Below the pieces are notes generated by a model, which was not told the DNA's origin, searched no databases, and worked only from the letters and a program-made list of their open reading frames with translations. A stretch of DNA of 64,000 nt, taken from Klebsiella pneumoniae (GTDB lineage Bacteria; Myxococcota_A; UBA9042). Below, one piece after another: positions 1 to 64,000 of this stretch (the stretch's first letter is position 1; each line of letters opens with the position of its first letter). The stretch is from the NCBI GenBank assembly GCA_945889325.1, contig CAMDBH010000011.1:1-64000 (forward strand), in the 5' to 3' direction. Position numbers and translations under genes: made by a program.

Positions 1-303
1 TAGCGGGGGAATTTTATTCCCACGCGTCGCCAGCGGACCCATTTTTCTTCGCACATTCAATATATTTGACGATATCGCACGCGACCCGTCGATCGATCCC
101 GGCGCAATAGGCCGCCACGGAGACTGATCGTTCTTGCGATAGCCCTGCGCGATTGCGAGTTTGGCTGTTGCGCCCGCGCCAGATGAGATTTTGCTTTTCC
201 GCCAATTCCGTGTCAAAACAAGCGGACTTGCGCGGCCGGCTTGGACGGGCAAAGAATTTTTCTGCTGCAAAAAGCAGCGCACCGCAATATCTTGGAGGAA
301 ATC

Positions 304-741
304 GTGAAATTTTTGCTCAATTCGCTCTACACCATGGCCTTGACGTTCATCATCGGCGCCCCTGCGGTCGCCATCGCCAAAGACTGCATTCCGGCTGACC
401 AATGCTGCAAAGTTTGCGACAAAGGTGTGCCTTGCGGCGACACCTGCTTGGCTGCCGGGAAAAAATGCGAACTCAAGGCAAAGGAATGCAAGACTGGCAA
501 ACCTTGCGGCGACAGTTGCATTGCCAAAGACAAAAAATGCGAAAAACGTGAATTCTGCGCTTGTTCCAAAGCCGACGTTTGTCCCGCCGAGCCCAAGGCA
601 CCCAAGGTTGGCAAGGCTGTGCCAGCACCCGGCGCTGCGCCAGCACCGGCCGCCCCACCGCCGCCACCGGCAAAGGCCGCTGCACCAGCAGTTCCGCCAG
701 CGCCAGCGAAGGCCGCTCCGCCGCCCCCCGGCAAGAAGTAA
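304..741 (+). CDS. Secreted cysteine-rich protein with Pro/Ala tail
   Basis: No named family recognised. The GTG start is chosen because GGAGGA lies four bases upstream (294-299) and the next residues form a signal peptide with hydrophobic core ALTFIIGAPAVAIA, probably cut after residue 25. The mature part, to about residue 93, holds fourteen cysteines and a tandem motif, GVPCGDTC and GKPCGDSC. The rest (about 94-145) is low-complexity Pro/Ala/Lys and probably disordered. The protein is presumably exported to the periplasm or surface. It is transcribed alone and is followed by a hairpin terminator. A longer reading from 241 has no RBS and would bury the signal peptide. Confidence 0.7.
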   Translation: MKFLLNSLYTMALTFIIGAPAVAIAKDCIPADQCCKVCDKGVPCGDTCLAAGKKCELKAKECKTGKPCGDSCIAKDKKCEKREFCACSKADVCPAEPKAPKVGKAVPAPGAAPAPAAPPPPPAKAAAPAVPPAPAKAAPPPPGKK

Positions 742-761
742 GTAAAACTAGAGGTTTCGCA

Positions 762-811
762 CTCGGCCGCGCTTCACATCGATCTTCGATGGGCGCGGCC
801 GAGGTGTTTTT
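762..811 (+). terminator. Intrinsic terminator
   Basis: An 11-bp perfect stem (CTCGGCCGCGC at 762-772 with GCGCGGCCGAG at 793-803) is followed by GTGTTTTT. It lies 20 bases after the stop of the Cys-rich secreted protein and separates it from the convergent FadL-type gene. On the minus strand no U-run follows the hairpin. Confidence 0.75.
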
Positions 812-833
812 GCTCGGGAGGTAAATCTGTTTG

Positions 834-2246
834 CTATTTTGGCGCTTCGGGCGCGGCCGGTTCGACCGGCACCGGCGCTTTCTCGGGCACGGCGGGAGAC
901 GGTGCGGCTTCCGTCGTCGGCGGCGGTGTGGGCTCTGTCACGGGGGCCGCGACCGCGGCAGCGGCCTTGCCTGTACCGCCAAATCGATAGCGAATATCGA
1001 AGTATGCGCCGAAAAGTGTAACCGAGTAATCGCCGGCGTAGCCACAAAATGGGCAATGCTTGTTGTCGGGTGCTGGCGCCGAGCCCGTGCCGGTACGGTA
1101 CGCTGCGGCTAGCGAAACGTCAAAATAGTCATTAAATTTATAGCCATAGCCGGCGGTAAATACTTGGGTGTGCCCTGGCGGTGTGCCAAAAGCCGATGGG
1201 TAGAGTGTGTTGGTCGCTTGCGTATCATAGACATAGCCGACTCGGCCTTCGCCATCGCCCATCTTGTAACCGACGCCGACGCGGGTGGTCAAACTGTCCT
1301 GCCAGTGGGCGATGTTTTTCACCGTCACCAAATCAGGATTGCCAACCTGATTGCCGGAAACCTCCGTCTCGTAGTTGTCGGAGTTGAACGCCCGTTCAAA
1401 ATCCAGCGCTACACGAAAGGCGTCGCTGACCCTGTAATGCAGGCCCAATCCAAGTTTGGACGGCAAAATGAACGTAAAAGACGCGTTGTCGATGGTCTGG
1501 CCGATGACCACGGCTGGCACGGGATCGCTCGACTTGCGCGCATCGTTGACGCGGGCTGTGATCTTGTTGCGATAGACCAAGCCGATATCTAAACCTTTGA
1601 TTTGATATTGTAATCCGACGCGAAAACCTTCATAGTTGTTGCCGATCATGTTCAGATCGATCACCGAGAAGCTCGATGTCGCCGAAGTGGTGATCACTGT
1701 GCGTTCAAATTCCACAATAGAGGCGCGATACGCCACGCCAAACCGCAAGTTCGGCAGAATTTCATAGGCGATTGACGGCGCGATTTCGATGAACGCCAAG
1801 CGTGTCTTGTCCTCGGTTTTGTCAACGGTGCTGTTGCTGCCGGGGTCAGTATAAGTGTATCCAGCGCCCGCGCTTGCGATGGGATAAACGCCTAGGCCGA
1901 CGACGAGTTTGTCCCAAATTCGATAGCCGACACCCACAAGAAAGAACGGGGCTTTGGTCAAGTTGGAATCGATGTTGAGATGCTTTGCCGCTGGCGAGCC
2001 GTGAATCGTTCCGAACAGCGGCGAGGCGTCTCCCATTAGCTGCAGGCCGTCTACGCGCGCCAAGCCCGCGGGATTATGAAAGATTGAACTGGGATCGTCG
2101 GTATGGCCGATGGCTGTTCCGCCCATGCCCATGTTGCGCGCGCTGTACAGCATCGGCGTGTCGTAGCCTGCGGCCAGCGCGGTCGCGGTGACAAGCATCG
2201 ACGCCATTGCGCAGAAAATCGTTGTTCTAATTCGGTTGTGCAACAT
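834..2246 (-). CDS. FadL/OmpP1-family outer-membrane barrel with Pro-rich C-terminal tail
   Basis: Outer-membrane beta-barrel of the FadL (hydrophobic-compound uptake) family; the substrate cannot be read from sequence. The ATG start is preceded by GAGGT at good spacing and opens a signal peptide ending near ATALA-AGYDTP. The mature N terminus has the family features: ARNMGMGGTAIG, then SSIFHNPAGLAR (the NPA element). Alternating hydrophobic strands continue to about residue 420. The last 45 or so residues are a Pro/Ala/Glu tail that ordinary FadL proteins lack; a strand-terminating aromatic is therefore internal, so the tail would be extruded or periplasmic. A sigma70-like promoter lies upstream. 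It is convergent with the Cys-rich secreted gene. Confidence 0.8.
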   Translation of the reverse strand: MLHNRIRTTIFCAMASMLVTATALAAGYDTPMLYSARNMGMGGTAIGHTDDPSSIFHNPAGLARVDGLQLMGDASPLFGTIHGSPAAKHLNIDSNLTKAPFFLVGVGYRIWDKLVVGLGVYPIASAGAGYTYTDPGSNSTVDKTEDKTRLAFIEIAPSIAYEILPNLRFGVAYRASIVEFERTVITTSATSSFSVIDLNMIGNNYEGFRVGLQYQIKGLDIGLVYRNKITARVNDARKSSDPVPAVVIGQTIDNASFTFILPSKLGLGLHYRVSDAFRVALDFERAFNSDNYETEVSGNQVGNPDLVTVKNIAHWQDSLTTRVGVGYKMGDGEGRVGYVYDTQATNTLYPSAFGTPPGHTQVFTAGYGYKFNDYFDVSLAAAYRTGTGSAPAPDNKHCPFCGYAGDYSVTLFGAYFDIRYRFGGTGKAAAAVAAPVTEPTPPPTTEAAPSPAVPEKAPVPVEPAAPEAPK

Positions 2247-2294
2247 TTCGACCTCATTGCGGCGGAAGACTTTCGGACCTCGTTGTCCGACGGC

Positions 2295-2323
2295 GTTGTA
2301 ACAGATCACAAAAAATTCGCCAA
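2295..2323 (-). promoter_or_regulatory. Candidate sigma70 promoter of the FadL-type gene
   Basis: On the minus strand: TTGGCG (plus 2318-2323), a 17-base spacer, then TACAAC (plus 2295-2300), about 50 bases upstream of the FadL-type start. Match to consensus is moderate. Confidence 0.4.
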
Positions 2324-2340
2324 CATCTCGCAAAAGCCGA

Positions 2341-2380
2341 CAAAAACAACGGGGAGCCAGGGCCTCTGCCCTGACTCCCC
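2341..2380 (-). terminator. Intrinsic terminator of the Cys-rich lipoprotein gene
   Basis: The minus-strand transcript forms a 12-bp stem with one mismatch: GGGGAG-x-CAGGGC at plus 2351-2363 pairs with GCCCTG-x-CTCCCC at plus 2368-2380, with a 4-base loop. It is followed by GTTGTTTTTG. It starts 26 bases after the stop of the upstream lipoprotein gene. Confidence 0.75.
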
Positions 2381-2405
2381 GCAACACCGGAATTAAACTA
2401 ATAAA

Positions 2406-3005
2406 TTACTTCGGAGCGCAGCCGCCCGACTTGGGCTCGCAAGTCGAAGCCTTGCAGCAAGCCGCACCGCCGTCGCAGTATTGCGCCAGGCACGGATCGC
2501 ATTCGCCGGTGTCAACGGCGCATTTGGAGATGCACTTCTCAACGCCGCATTGCCCGGTAAAGCCGTAGCAGCGCGCACAGTTTTCGGTCAAGCCGTCGCC
2601 CTTGTAGATGTCGACCATGCAGTCCGTGATGCACTGGACTTTGTCGGCGTAGGTGGACTTGGCGCCGCAGCCCTTCATGAGCGTGCAGGTGCGGACGTCA
2701 TCCTTGAATTTCTTCACTTTGTCTGGGTCTTTCAGGGTGCCCAGGAACTTCTGGTCCGTATCTCCCGTGCAGCCCTTGAAGCCGCCAGCGCCCGGCGCAG
2801 TGCAGGTAAGGGTCGGTGCCGAAGCCATGTCGGCCGCAGCCGTGTCGCCAGCGGCAGTGCCGTCAGCCGCAACGCCGCTATCGGTTGTGTCGTCGGCGGC
2901 GGCGCCGGTGTCGGTGGCCGTGCCGCTAGTGGCGGCGGTGGATCCGCAGGCGACTGCCAGAATGGCCATGGTCGCGAGCGCGAGCAAATTCTTGATGTTC
3001 TTCAT
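2406..3005 (-). CDS. Cysteine-rich lipoprotein
   Basis: No named family recognised. The start is fixed by GAGGTTTTAT just upstream and by a type II signal peptide (ATMAILAVAC, lipidated Cys20). Residues 21-70 are an Ala/Thr/Asp-rich linker typical of exported lipoproteins in this window. The C-terminal 130 residues carry about 20 evenly spaced cysteines in disulfide-knot style (CxxDC, CDPC, CDGGAACC). The start is 210 bp from the upstream glycosyltransferase stop, it has its own promoter region with two palindromes, and an intrinsic terminator follows. Probably a surface or periplasmic protein stabilised by disulfides; the function is unknown. Confidence 0.75.
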   Translation of the reverse strand: MKNIKNLLALATMAILAVACGSTAATSGTATDTGAAADDTTDSGVAADGTAAGDTAAADMASAPTLTCTAPGAGGFKGCTGDTDQKFLGTLKDPDKVKKFKDDVRTCTLMKGCGAKSTYADKVQCITDCMVDIYKGDGLTENCARCYGFTGQCGVEKCISKCAVDTGECDPCLAQYCDGGAACCKASTCEPKSGGCAPK

Positions 3006-3150
3006 ATAAAAACCTCGCGCCCAGCAGCACGCCGGGCCTAAAAAAAAAACGAAACTGAAAAAAAACGCAGCGCACAATGCGACGGCGCTCTGGGGACACT
3101 TTGGGCAAACCATGGCGCGACAAAATGCCGCAGGCTTGCAAAAGCGGCAG

Positions 3151-3206
3151 GAGGATAAAGGCTTGTGACAATTTGTCAACATTTTTTTATATTACAATTT
3201 TGTAAT
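3151..3206 (-). promoter_or_regulatory. AT-rich promoter region with two palindromes
   Basis: Upstream of the Cys-rich lipoprotein. On the minus strand a perfect TTGACA (plus 3174-3179) overlaps the palindrome TGACA-ATT-TGTCA (3166-3178). A second perfect palindrome, ATTACAATTTTGTAAT, lies at 3191-3206. The -10 near 3151-3158 is weak, so an activator is plausible. The second palindrome could instead help end transcription of the glycosyltransferase gene. Confidence 0.4.
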
Positions 3207-3215
3207 AAATCGCAA

Positions 3216-4544
3216 TCAGGCCGTCGGCGGCGGCGGCCGTTGCCGCCGGACGTCGGGCAATTCCTGAACCAAGGATTCGCGCTGAGCGTCCTCGGATTCC
3301 AGTAATGCTACGATTGTATTGAGTTGTTTGGGTGGCGCAATCGCAGTCCGCGGCCGCGATCTCTCCAACACGTCGTCGTACACTTCCACAATGCGGCCAA
3401 ATGTCGTTTTCCAGCTGTAGCGCTGCAAAACTTCCGCGTGGCCACGCGCGCCCAGCAGCGCAGCGCGCCCAGGCTTTAGCAGTTCAAGCCATGCATCTGC
3501 AACGGTTTCTGCTGTTGTGATGTCCAACGCGATGCCGCACCGGCAGGTGCCCATCAATTCGCCAATGCTCATGCGGGCCGAGCCCAAAAGCGCCGCGCCT
3601 GAAGCCATGGCCTCAACCGCCGATAGTCCAAAAGTTTCATACGGACACAGCACAGCGACCGCATCGACAGAGGCCAACAAACGGGCCACGTCGCGCGGTT
3701 GATCGATAAAGCCCAAGTAGTGCACTTCTGGATATTTGGCTGCAAGCTCGAGCACTTCTGCCGCGCCAGGGCCATTTCCCGCCACAACCAGAATCGGCTT
3801 CAGATCCGTGGTTTGACGCAAAAGTTCGTAAGCCTGCAATAATGGGCGAAAATTCTTTTCTTCACTCAGCCGATTGGGGTAACACATGACGACGTCATCA
3901 GGTCCAGCGCCCCAGCGCTTGCGCATTTCGGCGTCGCGGTGGCGCGGGTGGAACATCTGCGTATCCACGCCAAGCGGTGTATGAACAACACGTTGCACGC
4001 CGTGGGTCGTCAATTGCTCGACCATCACTTGGGTGGCGGCCATGGTTGCTGCAAACTGCCCATAGGTGCGCCTCGCCCAGCGCCAGGCCAAACTTTCACC
4101 CAATTTGCCCAGCCATTGCGCGATGTTGTGCATCGTGCGGCCGACGTCGGTCACGGGGTAGTTGGCGTGCCAAAATCCGACCACTTGGGTCCTCGCGCCG
4201 TATTGATTGCGCAGCCCGCGCAGGGCAAAATGCACCCAATCCGGTGTATTGTAAGGACTTCCAACCTCAACTACATCGGGGCGAATCTGACGCAACACGC
4301 GGCGCAAGCGCAGCGGATTGGCGATCACGCGGTAGCCGGAATTCAGCAGCGACAGCGCCGGGACGTGGTGAATGCGGGCGTTGCCGTGAACTTCTATCCC
4401 CGCATGATCACTAGGTAAAAGCAAATGGTATTCGACATCATCGCGTCGCGCCATGTAGCGCAATTTTTCCAAATGATAGCGCCGCACGCCGCCGCCGGTC
4501 ATACTGAAAAAATCGTTCACATCGCAAACGCGGATTTTGGCCAT
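3216..4544 (-). CDS. GT4-family glycosyltransferase
   Basis: GT-B fold retaining glycosyltransferase of the GT4 family, expected to move a sugar from a nucleotide donor to a glycan or lipid at the inner face of the membrane. The N domain opens with a Rossmann-like strand and a glycine-rich loop, MTGGGVRRY. The C domain has the sugar-nucleotide motif E-x7-E (ETFGLSAVEAM), preceded by PNRLSEEKNFRPLLQAY, where the basic residue contacts phosphate. Length 442 residues, slightly longer than usual because of a Pro/Arg tail (RRQRPPPPTA). RBS is poor. It is divergent from the esterase gene and sits at the edge of the glycan region. Confidence 0.85.
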   Translation of the reverse strand: MAKIRVCDVNDFFSMTGGGVRRYHLEKLRYMARRDDVEYHLLLPSDHAGIEVHGNARIHHVPALSLLNSGYRVIANPLRLRRVLRQIRPDVVEVGSPYNTPDWVHFALRGLRNQYGARTQVVGFWHANYPVTDVGRTMHNIAQWLGKLGESLAWRWARRTYGQFAATMAATQVMVEQLTTHGVQRVVHTPLGVDTQMFHPRHRDAEMRKRWGAGPDDVVMCYPNRLSEEKNFRPLLQAYELLRQTTDLKPILVVAGNGPGAAEVLELAAKYPEVHYLGFIDQPRDVARLLASVDAVAVLCPYETFGLSAVEAMASGAALLGSARMSIGELMGTCRCGIALDITTAETVADAWLELLKPGRAALLGARGHAEVLQRYSWKTTFGRIVEVYDDVLERSRPRTAIAPPKQLNTIVALLESEDAQRESLVQELPDVRRQRPPPPTA

Positions 4545-4787
4545 TTTTCAGCAGGCTCGTCGGCAAAATTGGGGTACGCGTACGCCAGTTCCCTCAAAAC
4601 ACCAAACCGTTCAAAATTGCGCGGCGCAACGCGGTATAACAGGATTGGGACTTCTTTCAAGAAAACGCGCCAGATTTGCCAAAACGTTCGTCATCGCAGT
4701 GTCATGCAGATTCGGCACCCGTAACAACTTGCAGCAACCATGCCAAGCGCGCAGCGATCGCAAAATGGCCACACGAGGAGATTGAGC

Positions 4788-5810
4788 ATGTGGAATCAGG
4801 TTTATCGCAATGCAATTCGCTACATCGACGTCGATAGTGCCCTGTTGAAGGGCAATCCGCTTGGCGATCCCCACCAGCGGCGTCTGCCGGTCTACGTGCC
4901 GCCGCAGTACCATGAACATCCACAACAGCGCTTTCCGGTTGCATTTTACTTGACCGGTTACAGCGGTTGGGGCGACATGAAAGTGACGGAGCAAAAAGCT
5001 TGGCAGACGCCGCTTTGGGCGCAATTCGACGAGGCGATCGCCGCCGGCAAAATGGCCCCGATGCTGGTGGCTTTTCCAGATTGCTTCACAAAATTCGGTG
5101 GTTCACAGTATCGCAATTCACCAGTGACCGGACAGTACGCGGATCACGTGACCGATGAATTGGTGCCGCTGGTTGATCAACATTTTCGCACGCTGGCTTC
5201 ACGCGACCACCGCGCCGTGATGGGCAAAAGTTCTGGCGGTTACGGGTCGCTGTTCCTAGGCATGACGCGGTCCGACGTTTTTGGGCTAGTTTGCGCGACC
5301 GCGGGTGACAGCTACTTTGAACTTTTCCACCTGACCGATTGCGCTAAAGCTTGGCAAACGTTTGAGAAAATGGGAGGCGTCGAGGCGTTCGTCAAGCAGT
5401 TTTTTGAAAAAACCAGCAAGACTTCGGCCGATTTGACGGCGATCATGACGCTCGCTTGCGCGCAGGCGTATTCGCCCAACGCGCATGTACCTGTGTACGC
5501 AGCGGATTTTCCGCTCGATTTGCAGACGGGTGAAATTCGTCAGGACGTTTGGCAGCGCTGGTTGGACTGCGATCCCGTGCATTTGGCGCCGATCCATGCG
5601 GAATCGCTGAAAAGTTTGCGACTGCTCTACTTGGACGCTGGCAAAAGCGATGAGTGGTGCCTGAACATGAGTCACCGCGTGCTGGGCAAGCGCTTCAAAG
5701 ACTTAGGTATTTCACATATTTTGGAAGAGTTCGACGCGGGGCACATGAACATCGACTACCGAATCTTGGTCTCGCTGGAACAAATCTCTGCCGTCTTTTT
5801 ATCGGCGTGA
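4788..5810 (+). CDS. Putative esterase (alpha/beta hydrolase, esterase-D/enterochelin-esterase-like)
   Basis: Alpha/beta hydrolase of the putative-esterase (PF00756-like) group. The start is chosen for GAGGAG seven bases upstream. The nucleophile elbow is GKSSGG, with its first Ser in the G-x-S-x-G position. The probable acid lies in LLYLDAGKSDEW and the base in DAGHMNIDYR. No signal peptide, so cytoplasmic. 340 residues, longer than simple esterase D because of an inserted lid of about 80 residues after the elbow. Neighbours are glycan genes, so it may remove or transfer an acyl group on sugar, but this is inference. It ends 6 bp from the convergent membrane protein gene. Confidence 0.75.
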   Translation: MWNQVYRNAIRYIDVDSALLKGNPLGDPHQRRLPVYVPPQYHEHPQQRFPVAFYLTGYSGWGDMKVTEQKAWQTPLWAQFDEAIAAGKMAPMLVAFPDCFTKFGGSQYRNSPVTGQYADHVTDELVPLVDQHFRTLASRDHRAVMGKSSGGYGSLFLGMTRSDVFGLVCATAGDSYFELFHLTDCAKAWQTFEKMGGVEAFVKQFFEKTSKTSADLTAIMTLACAQAYSPNAHVPVYAADFPLDLQTGEIRQDVWQRWLDCDPVHLAPIHAESLKSLRLLYLDAGKSDEWCLNMSHRVLGKRFKDLGISHILEEFDAGHMNIDYRILVSLEQISAVFLSA

Positions 5811-5816
5811 GGCTTT

Positions 5817-7511
5817 CTATTTTTTGAGAATTTCCGCCAGTTTGCGCGCACCCGAAGGTTCCGGTGGTGTCCACATGCGCATCAAGAACCGCACGGTGCC
5901 ATCGCGGTCGTCTTGGGTCCTTCCGCCGTCGATGCGCCACAGCGCCGTCGTGCTCGCCGCAAAAATGCTGATGATCACCGCAGTTGTCCCGATTTTGCCG
6001 CGCAGGCTTTGGCCGACCGACGCGCTCAAGCTCAACCAAATGCCGCCACCGAGCAAGGCGGCCAAGTACGGTACGCCGCTGTACAACCCAGCAATCTTCC
6101 AATGCATCGCCAAGTTGTTGCTGACCCAGCCGTGGGAAAGCAGGGGACCGACCACTTCGGGCAGGGGATTGTAGACTTCAAGCGGAAAACCTTGCGAAAC
6201 CGCGGACGCCAAACCGGTCACGCAAATCGCTGTCAAGGCAAACGCCGCGAAAATCGGCACGATCACGCGTTGCGGTAGCGCAGGCAGTGCGTCGAGCGCG
6301 TGGGCGCACACGATCGCGGCGAACGGGACCATCGCTGTGATGTAGCGGGGGCCGACCACCCAACCGCCGCGCCACAGGCTGTGAGAACATTGAAAAGCTA
6401 GAAAATAGAGGCAGATGAATAGCGCAATGCCGGCTTCACCGCGGCGGTCCATCAGCCAAGAGGCCGACGGTTTCGCGGTCGGCGGACGGCGGAAAACCAG
6501 CGGAAACAACGCGAGAAACAGCATCCATGGCGCCCAGAAAAACAGGCCGGTGAAAGGTGAAATCAACGACCCCGTGACTTTGTCCGCGGTCGGCAAATGA
6601 AAACCGAAGATGCCCGGCGCCATATCGCGCACGAATTCCGGATTCTCCAAATGGGCGTAGGACAGGTGCCATGGCGCGCCGAACGCACGCCAATTGCCGT
6701 GGGCCAACAACAAAGTCGGCAACAGAGCCCCGAGCGAGATCCAAGCAATGTCACGTATTTGCCTGCGGCGAGTCAGCAACCAAAGCACCAGCAGAATCGC
6801 GGGCGGCGCCGCGGTGAACTCGATTGCGATGGCGCTCGCCGCGGCAAAACCTGCTAACGCTACTGGCCCGCCGTTGCTCCGATCGCCCGCGGAGACCGCG
6901 GCGCCGAACGCCAAAAGCAGGGCAAGTCCGCACACTTGATGGCCAGCGAACATTTGGCCATAAGTGAGCGACAGCGACCCCAATGCCGCAGCCAGCACTG
7001 CGATGATCGCAAGACCCGGCGTCACTAGGCGCGAAGCAAGGTGGCGACGCAGCCACAACCACGCAAAAATACTTGGGATAATGACACAACTGAAGCGCAG
7101 CCACCATACGACGGCGGCCTTGGACGGTTGCCCCCAGCCCGCGCGCTGCCAGATGCCGCGCAACAGCGCGTGCGGGAAAAAGCCCAAGAACATCATGCCT
7201 GGGGCTTTGGCGGCGTACAGTTTGCCCGCGCAATGCGGCGGCTTTTCCGCGGGATTGTTGCAGACCAAGGCCTTGTCGTTGACGTAGCCCCATTGGCTGT
7301 AAATCGGACCGCTGTCGTTGCCGCGTTCGTCGCGGGTGCCGATGCTGTAATTGTGTTGCTCGACCATGGCGCGCACGGTGTAGACGCGCACCATTTCATT
7401 GGGATTGTTAAGAGATTCTGACCAGTTGAACAGCCAGCCGTACGCAAAAAGCAAGATGGCAAACAGCAGCCATGCCTTGCGCGAACTCCATGCGCTGGCC
7501 GTGGCGGGCAT
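5817..7511 (-). CDS. Polytopic membrane protein, GT-C-like (PMT/ArnT-type) candidate
   Basis: About ten membrane segments starting with WLLFAILLFAYGWLFNW. The first large outside loop has acidic and basic residues (NPNEMVRVYTVRAMV) and a downstream AAKAPGMMFLGF element. This recalls the acidic loop and K-x-P region of polyprenyl-phosphate-dependent glycosyltransferases of the GT-C fold. I read it as a probable lipid-linked sugar transferase, but similarity is only by layout. 564 residues fits that group. It follows hppA on the same strand at 33 bp and may share its transcript. An undefined integral membrane protein is the alternative. Confidence 0.55.
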   Translation of the reverse strand: MPATASAWSSRKAWLLFAILLFAYGWLFNWSESLNNPNEMVRVYTVRAMVEQHNYSIGTRDERGNDSGPIYSQWGYVNDKALVCNNPAEKPPHCAGKLYAAKAPGMMFLGFFPHALLRGIWQRAGWGQPSKAAVVWWLRFSCVIIPSIFAWLWLRRHLASRLVTPGLAIIAVLAAALGSLSLTYGQMFAGHQVCGLALLLAFGAAVSAGDRSNGGPVALAGFAAASAIAIEFTAAPPAILLVLWLLTRRRQIRDIAWISLGALLPTLLLAHGNWRAFGAPWHLSYAHLENPEFVRDMAPGIFGFHLPTADKVTGSLISPFTGLFFWAPWMLFLALFPLVFRRPPTAKPSASWLMDRRGEAGIALFICLYFLAFQCSHSLWRGGWVVGPRYITAMVPFAAIVCAHALDALPALPQRVIVPIFAAFALTAICVTGLASAVSQGFPLEVYNPLPEVVGPLLSHGWVSNNLAMHWKIAGLYSGVPYLAALLGGGIWLSLSASVGQSLRGKIGTTAVIISIFAASTTALWRIDGGRTQDDRDGTVRFLMRMWTPPEPSGARKLAEILKK

Positions 7512-7544
7512 ACTGACCTCGCTTTGCTTGCGGATGTGACTGGC

Positions 7545-9635
7545 TTAAAGTTTAGCGATCAACGGCGCGATGAGCAGTGAAACGACGCTCATCACTTTGA
7601 TCAAAATCGCCACGCCGGGGCCCGACGTGTCTTTGAAGGGATCGCCGACCGTGTCGCCGACGACCGCCGATTTGTGGGTGTCTGATTTTTTGGGATGGCC
7701 GGGAAGGCCGCCTTTTTCAATGTATTTCTTGGCATTGTCCCAAGCGCCACCGGCGTTGGCCATGAACAGCGACATGGAAGCGCCCACAGCCATCGCGCCC
7801 GCGAGCGTACCAGCAAGCACGGCTGGGCCCATGACGTACCCGATCAACACAGGACCGACAACCGCGACCATACCGGGCAAAATCATGTGCTTAAGCGCGG
7901 CCGAGGTGGCGATGTCGACGATGGCTTTGGGTTGTGGTTCAGCCGTGCCTTCTCGCAAACCGGGGATTGTGTCGAATTGGCGTTTGATTTCAACGACAAT
8001 TGCCCCGGCGGCCTTGCCGACGGCGAGCATGGTCGAAGACGCCACGATGAACGGCAGCACGGCGCCTATCAGAATACCGATGAGAATATCCGGGCGATCG
8101 ATAGCCAAATTCATGGCTTGCATGTGAGCCAGCAGACGCGAATGGTTGACAACCGAACTGTACGCAGAGAAAAGCGCGACCACGGTCAGCGTCGCCGAAC
8201 CGATGGCGAAACCTTTGCCGATCGCTGCGGTTGTGTTGCCGACGGAGTCGAGTTCATCGGTAATTTCACGAACTTTCGGATCGAGGCCAGCCATTTCAGC
8301 AATGCCGCCAGCGTTGTCGGCGACTGGGCCGTAGGCGTCGACAGTCATGACGATCGCGGTGCCCGCGAGCATACCGACGGCGGCCAAACCAATGCCGTAC
8401 AAGCCAAGGTCGCCAAGTGCCATTTGCGCGACGTAAGCGACGGCAGCAATTAGCAAAAGGCAGACGAACACGGATTCCATACCCACGGCCATGCCCTGAA
8501 TGACGTTGGTGCCTGCACCGGTCTTGGAAGATTCCGCAACACTTTTAACGGGTTTGTAAGCACCGGTGTAGTATTCTGTGATGAGACCGATCAACGCGCC
8601 GCCAATCGCACCGCCGGCCAGTGCGATTGTAACCGCTTGTTTGATCTGGAACATCGGCAAAATGATCGCCGTGACAACCACCAGCACGATCGGCGGTAAC
8701 ACCATAGCCAAGCGTAAAACCACCGCGGGCGCGCTGTTTTTCATCATGCGCGTGATGAAAATGCCCGCAACCGACACGATCAAACCGATGCCTGCCAAAA
8801 TCAGCGGCAAGGCCACGGCCAAACCGCGCACGCTTTCCTCGCTTAAATTGCTGCCGGTGACGACCAACTGCTTGACAATGCTGATATCTGATGCAAGGGC
8901 GATGGCCATGGTCGCCACGATCGCAGCGACCAAGGATTCGTAAATGTCGGCACCCATGCCAGCAACATCGCCGACGTTGTCGCCGACATTATCCGCGATG
9001 ACGCCTGGATTGCGAGGGTCATCTTCCGGAATATTTTCAATAACTTTGCCAGCAATATCGGCGCCCACGTCGGCCGCTTTGGTATAAATGCCGCCGCCAA
9101 TGCGGGCAAACAACGCGATGGAACTGGCACCGACGGCAAAGCTGTGCAGCATTGTCTCTAAGTGTTCGGTTCCTTTGTACATAAAATAGACACCGGCCAA
9201 GCCGATCAGGCTCAGCGCGGCGACACACAAGCCCATGATGGCGCCGCCATCCAAAGCGGTCAGCAAAGCTGCGGCTTTTGAACCGGTATTGGCCGCTTGG
9301 GCCGTGCGCACATTGGCCAGCGTCGCCCCTTTCATCCCGATGAAACCGGCGAGCAGCGACAGCATGGCGCCGGTCAGAAAGGAAAGCCCAGCCATCGGCC
9401 CCAGCGTCGCGGCCAGCGCCGCAAAAACAACCAGCGCGTAGACGGACAGTACCTTGTATTCGCGCATCAAAAACGCCATCGCGCCTTCGCGGATGTAACC
9501 GGCGATGCGCTTCATGGTCTCATTGCCTTCGTCCAATTTGACGATGCGGGCGTAAAAACCAGCGGCGATGATCAACGCGACAATGCCAGCGACGGCGGGC
9601 ATGAGGGTCCAATTTTGCAGCATTTCGGGGGTCAT
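7545..9635 (-). CDS. hppA: Membrane-bound pyrophosphatase, K+-stimulated type
   Basis: Ion-pumping pyrophosphatase: hydrolyses cytoplasmic PPi and exports Na+ and/or H+. The pyrophosphate-binding signatures are present: [33 protein letters not shown] and [15 protein letters not shown], within about 16 membrane spans. The potassium selector reads [11 protein letters not shown], with Ala where K+-independent H+ pumps have Lys. By family rule this is the K+-dependent class, which includes the Na+ pumps. I start at MTPEMLQNW because AAAGGTG lies upstream; a longer reading from 9761 adds 42 non-homologous basic residues. 696 residues is normal. Confidence 0.95.
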
Positions 9636-9794
9636 GGCTCGGGCACCTTTGGGGCTGATGTTGGGCGGCCGCGGTGAAATAAGCGGCAGTTTTCGGGGGG
9701 TTTCACGATGAGGTTTGCGCGCGCGACCGGCAATTGCCGAAGCGGCGCGGTACTTTGCCATGAGTTTTGCCGCGCTGCAAGGGACGCTTGAGTT

Positions 9795-9823
9795 TTGCCG
9801 CGAGTGTGGACTTCCGTTACACT
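9795..9823 (+). promoter_or_regulatory. Candidate sigma70 promoter of the polysaccharide operon
   Basis: TTGCCG (9795-9800), a 17-base spacer, then TACACT (9818-9823), 40 bases before the SDR start. It is the only recognisable promoter ahead of six tightly packed glycan genes. Confidence 0.5.
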
Positions 9824-9863
9824 TTCGCGCCCTCGCCCTGGTCGCGTTGCGGCAAGGAGTTCA

Positions 9864-10613
9864 ATGTCCGCAGCTTTACAGCGAATTGTGATAGTCGGCG
9901 CCTCTTCCGGCATTGGCGAAGCGTTGGCGATCGAAATGGCGGTGCCCGGGCGCTCAATCGGCCTAATTGCCCGTCGGCAAACGGAGTTGGAAGCGGTAGC
10001 GGCAAAAGTGCGCGCCAAAGGCGCCGTAGCCGTCGTTGATGTGTCCGATGCCTCTGATATTGTTGCAGTAGAACAGAGTTGGAGCCGAATTTCCGCAGCG
10101 CTGGGCGGTGTCGATGCCATCGTCTATTCATCCGGCGCGATGGCGGACGTTGGCCCCGATGAGTTCAGCAGCGACAAAGACAAATGGATGATTGAAGTCA
10201 ATGTCATAGGCGCCATGTCTTGGCTCAATTGCGCGGCGCGCGGCTTTAGTGCCCAAGGTCACGGCACGATTTGCGGCATCGGTTCGGTCGCGGGCGACCG
10301 CGGGCGCAGGCCCAACCCCGCGTACGGCGCGAGCAAGGCGGCATTGCACAGCTTCTTGGAATCACTGCGCAATCGCCTGACCCACCGCGGCATTCGCGTG
10401 GTGACGATCAAACCCGGGCCGGTCGCGACGCCGATGACCGCCCATTTGCCGGAAAAGCCGCCGTTTTTGATCGATGCGCCCACGGCCGCCAAACGCATCG
10501 CCAAAGCAATCGAAAATGGCGAGCATACCGTCTATGTGCCCGGCATTTGGCGTTTCATCATGCTGGCGATGCGCTGCACGCCGAGCTTCCTGTTCGTGAA
10601 ATTCACCAAATGA
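9864..10613 (+). CDS. Short-chain dehydrogenase, DprE2-like
   Basis: Rossmann-fold NAD(P)-dependent SDR. The cofactor loop GASSGIG is at residues 12-18, and the catalytic set is Ser141 and Tyr154-x3-Lys158 (PAYGASKAALHSF). The start is set by AAGGAG at 9854-9859. The gene overlaps the next, a DprE1-like oxidase, by ATGA. In mycobacteria that pair epimerises polyprenylphospho-ribose to arabinose: DprE1 oxidises C2 and DprE2 reduces the keto intermediate. By this context it would be the 2-keto-sugar reductase of a lipid-linked sugar epimerase. The SDR family alone would not justify this, so substrate is inferred. Confidence 0.8.
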   Translation: MSAALQRIVIVGASSGIGEALAIEMAVPGRSIGLIARRQTELEAVAAKVRAKGAVAVVDVSDASDIVAVEQSWSRISAALGGVDAIVYSSGAMADVGPDEFSSDKDKWMIEVNVIGAMSWLNCAARGFSAQGHGTICGIGSVAGDRGRRPNPAYGASKAALHSFLESLRNRLTHRGIRVVTIKPGPVATPMTAHLPEKPPFLIDAPTAAKRIAKAIENGEHTVYVPGIWRFIMLAMRCTPSFLFVKFTK

Positions 10614-12061
10614 GCCACGCGAGCGCTGAACTGCAACTGCCGCCGTCGCAAGAGAAAGTGCTCGGCTGGGGCATGTCGGTTGGCGGCAAGGCGCAGGTTT
10701 TGCGGCCCAATTCGATCGAGCAGATTCAACAAGCGCTGGCATTTGCCAAGACCAATCAGCTCAAGGTCGCGTTGCGTGGCGCTGGCTGTTCTTACGGCGA
10801 CGCCTCTTGCGGCAACGGCAAACTGGTGGTCGATCTGTCGCTGTACAATCGCATTTTGCATTTTTCCAAGGATTCTGGGGTGATTCGCGTCCAAGCGGGT
10901 GCGCGCATTCGCGACATTTGGCATTTGACAGTCAGCCAAGGTTGGTGGCCGCCAGTGGTGTCAGGCACGATGGAGCCCACGCTTGGCGGTGCATTAGCCA
11001 TGAATATTCATGGCAAAAATGCCTATTGTGTTGGGCCGATCGGTGAACACGTGCGGGGCATCAAGGTGCTGACGGTCGCTGGCGAGCTGCGCGAATTGAC
11101 ACCCGAGGGCGATTCAGAACTTTTCCATGCGATCATCGGCGGTTTTGGCGAATTGGCCGTGATTGTGGAAGTTGAATTGCAACTCAAGCACGTCTACTCC
11201 GGCTTGCTGCAAGTCCACAGTTTGGTCGGCGACAAGCTGAGTCAATTGTTTGAAATATTTGAACAATGGCAGCACAGGTCCGACTACCTCGTCGGCTGGG
11301 TCGATGGCTTTGCCAGCGGCGAGCAAACCGGACGCGGGCAGGTTCATGTCGCACACCAGCTCAAGCCCGGCGATGATCCGCAACCAGATCAAACGCTTGC
11401 ACTGAAAAACCAGGAGTTGCCATCGCGGCTGTTTGGCGTAATTCCCAAAAGTTGGATGTGGCTGTTTTTGCGCCCCGTCGCCCACAACTTTGGCATGAGG
11501 CTGCTCAATATCGCCAAGTATTACAGCGCCAAGTTGCTGGCCCACGACAAGTTTTACCGCCAAAGTCACGCGGCTTTTCATTTCTTGCTCGACTATGTGC
11601 CCAATTGGAAATTCATCTACAAGCCGTCGGGGCTGATTCAGCACCAGTGCTTTGTGCCAAAAGACAAGGCGCTGCAGGTATTTATACAGATTTTGCAGCT
11701 CGAGCAACAGCGCGGCATGCCGACTTGGCTGGCGGTGCTCAAGCGCCACCGCGCCGACAATTTTTTGCTCACGCACGGTTTGGATGGTTATTCGCTGGCG
11801 CAGGATTTCAAGGTGACGGCGGCCAACCGCGCAAAATTGTGGGCGATGTGCCACGACATCGACCAGATCGTCACAGCCGCTGGCGGCCGTTTTTATTTCG
11901 CCAAGGACGCCACGCTGCGGCCTGAATCGTTTGTTGCAGCGATGCCTTTGGAAAATATACAAAAATTCGCGGAGTTGCGCCACGCGCTTGATCCAGACGG
12001 CCTGCTGGCCACCGACCTGTACGATCGGACGGTCGCGCCCGCACTGCGCGCGGTGCAGTAG
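10610..12061 (+). CDS. FAD-linked oxidase, DprE1-like (VAO family)
   Basis: VAO-type flavoprotein. The FAD-binding half has RGAGCSYGD (residues 56-64) and a NIHGKN element (His134), which resembles the GRGLARSYGD and DIHGKN elements of mycobacterial DprE1. The C-terminal FAKD (Lys432) matches the catalytic AKD region. The site of the drug-reactive cysteine (NICVDF in DprE1, from memory) reads SLAQDF here, so that Cys is absent. 483 residues against 461 for DprE1. It probably oxidises a polyprenylphospho-pentose, with the overlapping SDR reducing the product. The start is the ATG within the ATGA overlap; the much longer open frame from 10271 runs inside the SDR gene. A sugar-lactone oxidase is the alternative. 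Confidence 0.8.
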   Translation: MSHASAELQLPPSQEKVLGWGMSVGGKAQVLRPNSIEQIQQALAFAKTNQLKVALRGAGCSYGDASCGNGKLVVDLSLYNRILHFSKDSGVIRVQAGARIRDIWHLTVSQGWWPPVVSGTMEPTLGGALAMNIHGKNAYCVGPIGEHVRGIKVLTVAGELRELTPEGDSELFHAIIGGFGELAVIVEVELQLKHVYSGLLQVHSLVGDKLSQLFEIFEQWQHRSDYLVGWVDGFASGEQTGRGQVHVAHQLKPGDDPQPDQTLALKNQELPSRLFGVIPKSWMWLFLRPVAHNFGMRLLNIAKYYSAKLLAHDKFYRQSHAAFHFLLDYVPNWKFIYKPSGLIQHQCFVPKDKALQVFIQILQLEQQRGMPTWLAVLKRHRADNFLLTHGLDGYSLAQDFKVTAANRAKLWAMCHDIDQIVTAAGGRFYFAKDATLRPESFVAAMPLENIQKFAELRHALDPDGLLATDLYDRTVAPALRAVQ

Positions 12062-12064
12062 CCG

Positions 12065-13237
12065 ATGGCCCAAAAAGCGCAGCATAAACCATGGGATCAA
12101 CTGCGCGTAGCGCTGATTCACGATTGGCTGGTCACATTGCGCGGAGGTGAGCGCGTGCTCGACGCCCTGTGCGAAATGTTTCCGACGGCGACCGTGCATA
12201 CGCTGGTTCGCGTGCCCGGCGTGGCCACGCCGCGCATCGAGGCCATGCGGCATATCACTAGTTTTGCCAATGACTTGCCGCTCGCTCAAACCAAACACCG
12301 CTGGCTGCTGCCCCTGTATCCGATGGCGATTGAAGCGTTGGATCTCAGCGAGTTCGATCTCGTCGTGTCTTCAAGCCACTGCGTCGCCAAGTCGGTGATT
12401 GCCCCCGCCGGCGCCATTCACGTGTGCTATTGTCACACACCGATGCGCTATGCTTGGGATCGCACAGCGGATTATGTCACCGGCAGCCATCCCTTGCTGC
12501 GGGCTGCTTTGCCGTTGCTGACCTATGCGGCGACCTGGCTGCGGCAATGGGACTTGGCAACCGCAAACCGCGCCGATGTCTATGTCGCCAACAGTGAAAA
12601 CACCCGCGGCAAAATTGCGCAATTTTATCACCGCGATGCTCTAGTTGTGCTGCCACCCGTTGAATGCGAGCGTTTTGAAAATACACAGCAACTGCCGCCA
12701 GAGGAGCGCTACGATTTGGTGTTGGGCGGCCTTGTGCCCTACAAGCGGGTGGATTTGGCGGTGGAGGCGTGGCGCGACTGGCCGGATCGCCAACTGATGA
12801 TCGTCGGCGATGGGCCCGAACGCCTGCGGCTGCAAAAGACGGCGCCGCGCAACGTGCAATTTGTCGGCCGCGTCGCCGAAACCGATCTGGCCCGTTGGTA
12901 CAGCGGTGCGCGGATGCTTGTGTTTCCCGGCGAGGAAGATTTTGGTATTGTGCCGCTTGAAGCGCAGGCTGCCGGTGTGCCGGTTGTGGCGTTTGGCTGC
13001 GGCGGCGCCTTGGAAAGCGTCGTCGATGGCAAGACCGGCGTGTTTTTTGCGGATTGCACGGTCACCGCGTTGCGCGAGGCTGTGCTGCGTTTGGATGTTC
13101 TGGCGATCGCGCCGCAAACCTGCCGCGATCACGCGCGAAAGTTCGATCGACAGGCTTTTCTGTCGGCGATGAAACACGCGATCGAGTTGGCAATCCGCCA
13201 AGCGCCGCCGATGCGACGAACACGGTTGGCCGTGTAA
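12065..13237 (+). CDS. GT4-family glycosyltransferase
   Basis: GT-B glycosyltransferase of the mannosyltransferase-like GT4 group. N domain: VALIHDWLVTLRGGERVL, with the loop that binds the acceptor. Then come the HTPMRYAWD element typical of WbaZ-like enzymes, and a C domain with VPYKRVDLAVEAW and the donor motif EEDFGIVPLEAQ (E-x7-E). 390 residues is standard. It starts four bases after the oxidase stop, so is translationally linked; the RBS is weak. It should add a sugar to the lipid-linked repeat unit that the following sugar transferase initiates. Donor and linkage cannot be read. Confidence 0.88.
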   Translation: MAQKAQHKPWDQLRVALIHDWLVTLRGGERVLDALCEMFPTATVHTLVRVPGVATPRIEAMRHITSFANDLPLAQTKHRWLLPLYPMAIEALDLSEFDLVVSSSHCVAKSVIAPAGAIHVCYCHTPMRYAWDRTADYVTGSHPLLRAALPLLTYAATWLRQWDLATANRADVYVANSENTRGKIAQFYHRDALVVLPPVECERFENTQQLPPEERYDLVLGGLVPYKRVDLAVEAWRDWPDRQLMIVGDGPERLRLQKTAPRNVQFVGRVAETDLARWYSGARMLVFPGEEDFGIVPLEAQAAGVPVVAFGCGGALESVVDGKTGVFFADCTVTALREAVLRLDVLAIAPQTCRDHARKFDRQAFLSAMKHAIELAIRQAPPMRRTRLAV

Positions 13238-13289
13238 TTGCGGCGTTATATTGGGCTAATTGCAGCGGTTTGTTGGGAGGCAAGGGTTC

Positions 13290-14075
13290 ATGGGTAGGGC
13301 GCAACGACAACCTTCACCCAATGCGGTCCCGCTGGCAGCGGGCGTGCACGTGCCGTTGCGCGCAGCAGAAATCCCCCAAGCATCGGAGGCGTTGCCCGAT
13401 CAGCACGATCAGGACAAAGCCGGACCTTCCAAACAAGTGGCTGTGAGTGAAACGGTCCACGAGCCGATTTATCAACCGCCCAATGAAAAAATTGCGCCCA
13501 AACACCTGCAGTGGATGGCAAAACGCCTGTTTGACCTGTCCTTTGGCGCTGCCTCGCTGGTTGCCGGCGCGCCGCTGCTGGCGGTTATCGCGGTGGCGAT
13601 CAAGTTCGACAGCCAAGGGCCCGTTTTCTACCGCCAAACACGGGTAGGCAAGGGCGGCAAGACCTTCAAAGTGTTCAAATTTCGCTCGATGTACACCGAC
13701 GCGGAAAAAAACGGCCCGCAATGGGCGCGCAATTTCGATGCGCGGGTGACCCGCGTTGGCGGCTTGCTGCGTCGGACCAGTTTGGACGAATTGCCGCAAA
13801 TTTTCAATATATTAGCCGGCGATATGAGTTGGATCGGGCCGCGGCCGGAGCGGCCGGTGTTCGTCGCGCGCTTCCGGCAGCAATTCGAAAATTACGATTT
13901 GCGCCACACCGTGCGCCCCGGCTTGTCGGGTTGGGCGCAAGTCAATGGCCTGCGCGGCAATGTATCCATTGCCCAACGCACGGTGTACGACTTGCATTAC
14001 GTGCGAAATTTTTCGTTGGCCATGGATTTGAAGATTTTTTTGCGCACCTTTGCAGCCGTGGTTGCAGGCGAGTAG
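13290..14075 (+). CDS. Polyprenyl-phosphate sugar-1-phosphate transferase (ExoY/PglC type)
   Basis: Initiates repeat-unit synthesis by placing a sugar-1-phosphate on undecaprenyl phosphate. It has a single N-terminal membrane segment (residues about 86-106) ahead of the bacterial sugar transferase domain. KFRSMYTDAE, RRTSLDELPQIFNILAGDM, WIGPRPE and RPGLSGWAQV are all diagnostic. The small monotopic core lacks the four extra membrane spans of WbaP/WcaJ. The N-terminal 75 residues are a polar, Pro/Gln-rich extension unlike the usual short start. The start is set by GGGAGG at 13275-13280. Second half of the glycan operon. Confidence 0.92.
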   Translation: MGRAQRQPSPNAVPLAAGVHVPLRAAEIPQASEALPDQHDQDKAGPSKQVAVSETVHEPIYQPPNEKIAPKHLQWMAKRLFDLSFGAASLVAGAPLLAVIAVAIKFDSQGPVFYRQTRVGKGGKTFKVFKFRSMYTDAEKNGPQWARNFDARVTRVGGLLRRTSLDELPQIFNILAGDMSWIGPRPERPVFVARFRQQFENYDLRHTVRPGLSGWAQVNGLRGNVSIAQRTVYDLHYVRNFSLAMDLKIFLRTFAAVVAGE

Positions 14076-14116
14076 GCTAGCCCCGCCCCGATCCCCACCG
14101 CGGCCGCAGGTAGCCC

Positions 14117-15484
14117 GTGTTCGCCGACCGCATTCGCCAAAATATCGGCTGGAAGACGATCGGCATTGTCATTGAGAAAAGCTTGCGCTTTCTCATGGTT
14201 GCCCTCATCACCCGCTCGCTTGGCCCTAAGATGTACGGCCAGTACACGTACGCCGTGGCGTTGGCGCTTTTGTGCGTGCAAATCACGGACATGGGGCTGG
14301 GGCTGTTTCTGGCGCGCGAGGTTTCGCGCCATGAAGTGCCGCCCGCCAAGCTCATCGGCCACGTTTTCACGCTGCGCGCCGTCCTCGCGCTGGGCTACAT
14401 CCTGCTGATGGGCGTGTTGACGTGGTGGCATTTCGTCGATCCGCAACTGCGCGCTAGCGTTACGTTTCACCCGCGGCCTGGCCACTTGGGCTGGACGGTG
14501 GCGCTGGCGGGGCTAGCGGGCCTCGCGACCTCGACGATCGAAGGAATCTGGCAAGTATTTCGCGGCATTCAACGCATGGATCTGGAGGCGCGATCGGGCA
14601 CCTTCTTCGCTTTTTCCCAACTGGGCTGCGTCATGTTGGGTCTTTGGGGCTTGCAGACCATGCCCGTGATTGCCGGCGACAAGGGCGCAGTGATGGTGCT
14701 GATTGCCGGCGCCATGCTCGTTTCGGGCCTGATGGGGCTGCTGTACACCGTGTTCTTGCTTTTGCGGGTTGTGACACCGCAATTTGGTTGGTCGCGCGAG
14801 ATGGTCCGGCGTTTCGCCCGTGAAGTGTTGCCGTTGGGGGTGGCGATTGTTGCCAGCCTCATTTATTTCAAGATCGATGTGCCAATGCTGCGCATGTTGC
14901 GCGGCGACACCGAAGTCGGGCTGTACAATGCTGCCTACAAATTTCTTGAAAACATGAGTGTCATTCCGGCCATTCTGCTTGCGGCGACTTTTCCAGCGCT
15001 CAGTCACACCGTCGAATTCGATCCCCAAGCCGCCCAGCGTTTACACAAAAACACCCTTCGCGTTCTGTTGGTTGCGGCGCTTATTGGTTCGGTTGCCTTT
15101 CTGACATTGCCCGCGTTGATGATAGGTATTCTCAACGGTCCGGAGTACGCGGGAGCGGTGCCGGTGCTGCGGGCTCTCGCGCCGTCGGTGTTTCTAACAT
15201 TTATCAATTACTTAGAGACGCACATGCTGGTCGCATTGGGCCTAGTCAAAGCGCAGATGGCGTTTGCGATGGCGCTGATTTTGGTCAACGTGCTGGCCAA
15301 TTTTGCTTTGATTCCGCAGTACGGCGGTGTGGGTGCGGCACTAGCGACCGCGTTGACTGAAGTTGTGTTGCTCGGCTTTTGCGCGCCGATGGTGCACCGC
15401 GAATTGCGCAAACGCATCGCCGAACACGCGCTTTTGCCGCAAAATCAACAACTATCCGATAGCGACCAGCCGGTGCCGCAGTGA
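14117..15484 (+). CDS. Polysaccharide flippase (Wzx/MATE-like)
   Basis: Integral membrane protein with 12-14 predicted spans, beginning with the amphipathic element seen in oligosaccharide flippases (IGIVIEKSLRFLMVALITRSLGP). The motif GPKMYGQYTYAVALA fits the family pattern G-x-x-x-[YF]G. It moves the undecaprenyl-linked repeat unit from the inner to the outer leaflet. GTG start. It overlaps the next gene by four bases (GTGA), so the two are co-translated. 455 residues is normal. Specificity unknown. Confidence 0.88.
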   Translation: MFADRIRQNIGWKTIGIVIEKSLRFLMVALITRSLGPKMYGQYTYAVALALLCVQITDMGLGLFLAREVSRHEVPPAKLIGHVFTLRAVLALGYILLMGVLTWWHFVDPQLRASVTFHPRPGHLGWTVALAGLAGLATSTIEGIWQVFRGIQRMDLEARSGTFFAFSQLGCVMLGLWGLQTMPVIAGDKGAVMVLIAGAMLVSGLMGLLYTVFLLLRVVTPQFGWSREMVRRFAREVLPLGVAIVASLIYFKIDVPMLRMLRGDTEVGLYNAAYKFLENMSVIPAILLAATFPALSHTVEFDPQAAQRLHKNTLRVLLVAALIGSVAFLTLPALMIGILNGPEYAGAVPVLRALAPSVFLTFINYLETHMLVALGLVKAQMAFAMALILVNVLANFALIPQYGGVGAALATALTEVVLLGFCAPMVHRELRKRIAEHALLPQNQQLSDSDQPVPQ

Positions 15485-17220
15485 CCACTGCCGCGCGCAG
15501 CGCCTGGATCGCGGCCGCTGGGTGGGCGATGGCCGGCGTGATCGCGTTTGGTCCTTGGGAGTTCCGCGAAGGTATCGGATTTTTGCACCTGCAACTGTCG
15601 CTGCCTGAATTGCTCGCGGCGTTTGCGGTCTGCGTCGCTGGCGTCGCGATGCTGCTCAATTTGCCCAATGTGCTAGGCCAGATTCGACAAAATCGAATGC
15701 TTTACATGGCTTTGTGCGCTTGGGCCTTGGTGCATTTGGCCAGCGTTTTTTCGACGCCAGCGGATCGCGGCCTCGTGCTAAAATTCGCATTGCGCGTGAC
15801 CGGTGGTGTGGTGCTGGCCGCTGTGGCGTGCACGTTTGCGCCCCAACCGCGCTTTCGCCAAGCCTTTTCCCTAGGAATACTCACAAGTCTCGGCCTGATT
15901 TCACTGCTTGGCGCGTTAGAGCGCATCGTTGGCCGCGATTTCGAGCGATTTTTGAAACTTTTCCGCGACGAACCGACCTGGATGCTCGGTGAGCAGCGCT
16001 TGTCGACAGTATTTTATCACGCAAATACCTGCGCCGTTTTTTTTGAGCTGACCGCGCCTTTTTTGATCGTCGCCGCCGCCAGCGATCGTTTGTCCAAGCC
16101 GTTGCGCGGTTTGGCGGTTGCCGGTTTGACGGGCGTTGCCGTGTTGTTGAGCCTGACCTACTCCCGCGCCGGCCTGATTTCAGCGGTGTCCGGTGCGTTG
16201 GTGCTGCTGGTTGCGTCGCAACTCGGGCGCAAAAGGCCGATTCTCACTGCACTTTCATTTTTTTACATCGCAACAGTCGTCGGCGCCTATGTGACAAACC
16301 CCGACATGCGCGCCCGCGTCGGCCTGACTGAACGCAGCTACCGCGCCGAATACACTTTTGAGGCGCCTTGCGCCGGCTATGGCGGACAAACGGTGGCTGT
16401 GCCATTGGAAGTGCACAACCGCGGCGAATGGGCTCTGTCCAACCGCCAAGCCCCGGGCCTGCTGATGCACATTTGGATGACGCCGGAGGGTAAACGTCTT
16501 GCAATCAAATGGAATTATGAACTGTTGCCTGACATGCCGCAGCGCTCGCGCGTACATCTGAAGGTGCCGGTGCGTTTGCCGCGCAAACCGGGTGTGTACG
16601 TGCTGGCGGTGGACATCATGCGCGACGAAGTCCTGCGCATCAGCGAATTGGGAAATTCTATCGCGTGGTTGCGCTGTACGAGTGCGCCTGACGGCACGGA
16701 TTTGGCGCCGCTGCTCGCCGTCGGACCCAGCCGCACGGCCCCCGATCAAGCGGACGAAGTCATCAGCAGCCGTCACTTGGAGTTGGAGCGGCGAAATTAT
16801 TGGCGTGCGGCGCTGCTGCTTTGGGAACGGCGCATGCTTTTTGGTTGGGGCGACGATCGCTTTCGACTGAGCTACCGCGAATACGTGCCGTTTGAAGGCT
16901 ACGACCCAAGGGCGCGCGCTCATTCCGTACTTGCTGAAACCGCAGCTGATTTGGGCCTGGTGGGCCTGGCCGTGCTGTTGTTCTTCGTTTTCGTCGTCGC
17001 GCGGCGCGGCTTGGTCGTGATCAAGCGCGGTTGGTTGCCCGAAAATGGTCCGGGGATTGCCGCGGCTGCGGGCTTGGCAGGACTTGCTGTGCACAGTCAG
17101 GTCGACTACTTTTTGGCCTATACCCAAGTCACTGTCATTCTCTGGCCGATGATCGGCCTGCTGTGCGGTGCGAACGTGGCGCAAACTTCACAAAATCAGA
17201 CAGAAAAACATGGAGTTTGA
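15481..17220 (+). CDS. O-antigen ligase/polymerase-like protein with inserted beta-rich domain
   Basis: Polytopic WaaL/Wzy_C-type protein that joins or polymerises lipid-linked glycan on the periplasmic side. The family core is visible: [18 protein letters not shown] (about 227-244), the periplasmic region ending [21 protein letters not shown] (two pieces of the Wzy_C pattern, about 437-457), then [17 protein letters not shown]. Between them, residues about 288-400 form an extra soluble domain with strand-like alternation and a conserved pair of Cys, of immunoglobulin or CARDB character ([27 protein letters not shown]). This makes the periplasmic loop far larger than usual. GTG start overlapping the flippase stop. 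Confidence 0.83.
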
Positions 17221-17434
17221 ACAAAAATTGCTGCAAATCACGCTGAACGGCGAGCGACGAACGGTGGCCAAGGGGCTTACCGTCGAACAACTGCTGTTGG
17301 ATTTGCAGATCGCGGTGTTAGGAGTAGCAGTGGAGCGCAACCGTTTGGTCGTGCGGCGGGCAGAACACGCGGCGTGTCTGCTTCAAGACGGTGATGTCGT
17401 TGAAATTGTTCAATTTGTCGGCGGCGGCCAGTAG
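17210..17434 (+). CDS. thiS: ThiS sulfur-carrier protein with one residue after the C-terminal GG
   Basis: Beta-grasp sulfur carrier for thiazole synthesis. It has the ThiS pattern [21 protein letters not shown] and [14 protein letters not shown]. The last codon before the stop is Gln, so the chain ends GGGQ instead of GG; the carboxylate that must be adenylated would first need trimming. The start lies inside the end of the ligase gene (11-base overlap), and ThiG follows 22 bases on. 74 residues is slightly over the usual 65-68. No thiF or thiO/thiH is in the window. Confidence 0.88.
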
Positions 17435-17455
17435 TCGCGCCACGGAGAAATGGGT

Positions 17456-18241
17456 ATGAGCCTCTCTCTTGGTTCGGATACTTGGCAGCTCGCTGGGCGG
17501 CACTTTCATTCGCGGTTGCTGGTCGGCACGGGAAAGTACAAAGACGTCGCGCAAAACCGCCAAGCTATTGATGAAAGTGGTGCTGAAATTGTGACGGTCG
17601 CGGTGCGCCGGATCGACTTGACGGGCAGGACTGAAAATATTCTCGACGCGATCGACCGGCAGAGACACACTCTTTTGCCTAACACTGCGGGCTGTTACAC
17701 AGCCGACGACGCGATACGCACGGCGTTGTTGGCGCGAGAAGCCGGCATGGGTGATTTTTTGAAACTTGAGGTCATCGGCGATCAAAAAACTTTGTTTCCG
17801 GACAACCAAGCGACAATTGATGCGGCCAAAATTCTTGTCAGGGAAGGATTTTTGGTTCTGCCTTATTGCACCGACGATCCGGTCGCCTGTTTGAAATTGC
17901 AGGACATCGGTTGCGTCGCGGTCATGCCGTTGGGCGCACCGATTGGCAGCGGTTTGGGCATTCGCAACCCTTACAACCTTCAGATTATTTTGGAACAAAC
18001 CAGCGTGCCCGTTTTGGTCGACGCAGGCGTCGGTACAGCGTCCGATGCCGCGATCGCGCTGGAGTTGGGCTGCACCGCGGTGTTGATGAATACAGCGATC
18101 GCGGCTGCTCGCGATCCCGTCTGCATGGCCCGCGCGATGCGCTTGGCCGTGGAGGCAGGGCGGCTGGCGTATTTGGCCGGCCGAATGGAGCGCAAGTTGT
18201 ATGCCAGCGCGTCCAGTCCGCTGGGCGGGCTCATCGCCTGA
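17456..18241 (+). CDS. thiG: Thiazole synthase ThiG
   Basis: TIM-barrel enzyme that forms thiazole phosphate from deoxyxylulose phosphate, dehydroglycine and ThiS thiocarboxylate. Signatures: [37 protein letters not shown] with the Schiff-base lysine (Lys103), [11 protein letters not shown] and [12 protein letters not shown] with the phosphate-binding glycines. Two ATGs are possible (17450 and 17456). GGAG at 17444-17447 is two bases from the first and eight from the second, so I take the second. It forms a thiamine block with thiS and the ThiE-like gene. Confidence 0.95.
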
Positions 18242-18242
18242 C

Positions 18243-18917
18243 ATGATTCCGCAGCTCACCGCAATTGCTTTACAAAATCAATGGTTTGAGGGTGGCGTCC
18301 GACAGCAGTTTTGGCGCGATGCGCGGCGGTTTTGGCAAACGGCGGACACGTTTGCCTTGCGATCGTTAATTCAACTGCGCGCCCATGATCTGGCATTGGC
18401 GGATTGGCACGACGTGTTGCGATCGCGTCCCGACGATCTGCGATCGCTGCCCTTGGGCATCAGCCTGCCAGCCGTTCAAAGCACAGATTTGCGGCAAATG
18501 GCCAAAGATTTGACCGTCCATAACATCCAAGTTGTGCATTTTTCTGAACACGCCGCTGCCTTGCCCCTCGATTTGGCGGCGTTGCGTCATGCGGGGCTTG
18601 CGCTTTCTCGGTCGTGCCACGATCTGAACGGCGTGCAGGCAGCGGCCGCCGGCCATTTCACGTGGGCATGGCTGTCGCCGATTTTTTCGACGCCGTCCAA
18701 GCCGAATATTCCGGCCGTGGATCTGGAAATTCTGGCTGCCGCCGCGACCCAAATACCTAATTATATTTGCGCACTTGGTGGCATCAATGCCCAAAACGCC
18801 AATCTCGTGCTGCGGGCAGGCGCCGCAGGCGTTGTGTGCCATCGGGCGGCTTGGTCAGCGCAATGTGAAAATCTTTGCCGGACAATTGCCCGCGCGCAAG
18901 GGGCAACGGTTGCCTAA
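18243..18917 (+). CDS. ThiE/TenI-family protein (divergent thiamine phosphate synthase-like)
   Basis: TIM-barrel protein of the ThiE/TenI family. SPIFSTPSKPN corresponds to the pyrophosphate loop (usually GPxFxTxTK), and CALGGINAQNANLVLRAGAAGVV to the C-terminal phosphate-binding turn. The N-terminal Asp-rich Mg site is not clearly kept: LIQLRAHDLALADW stands where a QLR-K element is expected. It could therefore be a thiazole tautomerase (TenI) instead of the condensing enzyme. 224 residues. It starts one base after the thiG stop, so is coupled to it. Confidence 0.75.
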   Translation: MIPQLTAIALQNQWFEGGVRQQFWRDARRFWQTADTFALRSLIQLRAHDLALADWHDVLRSRPDDLRSLPLGISLPAVQSTDLRQMAKDLTVHNIQVVHFSEHAAALPLDLAALRHAGLALSRSCHDLNGVQAAAAGHFTWAWLSPIFSTPSKPNIPAVDLEILAAAATQIPNYICALGGINAQNANLVLRAGAAGVVCHRAAWSAQCENLCRTIARAQGATVA

Positions 18918-19055
18918 GACTGCCGTAAACACACCCGAAATCGACAATCGCAGCGTGCTGGGTTGACGGCAAACGCTTAGTTGCTGACTATACGCCGATC
19001 CTCGGTGCGCCGATTCCGCGGCGCCGACGGGGCCAGCGATCGACGCGGAGCGCGC

Positions 19056-21476
19056 ATGTTCAGTATTACGATTCGTGAACGAAGTGGCCAAGTTTACACT
19101 TTCCACTTTGACAAACCTGAAGTTCTGATCGGCCGCGTCAAGGGCAACGACGTCATCTTGCCGAAGCAGAATATATCTAAGCGTCATGCGATGATACGCG
19201 TCCACGGACCGCGTTTTATCGTCGAAGACATGGGCTCAACCAACGGCACCTACGTCAACGGCCATCGCATCGGCGGGGCGGTCGAAATTGGCGGCGACGA
19301 CAAAGTCTATTTAGGCGACTTCGTGATGAATTTCATGGATTTGTCTCAAGCTGCAGCGGGCAGCGGCGCCCCACCCGTGCCCGATCAGGCGGTCGATTTC
19401 AACCTGCTAGGCGGTGCGAGCGGCGGCATGCCGCCGGTTCCCGGCGACGATGCCCGCGACACCGCTTTTTCTGAACACGATCGCCATGCCGATTCTGCCG
19501 CGCTGGCGGAGTTCGGCGCGCAGGTGGTGGAAACCCATGGTTCCGGTGCCCCCGATCTGCCGCCGGAGCCGGACAATCAACTCTACCCCGATCAACTCGA
19601 TCTGAGCGATCTGGATCATTTGGGCGAGTTGGCCCCAGCCCCTGGCACTGGCTCTGAAGCGTTGACCGCTTTTGACATGCAAGCCGATGCCGAACTGCAA
19701 GCGCAGCTCGACCAAATGGCCGTTGAAATTGCGAAATTGTCAGGCGAATCGGCTAAAGCTGCAGCACCACAGGACGACCTCGCCGCCATTGTGGCGCGCC
19801 CCATGCCCGGCGCGTTCAGCGCGGGTGTTGAGCCGGACGAATACGAACCGCCGCTCAACGAATCGACGATGTCCTGCGGCCAACGCGCTCCCGGCGTCTA
19901 TGACGAACGCCTGACTGGGCCGCTAGATGGTTTGTCGCAGGCCAATGCTGGTCGCGGCGCCGGTCGGCCGCAACCGCCTTTGGATATGCCCGGCCCCAAC
20001 GATTTGCCCGCTGCCGCGCCGCCGTCGAAGAAAAAAGGGGCCAAAGAAATCGCCGTGTCGACGGCGCACGGGGCAGGTGCCGACCCAAGTCTGCAGCAAC
20101 ATTCGGCTCTTGGCGCGTCTGCTGCCCAAAGTGCTGCACCGGCTGCCATGCCTACCTTTGCCCCGCAATATGTTGCGCAAAGTTGGGCGGTTGTGGGCTC
20201 AGTGCCGGTTCGCAGTCTGAGTCCGGCGCCGCGCATCGCAACGTCAAATGAGATCGATCTGCCATCGCGAACGCCGACGCAGCCGGAAATCGCGGCGCAA
20301 AATGCCCTGGACACAACGCATTTTGATACGTTGGCAGTGCTTTACCGCAGTGCTTTGCGCGACATGCATCCCGCCGTGCCGACCGATGCCGCCCAAATGT
20401 CCGACACCGATTGGGCAGAAATGGAGGACCGCGTCGTCAATTTTGTCGATCTTGCGGTGGGACGCGGTGAAATTGCAGCGGAAGGGCCAGACAGCGCCCC
20501 GCTGGATGTTGGTCGCCTCAAACGCGATCTGATTTATGAATTGGCCGGCCTTGGACCGTTGGAGCCCATGCTCGACGACCCGACGGTTGAAACCATTGAA
20601 GTCAATGGCCCCGAACAAGTTTTTGTGTTCCGCCACGGCAAACGCCAAGCGGTGTCCGAACGGTTCAGCTGCCAACAATCTCTGGCCGCGGCCGTCGACC
20701 GCTTGGTGCGCGCTACGGGCAAACACGATGGCCATCAGGCCCATCTGCACCACGCAGACGGCACCTTGGTCGACGGCACCACCGTTCGTGTCGTTTGGCC
20801 GCCCCTGTGTCCTTCGGGTCCGGCGGTGCTTTTGCGCAAACCGCGCGTCACGGCGCCCAGCCTTGAACGCCTTGTGCAGCGCGGGGTTGTAACGCCGCAC
20901 GCCGCCGCGAGCCTGAAGTATCTGTTGCGCTTGCGCAAATCGATCGCGATTGTCGGTTGGTCCAACGTCGGCAGGCGCACCGTGCTCAATGCCGTAGCGC
21001 AGTTGATTGAGGATGAAGAACGCATTGTTGTGGTCGAAGACGGCCAGCGTATGCGTCTGCAACAGCGGCACGTCGTGCGCCTAGACAGCAGTGCGGACGG
21101 CTGTGATGCGCTCATGGCCGCGCGGCGACTGCTGCCGGATCGCCTACTTATCGGCGAATGTGCCGGTTTGGCGTTGTACGATATGCTAGACGCCGCGGTT
21201 GATGAAGGGCTGCCACCTTGGTTGGCAACCTTTCACAGTTCGTCGCGCGAAGCCGAATTCCTCCGCCGCGTCGCGCATTCACTTGCGTTGCGTCATGCTG
21301 GCGCTCCAGAATCCGTGGCGCGGGCCCGTGTCGCCAGTGCTTTTGATGCGGTTGCGTCGTTTTCGGTCGTCGACGGCCAAGCCGTTTTGGACCGCGTTCA
21401 AGTGCTGGGGACGGTACCGGATAGTCTGGAACTGTTCGATATCTCGGAAGAAGAATTGCCTGAAGATCTGCGCTAG
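19056..21476 (+). CDS. FHA domain fused to CpaF/TadA-like ATPase with degenerate Walker A
   Basis: Residues 1-95 are an FHA phosphothreonine-binding domain with the full pocket: Gly26-Arg27, Ser41, His44 and Asn63-Gly64 (STNGTYVNG). Residues about 100-440 are an acidic Pro/Ala/Gln linker. Residues about 450-806 resemble a CpaF-type secretion ATPase: LAGLGPLEPMLDDPTVETIEVNG (in two pieces of under twenty), then VRLDSS and LLPDRLLIGECAG. The P-loop reads GWSNVGRRT (634-642), so the essential Lys and adjacent Thr/Ser are Arg-Arg. GEVRG is GECAG, and the TGHDGSLATIHAN region is altered. ATP hydrolysis is unlikely. No tad pilus genes nearby. Start set by GCGGAG. A double-FHA gene follows. Confidence 0.85.
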   Translation: MFSITIRERSGQVYTFHFDKPEVLIGRVKGNDVILPKQNISKRHAMIRVHGPRFIVEDMGSTNGTYVNGHRIGGAVEIGGDDKVYLGDFVMNFMDLSQAAAGSGAPPVPDQAVDFNLLGGASGGMPPVPGDDARDTAFSEHDRHADSAALAEFGAQVVETHGSGAPDLPPEPDNQLYPDQLDLSDLDHLGELAPAPGTGSEALTAFDMQADAELQAQLDQMAVEIAKLSGESAKAAAPQDDLAAIVARPMPGAFSAGVEPDEYEPPLNESTMSCGQRAPGVYDERLTGPLDGLSQANAGRGAGRPQPPLDMPGPNDLPAAAPPSKKKGAKEIAVSTAHGAGADPSLQQHSALGASAAQSAAPAAMPTFAPQYVAQSWAVVGSVPVRSLSPAPRIATSNEIDLPSRTPTQPEIAAQNALDTTHFDTLAVLYRSALRDMHPAVPTDAAQMSDTDWAEMEDRVVNFVDLAVGRGEIAAEGPDSAPLDVGRLKRDLIYELAGLGPLEPMLDDPTVETIEVNGPEQVFVFRHGKRQAVSERFSCQQSLAAAVDRLVRATGKHDGHQAHLHHADGTLVDGTTVRVVWPPLCPSGPAVLLRKPRVTAPSLERLVQRGVVTPHAAASLKYLLRLRKSIAIVGWSNVGRRTVLNAVAQLIEDEERIVVVEDGQRMRLQQRHVVRLDSSADGCDALMAARRLLPDRLLIGECAGLALYDMLDAAVDEGLPPWLATFHSSSREAEFLRRVAHSLALRHAGAPESVARARVASAFDAVASFSVVDGQAVLDRVQVLGTVPDSLELFDISEEELPEDLR

Positions 21477-21695
21477 AGCGTGAATCATAAATTGAACCCC
21501 ACGGGTTTAATTGCGATTTAGCGGAGCGGTGAGTCGCCGCAGGCGCGAACTCGCGACCCCAGAAAGACTGAGGAATCTCTGACGATCCAAAACCTGAACG
21601 CGCCCGGTTCCTGAGTTTATGATTAGATGTGCTAGGAGAACTGGCCAAACTTGAAGCAATGCGCGCTCCATGAGGGCAAACGGCCCGGAGATTGA

Positions 21696-23114
21696 ATGTT
21701 CACCCTCATCATCGAAGACAAACAAGGCGCCATCGTCGATGAGTATTCGTTTGAAGACGGCGAATTCATTATCGGTCGCAGCCAACAGGCCGACATTGTG
21801 CTGCCGGCCGACAATGTTTCGCGTCGTCATGCGCGTTTGTTTACGGTGGAGGGCCGCTGTTTCGTTGAGGATCTGAAAGCCGCCAACGGCGTCTGGTTGG
21901 GCGGCAAGCGCATTTACAATGTCACCGAACTGCCTCGATCGGCGCAACTGCGCATCGGCGATTTCTTTTTGCACATCGAGGGCGCGGCCTATGCGCGTCC
22001 GATGGGCGCATCCGTGTACGCCCGCTTGGTGCCGATGCCGGGCAGTATTGGCGAATTAACCGAGTGTAATCAGCCGACTACCCTGATCGGTCGCGGCAAG
22101 GACTGCGCGGTCGTTTTGTCCGATGTGTCGGTATCGCGCATCCACGCCAAAATAACCCAAGAACCCTCGGGTCGCGTTTTTGTAGAAGATTTGCGCAGTT
22201 CCAATGGCACCTACGTCAACGACCGCCGCGTCGAGCAGCAGGAAATCAACCACGGCGACCGCATTCGCTTTGGCACCGTGGCATTTTCCTTCCAAGTCGA
22301 AGGCATGCCAGAAGTCGATTTGAGCGATCAAGGCTACCAGCCGCCGCAACAACCGGCAGCGCGCGGCCGGCCGCAGGCTCAGCAGAATTATGCAGGTCAA
22401 TACAATGCGTTTGCGCCGCAGGAAGCGCAAATTCCGCAGTCCGAAGTCGCGTTTGTGCCGCAGCAAAAGTCGCTTTTGCCGACCGTGGCGGCGCTTGCCG
22501 TCATCGTGGTCGCCATTGTGGGTTTGGTGGTTCTTGTTGGATTTGCTTACGATCGTTGGGTCGCGCCAGCAGTGCAACCCAAGGCCGGGGCTGCAACGCC
22601 CCCTGCAGCGGACGCGCCCAAGTCTGCGGCACCAACTGCGGGCGCCAAAGGCAGCCCCGATCCGGCAGCCGAAACGCCAAATGCCGTTCAATTTGATGAC
22701 CTTATATCGCGAGGCCAGGATGCCATCGCCCGCCGGCAATGGGATGAGGCAGAAAGTCTGTTCAAAAAGGCCCGCAAAGTCGATCCGATAAGCACGCGGC
22801 CGACCGAAGCGTTGAACACCATCGCGCTGGAAAAACGCGCGGGCGCACGCTTTGCTCAGGCCGAAGACGCCTACGCCAAGAAACGCGTCGATGTGGCGAT
22901 TATGAATCACAAGTTGATTCCCCCCAACTCGGTTTACCGCGCAGATGCCAATGCGGCCCTCGACGCGATTGCCCGCGTACTTGAAATCGACGGCGATGCG
23001 TTATGTGCGTCAAAAGATTGGCCAAATTGTCGTGAGAAGTACAGCCTTGCTCTGTCGACCGGTTCAGCCAGTCCTGCTGTTGAGCAAAAGTACGCCAATG
23101 TACTGAAAAAATAG
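21696..23114 (+). CDS. Tandem-FHA membrane protein with C-terminal helical repeats
   Basis: Two FHA domains (about 1-95 and 105-205). Binding residues are visible in both: Gly27-Arg28, Ser42, His45 and Asn64-Gly65; then [17 protein letters not shown] and SSNGTYVN. A Pro/Gln linker follows, one membrane span (about 261-284), a Pro/Ala stretch and a TPR-like helical domain (about 330-472). This topology puts the FHA domains inside the cell and the helical part in the periplasm. It likely reads Ser/Thr-kinase phosphorylation, as in myxobacterial signalling. Start set by GGAG five bases upstream. It follows the FHA-CpaF gene by 219 bp; they may act together. Confidence 0.85.
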
Positions 23115-23127
23115 CAAATTACCGAAT

Positions 23128-25116
23128 ATGCCCGAGTCAAAACCCAGCGAGCACATCACCAGCGTGCTGCAAGAGACGCGGCAATACCCGCCGTCGGCGC
23201 AGTTTGTCGCGCTGGCTGCGCTCAACGATCCAGCTAAAGCGGAGCAATTGCGCGCGGATGCAGCGCGAGATCCGCAAGCGTACTGGGCGGCTGCGGCGCG
23301 CGATGAACTGCGGTGGTCCCAGCCTTTCACGCAAGTTTTGGACTGGTCCAATGCGCCGCACGCGCGCTGGTTTGGCGACGGCGAACTCAATGTCTCCGAT
23401 AACTGCCTAGATCGGCACGCGGAAACGTGGCGGCGCAACAAAGCCGCCTTGATTTGGGAAGGCGAGCCCGTCGGCCATTCCGGCCCGGAAATTCGCACGC
23501 TGACCTACGGCCAACTGCTCGGTGAGGTTGAAAAGGCGGCAAATGTTCTGAAATCACTAGGTATTGTTGAAGGCGACCGCGTGGCGATCTATTTGCCGAT
23601 GGTGCCCGAAGCCGCGGTTGCCATGTTGGCCTGTACCCGAATTGGCGCGGTACATACCGTTGTATTTGGGGGATTTTCCGCGGACTCGCTGCGCGATCGC
23701 ATCCGCGATTGTGGCGCAAAATTGGTCATTACGGCCGATGGCAGCTACCGCAAAGGCCAGATCTTGGCGCTCAAAGACATTGTAGATCAGGCGCTTGCCG
23801 ATCATTCGGCCCCGACCGCAAGGCAAGTCTTGGTCGTGCACCGCGCGGGCAATTCGATTGTGTGGCACCACGGGCGCGACCACTGGTGGCACGAGCGAAT
23901 GGCCGCCGTTCCCCTGCGATGTCCGGCAGTTGCCTTGCCTGCGGAACATCCGTTGTTTATCTTGTACACAAGCGGCACGACAGGAAAACCCAAAGGTATT
24001 TTGCATACGACCGGCGGTTATTTGACCCACGTCACCCGCACGTCCAAACAAGTATTCGATTTGAAAGACAGCGACTTATATTGGTGCACGGCAGACGTCG
24101 GCTGGATTACCGGCCACAGCTACGTCGTTTACGGCATGCTGTCGTGCGGCGCCAGCGTCCTGATGTATGAAGGCGCGCCGACTTTCCCCGACAAAAGTCG
24201 CTTTTGGGACATCATTGAGCGCCATCGGGTGACGATTTTTTATACCGCACCCACGGCCTTGCGCACCTTCATGTCTTGGGGTGAAGCACCTATTTTGAAA
24301 AACGATTTGTCGTCTCTCCGCCTGTTGGGTACAGTGGGCGAACCGATCAACCCCGCGGCGTGGATTTGGTACCGCGAAGTCATCGGCGGCGGGCTCTGCC
24401 CGATCGTCGACACTTGGTGGCAAACCGAAACCGGCGGCATTTTGATTGCGCCTCTGCCCGGGGTGCAGGTCACGATTCCGGGCACCGCGACGCGACCGCT
24501 ACCCGGTGTGCTTGCTGAGGTCGTTGATCAAAACGGCGATCGGCAGGCAGACAACGCCGGCGGTCTGTTGGTGTTGAAGCACCCGTGGCCCGGCATGGCG
24601 CGCACGGTTTGGGGCGACGATGCGCGGTTTGTTTCGACCTATTTCGCCAAAATTCCAGGGATTTACTTCACTGGCGACGGCGCTCGCCGCGATGAACACG
24701 GCAACTTTTGGATCATGGGCCGCGTCGATGACGTGCTCAATGTGTCAGGCCATCGCATCGGCACCATGGAAGTAGAAAGTGCATTAGTTTCGCACCATTT
24801 GGTCGCAGAAGCGGCAGTTGTCGGGCGGCCAGATGCGTTGACAGGCCAGGCTATTGTCGCGTTTGTCACCCCGACGGTGGGTGTGGCGACTGGGCCGGCG
24901 TTGGCGGCCGAGCTTGTGCAGCACGTCGTCAAGGAAATCGGGGCCTTGGCGCGCCCTGCTGAAATCCGCTTTGCTGTGGCCCTACCGAAAACGCGTTCCG
25001 GCAAAATCATGCGGCGTTTGCTGCGCGAACTGGCCTCAGGCGGTTCCGTGCAGGGCGACACGACAACTTTAGAAGATCGCAGCGTTTTGGAAGCACTCCG
25101 CAACGACGACGAATGA
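23128..25116 (+). CDS. acs: Acetyl-CoA synthetase (AMP-forming)
   Basis: Converts acetate, ATP and CoA to acetyl-CoA and AMP in the cytoplasm. Signatures of the acyl-adenylate family are complete: [30 protein letters not shown] (with the Trp that limits the acyl pocket to acetate), [15 protein letters not shown], and [14 protein letters not shown] with the lysine that protein acetylation controls. N-terminal SARDELRW-like and [15 protein letters not shown] elements fit Acs more than PrpE. 662 residues, normal. It starts 13 bases after the FHA gene with no obvious RBS; a phosphatase gene follows at nine bases. Confidence 0.94.
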
Positions 25117-25125
25117 GGTGGCGCA

Positions 25126-25761
25126 ATGCTGGAACTTTATCTGATTCGGCATGGCCAGACCGATTTTTCACGCGAGAATCGGTTTTGCGGGGCCATTGAC
25201 CCGCCGCTCAACGACGTAGGTCTGCAAATGGCCGACGCTTTTGGCGCGGCGTATGCGGAAAAAACGTGGACCGCGATTTACTGCTCGCCAAGCACGCGCA
25301 CCCAGCAAACCGCTGCAGCTTTGGCAACGCGGGTCGGGATGCAAGTGCAGGTGGAGCCGGGGCTGCGTGAGATTTCTTACGGCGACTGGGAGTCCTTGCG
25401 CCATGAAGAAGTGCAGGCCAGTTTTCCCGACGCGTACGCCTATTGGGCAGCCGATACGGCCAGCCGCGGCACGCCGGGCGGTGAAACGGCGTTTCAGGTG
25501 GCGGCCCGCGCCGCGCCCCTGATCGAGCATATCCGCCGCGAACATCCAGACGGTCGCGTGCTGCTGGTGTCGCACAAAGCCACTATCCGCATCCTGACTT
25601 GCGCGCTGCTCGGCATGGATGTACGGCTGTTCCGCGACCGCATCGGTCAGCCGGTTGCAGCCGTCACGCGCTTCGAATTGCGCAAAAGTGGCCCGCTTTT
25701 GACCATGCTCGGCGACACTTCGCATCTGCCGCTGCATTTGCGCGAAGCCGAAGGGACTTAA
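25126..25761 (+). CDS. Histidine phosphatase (phosphoglycerate mutase-like)
   Basis: Branch-1 histidine phosphatase. The catalytic LIRHGQTDFS is at residues 6-15, the second Arg and Glu at SPSTRTQQTAAAL and LREISYGDWE, and the second catalytic His at VLLVSHKATIRIL. The fold and 211 residues fit cobC/gpmB-like enzymes that remove phosphate from small metabolites; the substrate cannot be read. The RBS GAGGTGG overlaps the acs stop region, so the two genes are co-transcribed. Confidence 0.85.
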   Translation: MLELYLIRHGQTDFSRENRFCGAIDPPLNDVGLQMADAFGAAYAEKTWTAIYCSPSTRTQQTAAALATRVGMQVQVEPGLREISYGDWESLRHEEVQASFPDAYAYWAADTASRGTPGGETAFQVAARAAPLIEHIRREHPDGRVLLVSHKATIRILTCALLGMDVRLFRDRIGQPVAAVTRFELRKSGPLLTMLGDTSHLPLHLREAEGT

Positions 25762-25824
25762 GTCCAACAGAGTAAAATTGCGCGTATTTCACGGCTTGAG
25801 CACAGCGCAAATTCACGGTTTGGT

Positions 25825-25852
25825 TTGACTTCGACGCCCCAATCGCTACACT
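25825..25852 (+). promoter_or_regulatory. Candidate sigma70 promoter of the large Cys-rich lipoprotein
   Basis: TTGACT (25825-25830), a 16-base spacer, TACACT (25847-25852), 64 bases before the start codon. Confidence 0.45.
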
Positions 25853-25916
25853 GCAAGCGGCTGGAAAACCAGATTTTTCCAGCGCGATGAGCGTTATTTG
25901 ACCACAGAGAGGCTGC

Positions 25917-28877
25917 ATGAACTGCACTGGATTGTTACGAAATCAATGCATTTTCGTGTTGGCGCTGGCTTTTGCCGTCGCCGGTTGCGGGTCTGTGGTC
26001 AAAAGTGATGGTGGCGCAGCGACTGAACAAACCGACGGTGTCGTTAGCGATCTCGGTGCCCTTGCTGACAGCACGGTCGATATCGCGGCCGACAAGGCAA
26101 GCCCAGATGCGCAAGCAGCGGAAGTAGCTGTTGCCGAAGGGGTATCGCCCGATGCCGGCGTCAAATGCCCAGGCGGGCAAGGTTGCACCTGCAAGGAAAA
26201 TGGCGACTGCGACAACGCACAATGCATTGAAATCGGTGCGGGAAAGGTCTGCGCCACCCCTTGCGTCGACAAATGCCAAGACGGCTTCAAATGCGCGCTC
26301 ATCAACGGCAACGGCGGCGATTCGACGACCATTTGCGTACCGAAATTTCTCAGCTTGTGCAGTCCGTGTGTTAAATCAAAGGATTGCCAAACGCTCGGCA
26401 TTGCCGATGCGGCTTGCGTCGACGAGGGAGGGCAGGGCAACTTTTGCGGCACAGCATGCGACGGTGACCCCGATTGCGCTTCCGGTTACACCTGCAAGAG
26501 CGTGAATTCCGTGGAAGGAGCTACGGTCAAACAGTGCGTAAAGACTTCAAATGCGCCGGAATTGAAGTACGGCGAATGCACTTGTAGTGAACTGGCGGTG
26601 GCGCAAAAGGCGCAAACAAGTTGCTTTGTCGAACACAAGAACGACAAGGGCGAATTAGTCGGCAAATGCGCTGGCATACGCGCGTGCGGCGCAAGTGGCC
26701 TGACGACCTGCGCGGCGCCCGCGCTTGACGTCGAAGTATGCGACGGCAAAGACAATGACTGCGATGGCCAAACCGATGAAACGACCTGCACCGCAGGCGG
26801 CGCGTGCAACTTGGGCGTGTGCGACCCGCAACAAGGCTGCCAATACAACAAGTTGAACAACGTGCCCTGCGACGCCGACAAAAACGCCTGCACGGACAAC
26901 GACCAGTGCAAATTGGGCGCCTGCATCCCTGGACCGGGCAAGGTTTGCGACGACGGCAATCCTTGCACGACCGACAGCTGCGATCCCGCGAGCGGCTGCA
27001 CAAAAACCGTTGACGATGGCAAGGCTTGTGACGCCGACGGCGATGCGTGCACGGCCGCGGATGCGTGCGTGGGCGCAAAATGCACCGCAGGCGCGGTCGT
27101 GGTTTGCGAGAACAAAAACACTTGCAGCAAGGCCAGTTGTGATTCGACCACGGGCAAATGCATTGGCAAACCGGTACAAGAAGGGGTCCCTTGCAATGAC
27201 GGCACGGTCTGCACCCAGAATGATCAGTGCAAGAATGGCGAATGTGTTGGAAAAATACTGAGTTGCGACGACAACAATCCGTGTACGGGCGACAGTTGCG
27301 ACCCGCTGGCCGGCTGCACCTCGTCGAACTTGGACGGCACGCCTTGTGATGACGACAACCTGTGTACAGTCGGGGACTTGTGCAAACTTGGCCTTTGCGT
27401 CAAGGGCGGGCCCAAGGGTTGCGATTCCGGCAAAGCCTGCGTCGCGGGCAGTTGCGATTTGGCCACCGGCAAGTGCGCGTATAAGAACAAAGTGCCCGGC
27501 GCACCTTGTGACGACGGCGACGCTTGTTCAGAAAACGACAACTGCAACGACGGAGATTGCCAAGGAAAAGCGCTTAGTTGTGATGACAGCAACGCTTGCA
27601 CCAACGACAGTTGCGACAAGGTCAAGGGCTGTTTGCACGCCGTCAACGTGTCCCCTTGCAGCGACGGCGACGCGTGCACGCAAAGTGACAATTGCGCGGA
27701 AGGCCAATGCGTCCCCGGCGCCGTTAAAGTGTGCAATGACAACCTATTGTGCACAGCGGACACTTGCAACAAGACCACCGGCCTGTGCTTCTTCGATCCG
27801 GCGGCCGTCAACGGAACTCCTTGTGATGACAGCAATGTCTGCACTCTGGGCGACAAATGCCAAAACGGCTTCTGTTCGGTCGGCATTGTCAAAGACTGCA
27901 ACGACGGCAACCCGTGCACTGACGATTTGTGTGATAAAGCCAAAGGTTGCAATCCAAGCTTTAACAGCAAGGCCTGTGATGACGGCAATGCTTGCACCAA
28001 GGATGACATCTGCAAATTCGGCGATTGTGAAGGCAGCGTAGTGAGTTGCAACGACAGCAACGCTTGCACCGACGATGCTTGCGATACCAAGAAAGGCTGC
28101 GTGAACAACCCCAACAGCGTAGTCTGCGACGACGCGAACTTTTGCACCGAAAAAGACCAATGCAAAAACGGCATTTGCGGCGGCGCACCGGTCAACTGCG
28201 ACGATGGCAACGTATGCAGCGACGATAGTTGCAATAAATCATCAGGTTGTGTCAACGGCCCCAACATCGCCCAGTGCCCGGACGTCGACGCCTGCACGAC
28301 CGGCGAAACATGCAAAAACTTGATCTGCGTCAAAAAAGCCGTGGTATGCGACGACTTAAACCCATGCACCTTGGACACCTGTGATGCCGTTAAAGGCTGC
28401 CAAGTAGCTAATATTGTGGACAAAACGGACTGCGGCGGCGCCAATTGGTGCATCGCGGGCAAATGCGTACCCAAAGCTTTTTGCGGCGACGGCATCGTCA
28501 ATCAAATCTCAGAGGAGTGCGACGACGGCAACTTGGTCGACAACGACGCCTGCTCCAATGCCTGTAAAAAAGGCCTGATCGAGCATTTCGACGGGGTAAG
28601 CAAAAAATTCTACAACGCCAATCCGGTCGACATCCACAACGTGACCCGCGCCATTGAGGCCTGCCAAGCGTTCTGGGGCACCCCGTGCAAAGACGGCAAA
28701 GGCACTTGCGGCGGCGCCACTTACGTCATCGCCACGGCGGACACCAACTGCAACAACGGCGCGACCCAGCGCATTTGGTACTACGGCGTTGAAGGCAACG
28801 GTTATTACGGCGGCAACGCCGACTGGGCGGGAATTACTGTGAAGCCGCCGAGTGGGGCGCAAACCAAATGGTATTAA
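25917..28877 (+). CDS. Giant cysteine-rich repeat lipoprotein
   Basis: Type II signal peptide (ALAFAVAGC, lipidated Cys24), then an Asp/Ala linker and three modules. The first, to about residue 270, is Cys-rich and ends in the calcium/copper-type element DGKDNDCDGQTDE seen in MopE-like proteins. The long middle is more than a dozen repeats of about 45 residues on the pattern CDDGN-CTxDSCD-GC. The third holds CGDGIVNQISEECDDGN, a Myxococcus-type Cys-rich repeat, and a C-terminal domain ending in a Trp/Tyr/Gly-rich stretch (RIWYYGVEGNGYYGG). Presumably a rod-like, disulfide-rich surface protein; function unknown. A close paralogue lies at 39179..42514. Confidence 0.85.
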   Translation: MNCTGLLRNQCIFVLALAFAVAGCGSVVKSDGGAATEQTDGVVSDLGALADSTVDIAADKASPDAQAAEVAVAEGVSPDAGVKCPGGQGCTCKENGDCDNAQCIEIGAGKVCATPCVDKCQDGFKCALINGNGGDSTTICVPKFLSLCSPCVKSKDCQTLGIADAACVDEGGQGNFCGTACDGDPDCASGYTCKSVNSVEGATVKQCVKTSNAPELKYGECTCSELAVAQKAQTSCFVEHKNDKGELVGKCAGIRACGASGLTTCAAPALDVEVCDGKDNDCDGQTDETTCTAGGACNLGVCDPQQGCQYNKLNNVPCDADKNACTDNDQCKLGACIPGPGKVCDDGNPCTTDSCDPASGCTKTVDDGKACDADGDACTAADACVGAKCTAGAVVVCENKNTCSKASCDSTTGKCIGKPVQEGVPCNDGTVCTQNDQCKNGECVGKILSCDDNNPCTGDSCDPLAGCTSSNLDGTPCDDDNLCTVGDLCKLGLCVKGGPKGCDSGKACVAGSCDLATGKCAYKNKVPGAPCDDGDACSENDNCNDGDCQGKALSCDDSNACTNDSCDKVKGCLHAVNVSPCSDGDACTQSDNCAEGQCVPGAVKVCNDNLLCTADTCNKTTGLCFFDPAAVNGTPCDDSNVCTLGDKCQNGFCSVGIVKDCNDGNPCTDDLCDKAKGCNPSFNSKACDDGNACTKDDICKFGDCEGSVVSCNDSNACTDDACDTKKGCVNNPNSVVCDDANFCTEKDQCKNGICGGAPVNCDDGNVCSDDSCNKSSGCVNGPNIAQCPDVDACTTGETCKNLICVKKAVVCDDLNPCTLDTCDAVKGCQVANIVDKTDCGGANWCIAGKCVPKAFCGDGIVNQISEECDDGNLVDNDACSNACKKGLIEHFDGVSKKFYNANPVDIHNVTRAIEACQAFWGTPCKDGKGTCGGATYVIATADTNCNNGATQRIWYYGVEGNGYYGGNADWAGITVKPPSGAQTKWY

Positions 28878-28878
28878 G

Positions 28879-29262
28879 GGCAACTGCGTTGTGCGGGTTG
28901 CCCTGCGGGCGGCTGCGCTGACGCGCGGTCGGTTTTGCCCTGCGGGCGGCCCAGCACGCTGAAGCGTGGACGAGCGGCACCTGCAGGTGCCGGTTGCGCG
29001 CTATCGCGCTGGATGCAAAGGGGCGAACCAAAGCTCTTTGATTCCGTGCTTAGCCGCTATGCCCCAAAAAAAGCTAGCACTGCCCCCGACTTGCACTCCC
29101 CACTCCTTTGGCAACCGGTACGAGCTCGTTGCGCCTAAAGGCGCAACATCGCGTTGAATTCCCGCTTCGCCGCTGCAAACGCGACCGCGCTTGCGCGCAA
29201 CGTCGCGAAGGGATTCCCGCTTCGCGGCTGCAAGCGCAACGGCGCTGACGCGCGGCGTCTCG
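28879..29262. repeat. Non-coding array of short palindromes
   Basis: No believable gene in this stretch. It is packed with small inverted repeats: GCCCTGCGGGC twice (28900-28910, 28937-28947), CACGCTGAAGCGTG (28955-28968), the perfect 18-mer CGGCACCTGCAGGTGCCG (28975-28992), GCGCGCTATCGCGC (28996-29009) and GTTGCGCCT-AA-AGGCGCAAC (29128-29147). CGCGAAG pairs with CTTCGCG at 29204-29226. A 13-mer, ATTCCCGCTTCGC, recurs at 29158 and 29213 and starts a degenerate direct repeat of 55 bp. The ORFs across it are short, overlapping and compositionally odd. Confidence 0.75.
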
Positions 29263-29264
29263 GT

Positions 29265-29897
29265 TTAGCTCGGCTGCGGTACGACACGAAGATAAGGCTT
29301 AATCGTTTTCCAACCATTTGGAAACTTGGTCTTTGCTACTTCATCGGTAACCGACGGTACGATAATGACGTCTTCGCCATTTTTCCAATTGACGGGCGTG
29401 GCGACGCTGAACTTGGCAGTGAGTTGCAGCGAGTCGATGACGCGGATCAATTCATCGAAATTGCGGCCGGTGCTGGCGGGATAGGTTAATGACAATTTTA
29501 TTGTTTTGTCAGGACCGATCACGAAAACCGAACGGACGGTTAGTGTTGCCAGTGCGTTGGGGTGAATCATGCCGTACAACTGGGCGATTTCACGGGTGGG
29601 ATCGGCGATCAGGGGGTAATTTAGGGCGTGGCCTTGGGTTTCTTCGATGTCGCCGGCCCAGCGGCGGTGTTCGTCCAAGCCGTCGACCGACAGGCCGATG
29701 ACCTTGACGTTTCTCTTGTCAAATTCGGGTTTCAATTTAGCGAGATAGCCCAGTTCCGTCGTGCAAACCGGCGTGAAATCTTTGGGGTGGGAGAACAAGA
29801 CGCCCCAACTGTTGCCCAAGTAGGTGTGAAAATCGATGGGACCGTCGGTGGTTTCGGCGTGAAAATCTGGTGCGATATCGCCAAGTTGCAAAGACAT
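29265..29897 (-). CDS. 1-Cys peroxiredoxin (Prx6 type)
   Basis: Cytoplasmic peroxidase that reduces hydrogen peroxide and organic peroxides. The peroxidatic cysteine is in SHPKDFTPVCTTELG, the Prx6 form of the motif, with the catalytic Arg further on in TVRSVFVIGPD. The C-terminal extension, including VNWKNGEDVIIVP, is the Prx6 dimer arm. 210 residues is standard. No second resolving Cys is seen, so an outside reductant is needed. The ATG was chosen for GGAG upstream and a clean family N terminus (MSLQLGDIAPDF); the longer frame has no support. Own promoter. Confidence 0.95.
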   Translation of the reverse strand: MSLQLGDIAPDFHAETTDGPIDFHTYLGNSWGVLFSHPKDFTPVCTTELGYLAKLKPEFDKRNVKVIGLSVDGLDEHRRWAGDIEETQGHALNYPLIADPTREIAQLYGMIHPNALATLTVRSVFVIGPDKTIKLSLTYPASTGRNFDELIRVIDSLQLTAKFSVATPVNWKNGEDVIIVPSVTDEVAKTKFPNGWKTIKPYLRVVPQPS

Positions 29898-29942
29898 GCG
29901 GGAACTCCGTGGCTGGTGGGCGGCAAAATTGGCCGCGGACAA

Positions 29943-29971
29943 AAGGTATGCGCGGCATTGCGGACTGTCAA
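29943..29971 (-). promoter_or_regulatory. Sigma70-like promoter of the peroxiredoxin gene
   Basis: On the minus strand: TTGACA (plus 29966-29971), exactly 17 bases, then TACCTT (plus 29943-29948), 45 bases before the ATG. The -35 is perfect. Confidence 0.6.
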
Positions 29972-30006
29972 TGTCCGGTTTGATTGGCCAAACACCGCAG
30001 CCGTCG

Positions 30007-30705
30007 CTAATCACCGAACAAAAAGCCGATGCCGCCTTGGACGTACATGATACCTGTGCCGAATTCCGTGCCGAACGAACTCACGCTGGCCAAAAGCGGA
30101 TAGCCTATTGAGATTTCAGGCATAATTCGGACGTGTTGCCCAACTTTCCAAGCATAGCCGACCGAGCCGCCGCCGTACAACAGGTTGACGGTGCCGCCAC
30201 TGCGGCCAGAAGTTGATTGAATTTGGTCTACCAATCGGGCGGTTAGAACGACTTGATCGCCGCCGTGCAAGTTGTAGCCAAACAGGATCGGCGCGTAGAA
30301 CGTGGCCGTTTGCAACGAACTGCCTGTGCCGCTGCGGGTGCCGCTAAAACCGCCCAGATAACCAATACCTGGGACGACGCAGATGTCCCAACCGGTCAGC
30401 TCAGTGGCTGAGCGATGCAATTGGAATTTGCCGTCGAGCAAGAAGCCGGGCACCCAAATTTTGCCACCGATTTCAACGTTGGGCGTCAAACCGTAGCGGG
30501 CGCCGAATTCGATCTGCGGTTCGGTCAACGGCGACGTCCCCAAAGTCAGCGTCTCGATCTGCGGGGCCACGAACACTTGGACTTCGCCTTCGGTAATCGT
30601 GCGCGCGCGGGTGTACGAGGAAAACGACGGACAACCGCCCAAAAATGCACAGCTTGCTAGGCTGAGCACGCGGATCAATCGCGTTTTGAGGAGCGGTGTC
30701 GGCAT
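30007..30705 (-). CDS. Outer-membrane lipoprotein, small beta-barrel-like
   Basis: Lipobox FLGGC (Cys25) follows a basic, hydrophobic leader. The remaining 207 residues alternate in short amphipathic strands rich in Gly, Thr and aromatic residues, ending in QGGIGFLFGD, so a small barrel or lipocalin-like fold is likely. It shares layout with the lipoprotein at 44955..45644: TAR near the start, a KFQLH/KYQF element, then a Gly-rich hairpin region. They may be distant paralogues. No family name recognised. The start ATG has a weak RBS. Same strand as the permuted-papain lipoprotein upstream, 32 bp away. Confidence 0.7.
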   Translation of the reverse strand: MPTPLLKTRLIRVLSLASCAFLGGCPSFSSYTRARTITEGEVQVFVAPQIETLTLGTSPLTEPQIEFGARYGLTPNVEIGGKIWVPGFLLDGKFQLHRSATELTGWDICVVPGIGYLGGFSGTRSGTGSSLQTATFYAPILFGYNLHGGDQVVLTARLVDQIQSTSGRSGGTVNLLYGGGSVGYAWKVGQHVRIMPEISIGYPLLASVSSFGTEFGTGIMYVQGGIGFLFGD

Positions 30706-30737
30706 CTTTATTTCTAGATTTCAGCGGTGTTTAGGAA

Positions 30738-32285
30738 TTACTGCGTTGTATTTAGATCCCATTTGGGGCGTTTCCAACTTTGGCGGAAGGCCTTGATGTC
30801 GCTGAAAGTCGCGTTGCCGCTGAGTTCATGCGCGTCCAAAAATGCCACAAATTCAAGCTGCTTGCTCGGCGTATCGTACGTCTGATCGAAATAGCTGACC
30901 ATGTCGGTCGGTGGCAAGGCAATGCGGCCCATGACGTCGGAAAGCGGAAAATTCAGGCTTGCACCTTCGGAAGCCGGAGCTTGATAGGCGTCGTACACGA
31001 GTTCACTGCAGACAAGGGTGGCATTGGTTAGGAAATCGAAATCAAAATCATAGGGTTTGCCGATATTGGCAAAGGCGCGGTCGATCGCGTAGGCCTTTTG
31101 CAATTTGCTCAAGGTTGGGCGCATGGCCCCTAGATAATCGGAAAGACAGGCTTCTCTCAAACTGGACAGCGACACCCCTTCGGAAATGGCTTCGACGATG
31201 CGCACCGGTTCGCCATCCGGTTCAACGCCGATGTATTCCGCCCAGTGATCGGGATAAGTTGCAGCCAGATACACCGCAAATCCGTCGGGAAATACCGCCA
31301 ACACACTTGGGTCCGTGTCGAAATAGTTGGCCAATTCAGTCGGCGTGCCGATGTGGAGTTCTGCGTGCGGCCAAAAGCCGGGCAGGCCCAGATTCGACAA
31401 ATACCAATTGCGACGTTCGACAATAATATCGCCAGGTTGGAGAAGTTTTTGCAACTGCGCTACTTGATCTTCGGTGATCAAGTTGTGCCCCACCAGATCC
31501 AACCGCGAATCGCCGAGCCAACTTGCGATTTCCAATTGGGTTTGTGCAATGGCATTGTGCACCACGTTGTCGATCATCATGGTGGAAACGTCGCCGATGA
31601 GTGCGATCCCGCGGGCTTTGTACATCAGCGCCACTTCTTGGGCGGAGGTCAGCGTTTTTTGGGCAAAATCCTGTACAGCTTGTTCCTCGGGGTTGGTCGC
31701 AGCCGGCGCGCGCTTGATCGCTTTGCGCAGCGCGTCGGCGCCAATTTGCAAAATCGTCAGCGATTGCGGCAGCACGATTTCCATGGCGATCCTGTCGTAG
31801 TTGCCTGAAGAGACGCCGGTTTTCTCATCGGCTTCATTCAACGCGGCGATGAACACGTCCTTGTTGGCTGCGGCGTTCATCAGCGTCAATTCACCGCGCA
31901 ACAATTCGACGTGGGCCGCCAAACCCAATGTAAGTGCACGCATTTGCCCAGCCGGACCTTTGGCGTTTTGCCAATGCCACAAGAATTTTTCGCGAAAGGA
32001 GCCAAAAGCCAAATCGTGATCGATAAACGGCGCCCACAAGCTGAGCAATTGCGCGTGTTCATCCACCGACAACGGCGAATCAGCCGCATGATCGAACAGA
32101 ACGCTGTTTTTAGCGACGGCCGCGTGCCAATCGGTGGCGCCTTTGGCCAAAATCGCATAACCCTTGAAGTCCTTCTTCGTCGGCGCGACCTGCGGATCTT
32201 GCGTGGCGCAAGCGCAGTGAAGCAACAGCCCAAGCAGCGCGCAGAAAAACTGAATCTTGCGGGCGCTCGGCGGCATCGGCAACAT
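30738..32285 (-). CDS. Permuted papain-like (YiiX/YebB-type) hydrolase, probable lipoprotein
   Basis: Two parts. The C-terminal half is a permuted NlpC/P60-type cysteine hydrolase: LQPGDIIVERRNWYL opens the domain, GFWPHAELHIG holds the catalytic His (about 307 or 311) and TLVCSELVYDAY the nucleophile Cys (about 426). The order His before Cys is the permuted one. The N-terminal half (about 30-280) is a helical domain I do not recognise. The leader FFCALLGLLLHCAC suggests lipidation, though the lipobox is imperfect. Substrate might be a peptide or amide bond in the envelope. Two in-frame ATGs (32285, 32276) are near; neither has a strong RBS. Confidence 0.75.
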   Translation of the reverse strand: MLPMPPSARKIQFFCALLGLLLHCACATQDPQVAPTKKDFKGYAILAKGATDWHAAVAKNSVLFDHAADSPLSVDEHAQLLSLWAPFIDHDLAFGSFREKFLWHWQNAKGPAGQMRALTLGLAAHVELLRGELTLMNAAANKDVFIAALNEADEKTGVSSGNYDRIAMEIVLPQSLTILQIGADALRKAIKRAPAATNPEEQAVQDFAQKTLTSAQEVALMYKARGIALIGDVSTMMIDNVVHNAIAQTQLEIASWLGDSRLDLVGHNLITEDQVAQLQKLLQPGDIIVERRNWYLSNLGLPGFWPHAELHIGTPTELANYFDTDPSVLAVFPDGFAVYLAATYPDHWAEYIGVEPDGEPVRIVEAISEGVSLSSLREACLSDYLGAMRPTLSKLQKAYAIDRAFANIGKPYDFDFDFLTNATLVCSELVYDAYQAPASEGASLNFPLSDVMGRIALPPTDMVSYFDQTYDTPSKQLEFVAFLDAHELSGNATFSDIKAFRQSWKRPKWDLNTTQ

Positions 32286-32401
32286 CTCGCGCGGTGGCGC
32301 GCACGCTTGCAACCTACACTTGGCCAGCGCTTTTGGCAAAGGCGCTCGCTGCCAAATGACCAGTCCACACACATGCGCACAAATTCAAAGCGTTTTTGCG
32401 T

Positions 32402-32430
32402 TTGACAGACGGCACTTGCGCGCGTAGGCT
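32402..32430 (+). promoter_or_regulatory. Candidate promoter of the ASH-domain lipoprotein
   Basis: A perfect TTGACA (32402-32407), 17 bases, then TAGGCT (32425-32430), 44 bases before the ATG. The -10 is weak. Confidence 0.45.
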
Positions 32431-32473
32431 GAGCTGTGACGGCATCCTGCCTTTTGTTTGGATCGGTCGAAAC

Positions 32474-33490
32474 ATGAAGTGCGTCAGGCAGCCGAAAAAC
32501 CTTCGTCGTTGCTCGCAGTTGTGGGCTTTTACAGCCGTTGTGCTGATTTCGGCGTGCGGCAGTGGTCGCCTGCACCGGCTGCAACCGGACGCCGCCGCCG
32601 CCGACGCCGCTGCGGTGAGCAACTTGCCCGCAAAATGTACGTTGGCCGGCATAGACTATGCTGGAAACATTCAGGTTCGTGTCTACGGACAGTTAAAAGG
32701 CGACAAACAGCAGAGTGGGATTGAGCAAAAACCGGGCGCATCGGGGCAGGCGATCGACGTGCCGATTCAGGTCAGCAATGCAGCCAACCCAGCAACCGCG
32801 GCGGCCATCGCCATCGACGGCATCGAAATCACCTATTACGTGCCGGTTGGTGCGTCGGACGACAAGTCGCCGTTTGAATGCCTAGTTGGCGACGGCGCCG
32901 CCCCAATCGCCTGCGTCGACGTGGTTGCTGGCGCGACCGCCGCCGCGAGCATTGTGCCACTCGGTTTTGATGCCGATTGCGTGGCAGGCAAATCCGCAGA
33001 ACTATTTTCATTTGTCGTGCGATTTCACCCACCGTCCGACCACACCGCCCATGCGCTGACTGTCAAAATAAAATACCGCGACATGCCGGACGGCGCACAA
33101 AAGGCGTTTACAATTGTGCTAACATCGCCACAGGGTGAGGGGCACTTGACGTTGTCGCCGCCCGAATTGGATTGTGGCATCCTGGCGTTGGGCGCTGACG
33201 TTACGCGCGTTTTGAGTCTTGGCAACGCCGGCCCTGCCGATGTGACGGTGAGCAAGTTGGAGGTGGCGACCAATGATAGCAAAGCCTTTTCTCTGCAAAT
33301 CGCAGACCAAACGTATGCGGGCGGATTTAGTGGTCAGCCGGCGCAGGCGATCACGTTGAAATCAAACTGGGCGATCCAAGGGGTTGTGCATTGCCATGGC
33401 GTTGATGCACTTCCGCACCAATCGGCGATTCGAATCACTGGGCACGACGGCAAGGACGCCAAGATCGTGAAAATTCGCATGAACAACTAG
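32474..33490 (+). CDS. Lipoprotein with C-terminal ASH/choice-of-anchor-D-like domain
   Basis: Lipobox VVLISAC (Cys28) after a basic leader, then an Ala-rich linker. The body is beta-rich with about six cysteines. The C-terminal 110 residues match the pattern of ASH (ASPM-SPD2-Hydin) or choice-of-anchor-D domains: LTLSPPELDCGILALGAD, followed by LSLGNAGPADVTVSKLEV. Such Ig-like modules are common in surface proteins of myxobacteria. No catalytic motif. ATG chosen because the earlier start has no signal peptide. Divergent from the papain-like gene with a shared 188-bp control region. Confidence 0.75.
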   Translation: MKCVRQPKNLRRCSQLWAFTAVVLISACGSGRLHRLQPDAAAADAAAVSNLPAKCTLAGIDYAGNIQVRVYGQLKGDKQQSGIEQKPGASGQAIDVPIQVSNAANPATAAAIAIDGIEITYYVPVGASDDKSPFECLVGDGAAPIACVDVVAGATAAASIVPLGFDADCVAGKSAELFSFVVRFHPPSDHTAHALTVKIKYRDMPDGAQKAFTIVLTSPQGEGHLTLSPPELDCGILALGADVTRVLSLGNAGPADVTVSKLEVATNDSKAFSLQIADQTYAGGFSGQPAQAITLKSNWAIQGVVHCHGVDALPHQSAIRITGHDGKDAKIVKIRMNN

Positions 33491-33600
33491 TTATGGCCAA
33501 GGGCGGTGCGCATTTGGCGATGGACGTGTAGAAATCTGCCACCGAGCCGAAAACCCAGAGGCTGCGCGCAAATGCATCGCGCACTCAGAAGGAAATTCAC

Positions 33601-34197
33601 GTGCGCCGCGTCATCACCGCAGAAATTGTCAGTACAGAATTCGCCGCCGGTCGCACCAGCATCGCGGCTGCGCGCGGCCAAGCGGTGATCACGCCCAGCG
33701 CTTGGTCGCGTGCGCGCGAACTTGGTGTAACCTTTGAGCAAGGTACGGTGGAGTCGCCCCGCGCTGCCAAGGCGCGGGCGGTGGCGGGCGAGGGCAGTTG
33801 CGACCGCTCGTTCGATCCGTCGGGGCTTGTGCTCGTGCGCGGTCGTACCGTGCGTTTGGGTGAGTTCACCGGCGCAGGCCCCGATAAACACATCGGTTTA
33901 CTGGACCTTGTAACGGGAGGCGACGGTTCGCCGATGACCGCCGGCATCATGTCGTGGCGCCGCGAAGACTCGTTTCCTTGGCATTTGGACTACGCCGAAG
34001 TCGATCTTGTGCTGGAGGGCGTGCTGCAAATCACGATAGATGGCCGCATGTTGGAAGGCAGAGCGGGCGATGTTTTCTACATTCCCAAAGGCAGCAGCAT
34101 CATCTTCGGCACGCCGAGCCGAACCAAAGTGTTTTACGTGACTTATCCAGCGAATTGGGCGGCCGCGGCCGGCGCACCGGTAAGGCCGCAGAAATAG
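33601..34197 (+). CDS. EutQ-like cupin protein (orphan)
   Basis: The C-terminal 110 residues are an EutQ-type cupin: SFPWHLDYAEVDLVLEG, QITIDGRMLEGRAGDVFYIP, then GSSIIFGTPSRTKVFYVTYP. The N terminus (RRVITAEIV, AVITPSAWSRARELGV) resembles leader regions of EutQ and related microcompartment proteins. EutQ is linked with ethanolamine catabolism and has been reported as an acetate kinase, but no eut, pdu or shell gene is present here, so the role is open. GTG start with AGAAGGA seven bases upstream. 198 residues, near the usual length of EutQ. It ends 10 bp from the convergent UGA-containing barrel gene. Confidence 0.8.
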   Translation: MRRVITAEIVSTEFAAGRTSIAAARGQAVITPSAWSRARELGVTFEQGTVESPRAAKARAVAGEGSCDRSFDPSGLVLVRGRTVRLGEFTGAGPDKHIGLLDLVTGGDGSPMTAGIMSWRREDSFPWHLDYAEVDLVLEGVLQITIDGRMLEGRAGDVFYIPKGSSIIFGTPSRTKVFYVTYPANWAAAAGAPVRPQK

Positions 34198-34207
34198 TCG
34201 GAATCGT

Positions 34208-35239
34208 CTACTTCGCGAACAAATCCACCGCTCTGGCTACAGTGACCATCAAAAACCACGGGGCGGTCACGCTGTCCATCTCGCTCCAGGTTTTCAAAGG
34301 GATTTTGGCCCGGACTTGCAGCGCCCACATCGGCGCGGGCAACCAAGTGGCGCCGACGCCAAGCAAAACGTCAGTCCTTCCGCTCATTTCGGCAATATCA
34401 CTGCCCCAAGCTGATACATTTTCATGGTAAAATTCTGGCTGAACCAAAAAGCGAAACTGTTCCAAACCGGCGCTGAAACTCGCACCTAAGCCACCCGCTG
34501 CGCGTGCACCTGCCTGATAGTTATACTTATTAGCGTACAGGGGCATGCGGCCGTAACCATAACCAACCAACTGGACAGCGCCCAAATCCCAACTGCCATC
34601 CATACCTAGCTGCGGATCCAACGTTCCCGTGCCGAAAAACAGGTGCCGATGCGGCATACCGGCGCGGGCCAATTCATCTGGATCCGGTTCGGTGCCGCCA
34701 AAGGGCAACGTCACGCCGGGGCGAATGTCCAGCCGGATCTTGCGCTCGGGCGTCGGCGCGAGGACGCGCAATTTCAAGGAAATCGGCACGTCGCCGATGC
34801 CCGTCTTCCAACCGTCGATGTGGTGAATGCTGCTGAACTTGGACAGCACTTCATCGTGAAGGCCCCAGTATTCGGTGCTTTGCCAAGCCGTGCGCAGCGG
34901 CAGCGCGACGTCGACACCCACGCGGTCGGTTAGACCCAAGGATAGATCCAACGACGCGTCAGCAAAAAAGCTTTGGGTATGATGGCTATGCGCTTGTTGC
35001 GCCGCCGAGATGCCGGGCTCCAATTCGTCGCCTGGCACACCATGGGCCGAACTGAACCTAGTGCCCGTCAGGGTGAAGCTGGCGTAGAGCAGCCCCGGCT
35101 GCAAGTCACTGAATTGAGACGATCCTCCACCCGGGAGGTTCGGATTGCTTCAAGCAATTCAGCCGCCGGCGTAGGCCGACTTGGCGAGCATCACGTTGGA
35201 CAGCATCAGGAAAAGCGCCATCAGTTTGCGAATTTGCAT
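34208..35239 (-). CDS. Outer-membrane barrel protein with two in-frame UGA codons (candidate double selenoprotein)
   Basis: Read through two TGA codons this is one 343-codon frame. ATG with GAGGATC upstream opens a clear signal peptide (MQIRKLMALFLMLSNVMLAK, then SAYA, cut before GG). Next come GG-UGA-Ile-Ala-UGA-SNPNLPGGG at codons 25-37, with UGA at plus 35159-35161 and 35150-35152. From codon 31 to the stop there is no interruption. The body is a beta-barrel with HSHHTQ and strands such as SLDLSLGLTDRVGVDVALP. UGA fills both positions of an expected CxxC. A SECIS-like hairpin follows. Alternatives: two nonsense mutations in a decaying gene, or a leaderless protein from TTG 35104, which would not reach the outer membrane. 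The sel machinery is not in this window. Confidence 0.7.
35120..35142 (-). promoter_or_regulatory. SECIS-like hairpin after the UGA pair
   Basis: On the minus-strand mRNA, CGA-A-CCUCC (plus 35142-35134) pairs with GGAGG-A-UCG (plus 35128-35120): eight base pairs with one A-A mismatch, apical loop CGGGU. The loop begins 16 bases after the second UGA and 25 after the first, inside the 16-37 base range used for bacterial SECIS elements, and has G at the second loop position. It also encodes LPGGG, so it lies within the reading frame as bacterial SECIS elements do. Confidence 0.6.
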
Positions 35240-35255
35240 GTTCGATCCTCGCTTA

Positions 35256-35376
35256 GGAGTTGTGCAAAAATAACTCGATCGAGTTATTTGAACAAAATGA
35301 GCCGCGATCTGCATCGGTGAGCTTGGCGACCCAGCAACACTGCACGGGCCTGTGCAAGATATTCTTGCACAGGCCC
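35256..35376. mobile_element. MITE copy A
   Basis: A 121-bp non-coding element. Imperfect terminal inverted repeats read GGAGTTGTGCAAAAAT at the left and, inward from the right, GGGCCTGTGCAAGAAT. It is flanked by TTA on both sides (35253-35255 and 35377-35379), a 3-bp target duplication. It shares a 27-base identical core (35311-35337) and both ends with copy B at 47912..48034. It also carries a 22-bp perfect palindrome (35268-35289) and a terminal hairpin (35345-35376). It sits 16 bases upstream of the UGA-containing barrel gene, and its right-hand TTA is the stop codon of the thioredoxin-HMA gene. Confidence 0.8.
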
Positions 35377-36054
35377 TTAGTTCTTGCGCGCCAAATCGAT
35401 CGCAGCGTGCAATTGGTCCAAGTGCAGCCCCGCGATAGCCGCGATACGTTTGCCATTTTTGGCGTACACCAGCACAAACGGCAGGCCGGAAATATTTTGG
35501 AGGTGCTGCTTGGCCACCGGCGTATCCCAATCGCCGATGTCCACTTTGCGCAGCGCCAGATCGGGAGTTTTAGGCAGCAATTCAGCCAAATCTGCATCAA
35601 CGTCGCGGCACGGACCGCACCACGCAGCGCCGAAATCGACAACAGTGACCTTGCCTGCGACTGCGGCTGCATCGACATCTACGACGTTTCCGTGTGAAAT
35701 CCATTGTATATCCGCGTTCTCAGCGAATTTTTGTGCGGCCAAGTAGTGGCCATGCCCGCCACCGATGCTGGCTTTGACATTTTGACCCAGCAAAATCTTG
35801 ACCATATCACCCGGCAAGATGCGCGCGGCGTCAAAATGCACTTTGACTTCGGCGGCCCCTTTGTCAAATTCCGCTGTAGCAACACCGGGTTGTGCGGACA
35901 ACGCTGCGACGGATCGCATCCCGCACTCGGCGCAGGTAATATCGGTCAGCGACAGCACAACGTCATTGGGTTGTTGCAATTGCGCACCACTGCACGCGAA
36001 CAACAGCGTCGTCGCGAAAAGAAGGAGCATTCGGGGTGCGTCAAATTGTCGCAT
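35377..36054 (-). CDS. Lipoprotein with heavy-metal-associated and thioredoxin domains
   Basis: Lipobox TLLFAC (Cys21). Residues about 32-92 are an HMA (heavy-metal-associated) domain with metal-binding CAEC at 41-44 in the usual place (TDITCAECGMRSV). Residues about 115-225 are a thioredoxin fold with active site AAWCGPCRDVD (Cys146, Cys149) and cis-Pro in SGLPFVLVY. It should act in the periplasm as a membrane-tethered thiol reductant or metal handler. It lies between the subtilase and the UGA-containing barrel gene, all on the minus strand. Its stop codon is the TTA duplicated by MITE copy A. A shorter start at 36030 would also give a lipoprotein. Confidence 0.85.
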   Translation of the reverse strand: MRQFDAPRMLLLFATTLLFACSGAQLQQPNDVVLSLTDITCAECGMRSVAALSAQPGVATAEFDKGAAEVKVHFDAARILPGDMVKILLGQNVKASIGGGHGHYLAAQKFAENADIQWISHGNVVDVDAAAVAGKVTVVDFGAAWCGPCRDVDADLAELLPKTPDLALRKVDIGDWDTPVAKQHLQNISGLPFVLVYAKNGKRIAAIAGLHLDQLHAAIDLARKN

Positions 36055-36075
36055 GCGGATAGTATAGGATGCCTG

Positions 36076-39000
36076 CTACCGCGGCGCAAGTGCGGCAACG
36101 CCTCGGCGCGCGATAGGGCAAATGACAATACCTGACACCCGGTAACCCAGCAAAATAACAACGGTCAGGAGTATTTGCCACCAGACCGCGCCCGTTTGGC
36201 GTCCGGCGCTGCACCCGCCAGGTGCCGTCACTGTCGGCGCAGGCGCGGCGTCCGTCGACGAGGCATCCGCACACGCCGCCTTGCCCGCGCAGCCGCACAG
36301 GGCCGTGCAAACGGCGCAGGCGACATTTCCGGCACAATCCGAATCTTTACAGTCGATTGCTCCATCCTTGTCGTCATCGACGCCGTTGATGCAATCGGTC
36401 TCGGGTGAGCACTGGCAGGACAGCGTGAGCGCAACAGTGCCAGCCGCGGCGGTTTGTGAATCGATAACGACGCGCAACGGCTCGCCTTTTTTCATCGAAA
36501 CTGCCACATCGCTCAAGTCGTCGCCGGCATTGGATTTTTGCTTGCAACTGCTGTCGATGCAGGGTTTGTTGCCGTCCAAAATCAACAAAATCGCATCCAG
36601 TTTCGCGGTGGCACCCTCCAAATTGACGTGAGCTGTGCCTGTACACGGCGGAGAAAAATCAAATGCGCGCTCCGGACCCAAAGTTGTGCGCTGTTTTCCG
36701 CCACAAATCCAAGCGTCCATGACGTCGGTGGCCAATGGAGAAACTTTTTCCACTTGGGTCGTGAAGTCGCACTGCACCTGCGCGGTCGCGAGGCAAAATT
36801 GGCCGATACACGCGCCATTATTGCACTTTTGCCCAAAGCCGCAGCTCCCGCACACGCCGCCGCAGCCGTCGTCGCCGCACGCGCGCCCTTCGCACGCGGG
36901 CTTGCACACGCAAACGTTGTTTTTGCACGTGTTGTGGGCACCGCAAAGTTTCCGCGGCGCGAACTGGCCACAACTGTCTGTACCCCATAAGTTATCGCCG
37001 TTGCAGCTCAGAGCAATTTTCGCGGTGTCGTAGTAGCAGCCGCCGTTCTTGTTGTCGCAGATTGTGCCGTCGGGACAGTCGGTTGCGGTGGCGCACAACG
37101 GCAAGCAGGTGGATGGCGAGTCGGCTTTGGCCGCGTTGTTACCACTACAGTAAAAACCGTTCAGGCAGTCATTGTTGGAAAGGCAGGCTGCGCATACGGA
37201 TTTTGCCTTGTCCGCGCCGCTGCATTGCCCCAAGACGCAACTGCCGAATGTGCACGCGCTGGTGCAATCCACGGTTGCGCTGCAGCCGTCGGGCAGGGCG
37301 ATGCCGCATTGTCCGGGGTAATCATTGAGGCAAGTTTTCTTGGCACAAGCCAAATTACTTGCGGCCTTGGCGTCGATGATGCCGTAACCGGCTGAAGAAT
37401 CGGCCTTGCCAGCGCCCGATGCCGATTGTTGCAGCCGATCGCGCAGCGCCGACGGTGAAAGTGTGGGATCTGCTTGCAAAAGCAGCGCCGCCGCACCCGC
37501 GGCCATCGGCGTCGCCATGCTCGTGCCCTTCATCACGGCATAGTGGGCGGGACCGCTGCCGTCGAGCTTTTTGCCGTCATCATCAATAATATCATCGTCA
37601 CCAAAACTAACATCGGCGTCGCGCGCTGAAATCACATAGGTACCTGCGGCGGCCAGATCGGGCTTGATCAAGCCATCGATGCGCGGCCCGTGACTGGAAT
37701 ACGGCGCAATTTGGTCCAATTTGGCCTTATCCACCATGCCTTGGCCCTTAAATGACGTCCACTTGACGCGGTCGGTCCACGCTGCAACGGCGATCGCGCT
37801 GTCGGCAATAGCCGGCGTGCCTACCACCGTCGACAAATCGGCGGCATCAAAGCCGACTTCCTTGGGCGGCTCGTCATTGACGTATAGGTGCACGGTTGTG
37901 GCCGCCGTCAAGCTGGTGTTGTGCAATACGATGCTGTAATTCTTGGAGAGTTTTGCCTTCAAGTTGGGCCCGATCACAACCGTTCGGCCTTCGGTAGCTC
38001 TTGCGGTCACAACCGTTCCGGAAACAAAGACAGCTTCACCGGCATCTGCCGCATTTTTTACCTCGACGCTGATATTGCCCTCTTGCGGCAACGCGTCGCG
38101 CCACCACAATTTTACGCGAATCCATTCAGTCTTGGCTTTGGTCGCACTTGGGTTGACCACATTGAGTTGCACCGCCTTGGTTTGCCCCGGCGCCAACGTA
38201 GCCACCGCGTGCTGAAAATCGTTGCCCGCGTTACCCGCCGAAACAAAGGCAGTCGTTCCACTGGCTACCAACGCATCGACGGCCTGCGACAGGGGCCCCG
38301 CACCGTCGACATCGTCACCGACGCTGCCATAACTCATAGAAAAAATTTGGCAACCGACTTCGTGTGCCCGCTGCATGGCTTTGATTTCGTTTTTGGGCGA
38401 CGCCGAAGCGTCGACGTCATCGCCGATTTTGTAAAAATACAGCGACGCTTGGGGCGCCGTGCCGCGGTAAAGCCCTGCCGATGCAGCGCCACTGCCGACC
38501 GCGCTGCCCGTGACATGCGTGCCGTGCGGTGACACCTTGTTGTGCACATCGGTTGGCCATTCGGCGGCGGTCTTGCCCTTGGTGACGTCAAAGGCCTCGA
38601 TGGGTTTAGGAATATCTGGATGTTTCGTGTCCAAGCCGGAGTCGGCGATGCAGATCTTCACCCCCGCCCCCGTCGCCAGACCGACGCTGGGTAGCGCGAC
38701 TTGACCGGCGTGAATCAGCGCGCGACCCAAGTCATTTTGCGGGCGCGACCGGTAGTGCAAAGCACCAATCCGCAAGGTATTTGTATCGCGCGCAACCACG
38801 ATCGCAGCGGCTGCTGACAGCCCAGCTACGTAGAAACCGTGCAAATGACCATGTGTCGGCACTGCATCGACAAACGCGCCGAGGTCGCCAGCTAGGCCAG
38901 CCTGGGCAAAAACTGCGATTTGCGCCGCACTCCAGCGTTTTTCCACATAGATCGCGCAATCCAGCGCTGCATTGCCCGCCAATTGCAGTTCTAACGCCAA

Positions 39001-39141
39001 ATCGGCGTCGATCTTGGCGCTAAGTTGTCCCGCAAGTGCAGCTTGTTGGGCGCCAAACGCCGCGGCGTCTGCACGCACAGTCGCGGGTTGGGGCTGGCAC
39101 GCTGCGCAGGCGAAGAAAGCGAGGAATGCAAGTGTCTTCAA
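36076..39141 (-). CDS. Subtilisin-like (S8) lipoprotein protease with MYXO-CTERM-like tail
   Basis: Serine protease with triad Asp (ICIADSGLD, about 167), His (SPHGTHVTG, about 206) and Ser (GTSMATPMAAGAA, about 541). The insert between His and Ser, about 335 residues, is beta-rich and longer than in secreted subtilisins. After the protease domain come Cys-rich EGF-like pieces (ACGDDGCGGVCGSCGFGQKC) and NGVDDDKDGAIDC. The end, GGCSAGRQTGAVWW then ILLTVVILLGYR, resembles a MYXO-CTERM sorting tail. The leader KTLAFLAFFACAAC suggests N-terminal lipidation too. I use TTG 39141 as start because it begins that leader; the ORF opens at 39207. It follows the giant Cys-rich lipoprotein by 37 bp. Confidence 0.85.
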   Translation of the reverse strand: MKTLAFLAFFACAACQPQPATVRADAAAFGAQQAALAGQLSAKIDADLALELQLAGNAALDCAIYVEKRWSAAQIAVFAQAGLAGDLGAFVDAVPTHGHLHGFYVAGLSAAAAIVVARDTNTLRIGALHYRSRPQNDLGRALIHAGQVALPSVGLATGAGVKICIADSGLDTKHPDIPKPIEAFDVTKGKTAAEWPTDVHNKVSPHGTHVTGSAVGSGAASAGLYRGTAPQASLYFYKIGDDVDASASPKNEIKAMQRAHEVGCQIFSMSYGSVGDDVDGAGPLSQAVDALVASGTTAFVSAGNAGNDFQHAVATLAPGQTKAVQLNVVNPSATKAKTEWIRVKLWWRDALPQEGNISVEVKNAADAGEAVFVSGTVVTARATEGRTVVIGPNLKAKLSKNYSIVLHNTSLTAATTVHLYVNDEPPKEVGFDAADLSTVVGTPAIADSAIAVAAWTDRVKWTSFKGQGMVDKAKLDQIAPYSSHGPRIDGLIKPDLAAAGTYVISARDADVSFGDDDIIDDDGKKLDGSGPAHYAVMKGTSMATPMAAGAAALLLQADPTLSPSALRDRLQQSASGAGKADSSAGYGIIDAKAASNLACAKKTCLNDYPGQCGIALPDGCSATVDCTSACTFGSCVLGQCSGADKAKSVCAACLSNNDCLNGFYCSGNNAAKADSPSTCLPLCATATDCPDGTICDNKNGGCYYDTAKIALSCNGDNLWGTDSCGQFAPRKLCGAHNTCKNNVCVCKPACEGRACGDDGCGGVCGSCGFGQKCNNGACIGQFCLATAQVQCDFTTQVEKVSPLATDVMDAWICGGKQRTTLGPERAFDFSPPCTGTAHVNLEGATAKLDAILLILDGNKPCIDSSCKQKSNAGDDLSDVAVSMKKGEPLRVVIDSQTAAAGTVALTLSCQCSPETDCINGVDDDKDGAIDCKDSDCAGNVACAVCTALCGCAGKAACADASSTDAAPAPTVTAPGGCSAGRQTGAVWWQILLTVVILLGYRVSGIVICPIARRGVAALAPR

Positions 39142-39178
39142 TGGTCTGACCGTGCCCAGTTGGCAGCTTCTCGCATTA

Positions 39179-42100
39179 TTAAGGGGCAATGCACACAATT
39201 CCCGCAAATTTGGCCGTCGAATCGAGGGACCCTAGGCCGGACTGCTCCTGATCTGCCACATGCTTGTACGCAAAGGTCTTTGCCGAGTCGGCAAAGCGAA
39301 AAAAGCTGCGCACCGTGCCATTCTGGATCGGCCACATATCGCCGAGCCAGCCGCACTGAGAAGAATAGACGGCCTGGTTGCCGCCCAACACCGGCTTGAA
39401 CAAGGCGTCGCCTTCGGCTGTGGTCGCCCAGTGGCTGCCTTTGGGGCAATTGTAATTCTTGGCTTTGTCCCAAATATTGGACTTGCCAACCGCAAAATGC
39501 ACGGTCGGAAATGAGCCTGCCTGCCGATAGCCTTTGCAATTGTCGGTCGTATCCATCCAAGATGTATCGACATTGCAGCCCAACGTGTCCCAACTTTTGC
39601 AGTCCGCACCGCATTTGAGCGTGCCATCGCTGCCCACGCCCAAAACACTTGCGCAAATGTTGCCGCCCAGTTGCAAGCCGTCGCATTTTTCGACCGCACC
39701 CTGCACGATGCCGTCGCCGCAAACCGTCGGTTTGCACACGCTAGCGACGCAAACACTGTCGGGATTGCACAGGGTCCCATCCGCAATTGTTACGTGTTTG
39801 CAGCCTGTTGCTTTATCGCAGCTGTCGGTGGTGCAAGTGTTGAGGTCGTCGCAGTTGGCGGGCACGCCTGCGCAGCTTCCGCCTTTGCAAACGTCGCCTG
39901 TGGTGCAAGCATCGCCGTCATTACAGCCAATTGTGTTGTACACGTGCAAGCAGCCCAACTTGGCGTCGCAAGTGTCGGTCGAACACACGTTGTTGTCGTC
40001 GCAGGCGTTGAGAGGTCCAACGGTGCACTTGCCGACAATACATTTGTCTTTTTCAGTACATATGCTGCCGTCGGCGTCGCAGGGCGACGCTTCCATCGGT
40101 TTGATGTCGTACAGGCAAACCCCGCTGTTGGTGTCGCAGTTATCGAATGTGCAAGGGTTTTTGTCATCGCACACTTTGGGTTTTCCGCTCAGGCAAGTGC
40201 CGTTTTTGCAGGAATCGCCGACGGTACACGGTGCGCCATCGTCGCAAACGTCCACATTGAAAGAGTTGCTGCATCCGGTCTTTGGATCGCAGGCATCATC
40301 GGTGCAAGCGTTGGCATCGTCGCAGTTTTTCTGTTTGCCGGCGGTGCATTTGCCCAAAATACAGGAATCGCTGATGGTGCAGTTGCTGTTGTCCGCATCG
40401 CACGGCGAGCCGTTGAGCGCCACGGCCGAATAGATACAAGTGCCGGCGATGGTGTTGGGATCACAACTATCTGAAGTGCAACCGTTGTTGTCGTCGCAGA
40501 CCTTGTCCTTGCCGGTCTTGCAGGCGCCGCTGACACAAATGTCGTTTTGCGTACAAGGATTATCGTCTGAATTACATAGACTTATGTTATTGACCTTGGT
40601 GCAGCCGGTCAAGGCGTCGCAGCCGTCGTCGGTGCAAGCATTGCCGTCGTCGCAGAGTTTAGCCTTGCCAGCCGTACACTTACCAACGATACATTTGTCG
40701 CTGACCGTGCAAACGCTGCTGTCCGCATCGCAGGCTGCACCTTCGTTGATGCTGCCGTCAAATTTGCACAAGCCGCCGACCGGATCGCAACTGTCCTGGG
40801 TACAGCTGCTGTTATCATTGCAAATTTTGTTGGGGCCAGACACGCAAACCGTGTTGCTGCAGGCATCGGCCAAGGTGCAGGCGTCGTTGTCGCTGCATGG
40901 CCCCGTCGTGGCCGTGTTGCTGCAGGCCGTGAGCGGATCGCACTTGTCGTCGGTGCACTGATTGCCGTCGTCGCAATTGATGGCAATGCCAGCACAAACC
41001 CCAGCTTTGCACACATCGGCGGCTGTGCATTTGGTGCCATCGTCGCAGGGCGCGGTTGTCGGCGCGTTCACGCAACCGCTTGTCGGGTCGCACGAATCCA
41101 AGGTGCAGCCGTTGCCGTCGTCGCAATTCTTGGCGTCGCCAGCGCATACGCCCGCGGCGCACTTGTCGGCCACGCTGCAAATCAAACCGTCGTCGCAAAT
41201 GACGCCATCTTGTTTGTTGGTGAACACACAATTTCCGCCGGAAAGGTCGCAACTGCCTATAATGCAAGGCTTGTTCGCGTCGCAGTTCTTGTCCGCGCCC
41301 TTCTGACACAAGCTGTTGAAACAAGAATCTCCAACAGTACAGGCATTTCCATCGCTGCAGGCCACGCCGTCGTCGGCCGTTTGGGTGCAACCGCTCGCGG
41401 TGTCGCAACTGTCTTTTGTGCACGGATTGCCGTCGCTGCAGTCCTTCGCCGGTCCCGGTTTGCAACCGCCATCGAGGCAAAAATCGTTTTGCGTGCACAC
41501 GTTTACGTCCGCATCGCAAGGGCCTCCCAGCGCAGCATGTGCGCAGCCAAAAGCGCTACCACCGGCATCTGGTTTGCACAAGTCCTGCGTGCAAGTGTTC
41601 TTGTCATTGCAAGTTGCGTCGTCCGTGACGCCATTGCAGTCGTTGTCGACGCCGTCGCAGACCTCGGTGGCCGGATCGGGCGCGGCGCACGCGGTGAGGC
41701 CGTCGCTGGCGCATTGGCGCGTGCCCGCGCAATTGCCGATGACTTTTCCGTCCTTGTCCTTGGCTTGCACCATGCATTTGGTCTGCAGCCCTGCGCTTTT
41801 AGCCGCCACAGAACAAGTGCACACGCCGGGATGGCCGTTGCTCGGGTCGGGCACGCACTGTTTTACTTTCTGGCCCTCCACCGCAGTCACTTCCGAACAC
41901 GAAAATCCCTTGCCGCAATCGGCGGTGTCCTGACACGGCGACCCGCAGAAGGCGCCTTCATCGCCGGCTTGGCCAAACGCGATGCAAGCCGCGGCGGTCG
42001 TGCCTGTCGTCACACAATCTTTTGAAATCGTACAGGGATCGCAACGGCGACCAAATTTGGCCACGCAAATGGTGATCAAATCGCCACCCGACCCGCTCAC

Positions 42101-42514
42101 CGTGCTGCAAGCAAAGCCGTCGGGACAGTTATCGATGCAGTTGCGCGCACATTGCTTGCCTTCGGGGGTGTCGATGCAAAATGCGTTGTCGCAGTCGCTA
42201 TTGCCCTTGCAGGGACAACCTGGACCGCCAGCGCTGACAAGGCATTGATTTCCTGCGTCAACACCCGGACCGAGGTCCGCAGCAGTACTGTCTTTGACGG
42301 TGTCATCAACGCCGGCCGTGCTGTCGCCGTCGGTTTGAGCCGCATCGCCAGCGGGTTGGGGCGCCGGATCCGAACCACAGGCTCCCAGCGCCGCGACTGC
42401 CAAGGCTACTAGCAAATGATCAAGCCCACACAGGCGAGCGCGTGTAGGCGCAATAGCGCAAAATACTTGCGGAAGTTCAAACAGTGCCAATGTTACCCCG
42501 CGCGATTTCCGCAA
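39179..42514 (-). CDS. Giant cysteine-rich repeat lipoprotein (paralogue)
   Basis: Closely parallels the lipoprotein at 25917..28877: lipobox AALGAC, an Asp/Ala linker, a Cys-rich N module ending in DGVDNDCNGVTDD, then more than fifteen repeats of CDDGN-CTxDxCD-GC type, CGDGIVQGAVEKCDG and a distinct C-terminal domain (about 170 residues) with TDNCKGYRQAGSFPTVHFAV. 1,111 codons from the first TTG. The start is uncertain: no ATG or GTG lies between the upstream stop and the lipobox. TTG 42490 is an alternative, with GGGG a few bases before it. It is probably co-transcribed with the subtilase downstream. Function unknown. Confidence 0.8.
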   Translation of the reverse strand: MRKSRGVTLALFELPQVFCAIAPTRARLCGLDHLLVALAVAALGACGSDPAPQPAGDAAQTDGDSTAGVDDTVKDSTAADLGPGVDAGNQCLVSAGGPGCPCKGNSDCDNAFCIDTPEGKQCARNCIDNCPDGFACSTVSGSGGDLITICVAKFGRRCDPCTISKDCVTTGTTAAACIAFGQAGDEGAFCGSPCQDTADCGKGFSCSEVTAVEGQKVKQCVPDPSNGHPGVCTCSVAAKSAGLQTKCMVQAKDKDGKVIGNCAGTRQCASDGLTACAAPDPATEVCDGVDNDCNGVTDDATCNDKNTCTQDLCKPDAGGSAFGCAHAALGGPCDADVNVCTQNDFCLDGGCKPGPAKDCSDGNPCTKDSCDTASGCTQTADDGVACSDGNACTVGDSCFNSLCQKGADKNCDANKPCIIGSCDLSGGNCVFTNKQDGVICDDGLICSVADKCAAGVCAGDAKNCDDGNGCTLDSCDPTSGCVNAPTTAPCDDGTKCTAADVCKAGVCAGIAINCDDGNQCTDDKCDPLTACSNTATTGPCSDNDACTLADACSNTVCVSGPNKICNDNSSCTQDSCDPVGGLCKFDGSINEGAACDADSSVCTVSDKCIVGKCTAGKAKLCDDGNACTDDGCDALTGCTKVNNISLCNSDDNPCTQNDICVSGACKTGKDKVCDDNNGCTSDSCDPNTIAGTCIYSAVALNGSPCDADNSNCTISDSCILGKCTAGKQKNCDDANACTDDACDPKTGCSNSFNVDVCDDGAPCTVGDSCKNGTCLSGKPKVCDDKNPCTFDNCDTNSGVCLYDIKPMEASPCDADGSICTEKDKCIVGKCTVGPLNACDDNNVCSTDTCDAKLGCLHVYNTIGCNDGDACTTGDVCKGGSCAGVPANCDDLNTCTTDSCDKATGCKHVTIADGTLCNPDSVCVASVCKPTVCGDGIVQGAVEKCDGLQLGGNICASVLGVGSDGTLKCGADCKSWDTLGCNVDTSWMDTTDNCKGYRQAGSFPTVHFAVGKSNIWDKAKNYNCPKGSHWATTAEGDALFKPVLGGNQAVYSSQCGWLGDMWPIQNGTVRSFFRFADSAKTFAYKHVADQEQSGLGSLDSTAKFAGIVCIAP

Positions 42515-42692
42515 ACAGCGCGATGCGTCGCGCTTTTGCAGCGCAAAATGCGCCGGAAAACAGCGTACCCGCGCCGCTGCGGCCTGTCAAAACAATCGAA
42601 TCGCCGCGCTTGGACAGGCTGTTCGACACTTATATGTAATCACAGGCACTTATCGGTGCACGATGCGATACCCAGCTAGCCCACGCGGCAGC

Positions 42693-42720
42693 TTGACAAG
42701 CGCGAAATCGGACCTAATTT
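42693..42720 (+). promoter_or_regulatory. Candidate promoter of the RutE-like gene
   Basis: TTGACA (42693-42698), a 16-base spacer and TAATTT (42715-42720), 35 bases before the ATG. The -35 is perfect; the -10 matches three of six. Confidence 0.45.
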
Positions 42721-42755
42721 GTCCGCTTCCCAATCCACAGAGGAGTGCCTTTGCC

Positions 42756-43343
42756 ATGCCGCAACTTCAAGACCAAGCGCTGCAACAACTGTTCACCGAG
42801 GCGCGCACGCACCACGTGTGGCCGCCACAAACCATTGACGATGCGACGATTTTCGCTCTGTACGACTTGTGCAAATGGGGGCCAACCAGCGCCAACACTT
42901 GCCCGATGCGCATCGTTTTTGTGCGCAGCGCCACGGAAAAAGACAAGCTTTTGACCTGCGTCGCGCCATTCAACACGGAACAAGTTCGCGCTGCGCCGGT
43001 CACGGCGATCATCGCCTTTGACAGCAAATTTTACGATCAACTGCCCAAACTTTCACCGTTTTATGATTATCGGCCGATGTTCGCCAGCAACCCAGCCATC
43101 GCTGAAATCAACGCGATGCGCAATGGTTCCATACAGGGCGGCTATTTCATTTTGGCGGCACGCGCTTTGGGCCTGGATTGCGGTCCTATGTCCGGTTTTG
43201 ACAATGCCGCCGTCGACGCCGCTTTTCTGGCCGGCACCGATTGGCGTTCCAATTTCCTGTGCAATATCGGCCATGCCGATGCCAGCAAGGTCTATCCTCG
43301 CGCGCCGCGGTTGGCCTTTGCCGAAGCATGCAAAATCGTGTAG
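42756..43343 (+). CDS. Nitroreductase-family reductase, RutE/HadB-like
   Basis: FMN-dependent nitroreductase fold of the RutE group, which reduces malonic semialdehyde in pyrimidine breakdown, or other small aldehydes and nitro compounds. Diagnostic pieces: LYDLCKWGPTSANTCPMR (FMN loop), the NGSIQGGYFILAARALGL helix, DCGPMSGFDN, and NFLCNIGHAD near the end. 195 residues is standard. AGAGGAG lies upstream of the chosen ATG; the longer frame from 42663 adds a basic stretch absent in the family. No rut genes are nearby. Followed at 12 bp by a radical SAM gene. Confidence 0.85.
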   Translation: MPQLQDQALQQLFTEARTHHVWPPQTIDDATIFALYDLCKWGPTSANTCPMRIVFVRSATEKDKLLTCVAPFNTEQVRAAPVTAIIAFDSKFYDQLPKLSPFYDYRPMFASNPAIAEINAMRNGSIQGGYFILAARALGLDCGPMSGFDNAAVDAAFLAGTDWRSNFLCNIGHADASKVYPRAPRLAFAEACKIV

Positions 43344-43355
43344 CCTCGCGCGCCT

Positions 43356-44897
43356 ATGCAGCCGCCCGATATTTTGCTGGTGACGCTCAACGCGAAGTAT
43401 TTTCATGCTTCGTTGGGCCTGCGCTATCTATTTGCCAACTTGGGCGATCTGCAAGCGCGCGCCAAAATTTGCGAATTCATTATTTCACAGCGGCCGATCG
43501 ACATTGCTGAAAAGCTGTTGGCTTTCAATGCGCGCATTATCGGCTTTGGCGTCTACATCTGGAATACGCTGGAGACGGCGCAAGTCATCGCAATTATTCG
43601 GCAAGTCTCGCCGCAAACTGTGATCGTGCTGGGCGGCCCAGAAGTCAGCTACGAATACGCCGCACAAGCGATTGTTGCGCAAGCGGATTATCTCATCACC
43701 GGTCAGGCAGACTTTGCTTTTCGCGACCTGTGCGCCGCGATCCTTGAAGACGCCCCACCGCCTGCCAGAGTCATCGCGGCGGCGGAACTTTCTCTTGCAC
43801 AACTGGCTATGCCTTATGCCTTTTATGACGAGGAAGACATCGCCAATCGCCTGATCTACGTCGAAGCCTCGCGCGGTTGCCCGTTCAAATGCGAATTTTG
43901 TCTGTCGTCGTTGGATAAATCGGCTGTGCCGTTTGAACTGGCGCGTTTTCTGCATGAAATGGCGATCTTGCACCAGCGCGGCGTGCGGCATTTCAAGTTT
44001 GTCGATCGCACCTTCAACCTGAGTGTGAAAACCAGCACGCAGATTCTGCAATTTTTTCTGGACCGCTTGGATGACAAACTTTTCCTGCATTTTGAACTGA
44101 TTCCAGATCGCTTGCCCGAAGCGATCAAGCTGCTGATCGGCCAATTTCCACCCGGCAAGTTGCAGTTTGAAATCGGCATTCAGACGTTTAATCCGCAAGT
44201 GCAGGCATTGATCAGCCGCAAGCAGGATGACGCGCAGACTGAGACTAATTTGCAATGGTTGCGGGAGCATACCCACGCCCACCTGCACGTGGACCTGATC
44301 GTCGGCCTGCCGGGCGAAGACATGCAAAGTTTTGCCACTGGTTTCAATCGGCTGGTCGCGCTGCAACCGCATGAAATTCAAATCGGCATCCTCAAGCGCC
44401 TGCGCGGCACGCCGATTGTTCGCCACACCGACCCGTGGCAAATGCGCTATAACCCCGTGCCGCCGTACAACATTTTGAGTACGTCGCTGCTGAGTTTTGG
44501 CGACATCCAGCGTCTGAACCGTTTTGCGCGCTACTGGGATCTGATCGCCAATTCGGGGCGGTTTCCCCAAACGAAATCGCTGCTTTTGGCCGATAAACCG
44601 TTTGAACGCTTTGTGCAGTTCAGCGACTGGCTCTATGCCTCGACCCAACAAACCCATCAAATTTCTTTCGAACGGCTATTTGAGCTGCTTTTCAACGGCT
44701 TGACCCAGCAATTGGCCGTGGATGTCGCTACCGTTCGGCAATCGCTGGGTGCCGACCACGCGCAAAGCGGCTTACGCGGTACGCCCAAGTTTTTGCAGGA
44801 ACAAATTCAAACGCCGCGGCCGCGAGACAAGGCCGAGCGCCAATCGCGCCAAGAGCGGTTCTTGCGCGGACAATCGGCGCCGTTGCCGCAAAGTTGA
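43356..44897 (+). CDS. B12-binding-domain radical SAM protein (DUF4080-like)
   Basis: N-terminal B12-binding-type Rossmann domain (about 1-140, with VIVLGGPEVSYE), then a radical SAM barrel with the cluster motif GCPFKCEFC (Cys175, Cys179, Cys182), LHVDLIVGLPGED and FEIGIQTFN. The C-terminal region (about 360-500) matches the DUF4080 type seen in this subgroup. It would cleave S-adenosylmethionine to start a radical reaction; the substrate is unknown. The DxHxxG cobalamin-ligand motif is not seen in the N domain. The last 50 residues are a basic polar tail. Likely in one unit with the RutE-like gene. Confidence 0.88.
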   Translation: MQPPDILLVTLNAKYFHASLGLRYLFANLGDLQARAKICEFIISQRPIDIAEKLLAFNARIIGFGVYIWNTLETAQVIAIIRQVSPQTVIVLGGPEVSYEYAAQAIVAQADYLITGQADFAFRDLCAAILEDAPPPARVIAAAELSLAQLAMPYAFYDEEDIANRLIYVEASRGCPFKCEFCLSSLDKSAVPFELARFLHEMAILHQRGVRHFKFVDRTFNLSVKTSTQILQFFLDRLDDKLFLHFELIPDRLPEAIKLLIGQFPPGKLQFEIGIQTFNPQVQALISRKQDDAQTETNLQWLREHTHAHLHVDLIVGLPGEDMQSFATGFNRLVALQPHEIQIGILKRLRGTPIVRHTDPWQMRYNPVPPYNILSTSLLSFGDIQRLNRFARYWDLIANSGRFPQTKSLLLADKPFERFVQFSDWLYASTQQTHQISFERLFELLFNGLTQQLAVDVATVRQSLGADHAQSGLRGTPKFLQEQIQTPRPRDKAERQSRQERFLRGQSAPLPQS

Positions 44898-44954
44898 CAG
44901 CGGCAACGGCCTCACGCACGCTTGTTGCGCGCCGCTGGGCGCTGCGGAGCGCCA

Positions 44955-45644
44955 ATGTTGGTCAGGAACTTGCGGCGACTTGGGTCGCACACAAAATGGC
45001 TCAGTGTTTTGGGGTCGTTGTGCGCCGTCGGTTGCGTCAACGTCTCCACCCTGCAAACTGCGCGGGTTTTGCCACCGGGCGATCAAATGATCATTATTGG
45101 CGGCGGCACGTCGACGTTCGCGGTGCCAACGGCGGAGGTGACGCCAGAAAATGGCGGCCTCAAGACCACCAATGTCGCAGAAGGGATGTGGCGTATCGGT
45201 GTCATAGACGGCTTGGATGTCGGCGCGCACGTGACGATTCCGGGCACCAGCAGCGTGGATGCAAAGTACCAATTCATGGACATGGGGCCATGGGCGGTCG
45301 CGGCCGGCTTGTCGCTTGGCGGATTGCAGATCACCACTAGCAGCATTGCCACAGACGCCAAGGGCCTGACGACCACGACGGAGAACAAATTCACCATTTT
45401 CGACGTCGTGGTGCCGTTTTATGTCAGCTACGATTTCATGGAAGCGCTGACCGGCTACATCTCTCCCAAATTCTTGGTGCGCAACGTCAGCGGCAGCGGC
45501 ACCTTCTTGTTCGGCGGCGGCACGGGCGGCGTCAAAATTGGCGACGGCATAGGCTTGATGCTTGAAGCCTCCTATCTCAAAGGCATCAACGACGGTGCCA
45601 ACGATTCGCGGCAGATCAACGCCGGCGTCTATTGGAGTCGCTGA
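44955..45644 (+). CDS. Outer-membrane lipoprotein, beta-rich
   Basis: Start chosen for GGAG at 44946-44949 and the lipobox SLCAVGC (Cys27). The mature part is about 200 residues of alternating strands with Gly/Thr loops: MIIIGGGTSTF, then DVGAHVTIPG, KYQFMDMGPW, FYVSYDFMEAL and INAGVYWSR at the end. That pattern fits a small outer-membrane barrel. It looks like a distant relative of the lipoprotein at 30007..30705. The stop overlaps the next start (TGATG), so it is coupled with the coiled-coil lipoprotein. Confidence 0.75.
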   Translation: MLVRNLRRLGSHTKWLSVLGSLCAVGCVNVSTLQTARVLPPGDQMIIIGGGTSTFAVPTAEVTPENGGLKTTNVAEGMWRIGVIDGLDVGAHVTIPGTSSVDAKYQFMDMGPWAVAAGLSLGGLQITTSSIATDAKGLTTTTENKFTIFDVVVPFYVSYDFMEALTGYISPKFLVRNVSGSGTFLFGGGTGGVKIGDGIGLMLEASYLKGINDGANDSRQINAGVYWSR

Positions 45645-47896
45645 TGCGCAAGGCGAATTTCATTCATTTTGTCACAGTGGCGCTGGTTGTGGGCTGCAGC
45701 GGTGTGCAGTTTGAGCCGATCGATCCGAACATGCGCGTTTGGCCGATTTCGCGCAAAACCATGCCTTTTCAGGGGGCGCAACTGGCGACGCTGGATCCGC
45801 CCGTGCTGCGTTTGGGCAAGTTGTTTGTGCCCAAGGGAGGCATGGGTGAGGACGAGGCGGCCAAGGTGCTCGCTTCGCGGGCTTGGCGCTACGGTTGTGA
45901 TGCGACGGCTCCGGTTCGCGCGGAAGATCAAGGCACTGGCGCTTTCTATGCCGCAGATTGCTATCGCACTGCGCGCTTCAAGTGGCCAGGCGATCCGCCC
46001 GCAGGTTCTGCAGCATCAGATGTTGCGACGGCCCCGCCGCCCGACGCTTCGCCAGTGCCCGATCCGGTGAAATCATCGTCAAAATCGAGTGCGAAGTCGC
46101 CAGTTGCCAAGGTCGCTGTCGAAAAGGCCCCACCGCCCAAACCTGTGGAGAAAGCGTCGCCGCCCAAGCCAGCCGCTGGGGACGAGACGCCGGCGGCCAA
46201 AGCGGCGGCTCGGCAAGCGGCCATCGACGCAGCTGCCACTGCGGCGGCCGATCGCGAGCGCAAGCGCTTGGAAGCCGAGGAAAAACGCCAACAAAGCGCG
46301 CAAAATCAAGACGCTGCGCGGGCGCAAAAGCAGGCGGAAGCCGATGAGAAAGCCCGTGCGCGCAAAGACGCCGAGCTAAAAGCCCGCGACGAAGCGAAGC
46401 AAAAGGCCGACGCGGCGCGACAAAAGGCGAGCGATGCGGCCGCGGAGGCCAAAGCGCGCAAGCAAAAAGAGCTGGACGAACAAGCCGAAAAAGCCCAAGC
46501 CGCGGCCAATCTCAAGGCCCAGGAGCGCGAACTCAAGGCGCGTGAAGCGGCGGACAAAGAAGCGGCCAAAAAAGCAGAAGCGGAGGCCGAAAAGGCGCGC
46601 AAGGAAGCAGCTGCCAAGGCCGCCGGCGAAGAGGCTACGGCAGCGCGCAAAGCAGCGGCAAAGCAAGCCTTGGAAGACGGCCATACCCCCGCGCTGATTG
46701 AATTTTTGGGAAAATATCCCAACAGCGACGATAGCCCGCCGGTGTTTGCCGCGCTGCAACGCGCCGCGGTGGAAGAATCGCCCAACTGGCTGAGCGACGA
46801 CAAGGCGACGCCATCGACGGAGATCGTGGAGAGGCGCTTGGCTGCGCCGGCGACCTTGAAAGCAGATCTCGATGAAACCAAAGCAGTAACATGGCGTTGG
46901 ATGCTCCCGCGCAATGTGGCGGTCAGCTACACCTTGCGCAACCCGACGGCTGTGCCGGTGGTTGTGGAACTCGATCTGCCGCCCGGGCGGACCCATCGCT
47001 TGGTAGGCGCCAAAGCGACCCTGACGGTCAAACAAGTGTTGCCGTGCATCGCCGGTGCACCGGAAAAAGCCGTGCGCGATGGTGCGCTTGAATACCGCGC
47101 AGCCTGCCAACTCGCCAACGCCTCCAAACTCGTCGGCATTCGCCCCGCAGCCGCCGAAGTCGCGATCGATCGCCGCGTTGGCGACCCCGACGCCCCTTTG
47201 GAAGTCTTTGCCAAAGTTTGGAAGGAATACCCAAATTCACGCTTAATTACTGCGCATTTGGACTCGATCACCGATCAATTGCGCCGTCGTGCGGAACAAA
47301 TCACCGCCGTCGAGGGCAAGTTGACGCTGCTCGCCAAAGTCACGCCGGGCAAACAAACCCCCGTTCGCGTGCAATTTCACAATAGTGCAGGCCGCGACGT
47401 CACGGTCCTCTACGGTGTGGGCACTGGTCGCGACGAACGTCTGTTGCTCCCGCACAACGGCGGACAAGAACTCGCGCTGCAAACTTTGGTCGGGCTGACG
47501 CCCGAACTGCACGTTTTTGGCCTGTTGCCCAGTTTGCGCACACCGCAGTGGCTGGTGGGCAATTGGCTGCTCAACGGTGCCCGTTTGGCCATTTTGCCAT
47601 CTCCATCAGGCGGTTGGTGGGCATTTGCCCTTGTCGTCGATGAAACCGGCTCACGCCGCGCCGTGTTTTCGCCGTTTCAACTGGTGGCCGGCGTCGGCAC
47701 CGCCGAATTTCAGGTCACCACCGCCTTTGCCGACGCCATCGGCGTCAAAAGCGGCTGCACACCCAACTGCGTAGCCAAACTCAAGTTGCGCCTGTCCGAC
47801 CAAGACCAATATGTCGTTGGCGGTTCCCGTTTTTTAGTGACTGAAATTACCGTCGGAGACAAGCCGGTGCCGGCAAAATGGGCCGCCGAATGGTGA
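45644..47896 (+). CDS. Lipoprotein with long Ala/Lys/Glu coiled coil
   Basis: Lipobox ALVVGC (Cys18). Residues about 125-180 are Pro/Ser/Lys-rich, about 185-345 a continuous charged helix (repeats such as ARAQKQAEADEKARARKD) like TolA stalks, and about 370-750 a beta-rich region with two cysteines near the end. TTGGAG six bases before the ATG fixes the start. 750 residues. It may span the periplasm from the outer-membrane anchor, or reach the surface. The gene is coupled to the barrel-like lipoprotein before it, so they probably form a pair. Function not recognised. Confidence 0.75.
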   Translation: MRKANFIHFVTVALVVGCSGVQFEPIDPNMRVWPISRKTMPFQGAQLATLDPPVLRLGKLFVPKGGMGEDEAAKVLASRAWRYGCDATAPVRAEDQGTGAFYAADCYRTARFKWPGDPPAGSAASDVATAPPPDASPVPDPVKSSSKSSAKSPVAKVAVEKAPPPKPVEKASPPKPAAGDETPAAKAAARQAAIDAAATAAADRERKRLEAEEKRQQSAQNQDAARAQKQAEADEKARARKDAELKARDEAKQKADAARQKASDAAAEAKARKQKELDEQAEKAQAAANLKAQERELKAREAADKEAAKKAEAEAEKARKEAAAKAAGEEATAARKAAAKQALEDGHTPALIEFLGKYPNSDDSPPVFAALQRAAVEESPNWLSDDKATPSTEIVERRLAAPATLKADLDETKAVTWRWMLPRNVAVSYTLRNPTAVPVVVELDLPPGRTHRLVGAKATLTVKQVLPCIAGAPEKAVRDGALEYRAACQLANASKLVGIRPAAAEVAIDRRVGDPDAPLEVFAKVWKEYPNSRLITAHLDSITDQLRRRAEQITAVEGKLTLLAKVTPGKQTPVRVQFHNSAGRDVTVLYGVGTGRDERLLLPHNGGQELALQTLVGLTPELHVFGLLPSLRTPQWLVGNWLLNGARLAILPSPSGGWWAFALVVDETGSRRAVFSPFQLVAGVGTAEFQVTTAFADAIGVKSGCTPNCVAKLKLRLSDQDQYVVGGSRFLVTEITVGDKPVPAKWAAEW

Positions 47897-47911
47897 CGAA
47901 GTAGCCGCTAA

Positions 47912-48034
47912 GGAGTTGTCTAACAATAACACGATCGATCCAATGCGCCGACGGAGCCGCGAATCCGCATCGGTGAGCTTGGCGACCCAGCAAAACTGGC
48001 AGGGGGCCTGGTCAACTTATTGTTGAACAGGCCC
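47912..48034. mobile_element. MITE copy B
   Basis: A 123-bp element matching copy A. Left end GGAGTTGTC, right end inward GGGCCTGTTCAACAAT, a 27-base core identical to copy A (47967-47993), and a terminal hairpin (48004-48034). It is flanked by TAA on both sides (47909-47911 and 48035-48037). The first base of its right end completes the TAG stop of the damaged amine oxidase gene (48034-48036). It lacks copy A's central 22-bp palindrome. It carries no transposase; a full-length IS elsewhere would have to move it. Confidence 0.8.
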
Positions 48035-49655
48035 TAAACGATGGCCCACGCGGCAGCGATTTCATTGGCAGCTCGTTGGCCTTCAGCCGCAGCACCTTCC
48101 ATAAAGCCTTGATAATCCTGACTGCAGTGCTCACCGGCAAAAAACAGTGACCTTGCGGCGCCTTTTCATGACCGGCAAAGGCGGTGTACTGTCCAACGCG
48201 CAAATACGAATAAGAGCAATTGAAATCCGTATCTTTGGGCGGAATGGACAAAACCGTTTTGCCATTGGCTTGCGCCGTCAACCCTGGATAAACCGGTTCA
48301 AGCATGGTCAGGGCTTTTTGCCCAAGTTTTAAAGTAGTTGCATCATTGCCGCGGGTGTACGGCGACGATTGACTGGCGTAGCCGTCGACGGTCGCATTGC
48401 CGCCAGTGTAGTCGACCAAGATGCCGGAATTGCCCGCTTGTGCGCGCGATACTTCCCAAGATGCTTGGTAGCCGCTGTCGCTAAAGGTGGTGCCGGTCGA
48501 TTTGCCCCATGGTCCTGCTTGGTTCCAAAGGCGGGTTTTGAACTGCAGCATTAACTTGCCATTTTGGCCGCGGCCCAGCTGTTGGATGGCCATGTCTTTT
48601 CGCGCGTCAAATCCGGCGCTGCTGTAATCGAGCGTGCGCAGCACGGCAAAGGGCAGCGCCAGAACGACCGCGTCCGCGGTAACGACCTGGGTGCCGTTGG
48701 CGGTTTTGAAAGTCAAAGCAAAAGTCTTGTCGGCATTTTGGGCGATTTGGGTCATCCGGTAGCCGAATTGCACCGTGTTGGCTGGCAAGGCACTCGCGAT
48801 TGCCATTGGCAATTTTTGGTTGCCGCCGCGGACGTGGTAGGTTTCGTCGGATGCGCCAAAGATCGCCATGCGGTTGTTGTTGGGCTGATAACCTAGTAAA
48901 TACACAAGATTGAGGGAGCTCTGATCCTTGGTTTCCGCGCCGTACTCAATGTTGTAGGCCACGTCGAGGATTTTTCCCAGCTTGGAATTGTGGCCCCCCG
49001 GCACCCGCGTGCTGATCCAGTCGTAGACGCTCATCTGATCGAGCGCCTTGCCTCCCGGCGTAATTGAATCCCAGTGCGTGGGGTAACCCGCTGCTTTGAG
49101 GTCAATTTTTAGGGCATCCCGGACCGGTGCGAAATCCGCATCGATGTTGGTGTACCAACTGCCCTTGGCAAAATAGGTGTCGGTTGTGCCGGCCGGCTCG
49201 ACGGCGTGTAAATTGTCCAACGGCAGGCCAAATCGCTTGCAAAGCGCCCGCATGGTCGTGTGGCCGACGTCGATCAGTTCACCGCACCATTCGGATACTT
49301 GTCCATCATTCTAGTAGGTTCCGCTCATGTCGCTGAACATGCGCCCGCCGACACGGCCTTTGGATTCATAAACCGTGCTGGCAAGGCCCTTGTCGGCCAG
49401 TTGCAGTGCGCAGGCCAAGCCGGAAATACCGCCACCAACAATGGCGATCTTGGGCAATTGGGGCGAAGCCGGTGCGGCCTCGGCCGTTTGACCCAGAAGC
49501 GCCGCGCCGCCGATGCCGGCAGCCACAGTGCCCAAAAAATGTCGCCGCGTTTGCCGATCAACGCGGACCTGCTCGGGCGTGATGCCCTCGGTTTCCGCGT
49601 TGGCGTGATCACGAGCCAGTTGCAAAAGCGCTGCAAGTAATGGGGTACGCGGCAT
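48034..49655 (-). pseudogene. Flavin amine oxidase, broken by a nonsense codon and a frameshift
   Basis: Twin-arginine leader (TRRHFLGTVAAGIGG), FAD motif IAIVGGGISGLACALQLA, then the amine oxidase body (QVSEWCGELIDVG, YAFAGHEKAPQG-like end). Two lesions. A TAG at 49311-49313 stands between SGTY and NDGQVSEW where relatives have Trp, so TGG to TAG. A run of six A at 48139-48144 (T on the coding strand) has lost one base; adding it restores FAGEHCSQDYQGFMEGAAAE and a stop at the MITE junction. The start is the ATG 49655 with TTGGAG before it. Could be assembly error, but two lesions in one gene argue for decay. Confidence 0.8.
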
Positions 49656-49738
49656 TTTTGTCTCCAAGTGGCGGGGGCCGTAGCGCAGGCTGACGCGTCA
49701 ACGCCAACAGCTTTTTCTGCGCCTTTTCATGCCTGCTG

Positions 49739-51661
49739 TCAAGCGACAATTTTGTCTGCCGGCGGCGGCGATTTGTCGGCGTGTACGCGCAGAAAATAGG
49801 CCAAAACTTGCAGCGCCGCCGACGTAACACCGGGAATCCGCGCGGCCTGCGCCAACGTTGTTGGCTGGACTTTCATTAGCTTTTGCAACGCCTCAGCCGA
49901 AAGACCGGATACCTCAGCATACGGAAAATCAGCCGGAATCGCCTGCTGCTCCTGCCGCTGCGTGCGCGCCTGTCGCACGGTTTCGCGCTGCACGTACCCC
50001 GCGTAACGCACCGACGTGACAAGTTCTTCTTGATCGTCTTGGCCCAATTCAACGAGGTCGGCAGGCAACCATGGCGCCAATGCCTGCCAATCCATATTGG
50101 GGCGACAAAGCAACTGTGCCAAACTTGTCGGATTGATCAATGCGCCGGACTCATGCGCATCGAGCAACGCGAGATTTTGTTGAGTCGGCTTGACGATCGT
50201 GGTCTGCAGAACCTGCCGCGCCCGCTGCAATTGTGCGTTACGGGCCTCAAATTGCTGCCATTGCTCATCTTTGACCAGACCGAGTTCGCGGCCCAGCGCG
50301 GTCAGGCGCAGATCGGCGTTGCCCGCGCGCAAGGTCAGCCGATGTTCGGCGCGCGAGGTGAACATGCGGTACGGTTCTTCGGCGCCCAACGTCGTTAGAT
50401 CGTCGATCATGACGCCCAAGTAGCTCTGCGTCCGTGAAAATTCGACTGGTTGCAGGCCGCGCAGCCGTTGCACGGCGTTCAGGCCCGCCACAAGACCTTG
50501 GCCCGCCGCTTCCTCGTAACCGCTGGTTCCGTTGACTTGCCCAGCCAGATACAGCCCCGACAGCGCCCGCAGCATCAGATCGCGACCGAGTTCGCGCGCA
50601 TCGATGGCGTCGTACTCGACCGCATAGCCAAAGCGAACGATTTCAGCATTTTCCAGCCCTTTCATCGCCCGCACCATTTGCACCTGAACATCGGCGGGCA
50701 GGCTGGTGGACAAGCCGTTCACATAGATTTCGTCGGTGTGCCAGCCCTCTCGCTCCAGAAAAATATAATGCCGATCGTGGTGGGCAAAACGCACCACTTT
50801 GTCCTCGATCGAAGGGCAATAGCGCGGCCCGGTGCCCTCAATGATGCCGCTGAACATCGGCGAGCGATCGAGATTTTGCCGAATAATGTCATGCATCTCT
50901 GGCGTCGTATAGGCGATATAGGCTGGCATCTGCTGTTGGATCGGCGTGGCGCCGTGGCGGTGCATGGGTGGCGGCGGCACCATGCCCGGATCGGGTTCCA
51001 GTTGGCTCCAGTTCACCGTCCGCCCGTCGACGCGGGGACAGGTGCCGGTCTTGTGACGCAGCATTTTGACATCGAGCGCACGCAGTTGATCGCCCAAGCC
51101 CATGGCCGCTTGATCGCCGGCGCGGCCGCCCACTTCGGTCGACAGGCCGGTGTGCAACACCGCCGAAAGAAAAGTGCCCGCCGTGAGCACGACAATCTCG
51201 GCCAAAAAACGCAGACCGTGACTGACTTCGACCCCGCGCAATTCGCCATCGGTCAGCACGAGGCGTTCTACATTGCCTTGTTTAATTGAAAGGTTCGGCG
51301 TCTGCTCCAGCACGCGCCGCATGGCCGTGGCGTACGCCAGTTTGTCACACTGCGCCCGCAGCGCGCGCACCGCCGGACCTCTGGAACTATTGAGTTCTTT
51401 GTATTGCACACCAGCGAGATCGGTCACGCGGGCCATCTCACCGCCCAACGCGTCGATCTCGGCGACCAAATGCGATTTGCCGATGCCGCCGATTGCCGGA
51501 TTACAACTCATCCAGCCAATGCGATCGACATTTTGCGTGAGCAAAAGCGTGCTAAAACCACACCTTGCAAGGGCCAACGCGGCTTCGCAGCCGGCGTGAC
51601 CACCGCCAACGACAATCGCCGCGTACTGGGTTGGATAGTCAACTGCCACGGGCCGGGCCAC
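49739..51661 (-). CDS. mnmG: tRNA U34 carboxymethylaminomethyl synthesis enzyme MnmG
   Basis: FAD enzyme which, with MnmE, modifies U34 of several tRNAs. The N-terminal GGGHAGCEAALA is the FAD site, followed by MSCNPAIGGIGKSHLVAEID, GTFLSAVLHTG, TGTCPRVDGRTV and the C-terminal helical PYAEVSGLSAEA region. 640 residues, normal. GTG start with GAGGCAGTTC upstream, inside the end of the cpoB-like gene. Last in a pal-cpoB-mnmG order on the minus strand. No mnmE is visible in this window. Confidence 0.97.
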   Translation of the reverse strand: MARPVAVDYPTQYAAIVVGGGHAGCEAALALARCGFSTLLLTQNVDRIGWMSCNPAIGGIGKSHLVAEIDALGGEMARVTDLAGVQYKELNSSRGPAVRALRAQCDKLAYATAMRRVLEQTPNLSIKQGNVERLVLTDGELRGVEVSHGLRFLAEIVVLTAGTFLSAVLHTGLSTEVGGRAGDQAAMGLGDQLRALDVKMLRHKTGTCPRVDGRTVNWSQLEPDPGMVPPPPMHRHGATPIQQQMPAYIAYTTPEMHDIIRQNLDRSPMFSGIIEGTGPRYCPSIEDKVVRFAHHDRHYIFLEREGWHTDEIYVNGLSTSLPADVQVQMVRAMKGLENAEIVRFGYAVEYDAIDARELGRDLMLRALSGLYLAGQVNGTSGYEEAAGQGLVAGLNAVQRLRGLQPVEFSRTQSYLGVMIDDLTTLGAEEPYRMFTSRAEHRLTLRAGNADLRLTALGRELGLVKDEQWQQFEARNAQLQRARQVLQTTIVKPTQQNLALLDAHESGALINPTSLAQLLCRPNMDWQALAPWLPADLVELGQDDQEELVTSVRYAGYVQRETVRQARTQRQEQQAIPADFPYAEVSGLSAEALQKLMKVQPTTLAQAARIPGVTSAALQVLAYFLRVHADKSPPPADKIVA

Positions 51662-51673
51662 GAACTGCCTCGA

Positions 51674-52633
51674 CTATTTGGCTTTTTCCACTGGCGCCGG
51701 CGTCGCTGGCTCAGCGGCTTTTTCCGGCGCTTTTTCAGCGGGTTTGGGGTCGGCAGGGGCCTTGGGGTCAGCGGCCAGTGCAGCTTCTTTCAAGCCCACG
51801 CCTTCTTTGCAGCGCTTGCCCTGCGAATCCATCAATTCTTTGGCGATTTTCGCTTGCGGCAGCTTGGGCATCTCCGCAAGCAAATACTTGAGCACCTTTT
51901 GCGCGCTCGCACATTTGCCTTGCAATTCCATGGTTTTGGCGACTTCAAGCAGCGCTTGCCCCACAATCGGAATCGGCTTGCCGTTGAGGCCATCGTGCAC
52001 CGCCTGAAAAATCCGCAGGGCATCGACGTAACGCGCTTCCTGGACCGCAATACGCCCAAGCACAAGCCCGCAACCAGCGGCAAACTCCGTGTCTACATAG
52101 CGCTTTTGGCATTCATTGGCGACAGCTGCCGCCACGCGAGCCTTGCCATCGGTCAAGTACTTTTCGGCCAACTTCACAAAACCAAAGCCATCCGTCGGCA
52201 ATTCGGCGGGCAAGGCGAGAATCGCAATCCCCGCGCGATCGCGCAGATCGGCGATCAACTGCGCGAGACGATGGCGCACTTCACCTACGCCAGTTTGGGC
52301 GGCGCCTGACGTTTTCTCGAGTATTTCCAAGCGGTGCACGAGTTCTTCGATTTCACCGCGCAGTTTGGTCAGCGTGTGCTCGAAGCCGTCGATTTTCGCT
52401 TGCGATTGCGCAACGTTGCCGCGCAGGTTGTCGTTGGCCTCTTCGACAGTTTTGCCCAGGTTTTCAAGGCGTTTTGTTTCGCGCTGCGAATCGGCCATGA
52501 CGCTTGAGTTGGTCTTTTCAATGACCACCAACCGCGCCTCGACGCGATCGAGCTGCGCCTGCCGCACAAAGCAGCCGGTGCAGGGCAGCACCAAAAGCAA
52601 AATAGCCAATTGAATCGGAGCGTGGCGAGCCAT
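51674..52633 (-). CDS. CpoB/YbgF-like lipoprotein of the Tol-Pal system
   Basis: Lipobox VLPCTGC (Cys21), then a heptad-rich coiled coil (about 25-130, e.g. LDRVEARLVVIEKTN), as in the trimer stalk of YbgF. Next, about 150-290 is a TPR-like helical domain (YVDALRIFQAVHDGLNGKP and similar). It ends in a Lys/Pro/Ala tail (APADPKPAEKAPEKA). YbgF/CpoB coordinates outer-membrane constriction with cell-wall synthesis. Here it is lipidated, whereas the E. coli protein is soluble. It lies directly downstream of pal, 14 bp away; homology is by layout and position. Confidence 0.75.
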   Translation of the reverse strand: MARHAPIQLAILLLVLPCTGCFVRQAQLDRVEARLVVIEKTNSSVMADSQRETKRLENLGKTVEEANDNLRGNVAQSQAKIDGFEHTLTKLRGEIEELVHRLEILEKTSGAAQTGVGEVRHRLAQLIADLRDRAGIAILALPAELPTDGFGFVKLAEKYLTDGKARVAAAVANECQKRYVDTEFAAGCGLVLGRIAVQEARYVDALRIFQAVHDGLNGKPIPIVGQALLEVAKTMELQGKCASAQKVLKYLLAEMPKLPQAKIAKELMDSQGKRCKEGVGLKEAALAADPKAPADPKPAEKAPEKAAEPATPAPVEKAK

Positions 52634-52647
52634 TGGTGTCAACAGGC

Positions 52648-53478
52648 TCACTTGTCGGTCTTCATTTCCGCGCGGCGGTTTTTGCCCCAGCATTGCTCGC
52701 CGTCTTCGCTGCAACTCGGCTTGGCCTTGCCGTAGGAAATCGTCTTAACCTTGGTCTTGGGCAGCAGTTTCTGCATGTATTCTTTGACGACTTTGGCTCG
52801 GCGGCCGCCCAATTCCATGTTGTAGGCGTCTGTGCCGCGCTCATCGCAATGGCCTTCGATGGTCACGGTGGTGACTTTCTGTTCTTTCAAGCACTTGGCG
52901 CTGGCGCTGATGCCGTTTTGGGCACCCGACGAAAGCGTATATTCATTGAAGTCAAAGTACACCGGCACCGTGCTGCAATTGCCCGTGGCATCAACACATT
53001 TGCCATCGCTGCACTTCAGGCCTGCGCCGCAATCGCCATCTTTGGCGCAGCCGGCACCCGCAGGCGCTGTACCCACGCCCTGCGGCAACATGCAGGCGCC
53101 ATTGGTGCATTTTGCGCCGGCTGGGCAATCTGTGTCGGCACCGCATTCCGCCACGCATTTGTTGGCATCGCATTTTTTGCCATTGCCGCAATCCATCTTG
53201 TTGGTGCAGCAATCGGCTTTGCGCCCGCAGGCACCCGCGTTGCACACCGCGCACGCGTCGTTGGCGGCGCCCGGGCAATTGGCGTCGACGCGGCATTGCG
53301 CGCACTTGTTGTTCACACAAAATTCACCTTTGGATTTACAGGTGTCATCGTTGGCGCAGTTCGGATATGCCGGTCCGCACCCGCTCAGGCCAATGCTGCC
53401 CAACAGCAAGATCGTGGCCAACATTGCGGAACTGAATTTGCCAATTTTTGCACACATGTTGTTCACGAACCGGATCAT
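52648..53478 (-). CDS. pal: Pal (peptidoglycan-associated lipoprotein) with a Cys-rich N-terminal module
   Basis: The C-terminal 105 residues are an OmpA/Pal domain that binds peptidoglycan: VPVYFDFNEYTL, EGHCDERGTDAYNMELGGRR (the Pal signature), and VKTISYGKAKP. Ahead of it, between the lipid anchor (LSGCG, Cys34) and the OmpA domain, residues about 39-165 hold some 22 cysteines in repeats of the CxxDxxC/GxxCxxGxC type. Ordinary Pal has only a short linker here. GAGGACAAA before the ATG fixes the start. First gene of the pal-cpoB-mnmG set. Confidence 0.88.
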   Translation of the reverse strand: MIRFVNNMCAKIGKFSSAMLATILLLGSIGLSGCGPAYPNCANDDTCKSKGEFCVNNKCAQCRVDANCPGAANDACAVCNAGACGRKADCCTNKMDCGNGKKCDANKCVAECGADTDCPAGAKCTNGACMLPQGVGTAPAGAGCAKDGDCGAGLKCSDGKCVDATGNCSTVPVYFDFNEYTLSSGAQNGISASAKCLKEQKVTTVTIEGHCDERGTDAYNMELGGRRAKVVKEYMQKLLPKTKVKTISYGKAKPSCSEDGEQCWGKNRRAEMKTDK

Positions 53479-53875
53479 TTTGTCCTCGTTTCTGCAAATT
53501 TCGTTGCTGAAGTCTGTGCCTTTGGGGGCGTTTTCAACGCCAGCGAGGGTGCGATCGCTCCTGCAAGCGCAACGGCTGCCATAGTAGGGCGGGATCACGT
53601 TATTGTCACCTTTTGCCGGCGCGCAGCGGCAATAATTGTTGCCGCACGCAGTTTGACGCGCTGGCCCAGCGCACACACAAGTCCCATAAATAGCTAACTT
53701 ATTGCGGCTGCCGTTTCCGCCCGCGCGAGTTGATCACGCCTACCAGATTTTTTCAGCAGCGTTGCCGCTCGCTGCGCGCGCGTTGGTGACAGCAAAAGCT
53801 GTCTGCCAGCGCGCGCACACGGCGGAAAAGTTTTCACGCTCGGGACCCGGCGTTTGCAGGGCCAAACCTAGCGAA
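53479..53875. other. Intergenic stretch, no gene seen
   Basis: About 400 bp between two minus-strand lipoprotein genes. It holds two modest inverted repeats, GGCGTT-TTC-AACGCC (53527-53541) and GCGGCAA-TAATTG-TTGCCGC (53626-53645). I see no convincing reading frame or promoter consensus. The frames that cross it are out-of-frame extensions of the 53876 gene. Confidence 0.5.
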
Positions 53876-54151
53876 TCAATGGCACATGCCGCCCTTGCAA
53901 CGGCCGCCGTTGCATTCGGAGTCCGTGGCGCAGCAGCCAGCGACTTTGACGCATTTGCCGGCGTCGCAGCGGCCGCACAAGCCGAAGCTCGCGCATTGAG
54001 CGTTGTCCGTGCACGTGCCGGGGGCCATCGGCGCGGGAGCCGCCGGTGGTGGCGGAGGCGGCGGCGGCGCTTCTTCGTGTTTCTGGGGGGCACTGCAGCC
54101 AACAACGGCGAAAACACCCGGAACTACCAAGGCGAGCAAAAGCTTATTCAT
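53876..54151 (-). CDS. Small Cys-rich lipoprotein with polyproline spacer
   Basis: Signal peptide with lipobox VFAVVGC (Cys19), then a run of nine prolines in a Pro/Ala spacer, then 45 residues with eleven cysteines: CTDNAQCASFGLCGRCDAGKC followed by CCATDSECNGG. The spacing matches the CxxDxxC units of the pal N-terminal module upstream in the same direction. GGAG seven bases before the ATG. 91 residues. Probably a surface or outer-membrane-attached disulfide-rich protein. Function unknown. Confidence 0.75.
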   Translation of the reverse strand: MNKLLLALVVPGVFAVVGCSAPQKHEEAPPPPPPPPAAPAPMAPGTCTDNAQCASFGLCGRCDAGKCVKVAGCCATDSECNGGRCKGGMCH

Positions 54152-54401
54152 CAAAATCTCCAAGGGTTGAACACCCAGTCGCTGAACACGCGGTTGCAGC
54201 GAAAGTGGCGCAAATTTGTTCTGACCCGGCATAAAAACCGCGCCGCACACGACGCGACAGACACACCGCGCGCGCCGCCTAAGTAGCAATGACGAGGCGT
54301 GGTTGTCAACAGTTACAACGCACATTACCTAGCCGCAGTCGCTGCGCTTGCCGTGGCAGCTGCTTGGGTCTATTGTGTTGCTGCAACAAGGGAGTTCACC
54401 G

Positions 54402-55322
54402 ATGTTTGATCGCATTTTGCTTCTGACGGATCTGGATGAAATTACGCGCAATACTTTTTTGCCGCTGGCGCAAATTGCGCAGACGTTTCACTCGCAAGTG
54501 ACGATTTTTCATGCCTTTCGTGGTTCGAGCGAACTTTTTTATCTCGAAGGCGAAACGGCCAAGCTGCGCACGATCATCGACGAAGCGGATCGCACACGCG
54601 TCATGCCAAAAATGCTGGAATTTCAGGCAGAGCTGGCGGTGTTGGGCGTGGAGGCTGCGATCGAAGCACGGGTCGGCTCGTTTTTTGACGTCGCCGTGCA
54701 GGTCATCGCTGAATTTAACGCGGATTTGGTGATCATTCCCACCGACGGTCAGCACGAGTTTACCGGCCGTGTGCTCGGTTCGACCACAGCGCGCATCATT
54801 CGCGACACCCAAGTGCCCGTCATGACAGTCAATGAGCGTGTTTCAGCGCGCGCTGAAGATTGGCGCGGTTTTCAAAAGATTTTGCACCCGGTCGATTTGG
54901 CCAACGACATGCCGCCGGGGTTGCAAGCAGCTGAAGATTTCGCTGCGGAATTCGGCGGTCGCGTTGAAGTTGTCCATGTGGTGGAGCCGATCCAGGCCCA
55001 AACCCTGACGACGCCCGAAGGCGAGATTTTGCTGCCCAAAGACTTGCAATACCAAATTCGTTCCAAACTTCAGGCGCGCTTGTCGGAAATCGCCCATCAT
55101 GTCGCGAGGGTACCCGCCTGTTGGCAACTGGTAGAAGACAATAAGCCCGGATCGGGCATCATGGCGTACGCCGATCGGCAAAAGATCGACTTGATCGTGC
55201 TGCCGCAGATTGGCCGCGATCACGCGCGTCAGGTGCTGCTCGGCAGCGTGGCGGAACACGTGATCAAACACGCGCGTTGCCCCGTGCTGACGATCAAACA
55301 CGCCCTGAATCCGACCAGTTAG
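54402..55322 (+). CDS. Tandem universal stress protein (two UspA domains)
   Basis: Two UspA domains (about 1-145 and 150-306). Each starts with a strand (ILLLTDLDEITR; ILHPVDLA) and ends with a nucleotide-loop motif: GRVLGSTTARII in the first, LLGSVAEHVIKHARCPVL in the second, the latter close to the canonical G-x2-G-x9-GS/T layout. Cytoplasmic. AAGGGAG seven bases before the ATG. It probably acts under starvation or low oxygen; a specific trigger cannot be read. rarA follows at 11 bp. Confidence 0.9.
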   Translation: MFDRILLLTDLDEITRNTFLPLAQIAQTFHSQVTIFHAFRGSSELFYLEGETAKLRTIIDEADRTRVMPKMLEFQAELAVLGVEAAIEARVGSFFDVAVQVIAEFNADLVIIPTDGQHEFTGRVLGSTTARIIRDTQVPVMTVNERVSARAEDWRGFQKILHPVDLANDMPPGLQAAEDFAAEFGGRVEVVHVVEPIQAQTLTTPEGEILLPKDLQYQIRSKLQARLSEIAHHVARVPACWQLVEDNKPGSGIMAYADRQKIDLIVLPQIGRDHARQVLLGSVAEHVIKHARCPVLTIKHALNPTS

Positions 55323-55333
55323 AGGGCCCGTCC

Positions 55334-56677
55334 GTGCGATTTCCCGGCGAACTATTTGCGCCTCCCGTGCGGGCATACGCACCCTTGGCAGAGCGCATGC
55401 GTCCGCAATCGTTGGACGATTTGCTGGGGCAGCAGCGATGGCTCGGTCCCAACGGTTTCTTACGCACCGCGCTACAGGCCGATCGTTTGCCTTCGCTGAT
55501 TCTTTGGGGTCCACCGGGTGTCGGTAAAACGACGATCGCTCGATTGGTTGCGACCCATGGCAAGGCGCGTTTCGCTGCACTTTCTGCGGTGTTGGATGGG
55601 GTGGCCAATTTGCGTGCCGCGGTGGTCGATGCCGAAAAGGCCCTGCGCCATGGCGAGCAGACCGTGCTGTTTGTCGATGAAATCCATCGCTTCAACAAAA
55701 GTCAGCAGGATGCGCTGTTGCCCCATGTTGAAAATGGTACGGTCGCGCTGATCGGCGCAACCACAGAAAATCCTGGATTTTCATTAACTTCCGCGCTGCT
55801 GAGTCGCTGCGCCCTGGTGGTTTTGGAACCGCTCGCCGTAGACGATCTCAAGATCCTGCTCAACCGAGCCCTACGAGATGATAGAGGTTATGCCCAAAGT
55901 GGCTTGACGGCCGATGAAGACGCGCTGCACCGCCTGTGCCAATTGGCCGACGGCGATGCCCGCCGCGCGCTGACCTCGCTCGAACTCGTGGCCGAACTGG
56001 TGCTGGCCCAAGCGGCGAGCGATCCGACCCAAACGGCCCATATCGACCAAGCAGTTGTCGACAAAGCGCCGCTGCAGGCTGGTGCGCGCTACGATCGCGA
56101 TGGCGACCTGCACCATCAGGTTATTTCTGCCTTTATCAAATCTTTGCGCGGATCGGACCCCGACGCCGCCATCTACTATTTGGCGCGTATGCTCGATGCC
56201 GGCGAGGACCCGCGGTTTATTTGCCGTCGCCTGATCGTTTTTGCCGCTGAAGATGTCGGCAACGCCGATGCCCAAGCGCTGCAACTCGCCGTTGCTGCCG
56301 CACAAGCCCATGAAATGTGCGGATTACCTGAATCGCGCATCATGATGGCTCATGCGACGACATACCTTGCGTGTGCGCCGAAATCCAAGGCGTCCTATTT
56401 GGCCTTGGCCGCGGCGCAGCAGGCGCTTGTGCACAGCGGTAGCCTGTCAGTGCCGGAATCACTGCGCAATCCCACGACTTCGCTCACCCGCGACTTGGGG
56501 TGGGGCAAAGATTACCAAGACCCGCACGCCGCCGGCGGTTGGGTGCCGGGACACTATTTGCCCGAAAAATTGCAGGACAAGCAGTTTTACCAACCGACGC
56601 GCAACGGCGGCGAAGGCCGCATCGCCGATCGCCTGCAAACGTGGCGCCAATTGCGCCGCGACAAAGACAAGGATTAG
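55334..56677 (+). CDS. rarA: Replication-associated recombination AAA+ ATPase RarA
   Basis: AAA+ ATPase of the RarA/MgsA/WRNIP1 family that acts at stalled replication forks. Walker A GPPGVGKTT (59-67), Walker B LFVDEIHRFNKSQQDALLP, sensor 1 ATTENPGFSL, then the tetramerisation part: FICRRLIVFAAEDVGNADA, MMAHATTYLACAPKS and GGWVPGHYLPEKLQ. 447 residues, normal. I start at GTG 55334 because GAGGGCC lies just before it; the frame upstream to 55277 overlaps the usp gene. Confidence 0.95.
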   Translation: MRFPGELFAPPVRAYAPLAERMRPQSLDDLLGQQRWLGPNGFLRTALQADRLPSLILWGPPGVGKTTIARLVATHGKARFAALSAVLDGVANLRAAVVDAEKALRHGEQTVLFVDEIHRFNKSQQDALLPHVENGTVALIGATTENPGFSLTSALLSRCALVVLEPLAVDDLKILLNRALRDDRGYAQSGLTADEDALHRLCQLADGDARRALTSLELVAELVLAQAASDPTQTAHIDQAVVDKAPLQAGARYDRDGDLHHQVISAFIKSLRGSDPDAAIYYLARMLDAGEDPRFICRRLIVFAAEDVGNADAQALQLAVAAAQAHEMCGLPESRIMMAHATTYLACAPKSKASYLALAAAQQALVHSGSLSVPESLRNPTTSLTRDLGWGKDYQDPHAAGGWVPGHYLPEKLQDKQFYQPTRNGGEGRIADRLQTWRQLRRDKDKD

Positions 56678-56834
56678 TCGTTCAGAATAGTACGCAATGG
56701 CAAGGTGTTGCAGGTCAGGTGCAAGGCCAACCTTGACCGAAGTGCCCGCACACTTTAACCTATCGCGCCGATCGAACGCGGTTGCCGTTGTGCGGAGCAA
56801 CTTGCGACATTCGCAAAAAAACTTAGGAGTTCTT

Positions 56835-58847
56835 ATGACTTTCCCGATGACACAACGGCATTCGGTTGTAGCAGGAGCGCTGCTGCTGAGCTTTGGCGCA
56901 CTTGGTTGCGAAAACAAAGCAAAAATTCCGGCAAAGCCCGCCGTTGCGGCGATCGTTCTGGATGCGCCCGCGGTCGGCAGCGCGCAACCCAAAGTCGATG
57001 TATTGGCATTTATTGATTACGAATGCCCATTTAGCCGCGGCCAAGCGCTCGCCCTGCTCGATGCGGTTGGCAAGCATCCCAAAGAAGTGCGGCTGCGCTT
57101 TTTCAATTTGCCGCTGGATGTTCATGCGAATTCCGTGGTTGGTGCCAAGGGAGCCGTCGCTGCGCACCGACAAAACAACTTTTTGGGCTACTACAAAAAA
57201 TGGATGGCCGTACCAGCGCTCAGCCGAGATGCCGAGATCGCGTGGGCTGTTGAAGCGAATTTGGACGCGAAAAAGTTCGCAGCCGACTTGGAAAGCCCTG
57301 AAGTCGCTAACATTGTCGCCCGTGACGTCGCCTTGGCCAAGGCGCTCGGCGTCAGCGGCACGCCGTCGTTTGTCACAAATGGCGTGTTGATGCAGGGCGT
57401 GCAGTCGCCCGAAGTTTGGGAAAAGAAATTTGTCGAAGAAATCGCGCGCGCTGAAGCGGTGTTGGCGGCCGGAACAAAAATGGAGGACTTGCCCCGCCAG
57501 TTGGTGGCGGCCAACAATCCAAAATTGGCAGCTGATTACAACAAGTTTGTCCTTGAAGGTCAGGCAGCGCCGCCGCAACCCGTGCCAGCACCGGTTATGC
57601 GCTCATCCGGTGTGGCCAGCGCCAAGATTGCAGCCGCAGGCGGCGCCAACGGTGCGGTGCAAGTAGGCGAGCCCATTCAACTCGGAGCAGATTTTGCCGA
57701 CAACAAGACCGTATGGCACGTCGCGGTTCGACCCGATGATCCGCGCCTGGGGCCTGCTACCGCGGCGGTGACGATGGTCATCTTTGAGGACATGGAATGC
57801 CCATTTTGCGCCAAATTGCAGCCGGTTGTGGCCAAGCTTGTGGCAAACTACGGCGGCAAACTGTCGGTGGTTTACAAGCACAATCCGCTGCCGATCCACA
57901 AAAACGCTGACGCGGCCGCCGAAAGTTTGGAAGCGGCACGCGCCCAAGGCAAGTTCTGGCAATTGCACGATATGCTTTTGCAGACGCAAGACAAACTGGA
58001 CCGCGAGTCGTTGGTGGCTGATGCAGTAAAACTGGGATTGGACAAAGGGAAATTTGAAACCTCGCTCGCCGCCAAGGGCGGCCGCGATCGCATCGAGGCG
58101 GACCTTGAACAAGCGGCCGCCGTGGGTGCCCGCGGCACGCCGAACATTTTCATCAATGGGCGCAAACTTATCGGAGCCAAAGACGAATCGGTGCTGCGCA
58201 CTTTGATCGATGAGGAGATCAACCACGCCCAGGAGTTGACCAAGGCAGGCACGGCGGCGGACGGCATTTACGAAGCCATCGTTGGCAAGGGCAAGTTGCT
58301 GGATTCACTAGGCTCAGACGTCAAAGTCATCGACATCACCGACGCTGCGACCCGCGGCGAAAGCGGTGCCGCGATCCACATTGTGGCGTTTGAGGACTTT
58401 CAGTGCCCGTTTAGCGCCCGTCTTGACCCACATATCATTGAAATCGAAAAAGAATTTCCAGGTCGCGTCGCCACCACTTGGCTTGATTTTCCGCTGACGC
58501 AGATCCACCCGCTGGCGCAAATGCTGGCTGAAAGTGGCCAAGAAGCGCGCAAACAGGGCAAATTTTGGCAGTTTCATGCCGCGATCATGGACGACAACAG
58601 CAAACTGGATGAAAAAACCGTGCTCGAGCGAGCCAAAAAAGCCGGCATAGATGTCAAGGCATTGGCGGCAGCTTGGAAGGCGCACACCTGGGCCAGCGCG
58701 GTGGAAAAACAGCGCAAACTGGGTGAATCGCTTGGGGTCAAAGGCACGCCGACCGTCTTCATCAACGGCCACGCGTTTGTGCCGCAGACCGGATTTTCCG
58801 CGGGTACGTTCCGCGCCGCGGTGCGCCGCGTTCTGGGCACGCGCTGA
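56835..58847 (+). CDS. Lipoprotein with three DsbA-like thioredoxin domains
   Basis: Lipobox FGALGC (Cys25). Three DsbA/DsbG-type domains follow, with active sites ECPFS (Cys64), ECPFC (Cys322 and Cys325) and QCPFS (Cys524). Each is followed by a helical insert and a cis-Pro loop (GTPSF, GTPNI, GTPTV). Only the middle domain keeps a full CxxC; the outer two are single-thiol CPFS sites. This looks like a triplicated periplasmic thiol-oxidoreductase or holdase on a lipid anchor. TAGGAG five bases before the ATG. A second triple-domain gene with further Cys loss follows at 32 bp. Confidence 0.9.
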   Translation: MTFPMTQRHSVVAGALLLSFGALGCENKAKIPAKPAVAAIVLDAPAVGSAQPKVDVLAFIDYECPFSRGQALALLDAVGKHPKEVRLRFFNLPLDVHANSVVGAKGAVAAHRQNNFLGYYKKWMAVPALSRDAEIAWAVEANLDAKKFAADLESPEVANIVARDVALAKALGVSGTPSFVTNGVLMQGVQSPEVWEKKFVEEIARAEAVLAAGTKMEDLPRQLVAANNPKLAADYNKFVLEGQAAPPQPVPAPVMRSSGVASAKIAAAGGANGAVQVGEPIQLGADFADNKTVWHVAVRPDDPRLGPATAAVTMVIFEDMECPFCAKLQPVVAKLVANYGGKLSVVYKHNPLPIHKNADAAAESLEAARAQGKFWQLHDMLLQTQDKLDRESLVADAVKLGLDKGKFETSLAAKGGRDRIEADLEQAAAVGARGTPNIFINGRKLIGAKDESVLRTLIDEEINHAQELTKAGTAADGIYEAIVGKGKLLDSLGSDVKVIDITDAATRGESGAAIHIVAFEDFQCPFSARLDPHIIEIEKEFPGRVATTWLDFPLTQIHPLAQMLAESGQEARKQGKFWQFHAAIMDDNSKLDEKTVLERAKKAGIDVKALAAAWKAHTWASAVEKQRKLGESLGVKGTPTVFINGHAFVPQTGFSAGTFRAAVRRVLGTR

Positions 58848-58879
58848 AAAGCGCGATCTTAAACCTTGGCCGGAGCCCA

Positions 58880-60775
58880 ATGCGCTGGATCGCAATGTTT
58901 TGCTTGGGTATCTGCTCGTCGCTTGCCGCGTCGCCGTCGCTGCTCGCTGCGCCGCCAGTGGCCGCGGCGCCGGCTAGACCGTTGGTCACAATTCGCCTTT
59001 TTATCGATTTGGAATGCCCGTATAGCCGTCAGGCTTGGCCGGTTTACCGCGATGTCGTCGCGGCTTTGCCCAGTGCGCATTTAATCGTCCACCATCTGCC
59101 GCTGTCTCGCCACACGCGGGCGATGACCGCGGCGGTTGCGGCCGTGGCGGCGCGCCAGCAAGGATTGGAATATCCCTTTATCGATGCGCTTTTGCATGAT
59201 CCTGTGCCGGACGCAGCCGCGCTGACCAAGGCGGCCGTCGCCGCCGGTCTGGACGGCGCCGCGATGGCGAAATTTGTCGAATCGCCAACTGCCAAAGAAA
59301 TTGTCCTGCGTGAACAACAAGCTGGCTTGGCCTTTGGCATCGGCGCTACCCCTAGTTCGCTCATCAACGGTCGCGGCATCTCCGGCGTACCGCCAGCGGA
59401 GGCACTCGCGCGCGCAGTCAAGGTCGCGCAAACGCAGGCGGAACAGGCGATTGTGCTCGCCGGTTTGTCGGCGGATGTCGAGCGCATCGGTCTGCTGTGC
59501 AACATGCCAGAATTTGCGATTGCTTTTGACGCTTTGCGTGCCGGTCGGGCCCTGAATCTGTCGCCGTCGCCACCGTCTCTGCTCGGGCAGCTTGGCCAGC
59601 GCTATCGCGTGGAATTGCGGGCCATTGAGCTGTCATTGGGGGCCGCCGACGCAAAGGTAACGGCTGTGTTATTTGTCGATCCAGCATCGCCGTGGCAGTG
59701 GGCGCAGTTGCGCGATCTGGCCGCGCGGGCTGCCAATGGCGAATTGCGCGCTGTGGCAAAGATCTTGCCGCGCCTAGACGCACGCGGCCAACTCAGCGGC
59801 CACGCGGGCGCCGTTGATGTTGCGCTGCTTGTGGTGGCCGCGACGCGAACCAACCCGGACATTGCCGCAAAGTGGTTGAAATCCCTGTTGCAAAAGCCTG
59901 CTTTAACCCAAGCGGACCTGGAAAGCGCGACGGCTGTCGCAGGATTGGATGGCGCAGCGCTGCGCAAGGCTGCCGAGCTACCCGCTACAACCGTAGATTT
60001 ACAAGAGAATATGCGCCTCGCCGCCCATGTGGAGGCGCAGGGCGGCAGCATTTACCTCAACGGCCGGCGCTGGTTGGGCCACGCCGGTGACAGCGGGCTG
60101 AGCAACGCCATTGCCGAATGCAACAGCGAAGTTACACCGCTGCTGCAGCGAGGCTTGACGCCACCGCAGGCTTATGCGCAACTGACCGGCGACGCAAAGT
60201 TCCGCGGTGATGCGGAATTGGATCTATTACCGTCTGAAATATTAGGAGAAATGACAGATTTGCCGCATTTTGGCAGCGCAGGAACGCCCGTGCACTTGTT
60301 TGTCGACTTTGCCAGTCCGCACTCGCGTGCCGCGTTCTTCATGCTCAAACGTTTGGTCGGTCGCGGCGATACGCCGATTGTCCTGACTTTGGCCTCGATT
60401 GCGTCGGCCGCGGAACCCTGCGTGACTCCGGCTGGGGCGGCGTTCTATGTCGCGGATAAGATGGGCAAAGGTCTCGAATTTGCCGATGGCCTGTTCAACG
60501 CCCGCAACCCCAACGACTGGCCGACGATTTTTGCATTGACCAAGAAACTGCACCTTTCGCAGCCGCAACTGCAAAAAGGCCTCGAGACCGAACCGATCCG
60601 CCAGATCGCGCGGATGACCGCAAAACTCAAGACACAATTGGATATGGGTGAGGAACCGGTGCTGTATATCGGCGATCAGCTGTATCAGGGGCCGCTGGAT
60701 GAATCGCGCATCGAGCGCGCGGTGCGCTTTGTCCAGACCCATGCGCCAAAAACTCAATTGAGGGGCACCCATTGA
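58880..60775 (+). CDS. Secreted triple DsbA-like protein with mostly lost active-site cysteines
   Basis: Signal peptide (MRWIAMFCLGICSSLAAS), not a lipobox. First DsbA-like domain: LFIDLECPYSRQAW (Cys46-x2-Ser) with cis-Pro GATPS. Second: LFVDPASPWQWAQL, no cysteine at the site (about 265-275). Third: LFVDFASPHSRAAFF (about 473-487), again no Cys and a Ser instead. Domain order matches the upstream lipoprotein, so it is probably a duplicate turned into a scaffold or chaperone. CGGAG four bases before the ATG. The gene overlaps the next (TTG) by four bases. Confidence 0.85.
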   Translation: MRWIAMFCLGICSSLAASPSLLAAPPVAAAPARPLVTIRLFIDLECPYSRQAWPVYRDVVAALPSAHLIVHHLPLSRHTRAMTAAVAAVAARQQGLEYPFIDALLHDPVPDAAALTKAAVAAGLDGAAMAKFVESPTAKEIVLREQQAGLAFGIGATPSSLINGRGISGVPPAEALARAVKVAQTQAEQAIVLAGLSADVERIGLLCNMPEFAIAFDALRAGRALNLSPSPPSLLGQLGQRYRVELRAIELSLGAADAKVTAVLFVDPASPWQWAQLRDLAARAANGELRAVAKILPRLDARGQLSGHAGAVDVALLVVAATRTNPDIAAKWLKSLLQKPALTQADLESATAVAGLDGAALRKAAELPATTVDLQENMRLAAHVEAQGGSIYLNGRRWLGHAGDSGLSNAIAECNSEVTPLLQRGLTPPQAYAQLTGDAKFRGDAELDLLPSEILGEMTDLPHFGSAGTPVHLFVDFASPHSRAAFFMLKRLVGRGDTPIVLTLASIASAAEPCVTPAGAAFYVADKMGKGLEFADGLFNARNPNDWPTIFALTKKLHLSQPQLQKGLETEPIRQIARMTAKLKTQLDMGEEPVLYIGDQLYQGPLDESRIERAVRFVQTHAPKTQLRGTH

Positions 60776-61227
60776 GCTTGGTGTTCACTGAAACCCTGCG
60801 CGGCAGTTACTTTTTGGTCGACGCACCCGACGACGTTCGCGTGTGTGAAGTCCAAGTTGTCGTGCACTTGAGTCGCCCGCGCGCGTTGGTGCGCCGCGTC
60901 GACGGCCCTATCAGCGGCAGCGCTACTTTTGCCGGGCTAGCCACCCACGCGCCGATCGAGGGCGCTTTGCGGGTCGAAACGGTGCGACCGCGACGCGTGT
61001 CCTACGAGTTCGTCTTTGCCACAACCCAAGGTAAAACACGGTGTTTTCGCGGCGCAAAGCATCCGAGCATGATGCGGCCCTTGTACAGCGCTACGACATT
61101 GTGGGGCAGCCTTTTTGACGGTGACCGCGCGATCGCCATGGTCAGCCTGCATTTTGATTTGCGCCGCGACTTGGTGGCGTTCCTGCAAAGCGTGGAACGC
61201 GAAGCCAACGGCAGCGAAACCGAGTAG
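60772..61227 (+). CDS. Stand-alone beta-rich domain like that of GMC-type sterol oxidases
   Basis: 151 residues, beta-rich. It opens FTETLRGSYFLVD and includes GSATFAGLATHAPIEGALRV, VSYEFVFATTQGK and LHFDLRRDLVAFLQS. This recalls the regulatory domain found ahead of GMC oxidoreductases and cholesterol oxidases, where it occurs fused; here it stands alone. TTG start, because GAGGGG lies six bases before it and the codon overlaps the previous stop. It is probably co-translated with the triple-DsbA gene. Recognition is from memory and moderate. Function unknown. Confidence 0.6.
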   Translation: MSLVFTETLRGSYFLVDAPDDVRVCEVQVVVHLSRPRALVRRVDGPISGSATFAGLATHAPIEGALRVETVRPRRVSYEFVFATTQGKTRCFRGAKHPSMMRPLYSATTLWGSLFDGDRAIAMVSLHFDLRRDLVAFLQSVEREANGSETE

Positions 61228-61281
61228 CATTGCGACGCGCTGCGCAAGAAGCACAGGACTTGTCTAAAAGTAGGGGTCGAA

Positions 61282-62502
61282 ATGCCAACATTTTCTCCAT
61301 CTAAACGTGGCATTACCGCCCAGGCATCGCCGATTCGTCGGCTATCGCCGTTTGCAGAGGCCGCCAAGGCGACGGGCAAAAAGGTGTTGCACCTCAACAT
61401 CGGCCAACCTGACATCGCGACACCGCGGGCGATGATCGAGGCTTACCAAAATTACAACGAAAAGGTTCTGGCTTATGGCGCATCCGAGGGGTCGCCGGCG
61501 TACCGCACTGCGCTGGCTGGGTATTACAACAGCTTGGGCGCAGACGCGATTTCGCCGATTTTGCCTTCGCAGGTGCTCGTCACCAGCGGCGGTTCTGAGG
61601 CCTTGCTGTTCGCCATCGCTGCAGTTTGCGATCCCGGCGATGAAGTGCTGGTTGCCGAGCCATTTTATCCAAATTATCAAGGCTTTTCGCACCTGCTTGC
61701 CGTCAACGTCAAACCGATCACGACTTTGGGTGCTGAAGGTTTTGCCGTGGACCCGGCGCGTTTGCGCGCAGCGATCGGTCCCAAGACCAGAGCGTTGGTG
61801 ATTTCATCGCCGGGCAACCCAAGCGGTGCCGTGCTCAACGTGGAACAATTGGGCGAAATTGGTGGCATTTGCCGCGACAACGGCTTGTTTTTCATTTGCG
61901 ATGAAGTGTACCGCGACTTCGTCTACGACGGACCGATGACCACAGCGCCCAGCGTGCTGGCGCAGCCCGAACTGCAAGACTGTGCAATTATGGTCGATTC
62001 TGTCTCCAAGCGCTACTCGGCTTGCGGCGCGCGCATAGGCTGCATCGTGACGCGCAATGCTGAAATCTATGCGACAGTGTTGAAGTTTGCCCAAACCCGT
62101 CTTTCGCCGCCGGTGGTCGATCAGCTGGCTGCTCAAGCAGCGCTGGCGACACCAAAAGCTGAATTGGCAGCCGTCATTGCCGACTACAAGCTGCGCCGCG
62201 ATGCGCTTTGCGCCGGCCTCAACGCGATTGCGGGCGTCACAGCGCGTACGCCGGCGGGTGCGTTTTATTTGATGGTCCAATTGCCGGTCGCCGACGCAGA
62301 GGCCTTTTGCATCTTTTTGCTCAAGGATTTCGCAGTGGATGGCGAGACCGTCATGCTAGCGCCAGCCGATGGATTTTACGCGACCACGGGCCTTGGCAAA
62401 AACGAAGTGCGCGCGGCGTATGTGTTGGAAGTGCCGAAGTTGCAGCGGGCGTGCGCGATATTGGAGGCGGCACTTGCGGCTTTTGCTTTGAAGGCGGCGT
62501 GA
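61282..62502 (+). CDS. Class I/II aminotransferase (aspartate/alanine-type)
   Basis: PLP-dependent aminotransferase of fold type I. Motifs: LHLNIGQPDIATPRA, YGASEGSPAYRTALA, VTSGGSEALLFA, SSPGNPSGAVLN, DEVYRDFVYDG, and the Schiff-base Lys in DSVSKRYSACGARIG. A basic phosphate-binding Arg follows. 406 residues is normal. GGGGT lies just before the ATG. Cytoplasmic amino-acid metabolism; donor not identifiable. Single gene between the GMC-like domain and the convergent ABC-F gene. Confidence 0.92.
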   Translation: MPTFSPSKRGITAQASPIRRLSPFAEAAKATGKKVLHLNIGQPDIATPRAMIEAYQNYNEKVLAYGASEGSPAYRTALAGYYNSLGADAISPILPSQVLVTSGGSEALLFAIAAVCDPGDEVLVAEPFYPNYQGFSHLLAVNVKPITTLGAEGFAVDPARLRAAIGPKTRALVISSPGNPSGAVLNVEQLGEIGGICRDNGLFFICDEVYRDFVYDGPMTTAPSVLAQPELQDCAIMVDSVSKRYSACGARIGCIVTRNAEIYATVLKFAQTRLSPPVVDQLAAQAALATPKAELAAVIADYKLRRDALCAGLNAIAGVTARTPAGAFYLMVQLPVADAEAFCIFLLKDFAVDGETVMLAPADGFYATTGLGKNEVRAAYVLEVPKLQRACAILEAALAAFALKAA

Positions 62503-62553
62503 TCGCATCGACTTTCGCCGCCCTTACCAGCCCAACACGGCGTTGAGCAACGG

Positions 62554-64000
62554 CTAATTTTCCTCCAGACCCTCAATACGCAGCGCCAATTCTTCCCACT
62601 TGCCCAGCGCATCCTCGGCGATTTTCTTGTGGCTCGCTTGTTCCAGCAGCAGGGCCCGAACGCGATCGCCGTCGTCATAAAGTGCTGGATCCATTTGCAA
62701 TTCGCCAATCTCTTTCAGCCGCTGTTCGCTGTGGGCGATTTCAGCTTCAATGGCGCCAAGTCGGTCTTTGAGCGGTTTGAGGCGCTTGTTCTGCTCGTTG
62801 CGCGTTTCGGCCTCGACGCGTTTGCGCTGCTTTTCCTGTTCCCGCGTTTCACTTTGACCATCAGGCACTTCAACAACGCTCGTCGCCCGCCCCGGCGTGC
62901 GTTCCAACTGTGTTTCGCCGCGCAACAATTTTTCTATCACTTCCGGATCGCCGCCGCCTTTGCGGTACAAATACGCGTCGTAATCGCCCAGAAACAAAGT
63001 CGTTTTTCCACCCGGCTGCACTTCGAGGATATTGGTCGCCACCGAGTTGATAAAGTAGCGATCGTGGCTAACAATCACCACTGTTCCCGCAAAGTTGGAC
63101 AGCGCGTCCTCCAGCACTTCGCGGCTCGTCAGGTCCAAGTGATTGGTCGGTTCATCCAGCAACATGACGTTGGGGCCGCGCAGCACCATTTGCGCCAACG
63201 CCACGCGGGCCTTTTCGCCTCCCGACAGCACGCCGACTTTCTTGTCGACACTCTGGCCAGAAAAACCCATAGAACCCAGAATCTTGCGGATCATAGAGAT
63301 AGTTTTCTCACCCGCCGCCCGCCGCGCTTCTTCATACACCGTGCTCGCTGTATTGAGCACTTCCAGTTGGTGCTGGGCGTAGTAGTCCAAGATAACCCCA
63401 TTGCCCAAGCGCACTTCGCCGCCCTGAATGTCCGTCATGCCCGCGAGAATTTTCAAAAGCGTCGATTTGCCCGCACCGTTTGGTCCGACCAATGCAATTT
63501 TGTCGCCGCGGTAAATCGTCAGATTGCAGTCTGTATACACGATGTTGTCGCCAAACGCCTTGCGGACATGGTGCACGCTGAGCACCTCTTTGGCCGTGCG
63601 CGCCGGCTCGGCGAAGCGAAAACCGATGCCACCCTGCTGCTCATCAAGTTCCACAGATTCCAATTTTGCCAGCATTTTCATGCGCGATTGCGCCTGCTTG
63701 GCCTTGGACGCTTTGGCGCGAAAACGTTCGACAAAACTCTGCAAATGCGCGCGCTGGCGGTCGACTTTGGCCTTTTGCGCGCCCAGTTGGTCCTGCCGCG
63801 CCGCCCGACCTTCTAAGAAGTCCTCGTAACCACCCACATATTCGTGCAGACCGCGCTTGGTCAACTCGGCGATGTGCGTGGGCATCCGATCCAAGAAATA
63901 GCGATCGTGGCTCACCGCGATGATCGCCCCTTCGTACGACTCCAAGAAACTTTCAAACCACGCAAGACTTTCAAAATCAAGGTGATTGGTCGGTTCATCC
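62554..64000 (-). CDS. ABC-F ATPase (Uup/YheS type), 5' end cut by window edge
   Basis: Partial: the N-terminal ABC domain begins beyond base 64000; its Walker B, DEPTNHLD, lies at the very edge. The second ABC domain is complete: [47 protein letters not shown] and [10 protein letters not shown]-type switch, preceded by the linker rich in Arg/Lys/Gln. The C terminus is a charged coiled coil (about 100 residues) like Uup or YheS, not EttA. No membrane domain. ABC-F proteins act on ribosomes or DNA structures in the cytoplasm; a resistance role cannot be told from sequence. Confidence 0.92.

Follow-up and report, generated by a model that had tools for sequence, protein, structure and literature searches.

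The window analysed here, a 64,000-nucleotide stretch of DNA, carries on its minus strand a gene that very likely encodes an outer-membrane barrel selenoprotein with two selenocysteine (Sec) residues and a thioredoxin partner. Insertion of selenium is inferred from the sequence, and there is no protein-level evidence for it. The comparisons described below establish that two UGA codons are conserved at Cys sites, that they are accompanied by a SECIS-like hairpin and associated with the Sec machinery, and that the encoded protein has a predicted barrel and a thioredoxin partner. That selenium is incorporated, that the Sec pair becomes N-terminal upon signal cleavage, that it is located in the lumen of the barrel, and that it has a metal or redox role are inferences. 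The family defined by this gene is large, apparently undescribed, and found mainly in Myxococcota. The features of the locus are listed in Table 1.

Table 1. Features of the barrel gene and its surroundings, in window coordinates
Feature	Position	Strand	Remarks
Gene of the double-Sec outer-membrane barrel protein (Sec inferred)	34208..35239	-	343 codons, two in-frame UGA, TAG end; homologues have UGA or Cys at both sites
Outer-membrane barrel domain (predicted)	34211..35095	-	About 12 strands, FapF/COG4313-like fold (AlphaFold, Foldseek)
bSECIS-like hairpin	35120..35142	-	Core stem 35138-35134 with 35128-35124, loop CGGGU 35133-35129, three outer pairs
NPNLPGGG segment straight after UxxU-S	35123..35146	-	Same bases encode the hairpin
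Second putative Sec-UGA, codon 30	35150..35152	-	Homologues have only TGA, TGC or TGT there
First putative Sec-UGA, codon 27	35159..35161	-	Homologues have only TGA, TGC or TGT there
Signal peptide, residues 1-24	35168..35239	-	AYA/GG signal-peptidase-I-like site, from sequence
14-bp inverted repeat just past the partner's stop	35346..35376	.	Terminator- or attenuator-like
Partner gene, lipoprotein-like HMA (CxxC) and thioredoxin (WCGPC) protein	35377..36054	-	PF00085 above cut-off, PF00403 weak

The initial annotation had described two in-frame UGA codons, 27 and 30, following a signal peptide in the spacing of a CxxC motif, and a frame that continued for more than 300 codons with barrel-like sequence. 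All of these claims held: exactly two such codons were found, the length of the frame was confirmed, and the barrel is now supported by a structure model. The frame begins with ATG at 35239, behind a GAGG Shine-Dalgarno sequence (35250-35247), is open from codon 30 onward, and stops with TAG at 34208. According to a loose pattern test, an AxA-like site is located 0-3 residues ahead of the motif in 77/77 homologues; in an alignment of 16 homologues, the N, P and L of the NPNLP segment are invariant. A scan of the window for further genes with in-frame UGA yielded only ordinary-looking frame accidents. As a separate observation, the second UGA is the exact loop of a perfect 6-bp hairpin, AUUGCU-UGA-AGCAAU (35144-35158, minus strand), which is apparently not conserved among relatives and may be due to chance.

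Homologues were recovered in several searches. Matches were present in 18/138 related genomes, most of them containing exactly two TGA, and in an alignment of 16 matches, comprising 14 UxxU and 2 CxxC forms followed by x-NPxL, both sites are invariant if TGA is read as C. When 379 genomes of the phylum were searched with a profile, 121 had a match, in many cases only a weak or partial one. In named genome contigs, a scan located 46 loci, labelled mostly as Myxococcales, Kofleriaceae, Polyangiaceae, Archangium, Myxococcus and Pyxidicoccus, and also one record labelled Acidobacteria and two labelled Poribacteria. Among these contigs, L039, with the label Kofleriaceae, gave a barrel hit identical to that of the locus from G120, which belongs to the phylum of the window; this phylum is therefore Myxococcota. 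The contig scan needed an alignment of seven closer sequences as the query; the 16-sequence alignment was too diverse, and a genome-contig scan with the single protein gave no match. Removal of near-copies left 80 non-redundant proteins, mostly from Myxococcota, namely 62 UxxU forms, 4 CxxU forms, 11 CxxC forms and 3 sister proteins that have just one Cys. The two-position motif is readable in 77 of these; the first-site codon is TGA in 62, TGC in 14 and TGT in 1, and the second-site codon is TGA in 66, TGC in 7 and TGT in 4. Neither TAA nor TAG was found at either site (0/77), nor was any other in-frame stop found across the homologous region. The initial annotation had proposed a search for Cys homologues and for further UGA homologues, and had regarded other stop codons across the frame in relatives as grounds for refutation. 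Cys was found at exactly codons 27 and 30, UGA homologues were abundant, and no relative contained another stop.

Codon position 3 accounts for 46-71% of the differences in close pairs, which is the expectation for a frame that is translated, and we conclude that in these pairs the frame is under purifying selection. In a protein tree made without the motif, six state changes suffice to explain the distribution of forms, with UxxU as the background, at least three origins of CxxC and at least two of CxxU. This tree was a quick one and its root has not been established, so the direction of the changes depends on the root. The CxxU form is present in Archangium violaceum and Myxococcus sp. RHSTA-1-4, both of which have selA and selC.

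The bSECIS model specifies an upper stem of 4-16 bp, a loop of 3-9 nt with G in the first two loop positions, and a distance of 16-37 nt between UGA and loop (PMC13188914). The hairpin in the window, whose core is CCUCC-CGGGU-GGAGG (35138-35124), meets this model for both UGAs, the G being in the second loop position. It had been described earlier as a hairpin of eight pairs with the loop CGGGU, which held, starting 16 bases after the second UGA and 25 after the first, which held only in part; these distances are those of the loop (16 and 25 nt, respectively), not of the stem, which begins about 8 nt past the second UGA. The local fold energy is unremarkable within the window (z = -1.24), and the best-hairpin energies of Sec forms are not lower than those of synonymous-codon shuffles. 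That is, folding energy alone is uninformative, and the support for the hairpin comes from stem length by position, loop letters and covariation. Five or more consecutive pairs at the fixed place are found in 94% of UxxU forms versus 18% of CxxC forms, and the core bSECIS rules are met by 65/66 forms with Sec at the second site versus 2/11 CxxC forms. The sole exception among the 66, Poribacteria L084, has a stem with the loop GCG just beyond the scanned range.

Compensatory changes were seen in both loop classes. In one, column pair 12-26 is CG in 33 sequences and GC in 4; in the other, pair 15-24 is CG in 13, GC in 8, UG in 2, GU in 1 and UA in 1, and pair 12-27 is CG in 22 and UA in 3. None of 500 shuffles matched the observed covariation score (0/500), a control that is inflated by kinship. 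The stem Leu codon in UxxU forms is CTC in 48 cases, CTG in 9, CTT in 4 and ATT in 1; on the opposite side of the stem, CTG faces GGC or GGT, and CTC faces GGG or GGA. Nearly every Sec form retains the GG side; CxxC forms, whose Leu codons vary, have mostly lost it. Because the hairpin and the double UGA are conserved among homologues, we conclude that they are more than chance.

The genome from which the window derives, an 84%-complete MAG (G000), encodes SelA (E = 1.8e-120), SelB (1.7e-81) and SelD (1.1e-111) (C26, C25 and C56, respectively). The sel genes had been put forward earlier as a test of the selenoprotein reading, and this test was passed for selA, selB and selD; selC, the gene for tRNA-Sec, was not found in this incomplete MAG with a covariance model, a pattern, or blastn with the selC of a relative, although tRNA-Sec was detected, at 65-78 bits, in 19/19 of the other Sec-form genomes tested. 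Eight of these tRNA-Sec loci were confirmed by ARAGORN, with the anticodon TCA. SelA is present in 48/52 UxxU genomes, 4/5 CxxU genomes and 1/12 CxxC genomes (UxxU versus CxxC, Fisher p = 2e-8). Two SelA-negative genomes, G171 (UxxU) and G296 (CxxU), carry tRNA-Sec at 62-63 bits; in the other three SelA-negative UxxU genomes (77-87% complete), tRNA-Sec was not found either. None of the CxxC genomes tested yielded it, the best score there being 50.5 bits; this hit, in the CxxC genome that has SelA (G268), is of ordinary tRNA length. Taken together, these data support the selenoprotein reading of the initial annotation, with selenium insertion and function remaining inferred.

An AlphaFold model of the protein is a barrel with a mean pLDDT of 82.5 and low confidence for residues 15-42, which include the Sec pair. 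The best Foldseek matches in the PDB are FapF (E = 6.6e-11) and the COG4313 channel 4rl8 (E = 1.4e-9), both remote, with 12-15% identity and TM values of about 0.55-0.7. No Pfam model matches the window protein, and PF13557 hits none of the 16 aligned members; L040, a member fused to thioredoxin, does match PF13557 (40.8 bits, cut-off 22), the only fusion member tested that does so. Barrels of this type should have both termini in the periplasm, which would put a C-terminally fused thioredoxin on the side of the Sec tip.

A thioredoxin gene is located directly upstream of 54/80 barrels, with an HMA part in 35 of the 54, and in 14/80 thioredoxin is fused to the barrel or encoded just downstream, so that all arrangements together account for 68/80. 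Partners were identified by profile search, since six-frame ORF clustering was swamped by antisense frames. No adjoining partner was found for 12/80 barrels, including L022, the closest relative of the window's. The thioredoxin site is WCxPC-like in nearly all loci, and in several lineages the N-terminal HMA part is swapped for other Cys-rich segments. In the fusions, the order is barrel, His-rich linker and thioredoxin, and L040, L043 and L115 add a cupredoxin domain that exceeds its Pfam cut-off. Metal genes adjoin some loci only: in L078 the barrel follows a MerR gene and a MerT-HMA (MerTP-like) gene, near a ZntA-type ATPase; a ZntA-type ATPase and CusA are near L069; and L062 has a CusA-type RND gene and an outer-membrane efflux gene. 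Many Myxococcaceae and Polyangiaceae loci are without any, and at the window locus no metal genes, including merR, merT and merP, were seen besides the HMA-thioredoxin partner.

The gap between partner and barrel genes in the window is unlike the short gaps of most relatives. Inspection by eye revealed a perfect palindrome of 22 bases in this gap, AAATAACTCGATCGAGTTATTT (35268-35289), with T after it. The palindrome and the 14-bp inverted repeat could possibly be terminators or an operator.

The mechanism we propose for the barrel selenoprotein is as follows. The single SECIS hairpin is placed such that it would serve both UGAs through SelB and tRNA-Sec; the sequence evidence for this step is strong, and selenium has not been measured. 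The signal peptide would export the protein, and a FapF/COG4313-like barrel of about 12 strands is predicted to form. The two Sec residues of the UxxU motif would then be at the mature N-terminus or a few residues from it, right before the NPNLP segment. In the structure of the COG4313 channel, the lumen is occupied by about 14 residues of the N-terminus, which enter from the periplasmic side (PMC4493636); by analogy, the Sec tip may plug or line the periplasmic mouth of the barrel. A periplasmic thioredoxin, encoded upstream or fused at the C-terminus, would maintain the Sec pair in the reduced state or undergo exchange with it. Lastly, the Sec pair may bind or redox-sense a soft metal (Cu, Hg, Ag or Cd), gating the channel or equipping it for metal handling in the envelope. 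This metal role is proposed because HMA, His-rich or cupredoxin parts occur on the partner or in the fusions; it is inferred, and we consider that it could as well prove wrong as right. A bolder reading, which we regard as no more than possible, is that of a selenolate-gated channel, in which the Sec pair would be in the lumen and its diselenide, thioredoxin-reduced or metal-bound state would open or close the pore, or capture soft metals. If so, selenium chemistry would control traffic across the outer membrane.

Among the alternatives, the one that best survives concerns function only, namely that the Sec pair acts as a thiol/selenol redox relay in the outer membrane, for the reduction of peroxide, disulfide, selenite or arsenate, and that the metal genes are incidental. 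In its favour are the WCxPC-like site of the partner in nearly all loci, the many Myxococcaceae and Polyangiaceae loci that lack metal genes, and the replacement of the HMA part by other Cys-rich segments in several lineages. Against it are the HMA part of 35/54 upstream partners, the His-rich linkers and cupredoxin of the fusions, and the MerTP, ZntA and CusA genes that adjoin some loci. On balance, we lean slightly against a relay of this kind.

The remaining alternatives dispute the selenoprotein itself, and were rejected on the basis of conservation, the sel genes, the hairpin and the Cys homologues. UGA is certainly in frame, and might be reassigned across the whole genome, or decoded by a suppressor as Trp, Gly or Cys; this is very unlikely, as the upstream thioredoxin genes commonly end in UGA, UGA occurs only at Cys-equivalent sites, and both the genes selA, selB and selD and a conserved SECIS-like hairpin were found. 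Equally improbable is a leader-peptide role for the short ORF that ends at the first UGA, with separate translation of the barrel starting at TTG 35104, where a table-11 ORF does begin, for the product from that start would lack the signal peptide and NPNLP, both conserved in homologues whose frame is open with Cys. A pseudogene, i.e., a former CxxC outer-membrane protein with two nonsense mutations, would account for two internal stops under the standard code, but is all but excluded by the conserved double TGA (the same two codons in 62 non-redundant homologues, never TAA or TAG), by the purifying selection in close pairs and by the occurrence of the Cys forms in genomes mostly without SelA; the initial annotation, which had judged two chance nonsense mutations at a CxxC unlikely, was correct on this point.

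The double-Sec barrel selenoprotein resembles several known systems in part. The COG4313/PF13557 (Phenol_MetA_deg) channels, e.g., Pput2725 (4rl8), and FapF (5o65) are alike in their barrel of about 12 strands, predicted here, and Pput2725 also shares a segment ahead of strand 1, which in that protein fills the lumen. Neither these channels nor FapF are known to have a UxxU/CxxC-NPNLP tip, to contain Sec or to be paired with a thioredoxin. The GSU2204-family MtrB/PioB-like barrel (NF041027) and the FCYXU type of TonB-dependent receptor (NF049945) are likewise predicted outer-membrane selenoproteins (PMC13188914), but with one Sec each and different motifs, and their models match 0/16 members of the present family. 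The UxxU metal-binding (seleno)protein NF041115 and the MerT/CopZ-fusion selenoprotein NF045683 share the UxxU motif or the metal context, and HMA parts of partners and neighbours match them below cut-off; judging by model names and matches, they belong to the HMA/MerT type and are not barrels of the outer membrane. Two Sec in a UxxU motif are also found in Prx-like and FmdB-like selenoproteins (PMC2398784, PMC13188914). These are not known to be outer-membrane proteins, and their folds are unrelated.

NCBIfam contains no family that matches the 16 members (E up to 0.01) or the window protein (E up to 5). The family is missing from a 2026 inventory, which tabulates 119 families and subfamilies of prokaryotic selenoproteins (PMC13188914), among which only two outer-membrane barrel families are recognisable, with one Sec each, and no description of it was found in the literature searched, which was limited to open-licence PMC papers. 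If our reading is correct, it adds a double-Sec barrel family, common among Myxococcota, whose Sec residues are located at the mature N-terminus or close to it and in which one SECIS serves two UGAs nine bases apart. Annotation under the standard code would call such genes truncated barrels without a signal peptide. At least three changes from Sec pair to Cys pair, with decay of the hairpin, appear to have taken place, subject to the unestablished root; this direction has been called rare in bacteria (PMC13188914). The family would thus be well suited to the study of Sec gain and loss, and the named isolates (Archangium, Pyxidicoccus and Myxococcus; CxxU form) make it directly testable.

More distant barrels were also noted. 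The window's own genome has a second one (L143:1130-2479, minus strand; G000 contig 15, near 16.25-16.49 kb) with CATU-GNPALPVGD, a CxxU form, and a C-terminal thioredoxin domain. Related CxxU-NPALP proteins in G003, G014 and G021 are fused to thioredoxin, and in their genes the UGA is followed by a hairpin-like CTCCCGGTGGGAG. The divergent relatives L151, L152 and L153 carry UGLU-TNPNLP with a fused thioredoxin, UGLU-GSASLP, and UVGC-SNLSLP (UxxC), respectively. L047, L055, L060 and L150 constitute a sister clade whose members are fused to thioredoxin and have only one Cys (ATC-SNPG), in some genomes alongside UxxU copies. Outside Myxococcota, the Poribacteria loci L083 and L084 have barrel homologues with UGAU-SNPAIP, and the L084 genome encodes SelA. 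A protein that adjoins the MerR/MerTP genes of L078 (2687-3382, minus strand) has a thioredoxin-like part and matches the model of the DF family (seleno)protein NF049942 at 104.3 bits, relative to a cut-off of 70. Lastly, the region upstream of the gene pair in the window (36076-42514, minus strand) encodes two apparently secreted proteins, a large subtilisin-like protease and a repeat protein that is very rich in Cys.
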